Below are positions 1-8,807 of a stretch of 8,807 nt of DNA, piece after piece. The notes beneath the pieces are model-generated. The model was given only the letters and a program-made list of their open reading frames with translations. It did not search any database and was not told where the DNA came from. The position numbers were made by a program, and so were the translations under genes. Every line of letters begins with the position of its first letter. The stretch's first letter is position 1. The stretch lies in assembly GCA_021802115.1 (NCBI GenBank), contig JAKABA010000166.1, forward strand, positions 1 to 8,807. The letters run 5' to 3'. Source of the DNA: a bacterium (GTDB lineage Bacteria > Chloroflexota > Dormibacteria > UBA8260 > Bog-877).

Positions 1-1
1 C

Positions 2-451
2 GCCCCCCGGCCGCTGGCGCCCGACCACTTCCGGGAACGGGATGAGTCACTGGGTGAGGATTCGAGCAACTTCGAGTTTCGCATCCGCACCCTGGATGAC
101 GACCGCCTGGTGGGCTTCGTCGCCATCGTCGGGATCGAGTGGCCGAACCGCCATGGTTGGGTGGCCATTGGGCTTGGAGATCCCCGCGATCGCGGCCGCG
201 GCTTCGGGACCGAGGCGATGGGCCTGGCGCTCAGATATGCCTTCCATGAGCTGGGGCTGCACCGCCTGAGCCTCGACGTCATCGCCGACAACCAGCCCGC
301 GATCGCCCTCTACCGTCACCTCGGGTTCGTGGAGGAGGGGCGCCTGCGGGAGCGGGTCCTGCGCGACGGGCAGCGCCTCGACCTGCTGTACATGGGGCTG
401 CTGGCCCACGATTGGGAGCTCGGCCGAACCGGGGCTCCCCCCGCCGGTTGA
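2..451 (+). CDS. GNAT N-acetyltransferase, RimJ/RimL-like (5' end outside window)
   Basis: This is the C-terminal part of an acetyl-CoA-dependent N-acetyltransferase. The frame is open from base 2 to the TGA at 449-451, giving about 149 visible codons. The real start lies upstream of the window, so the GTG at 110 is only internal. The visible part has the GNAT core: a beta-strand region (LVGFVAIVGIEWPNR), then the acetyl-CoA pyrophosphate-binding motif R-x-x-G-x-G (RDRGRGFGTEA), and then the helix and strand ending in RLSLDVIADNQPAIALYRHLGFVEEGRLRE. That last block (N-x-x-A-I-x-L-Y-x-x-L-G-F) is typical of the Acetyltransf_3/RimJ-RimL group, which acetylates protein N-termini or small amines. 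The substrate cannot be told from the sequence. The next gene begins immediately downstream in another frame, so the two are probably cotranscribed. Confidence 0.9.
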   Translation, partial: APRPLAPDHFRERDESLGEDSSNFEFRIRTLDDDRLVGFVAIVGIEWPNRHGWVAIGLGDPRDRGRGFGTEAMGLALRYAFHELGLHRLSLDVIADNQPAIALYRHLGFVEEGRLRERVLRDGQRLDLLYMGLLAHDWELGRTGAPPAG

Positions 452-453
452 TC

Positions 454-1146
454 GTGTCTGCGCGGCCGCCGGATCCCCGGCGTCCCCCGCTGCAGGTGTA
501 CGGCCTCTGGTTCGCCCGGCGCTCGGCAGAGTCGTTCTTGGTCTCGGATCAGGAGCGGGAGACGGCCGCGGCGCAACTGGTCGAGCAGCATGCAGCGGGC
601 CGGCTGACGCTGGATGAGCTGCGGGAGCGGACCGAGATCGTCTACGGCGCCCGGACCCGGGGCGAGCTCAGCGCCGCGCTGGCTGACCTCCCTGGAAGTG
701 CCGGACCGCCCGGCAACCCCTGGGAGGCACTGGTCCAGCTGCGCAGCCGCAATCCCTTCCCCGGCTATGGCTACGCTCGATTCTGGGCCCGGGCCGCCGG
801 GCTCTGGGTGGACTTGATCCTTATCGCCGGACTGTTCTTGGGCCTCGGGCCGGTGGCTGGGGCAGCCCATCTGGCCGCCCTCACCCTGCTGGTCCCACCG
901 GCCTACTTCACCTCCTTCTGGACGGCCCTGGAGCGGACCCCCGGGATGTGGCTGGTCGGAGCCAAGGTGGTGCGTGCGGAGGACGGCGGGCGTTTGGGCC
1001 TCCGGCGGAGCTTCGTCCGCAGTTGTGGGTACCTACTCGACCTCGCGTCGGGCCTGGTTGGCTTCGGCTGGGCGGCCCTGGATCTCCGGCGCCAGGGCTG
1101 GCACGACAAGCTCGCCGGCAGCCTGGTGGTGCGCCGCCTGCGCTGA
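454..1146 (+). CDS. DUF1707 (SHOCT-like) + RDD family membrane protein
   Basis: This is a two-domain protein of unknown function. With a start at the GTG at 454, two bases after the preceding stop, it has 230 residues. Residues about 29-80 (LVSDQERETAAAQLVEQ... through LSAALADLP) match the DUF1707 pattern: a charged start, then the GRLTLDELRERTE and ARTRGEL blocks. Residues about 100-228 form an RDD domain, with R-A-A-G-L-W-V-D at the first membrane helix, a second helix (LAALTLLVPPAYFTSFW), the R-T-P-G-M-W-L-V-G-A-K-V-V block, and a C-terminal G-W-H-D-K-L-A-G-S-L-V-V-R. RDD proteins are integral membrane proteins, some linked to ion exchange, but no substrate is implied here. The start is uncertain. 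TTG 412 would overlap the previous gene, GTG 496 is internal, and TTG 538 would begin exactly at the DUF1707 domain. No convincing ribosome binding site separates these. The last 114 bp overlap the convergent S-component gene. Confidence 0.85.
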   Translation: MSARPPDPRRPPLQVYGLWFARRSAESFLVSDQERETAAAQLVEQHAAGRLTLDELRERTEIVYGARTRGELSAALADLPGSAGPPGNPWEALVQLRSRNPFPGYGYARFWARAAGLWVDLILIAGLFLGLGPVAGAAHLAALTLLVPPAYFTSFWTALERTPGMWLVGAKVVRAEDGGRLGLRRSFVRSCGYLLDLASGLVGFGWAALDLRRQGWHDKLAGSLVVRRLR

Positions 1147-1899
1147 GAGGGGAGCCGCCTCGGGTAGCGGCCACGACAGCTGCAGTCGCTGACCCACCCG
1201 GTGCAGTCCCACCAGGATCGGCAGCCCCAGGAGCAGCGCCATCAGCGCGTTGCCGACCGCCCGAAAGGAATCGTAACCCAAGGATGTCAGCAGGTAGTAG
1301 CCGGCGAACCGGTGGAGGGCCACCAGCGGCGGCAGATGGGGGGTCCACCCCAGCTGCCCGGACCCTGCATAGAAGGTCCAGTTCCAGACATCCATCACCG
1401 CCCCGAACCCGAATCCGGTCACGATGCCGACCCCTGCCAGCAAGGCGACATCGAGCCGGGTGGGGCGCCCACTGCGGCGCCAGCTGCCGGCGATGCCGGC
1501 GAGCATTCCCACCCAGCCGACCGCGAAGAGCTGGTACGGGACCCAGGGCCCCAGCCCCCCGGTGACCAGCGCCGAGGTCAGCAGTGAGCCCGCACCAACT
1601 AAGAATCCGAACTCCGGGCCCAGCGCGTAGCCACCGCACAGGACCAGCAGGAAGATCGGGCTGAAGCCCGCGATCCCGGTGACCAGGGCCGCTCGCAGAG
1701 CGGCGTCGGCGGCGCTGAGGGCGGCCAGCAGCGCGAACGCGCGGGTGCTCATCCTGCGAGTCCCGACCTCGAAGGCGAGGAGCCCGAGGAGGGTGCCCAG
1801 CCCGATCGCCAAGGCGGGGGTGCTGGCCGGCAGTCCCAAGCCCGAGAACGGCCAGAGAAAGAGGCCGATCCCGAGCAGGCTGATGACGATGAGGATCAC
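1033..1899 (-). CDS. ECF transporter S component (substrate-binding membrane subunit), probably corrinoid-specific
   Basis: This is the 288-residue hydrophobic substrate-capture subunit of an energy-coupling-factor importer. About six membrane segments span residues 1-235. The stretch at 96-136 (E-F-G-F-L-V-G-A, then G-G-L-G-P-W-V-P-Y-Q-L-F-A-V-G-W-V-G-M-L-A-G) is typical of ECF S components, and a second aromatic-rich patch (MDVWNWTFYAG, 169-179) may line the binding pocket. The GTG start at 1899 overlaps the stop of the ATPase gene by 4 nt (GTGA), so translation is probably coupled. As last gene of a cobalamin-riboswitch operon that also encodes a transcobalamin-like lipoprotein, its likely substrate is cobalamin or a precursor such as cobinamide. 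This specificity is inferred from context, by analogy with CbrT. Residues about 240-288 form a non-membrane tail, and the last 37 codons are antisense to the RDD gene. No terminator is visible after the TAG stop. Confidence 0.85.
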   Translation of the reverse strand: MILIVISLLGIGLFLWPFSGLGLPASTPALAIGLGTLLGLLAFEVGTRRMSTRAFALLAALSAADAALRAALVTGIAGFSPIFLLVLCGGYALGPEFGFLVGAGSLLTSALVTGGLGPWVPYQLFAVGWVGMLAGIAGSWRRSGRPTRLDVALLAGVGIVTGFGFGAVMDVWNWTFYAGSGQLGWTPHLPPLVALHRFAGYYLLTSLGYDSFRAVGNALMALLLGLPILVGLHRVGQRLQLSWPLPEAAPLSAQAAHHQAAGELVVPALAPEIQGRPAEANQARREVE

Positions 1900-3233
1900 G
1901 CCGGGGCAGCCGTCATCCGGGTGAGACCGCTAGATTCCGCGACCCAGGTGGAGTCACCGACATGTTCAGCGAAGTCACGGTCGCTGGTCGCCACCAGCAC
2001 CGCCGCCCCCGACTCCGCCAACGCGTCGATGGCGGAGATCAGCATCTCGCGAGCGGGCTGGTCAGCCCCCCGGGTGGGCTCGTCCAGGAAGACGCTGACG
2101 GGCGAACCGATCAGCACCGCAGCGAGGGCCACCCGCTGCCTTTGTCCGGTGCTGAGGTCGCGCGGGTCGCGATCGGCCAGCTCCGAGATCGCGAACTGTC
2201 GCAGGATCGGGTCGACCTCCAGGGGCAGCTTCAGCCATCTGGCGGTCTGCTCCACCTCCTTGCGCACGGTCGCCTGGTGCAGGAGGGAGCCGGGCTCCTG
2301 GGGCAGGTAGGCGGCCCGACCGGGGCTCCGCTCCACCATCCCGGACAGGGGCGGAAGCAGCCCCGCCACCGTCCGCAAGAGGGTTGTCTTGCCGGCGCCG
2401 TTGGCGCCGGTCACGGCGACCACCTCCCCGCGCCGGCAGCTGAGGTTGAGATTCTGCAGCAGCGGGAACCCATGGCCGATCGCCAGATCGTCAGCTGCCC
2501 AGGCGACATCGCCCCCGCGGGCCGTCCGCGCACGGCGAGTGGGCCAGGTGACATCGAGACGGGCCGGCAGTAACCGGCCGCCGACCATGGCCAGCTCCTG
2601 GGTGGCGATCGCCGGGACGCGGTCCGGCCGGTGCTCGGCGACCACCACGCTGACGCCCTCCCTGACCAGGGATGTGAGGCACCGTCCCAGCAGGTCGGCG
2701 CCGGCGGGATCCAGCTGGGAGGTGGGCTCGTCCAGCACCAGCAGCTCCGGGGCCATCGCCAGCGCCCCTGCCAGGGCCACCCTCTGCAGCTCCCCGCCTG
2801 AGATCGCGTCCAGGCGGCGGCCGGCCAGGTGGGAGATCCCCAGGGAGTCCATCGCCGCCTCCGCGCGCCGCCGCACCACAGCCCGCCCGAGGCCCAGGTT
2901 GGCCGGACCGAATGCCACCTCCTGCTCCACCACCGGCATCACCATCTGGCGCTCGGGCTCCTGGAACACCATGGCGACGTGCCGGGCGAGCTGGCGCGGG
3001 GTGATGTGGCGCAGGCTCTGGCCCAGCACCTGGACCTCGCCGCGCGCCCGGCCCCCATGAAAGTGGGGAACCAGGGCATCCAGGCAGCGCAGCAGAGTCG
3101 ACTTGCCGCCACCGGACTCCCCGGTAAGCAGCACCAGGCCCGGTTGGAGCGCCGCTTCCAGCTCCGCCAGGGCAGGTTGGTTCGCGCCTGGATACCAGTA
3201 ACTGAAGTCGTGGAAGCGCGCGATTGCGCTCAT
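1896..3233 (-). CDS. Fused double ECF ATPase (EcfA-EcfA')
   Basis: This 445-residue protein contains both ATPase domains of an ECF importer in one chain. NBD1 has Walker A GESGGGKST (38-46), Q-loop Q91 in FQEPERQ, signature SGGELQR (145-151), Walker B LLVLDEP (164-170, catalytic E169) and switch H201. NBD2 has Walker A GANGAGKTT (276-284), Q312, signature LSTGQRQR (360-367) and Walker B ending in LDEPT (383-387, E385), but its switch position reads T-S-D (S417) where T-H-D is expected. The FQxPxxQ form of the first Q-loop is characteristic of ECF ATPases. The ATG at 3233 is chosen because it overlaps the ecfT stop as ATGA and begins right at the domain. The frame stays open upstream to 3413, but that stretch is antisense-free coding sequence of ecfT in another frame. 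The protein acts at the cytoplasmic face with EcfT and the S component. Confidence 0.93.
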   Translation of the reverse strand: MSAIARFHDFSYWYPGANQPALAELEAALQPGLVLLTGESGGGKSTLLRCLDALVPHFHGGRARGEVQVLGQSLRHITPRQLARHVAMVFQEPERQMVMPVVEQEVAFGPANLGLGRAVVRRRAEAAMDSLGISHLAGRRLDAISGGELQRVALAGALAMAPELLVLDEPTSQLDPAGADLLGRCLTSLVREGVSVVVAEHRPDRVPAIATQELAMVGGRLLPARLDVTWPTRRARTARGGDVAWAADDLAIGHGFPLLQNLNLSCRRGEVVAVTGANGAGKTTLLRTVAGLLPPLSGMVERSPGRAAYLPQEPGSLLHQATVRKEVEQTARWLKLPLEVDPILRQFAISELADRDPRDLSTGQRQRVALAAVLIGSPVSVFLDEPTRGADQPAREMLISAIDALAESGAAVLVATSDRDFAEHVGDSTWVAESSGLTRMTAAPA

Positions 3234-4048
3234 GTCAGCGCCCCCGGAGCCGCCAGCAGGGCGCAGGCCAGGGTGGGCATCCAGGTCAGCCCTGGCACGA
3301 CCAGGCTCGGGTAGGGTTGCCAGTTCGAGACGCCGCCACTGAGCAGCCCGATGACGAACAGGACCATGGCTGCTGTGGAGGTTGCGCCAACCATCACGCT
3401 GAGCCGGTTCCACTTAACCGGGAACGCGTTGGTCCGGGCACCCGTACCGAAGCCCCTGGCCTCCATCGCCTCCGCAAGCAGCACCGAACCCTCGATCGCG
3501 GTCAGCACCGACGGGACCGCGACCGCAGTCACGGAGCGCAGCCCGTGAGGACGCCAGCCCCGCATGGTCTGGGCTTCGCGCACGGCCAGGAAGCTGGTGC
3601 GCAGCCGTGGCAGCAGGCTGGTGGTAGCGCCCAGGGCGGCGCCCGTGCGGTGGAGCGCGCGGGGTAAGGCGTCGATCAGCTGCTGGGGCTCCACCACCAG
3701 CCCCAGGGTGGAGGCCGCCAGCAGGCAGGCCCCCAGCCCCAACGCGATGTCGCCTCCGTACACCGCACCCTCGATCGTGAGCTGTCCGCCCAAGGCCGGC
3801 AGCCACCCGGGCAGGGTCACCAGCACGTCCTGGCCGGTGTGGCTGAGCAAGAGGTTGAAGACCACCGCCAGGAGGCAGACCACCCCGACCCAACGGATCA
3901 CCGGCAACAGGCTCGTTCCCGGGCGGCGATGGCGGGCCAGAACCGCTGCCGCCGCCGCCAGAGTGAGGACCCGATAGATCGGGTCCTCACTCCCCAGGGA
4001 GAGCAGCAGGACCGCGCCGACCCACAGCAGCAGGGCCCGCGCGTTCAT
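3230..4048 (-). CDS. ecfT: ECF transporter transmembrane coupling subunit (EcfT)
   Basis: This 272-residue membrane protein couples the ATPases to the S component. It has hydrophobic segments near residues 5-20, 28-38, 48-68, 98-118, 215-238 and 247-268. Between them lies the cytoplasmic coupling-helix region (about 119-200). EcfT proteins carry two short Ala-Arg-Gly motifs here that dock on the ATPases. The second is intact (E-A-R-G-F, ARG at 197-199), while the first reads M-R-G (162-164), a mild deviation. The ATG at 4048 lies 7 nt after the stop of the lipoprotein gene, and the stop overlaps the ATPase start by 4 nt. A perfect 15-bp inverted repeat lies within codons 19-30 and is described separately. 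The family assignment rests on the topology, the MRG/ARG pair and the gene order T-AA'-S. I see no internal promoter. Confidence 0.9.
   Translation of the reverse strand: MNARALLLWVGAVLLLSLGSEDPIYRVLTLAAAAAVLARHRRPGTSLLPVIRWVGVVCLLAVVFNLLLSHTGQDVLVTLPGWLPALGGQLTIEGAVYGGDIALGLGACLLAASTLGLVVEPQQLIDALPRALHRTGAALGATTSLLPRLRTSFLAVREAQTMRGWRPHGLRSVTAVAVPSVLTAIEGSVLLAEAMEARGFGTGARTNAFPVKWNRLSVMVGATSTAAMVLFVIGLLSGGVSNWQPYPSLVVPGLTWMPTLACALLAAPGALT
3961..3992. repeat. Perfect 15-bp inverted repeat inside ecfT
   Basis: GAGTGAGGACCCGAT (3961-3975) is followed by two bases (AG) and then its exact reverse complement (3978-3992). On the ecfT transcript this would fold into a very stable hairpin about 56 nt after the start codon, within codons 19-30 (residues GSEDPIYRVLTL). 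No T-run follows it, so it does not look like an intrinsic terminator. A role in RNA stability, translation pausing or protein binding is possible but unproven. Confidence 0.9.
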
Positions 4049-4055
4049 GACCTTG

Positions 4056-4535
4056 TCAGCTATTCAAGGGTGGCTTGGGCGGAGCCCCCGGGGTGCCGCT
4101 GCCGAAGTGCCAGCCCAAGGCGTCCCCGTTGCGCAGCTTGATGTCGGTGACCCCGACCTGAGCCACCTTCCAGGGGCCCTTCCCAGTCCAGACGAAGAGG
4201 GCCCAGTAGGGCTTGCCGGAGGCGAAGCAGCTGCTGTACGAGCTGGGCTCGTGGTCGATCTGGCACACCGCGTTGCCGAAACTGAAGTGCTGCTCGGCGT
4301 ACTCGATCCCGCTTCGCTTCATGGCGGTCTGGGCCGGGATCTCGGGACCCTTGAAGTTGACGCAGCTCTCCACGACCTTCTTGCTGGCCAGTTCAACCAC
4401 GACCTCGACCCGGTTGCCGCTCCCGCACTGGGATCGGGGCCCGGTCGTGGCCGCCGACGTGGCGCCGCAACCCGCCAACAGCACCGCCGCGAACATCGGG
4501 GCCAGTATCGCGCTGGCCACTTGAGACGACCTCAT
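4056..4535 (-). CDS. Lipoprotein with transcobalamin C-terminal-like (DUF4430-like) domain
   Basis: This 159-residue surface lipoprotein is the first gene of the riboswitch operon. The signal peptide (MRSSQVASAILAPMFAAV) ends in the lipobox L-L-A-G-C with lipidated Cys23. The mature part has the pattern of the small beta-grasp-like domain at the C-terminus of transcobalamin and intrinsic factor: an initial strand (RVEVVVELASKKVV), a segment with A-Q-T-A-M (69-72) in the place of the usual T-x-x-x-A helix, and then Y-W-A-L-F-V, G-P-W-K-V and N-G-D-A-L-G-W-H-F-G (110-145). Four further cysteines (37, 58, 91, 103) could form two disulfides. The ATG at 4535 is well supported by AGGAGG eight bases upstream. 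The frame stays open to 4766, but that extension would run through the riboswitch. The likely role is capture of cobalamin or a corrinoid outside the membrane for the ECF importer encoded next, 7 nt downstream. This is inference, and the fold call comes from motif resemblance. Confidence 0.82.
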   Translation of the reverse strand: MRSSQVASAILAPMFAAVLLAGCGATSAATTGPRSQCGSGNRVEVVVELASKKVVESCVNFKGPEIPAQTAMKRSGIEYAEQHFSFGNAVCQIDHEPSSYSSCFASGKPYWALFVWTGKGPWKVAQVGVTDIKLRNGDALGWHFGSGTPGAPPKPPLNS

Positions 4536-4543
4536 CGTCTCCA

Positions 4544-4549
4544 CCTCCT
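4544..4549 (-). promoter_or_regulatory. Ribosome binding site of the lipoprotein gene
   Basis: The minus strand reads AGGAGG, a perfect anti-SD match, with 8 nt before the ATG at 4535. It fixes this start against the longer open frame to 4766 and is the natural target if the riboswitch controls translation. Confidence 0.85.
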
Positions 4550-4561
4550 GGCGGCTGCTCT

Positions 4562-4597
4562 GGCCCCACGCTGAAAATGGGCCCGCCGCCTGGGGCC
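4562..4597 (-). promoter_or_regulatory. Putative expression platform of the cobalamin riboswitch
   Basis: Between the aptamer and the lipoprotein RBS, the minus-strand RNA starts with GGCCCCA (4597-4591). This can pair with GGGCC (4584-4580), giving a short hairpin followed by CATTTTC. It can instead pair over 7 bp with TGGGGCC (4568-4562), just upstream of the RBS. The two pairings exclude each other, as expected for a switching element. Which state is ON, and whether control is by termination or RBS access, cannot be decided by eye. Confidence 0.45.
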
Positions 4598-4631
4598 TTC
4601 CTTCCCGTTGCGCGCGGGGGATGCTCGGCAC

Positions 4632-4790
4632 CCGCTCGGGCCGGTCTCCTGGCTCGCGGATCGCTGCCTCATCGCCGCCTTCCCAGGATCGTTCCCGGTG
4701 GCACTCTGGCAGAGGCTCCCCGCTCACAGTTGCGCGACAGCTCCGGATTTGGGCACGTCCCCGCACCGGATTCCCATTCGCCCGAGGGGC
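4632..4790 (-). ncRNA. Cobalamin (B12) riboswitch aptamer
   Basis: This is a cis-acting RNA that binds adenosylcobalamin or another cobalamin and normally lowers expression of the downstream operon when the vitamin is plentiful. The minus strand shows the conserved segments in order: GGGAATCCGGTG (4775-4764), AAATCCGG followed by GCAACTGT (4733-4726), GAGCGGGGAGC, TGGGAAGGC (4685-4677), CGATGAGG, and the B12 box GAGCCAGGAGACCGGCC (4655-4639). The ends are closed by a perfect 7-bp helix, CTCGGGC (4786-4780) with GCCCGAG (4641-4635). It sits in the 354-bp gap between the MFS gene and the lipoprotein gene and points into the ECF operon, which makes it strong evidence for a corrinoid-linked function. 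The exact aptamer boundaries and the cobalamin subclass are uncertain. Confidence 0.95.
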
Positions 4791-4808
4791 TATTCGGTTG
4801 TGGAGGGA

Positions 4809-4814
4809 ATCTTA
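4809..4814 (-). promoter_or_regulatory. Possible -10 element for the riboswitch operon
   Basis: The minus strand reads TAAGAT about 18 nt before the aptamer starts, the right place for a promoter of this leader. No good -35 box is visible at the usual distance, so the call is weak. A 6-bp inverted repeat (GGTCCC/GGGACC, 4828-4845) lies just upstream and could be a weak end signal for the MFS transcript or a binding site. Confidence 0.25.
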
Positions 4815-4889
4815 GAGCAACCAACCCGGTCCCGGGGCAGGGACCTGTGCACCACCCGGGCCAAAGGGTCGATGCGAACGCCGCGAGGG

Positions 4890-6179
4890 TCAGGCGGTCC
4901 GCGGCGGCGGCAGGTTCACTGAGTTCGGCAGGTGGTGCCCGAGCTTGCCCGCCCCGACTGCCAGGCCCAGGAAGACGGTGGCCCACAACACCCACATCCC
5001 CGGCCGCAGCTGCGACCCGACCACCAGCCCGCCAACCGCGGGGCCGATGATGAGACCCACCGACCAGGAGAGGTTGAAGGTTGCCATGTAACGTCCTCTG
5101 GCCGCCGGTCTTGCCATGTCGGCGACCAGAGGGCCGATGGTGGAGCTGAGGAGACACTCCGCCGCCCCGAACGCGACCGCAAACAGCCCCAACAGGGCGG
5201 CCGCGGCCAGGCCCCGCTCCCAGCTGGCGACCTCACCGATGAGCCAGGCGCTGGCCCAGGCGGCGGCCGCCAGCATCAGGGTCCTGGTTCGGGGCAGTCC
5301 CCGTACGAAGCGGGCGATGGGCAGCTGGGCGAGCACTATGAAGCCCGTGTTCGCGGCCAGGATGAGGCCGATCGCGGCGGTGGGCACGGCCAGGAAGACG
5401 CGCGCGTAGAGCGGGACTGCGCTGTCGAGTTGGGCGTATGCGCCGACCACGACCACCAAGTTGAAGACCACCACCACCATGAACCGGAGGTCGCGCAGCA
5501 CCTCGAGGTAGCCGCTGCGGCGACCGGCGGCCGAGGCTGCCCTCCCCGACGGCACCAGGGCCACGACCAAGAGCAAAAACGCGACAAATGTGGCCGCATC
5601 GATGAGGTAGATCGTGGTGAAGGTCCCGGGCCGGACGGTGGAGACAATCAGGCCGCCGCTGATCGCGCCGATCCCGATGCCGAGATTGTTGGCGGCGTAC
5701 TGCAGCGACGCCGCCGAGGTCCGCTCCTCCCTGGTCGTGAGCGCGGCCAGCAGCGCGGCGATGGCGGGATAGTAACAACCCGCTCCGATCCCGATGAGCA
5801 GCATCGCCCCCGCCGCCTCGGGAAGGTTGACCACGTAGCCGAGGTAGGCAAACCCCATGGTCTGGGCCGAGAGCCCGGCCAGGATCAGCGCCTTGGGGCT
5901 CGCCCGGTCGACCAGTGAGCCACCGACCAGCGCCGTCAGCAGCGAGGCGAGTGCCGACAGAGAAAGGATGGCTCCGACGATTGGGATCGGCAGCCCCCGG
6001 ACCACGTGCAGGTAGATGGATCCGTACGGCAGGACGAATCCGTTACCGAGGGCGGAGATGGCCCCACCGGCGACCACAATCCACACTCGCAAAGGCAGGG
6101 CCGGGCGCAGGCTGCGCAGGTAGCCGATCGCGAGGTGGCCCGGCTGGGGGTGCGTCCCGGTGCTCCTTGGCCCCGGCAC
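4890..6179 (-). CDS. MFS transporter (DHA1-like multidrug exporter type)
   Basis: This 429-residue protein has about 12 predicted membrane helices in two halves and is probably a proton-driven exporter in the cytoplasmic membrane. Between helices 2 and 3 it carries MFS motif A (GGSLVDRASPKALIL, residues 86-100: G-x-L-x-D-R-x-x-x-K). A well-kept block in the second half (RGRYMATFNLSWSVGLIIGPAVGG) resembles those of drug:H+ antiporters of the MdtH/YttB type. The GTG start at 6179 is supported by AGGAG at 6188-6192, 8 nt upstream. The first 30 residues are polar and probably cytoplasmic. The gene lies on the same strand as, and upstream of, the riboswitch operon, but the riboswitch is downstream of it and so does not control it. 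The substrate is unknown; export of a drug-like compound is the default family expectation. Confidence 0.9.
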   Translation of the reverse strand: MPGPRSTGTHPQPGHLAIGYLRSLRPALPLRVWIVVAGGAISALGNGFVLPYGSIYLHVVRGLPIPIVGAILSLSALASLLTALVGGSLVDRASPKALILAGLSAQTMGFAYLGYVVNLPEAAGAMLLIGIGAGCYYPAIAALLAALTTREERTSAASLQYAANNLGIGIGAISGGLIVSTVRPGTFTTIYLIDAATFVAFLLLVVALVPSGRAASAAGRRSGYLEVLRDLRFMVVVVFNLVVVVGAYAQLDSAVPLYARVFLAVPTAAIGLILAANTGFIVLAQLPIARFVRGLPRTRTLMLAAAAWASAWLIGEVASWERGLAAAALLGLFAVAFGAAECLLSSTIGPLVADMARPAARGRYMATFNLSWSVGLIIGPAVGGLVVGSQLRPGMWVLWATVFLGLAVGAGKLGHHLPNSVNLPPPRTA

Positions 6180-6187
6180 TCAGGTGA

Positions 6188-6192
6188 CTCCT
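6188..6192 (-). promoter_or_regulatory. Ribosome binding site of the MFS gene
   Basis: AGGAG on the minus strand with an 8-nt spacer supports the GTG at 6179 as the start. Confidence 0.75.
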
Positions 6193-6232
6193 GGCGGCCG
6201 ACGGTCCAGCAGGTGGCCGAGCCCCGGTCCGG

Positions 6233-6250
6233 CGCCGACGATCATCGGCG
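6233..6250. promoter_or_regulatory. Inverted repeat upstream of the MFS gene, possible operator
   Basis: CGCCGA (6233-6238), six bases, then TCGGCG (6245-6250) form a perfect 6-bp dyad 54-71 bp before the MFS start, within the 207-bp gap that should hold its promoter. Exporter genes are often repressed through such dyads, but no regulator gene is adjacent, and short GC-rich dyads arise easily by chance here. Confidence 0.25.
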
Positions 6251-6386
6251 GACGCGGTCGATGGCCCGCGCGCAGCGCGGCCCTGACCCGAGGCCAGCGG
6301 TTCCTGCCGTGCGCCGCCTGGGGTGGGAAGCGTGCCAGCCCTCAACATGTCCACCGCCGGGCCGCCAGGCTCGGCCGCGGGCGACA

Positions 6387-6791
6387 TCAGTCACCGAGAC
6401 CGTCGCCAAGGTCAGCGGCGGCCGCCGCATGGACGTGAAACAGCAGCCGGTGCATCTGCTTGGTCAGCTGCAGCCGCTCCTCCTCCAGGCGGCGGCGGCG
6501 CCGACTCTGATGGATCAGATGGAGGGTGCCGCCGGCGGCGATGCAGGCGCCGATGTCACTGGTGACATTGGTGTAGTTGCCCCCGATCAGCTCCGCCTTG
6601 GCGCTGACCACTATCCCCAGGAAGGGGAGCACCACCAGGTAGATGCCCAGCCCGAGCAAAAAGAAGATGTGCACCTTGCTGGATAGGACCCGGGGGACGT
6701 ACCCGAGCGCCCGATCGATCCGGGATTGGGGCACGGCCAGATTGGCGAGCGAGTCGAAGTCAGTGGGCGGTGAGGCGGGCGCATCTGGCAC
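6387..6791 (-). CDS. Hypothetical small membrane protein with C-terminal charged helix
   Basis: This 134-residue protein is not assigned to a family. It has a polar N-terminus (1-38), a first membrane helix (about 40-63, HIFFLLGLGIYLVVLPFLGI), a short loop with G-G-N-Y-T-N-V-T-S-D, a second helix (about 77-94, DIGACIAAGGTLHLI), and a strongly basic then mixed-charge helix (95-118, five consecutive arginines then LEEERLQLTKQMHRLL) that could form a coiled coil. The two-helix plus amphipathic-helix layout is loosely like the low-affinity iron permease (Fet4-type) family, but the resemblance is too weak to name it. The GTG start is supported by AAGGAG at 6798-6803, 6 nt upstream. It lies 135 bp downstream of the phosphofructokinase gene on the same strand. 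Its reality rests on the RBS and the clean membrane pattern. Confidence 0.7.
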   Translation of the reverse strand: MPDAPASPPTDFDSLANLAVPQSRIDRALGYVPRVLSSKVHIFFLLGLGIYLVVLPFLGIVVSAKAELIGGNYTNVTSDIGACIAAGGTLHLIHQSRRRRRLEEERLQLTKQMHRLLFHVHAAAAADLGDGLGD

Positions 6792-6797
6792 TTTGGT

Positions 6798-6803
6798 CTC
6801 CTT
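6798..6803 (-). promoter_or_regulatory. Ribosome binding site of the small membrane protein gene
   Basis: AAGGAG on the minus strand with a 6-nt spacer to the GTG at 6791. It decides this non-ATG start. Confidence 0.7.
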
Positions 6804-6926
6804 CGAATGAGCGGGTCATCGGGGGCCAGGGTACCGAGCCCAGAGCCGAGGGCGAAGTGGTGAGGCCACTTGGCAGGATGGTTCAGCGGGCCGGTGCCGC
6901 GGCCGAGCTGGCTGCGCGCTCCACCC

Positions 6927-7961
6927 TCAGTAGAAGACCTGGGCCAGCGTGTAGAGGTCCTCGGGCACCCGGCGCTGCCCTGCCGCCACCTCCGCCAGCT
7001 GGGCGATGGCGACTCCGTCCCCCTGCTTCACCGGGATGCGTCCGAACTCTCCAGCGACGGCCAGATCGTAGCCTGCCGCCCCCACCCTGGTTGCCCAGAT
7101 GCGGTCGTAGGCGGTGGGCGCCCCACCCCTTTGCGTGTACCCCAACACGGTGACTCGGGTTTCGAAGCCGGTCTCGGCCTCGATCGCCTCCGCAAGTTGC
7201 GGCCCGACTCCGCGACGGCTCAGCAGGAGGTGCCCAAACGCATCGCGGGGCCCGCTCTCGGCTGTCGCCTGGGTCAGCCCGGCCACGGTGGCGCCCTCCG
7301 CCACCACGACGATGCTGAAGTCGCGGCCGCGCTCGCGGCGGGCCCGAAGGTGGGTGGTGATGTCCTGGAGTCCGACCGGGAACTCGGGGATCACGATCAT
7401 GTCGGCGCCTCCCGCGAGCCCGCCCATCACCGCCACCCACCCGGTGTCCCTTCCCATCACCTCCACCACCATCACCCGGTGGTGGGCGGCCGCGGTGGTG
7501 TGCAGCCGGTCCAGCGCCTCGGTGACGATGGCGACCGCGCTGTCGAAGCCGATGCAGTACTCCGTGACCTGCAGGTCGTTGTCCATGGTCTTCGGAACCC
7601 CCACGACGGGGAGCCCCTGGTCCGCGAGAGCGCGCGCCACCGAGAGGGTGTCGTCGCCGCCGATGGCGATGAGGGCCCCGAGCCCGGCGCTCTCAAAGTG
7701 TGTGATGACGGCTTCCATCGCCTGCTTGTCCGCGAGCGGGTTCACTCGGGAGGTGCCCAGGATCGTCCCCCCGACCGAGAGGATCCCTGAGACCTGGTGG
7801 GGGTCGATGGGACTCAGCCCCTGGTCCTGAACCAGCCCGGCCCACCCGTTGTGCACGCCCACCACCTCGTGGCCGTCGGCCTGTGCCTTGCGGGCGACGG
7901 CTCGAATTGCCGCGTTCAACCCGGGCGCGTCACCCCCACCCGTCAGCACCCCAAGCCTCAT
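6927..7961 (-). CDS. 6-phosphofructokinase, group III, predicted pyrophosphate-dependent
   Basis: This 344-residue cytoplasmic glycolytic enzyme phosphorylates fructose 6-phosphate to fructose 1,6-bisphosphate. The N-terminus (RLGVLTGGGDAPGLNAAIR) carries the phosphoryl-donor loop. Further family motifs are GGDDT (101-105), PKTMDND (123-129, with the catalytic base Asp), MGRDTGW (169-175) and GYTQRGG (274-280). Two positions point to the donor: Asp104, where ATP enzymes have Gly (GGDGS), and Lys124, where E. coli-type ATP enzymes have Gly. The D/K pair is the established mark of pyrophosphate-dependent enzymes such as that of Amycolatopsis, which run reversibly. Length and motifs are complete. 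The ATG at 7961 is backed by AGGAGG 5 nt upstream. The gene is divergent from the cupredoxin and is followed on its strand by the small membrane protein. ATP use is not excluded without assay. Confidence 0.95.
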   Translation of the reverse strand: MRLGVLTGGGDAPGLNAAIRAVARKAQADGHEVVGVHNGWAGLVQDQGLSPIDPHQVSGILSVGGTILGTSRVNPLADKQAMEAVITHFESAGLGALIAIGGDDTLSVARALADQGLPVVGVPKTMDNDLQVTEYCIGFDSAVAIVTEALDRLHTTAAAHHRVMVVEVMGRDTGWVAVMGGLAGGADMIVIPEFPVGLQDITTHLRARRERGRDFSIVVVAEGATVAGLTQATAESGPRDAFGHLLLSRRGVGPQLAEAIEAETGFETRVTVLGYTQRGGAPTAYDRIWATRVGAAGYDLAVAGEFGRIPVKQGDGVAIAQLAEVAAGQRRVPEDLYTLAQVFY

Positions 7962-7966
7962 GTGCG

Positions 7967-7972
7967 CCTCCT
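7967..7972 (-). promoter_or_regulatory. Ribosome binding site of the phosphofructokinase gene
   Basis: AGGAGG on the minus strand, 5 nt before the ATG at 7961. Confidence 0.8.
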
Positions 7973-8083
7973 ATCTGAGTCCTTAGCGACCGCTTCCACC
8001 CTGAGGATAGCCAGCGCGCGGCGATGCGCGACCGAAGGGCCCCGTCGTCACCCGCGTGAATCCACCTAAGCCCGGCGACGGTT

Positions 8084-8109
8084 ACCGCCCTTGGTGGCGG
8101 TGCCGGCAC
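8084..8109. repeat. Overlapping inverted repeats in the divergent promoter region
   Basis: Two dyads occur in the 197-bp gap between the divergent phosphofructokinase and cupredoxin genes. ACCGCC (8084-8089) and GGCGGT (8096-8101) form a 6-bp stem with a 6-nt loop. Overlapping its right arm is a perfect 10-bp palindrome GTGCCGGCAC (8100-8109). They lie about 50-75 bp before the cupredoxin start and could be an operator. No clear -35/-10 boxes are visible around them. Confidence 0.35.
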
Positions 8110-8158
8110 GAATCAGCATGAAAGACAGCGAGCAGTGCCTGAAGAGAGGAATCACAAC

Positions 8159-8807
8159 ATGGCAGTCAGAACCTCAGCGGCGACTTCGGACCAGGAACGT
8201 GAACCCGGGATGTGGGTGATGGGGGCTGCCATCGTGGCGGTCCTCATGGCAGCCGTGGTCCTGATCGGCGGGTACGCCTCGGGGTGGGGGGGACACCTGA
8301 AGATCTCGCAGGCGGCGGTGCCGCTGGCGGCGTCCAGCGGGACGAGTCAGGCGACGCTCAACCTGTCGATCGTTACCGGGAAGATGATGGGATCTGGCGC
8401 GCTCGGGCCGGCCTACGTTCCCAGCAACTTCACCGTGCCTGCGGACTCCACGGTCAAGGTGACGGTCACCGACTTCGACACCGCGACCCCGCTCACTGGC
8501 CCACTGGTGAAGTACTCCAAGGTGACCGGCACCGTGGGGGGCACGATGCAGGTGCAGCCGATCAATCCCCAGGCCCCCAACAGCTTCGTGGGCAAAGCCC
8601 ACACCATGAGCTACCTAGCGCCAACTCTGGTCGCCCACACCCTGACGATTCCGGCGCTGGGGATCAACGTTCCCATGGCCGGACAGTCCCGGATCACCTT
8701 CACCATCAAGACCGGCAAGCCCGGCACCTACGAGTGGCAGTGCATGGACCCGTGCGGGAACGGGGCCAATGGCATGGGTGCCCCGATGGGGATGGTCGGT
8801 TACATGG
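8159..8807 (+). CDS. Membrane-anchored cupredoxin-like protein, CuA/sulfocyanin-related (3' end outside window)
   Basis: The first 216 codons of a predicted extracytoplasmic copper protein are visible; the frame is open to the window end. A short cytoplasmic N-terminus is followed by one membrane helix (residues 18-39) and then a beta-rich domain. Residues 159-199 follow the cytochrome c oxidase subunit II CuA pattern: A-H160-T-L-T-I-P-A-L-G-I-N-V-P, a TFxIxTGKPGTYEW strand, and the loop C195-M-D-P-C199-G. In CuA the loop is CxxxCxxxHxxM. Here the spacing gives Ala203 at the His position, with Met206 at the Met position and Met210 shortly after. The copper site may therefore be altered or absent. 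Proteins of this kind usually act as membrane-bound electron carriers near terminal oxidases, which is a family expectation only. The ATG is chosen because AGAGGA lies 8 nt upstream (8145-8150); Met18 at the helix edge is a less likely start. Confidence 0.82.
   Translation, partial: MAVRTSAATSDQEREPGMWVMGAAIVAVLMAAVVLIGGYASGWGGHLKISQAAVPLAASSGTSQATLNLSIVTGKMMGSGALGPAYVPSNFTVPADSTVKVTVTDFDTATPLTGPLVKYSKVTGTVGGTMQVQPINPQAPNSFVGKAHTMSYLAPTLVAHTLTIPALGINVPMAGQSRITFTIKTGKPGTYEWQCMDPCGNGANGMGAPMGMVGYM

Follow-up and report, generated by a model that had tools for sequence, protein, structure and literature searches.

ECF importers are usually described as needing only the S component to catch their substrate. 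Why, then, should an operon for such an importer, under a cobalamin riboswitch, begin with a gene for a lipoprotein that resembles the vitamin B12 carriers of animals? The window, that is, the whole stretch of 8,807 nucleotides analysed here, carries this operon on its minus strand. The riboswitch aptamer (RF00174, 4622..4800; cmscan, E 3e-22) is of full length, matching model positions 1-189 without truncation at 91.5 bits against a gathering score of 31.5. It is followed by the genes for a lipoprotein of 159 residues with a lipobox cysteine at position 23 (4056..4535), for EcfT, the CbiQ-like transmembrane coupling subunit of 272 residues (3230..4048; PF02361, 27.8 bits against a cut-off of 25), for a fused EcfA-EcfA' ATPase of 445 residues (1896..3233; two ABC_tran stretches, E 1.8e-51, with cbiO TIGR01166 also over its cut-off) and for an S component of 288 residues (1033..1899; ECF_trnsprt PF12822, 24.0 bits, under the cut-off of 30.7), of which residues 243-288 are modelled with low confidence. 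A dedicated EcfT, two EcfA domains and an S component share one operon, as in group I ECF transporters, and this arrangement is kept in relatives. The order had been proposed by an earlier sequence-only reading and was recovered here by cmscan, Pfam and translation; the locus is real, and its upper end, which that reading placed at 4790, has to be moved to 4800, where the aptamer ends. As read from the sequence, the EcfT/EcfA and EcfA/S junctions are overlaps of 4 nt (ATGA and GTGA, respectively), and 7 nt separate the lipoprotein and EcfT genes; the coupled stop and start codons reported earlier are thus found at both ECF junctions and not behind the lipoprotein gene. Translational coupling is the most that such overlaps suggest; the fixed stoichiometry once drawn from them is not supported. 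A convergent DUF1707/RDD gene on the plus strand (412-1146) shares 114 nt with the end of the S gene.

Relatives with identities as low as 37-45% keep the order of riboswitch, lipoprotein, EcfT, EcfA and S, and on comparison of these sequences the conserved order is more than chance; a neighbourhood survey had been proposed by the sequence-only reading. In one relative (L010), EcfA is not followed by an S gene. Only two relatives, L017 and L020, lack a riboswitch; in these, the match starts 569 and 41 bases, respectively, from a contig end, and positions 1-700 of L017 gave no Rfam match even at a low threshold. Among the positive genomes of two sets, 7/45 in the first and 19/51 in the second showed no riboswitch within 6 kb upstream, where the counts of genomes with one include matches below the gathering score (2/38, G193 and G201, in the first set; 5/32, G238, G277, G318, G407 and G482, in the second) and the survey took in 48/48 places of the first set and 52/78 of the second, at least one per genome. 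In the window, the ribosome-binding site of the lipoprotein gene (AGGAGG, 4549-4544) lies under a predicted minus-strand hairpin (4543..4596), which is a possible expression platform. The RNA fold of 4600-4525 reaches -34.3 kcal/mol (z -2.27), with 2 of 200 shuffles equally good; this signal is weak, because the longer piece 4621-4530 gives a z of 0.10. No terminator-like site was found in 4500-4900.

The character of the lipoprotein is indicated by its predicted structure. Block means of pLDDT lie between 82 and 95 over residues 41-150, and the top PDB folds are the beta domain of transcobalamin, haptocorrin and intrinsic factor, together with 3u7z; the 15 best matches are all B12 carriers or 3u7z. 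The model contains the beta-grasp core of the transcobalamin-like SLBB clade (two strands, a helix, three strands) and the beta-hairpin insert, predicted as strands 79-84 and 87-93 directly behind helix 68-75. The C-terminal beta domain of human transcobalamin, intrinsic factor and haptocorrin has the same fold, hairpin insert included, at 12-19% identity across the aligned part. Unlike these carriers, the lipoprotein is lipid-anchored, is paired with an ECF transporter and has no toroid in the protein or the operon. Four glycines are invariant in the family (G107, G128, G137 and G141) and are candidates for the two conserved glycines characteristic of the clade. Invariant positions make up 4/15 of the hairpin, 2/7 of strand 2 and 3/22 of the connector, and strand 3 is highly conserved; on this alignment, not every element in contact with B12 is a focus of conservation, the hairpin being no richer than strand 2 and the connector poor.

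Sequence profiles reach this family only at a distance. Pfam and NCBIfam returned nothing useful for the lipoprotein, and for the 18-member family only stray matches of one or two members (best E 0.067). Pfam DUF4430 (PF14478) matched 0/18 members at up to E 10, a range in which the HMMER filters drop most matches above 0.1, 0/11 genomes at E 0.1, and 0/10 beta-domain proteins from more distant genomes, so that the latter provide no sequence bridge at the Pfam level. What comes closest to a bridge is L054, a DUF4430 hit reached with the A1 profile (E 0.0038). A remote relation to DUF4430 is seen solely by profile-profile comparison (hhalign, with 26 of 30 loci, the other four being cut by contig ends). 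The resemblance to the transcobalamin C-terminal domain claimed by the sequence-only reading therefore holds, by fold and by this comparison. Two candidates were discarded: a nitrite reductase match in the PDB sequence profile search with the lipoprotein family (E 0.084), which covered the signal peptide alone, and an apparent fusion of EcfA to a beta domain in L049, where the long frame proved to be an out-of-frame run-on.

For the S component, the best PDB sequence relative is 6FNP (E 4.1e-6), followed by 5d0y, a folate S component (0.034). With a domain E of 4.8e-4 and a bias of 12.4, this is a modest match that points to modest kinship with CbrT, the 182-residue chain 6fnp_A being identified as CbrT from its length and the cited portions of PMC5997447. 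In the fold search, matches were tied across substrates; 6fnp was not among the matches listed, which says nothing.

Herein, we suggest that the locus probably encodes a dedicated, group I-like ECF importer of complete cobalamin, controlled by a B12 riboswitch and equipped with an outward-facing, stand-alone transcobalamin beta-domain lipoprotein. If, as we infer, transport is inward, the lipid-anchored beta domain would catch cobalamin outside the cytoplasmic membrane with moderate affinity and would deliver it to the S component or hold it over that component. The S component would then topple onto EcfT, and EcfA-EcfA' would drive release into the cell, where a PduO-type enzyme may adenosylate the vitamin for enzymes of the methylmalonyl-CoA-mutase type and the cofactor may close the riboswitch.

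This explanation is weakened because the toroid, which supplies a large share of the pocket of transcobalamin, is missing at the locus; the operon contains no toroid gene. In other genomes, there are versions with the toroid as a separate gene or fused to the S component. A toroid was present in 25/29 opened loci of more distant genomes, which were hand-picked mostly from genomes with a riboswitch 1.1-4 kb upstream, a choice that favours an extra gene. The assignment is based on Pfam toroid families, over cut-off in 8/10 proteins scanned, with PF01122 (Cobalamin_bind) over cut-off in 1/10; the toroid profile, and likewise a single toroid, retrieved squalene-hopene cyclases and others from PDB sequences and no transcobalamin. 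The seven close genomes gave weak toroid matches only. Of the three genomes positive in the toroid search, G161 and G203 had themselves supplied sequences to the profile; G009, the genome of L020, has a strong match on another contig (E 2.6e-50). All of these genomes are drafts, and absences are accordingly soft. The activity of ECF-CbrT without a lipoprotein, the conservation pattern of the domain, the modest 6FNP match with its tied folds, the loci L010 and L021 and the genomes without an upstream riboswitch also speak against the explanation. In a tree of S components, the nesting of loci suggests that the toroid was lost. A single loss event does not follow, because the beta-only state needs four changes, L098 is nested within despite its toroid and the tree was rooted at its midpoint. 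The beta-only labels in this tree of L017, which groups with the toroid-carrying L099/L100, and of L020 should be disregarded, both loci being truncated on the upstream side. A stricter and less likely version would have the membrane-embedded S component replace a lost toroid half, with cobalamin sandwiched between the lipid-anchored beta domain and S. If this were true, the importer could not do without its cap, and ECF transporters would take up B12 by a two-sided clamp instead of leaving capture to S.

The lipoprotein might instead be no first-step binder but serve the S component structurally, as a lid or stabiliser, with S alone selecting cobalamin. The small N subunits of Cbi/NikMNQO are comparable in role. 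The missing toroid half agrees with such a role, as does the fact that in 21/22 relatives the lipoprotein gene is followed by EcfT, and in the cited portions of PMC5997447 ECF-CbrT moves B12 in proteoliposomes and complements E. coli with an S component and an ECF module only, without a lipoprotein. However, the transcobalamin-type hairpin is kept and strand 3 is highly conserved, locus L021 has the lipoprotein and the riboswitch without adjoining ECF genes, and in L132 a beta domain of this type adjoins CobS and CobU on a contig of 8.9 kb in which no ECF gene was detected. We regard the structural role as doubtful.

The genome context of corrinoid supply bears on the substrate. It is unlikely that the importer takes the precursor cobinamide, instead of or besides complete cobalamin: CobS was found in 0/7 close draft genomes, and cobinamide would therefore not be completable by the usual route in the lineage of the window, even though ECF-CbrT also takes cobinamide (PMC5997447, in the part cited), CobS and CobU genes follow the lipoprotein and S genes in G186, and the beta-domain gene has a CobS gene nearby in G098, G063 and G129. 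Import of another substrate, such as cobalt, heme or another vitamin, bound by the beta-grasp domain while the riboswitch merely reports B12 status, is highly improbable: the CbiQ family, of which EcfT is a member, is used for cobalt, the ligands of SLBB domains are diverse (PMC1796856, cited portion) and the S-component folds are tied, but Pfam detected no cobalt-type S component (CbiM), the closest sequence relative is 6FNP, the best lipoprotein folds are those named above, and CbiC is found in 0/7 close genomes, so that cobalt would not feed corrin synthesis. The corrinoid context assumed by the sequence-only reading is upheld, as riboswitch, S-component kinship and genome content agree.

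Several known systems are comparable. BtuF of BtuCDF shares the role of extracytoplasmic B12 binder for an ABC-type importer but belongs to another family; Pfam found no Peripla_BP_2 in the lipoprotein. ECF-CbrT of Lactobacillus delbrueckii (PDB 6FNP) is likewise an ECF importer with a profile-related S component; it uses a module common to several S components (group II), whereas the window encodes its own EcfT and fused EcfA-EcfA' in one operon, with a lipoprotein (PMC5997447, portions cited). A table entry for Lacticaseibacillus rhamnosus, "Additional lipoprotein component of putative cobalamin ECF transporter", proposes the same role; in the part of PMC9963975 cited, the entry is a name, and a DUF4430 protein stands under another locus tag, it being uncertain whether these are one protein or two. 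The closest precedent dates from 2007: secreted beta-grasp domains with a hairpin insert, stand-alone or fused to a toroid, were described with a CbiO-like ATPase and a CbiQ-like protein, and B12 scavenging was predicted (PMC1796856, cited portion). The novelty claimed by the sequence-only reading was thus overstated. According to the same portion, the prokaryotes concerned were low-GC Gram-positives, planctomycetes and some euryarchaea, whereas the family of the window occurs in Dormibacterota and others and gives no match to the Pfam DUF4430 model. Neither riboswitch nor Chloroflex appears as a word in the main text of that paper, and in the open-licence literature nothing was found on the system of this lineage or on fusions of S component and toroid. 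What is new here is an example in a little-studied group, a predicted system of this kind having been in print since 2007.

The form in the window, one 159-residue lipoprotein plus a transporter, is the smallest seen here, and its side-by-side comparison with the toroid-carrying versions makes the 2007 prediction directly testable. If the proposed explanation is true, functional relatives of the animal B12 carriers would exist in bacteria and supply an ECF importer. Such an importer may also be how the vitamin reaches bacteria that have B12-dependent mutases but in which neither corrin synthesis nor a BtuC-type permease was detected.

The window, 8807 bases long, comes from a Candidatus Dormibacteria-like organism: both organism-named entries among 18 lipoprotein homologues are MAGs of this group, and Dormibacterota MAGs are among the best contig relatives. 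The operon described in the sequence-only reading, in which a B12 riboswitch drives an ECF importer with a transcobalamin-like lipoprotein as the first gene, was present on the minus strand with slightly corrected borders. The cobalamin riboswitch (4800-4622; 91.5 bits) is full-length and precedes the genes for the lipoprotein (4535-4056), EcfT (4048-3230), a fused EcfA-EcfA' (3233-1896) and the S component (1899-1033), all on this strand. No terminator-like site was seen in a search around the riboswitch and the lipoprotein start, and a hairpin might possibly cover the ribosome-binding site of the lipoprotein gene. A DUF1707 and RDD protein (412-1146, plus strand) is convergent with the S gene and overlaps its last 114 nt, an overlap that recurs in relatives, e.g. 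loci L001 and L002. An uncharacterised 134-aa protein (6387-6791, minus strand) adjoins phosphofructokinase (6927-7961, minus strand); of 22 relatives, 9 and 10, respectively, carry them close to the operon. A probable secreted cupredoxin-like protein (8159-8806, plus strand) is cut by the window end, and its Pfam matches to Cupredoxin_1 and COX2 are both under the cut-off.

Several findings connect this architecture with cobalamin. First, a scan of genome contigs revealed 22 relatives, and a riboswitch was present at 20 of these (10/10 in one set and 10/12 in the other). The two exceptions, L017 and L020, sit at contig ends, and an Rfam recheck of L017 for the riboswitch found nothing. Downstream of the lipoprotein gene, EcfT was observed in 21/22, EcfA in 20/22 and the S component in 17/22 relatives; contig ends account for the S genes missing from L011, L014 and L016 and for the EcfA missing from L016, and the S gene is absent from L010. 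At L021, a riboswitch and a lipoprotein with a beta domain (the C-terminal transcobalamin fold; 7959-8516, plus strand) occur without adjoining ECF genes, and an opposite-strand Peripla_BP_2 (BtuF-like) gene (9434-10375, minus strand) starts about 0.9 kb past the lipoprotein. In the phylum of genome G001, the lipoprotein's domain is carried by 45 of 201 genomes. A riboswitch on the same strand lies no more than 6 kb upstream in 38 of these, with a score that reaches the gathering threshold in 36, and none of the 45 has one within 6 kb downstream. Of 296 genomes in the phylum of G009, the genome containing L020 (Actinomycetes; the "actinobacterial" group), 51 were positive for Pfam DUF4430, with a riboswitch within 6 kb upstream in 32 (27 over the gathering score) and downstream in one.

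Second, a profile of 14 S components searched against all PDB sequences matched 6fnp chain A best (E 4.1e-6; domain E 4.8e-4 with high bias), followed by a folate S component (E 0.034). The 6FNP structure is ECF-CbrT, for which cobalamin and cobinamide transport has been demonstrated (PMC5997447). The window protein is modelled as folding like an S component, and substrates are tied by the fold comparison. Third, among 16 lipoprotein-carrying draft genomes searched for B12-related families, the mutase family PF01642 was found in 15 and the PduO-type adenosyltransferase PF01923 in all 16, with CbiC in 2, CobS in 3 and the FecCD permease in 1 over the cut-off (3 at E 0.001). In the seven close draft genomes, whose lipoproteins are 56-87% identical to that of the window, both PF01642 and PF01923 were present in 7/7, and CbiC, CobS and the FecCD permease were each detected in 0/7. 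A riboswitch search covering five of the seven found a single one in each, that preceding the lipoprotein-ECF operon. These drafts form a pattern consistent with B12 users with no detected synthesis or BtuC-type importer and a single B12-switched operon, the lipoprotein-ECF operon. Salvage genes also occur near the beta domain, namely CobS in L083, L132 and L133 and CobU in L122 (3822-4367, plus strand) and L132 (CobU and CobS at 6798-8448, minus strand); CobS is also found in G186, the genome of L122. At L122, the S gene directly follows the lipoprotein gene, and EcfT and EcfA were undetected in the 7.7 kb read.

Within the lipoprotein domain, conservation is mixed and peaks in strand 3 and its lead-in (107-116), where 6/10 positions are invariant. 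The hairpin has 4/15 invariant positions, strand 2 has 2/7 and the connector 3/22. One B12-contacting element is thus strongly kept, and the remaining contacting elements are not clearly better kept than the rest of the domain. Beyond the lipobox, residues 37, 58, 91 and 103 are invariant cysteines, perhaps forming two disulfides; more distant members mostly retain cysteines 58 and 91 and have extra ones, e.g. CFC, after the hairpin.

The other half of transcobalamin was surveyed in 29 hand-picked loci of more distant genomes. A secreted alpha/alpha-toroid gene was present near the beta-domain gene in 25, in most between it and the riboswitch, and absent in L122, L129, L132 and L134 (the last ending at a contig end). 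In L127, one protein holds both toroid and beta domain. Many of these operons thus encode both transcobalamin halves together with ECF genes, and L083-L102, L127, L128, L130, L131, L133 and L135, most with ECF genes alongside, represent a split bacterial transcobalamin. Two beta-type domains (DUF4430 or A1-type, the window's own subfamily) share a single locus in each of L135 (4001-4474, minus strand), L112, L116, L127 and L128. Among the 23 actinobacterial DUF4430 genomes that were opened, 5 encode the S component and an alpha/alpha toroid resembling the transcobalamin alpha domain as a single open frame (L125:2919-4871, L126:3417-5453 and L136:533-2458, minus strand, in G376, G266 and G472; L123:2-1840 and L124:2-1945, plus strand, in G429 and G483), and in all five a B12 riboswitch precedes the DUF4430 gene by 1.2-2.1 kb. 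In the window type, the lipoprotein gene immediately follows the riboswitch without a toroid gene. The seven close genomes gave only weak toroid-profile matches (best E 1.3e-8); the three positive genomes, two of them contributors to the profile, reached E 1e-126 or better. The matches of two of the seven were inspected and are, by motif, presumably squalene-hopene cyclase-like. In the midpoint-rooted S-component tree, operons without a toroid fall among those that carry one, which would fit an origin by toroid loss, although one toroid-carrying row is nested inside and two rows are of unassigned state.

Herein, we propose that cobalamin is most likely captured outside the membrane by the lipid-anchored beta domain, which would most likely hand it to, or clamp it on, the S component. 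Import would then be driven by ATP, and the vitamin would be adenosylated and feed back on the riboswitch, closing the loop by a presumed mode of control. Human TC-beta on its own has been crystallised with either cyanocobalamin or cobinamide, and splitting the human domains reduced affinity (PMC5599065); by analogy, a stand-alone beta domain could plausibly be a weaker binder. The core idea has already been published: Burroughs et al. (2007, PMC1796856) stated that genes for transcobalamin-like proteins generally accompany CbiO-like and CbiQ-like genes, in bacteria usually without key B12 biosynthetic enzymes, and suggested B12 scavenging. A 2023 proteomics table also lists an "Additional lipoprotein component of putative cobalamin ECF transporter" (PMC9963975). 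The present study adds a beta-domain subfamily that Pfam's model does not match, evidence from the riboswitch and the S component, a form lacking the toroid for which genome content supports whole-cobalamin import, and the S-toroid fusions, and our literature search found no publication on any of these. The mechanism of this importer is thus open to direct testing.
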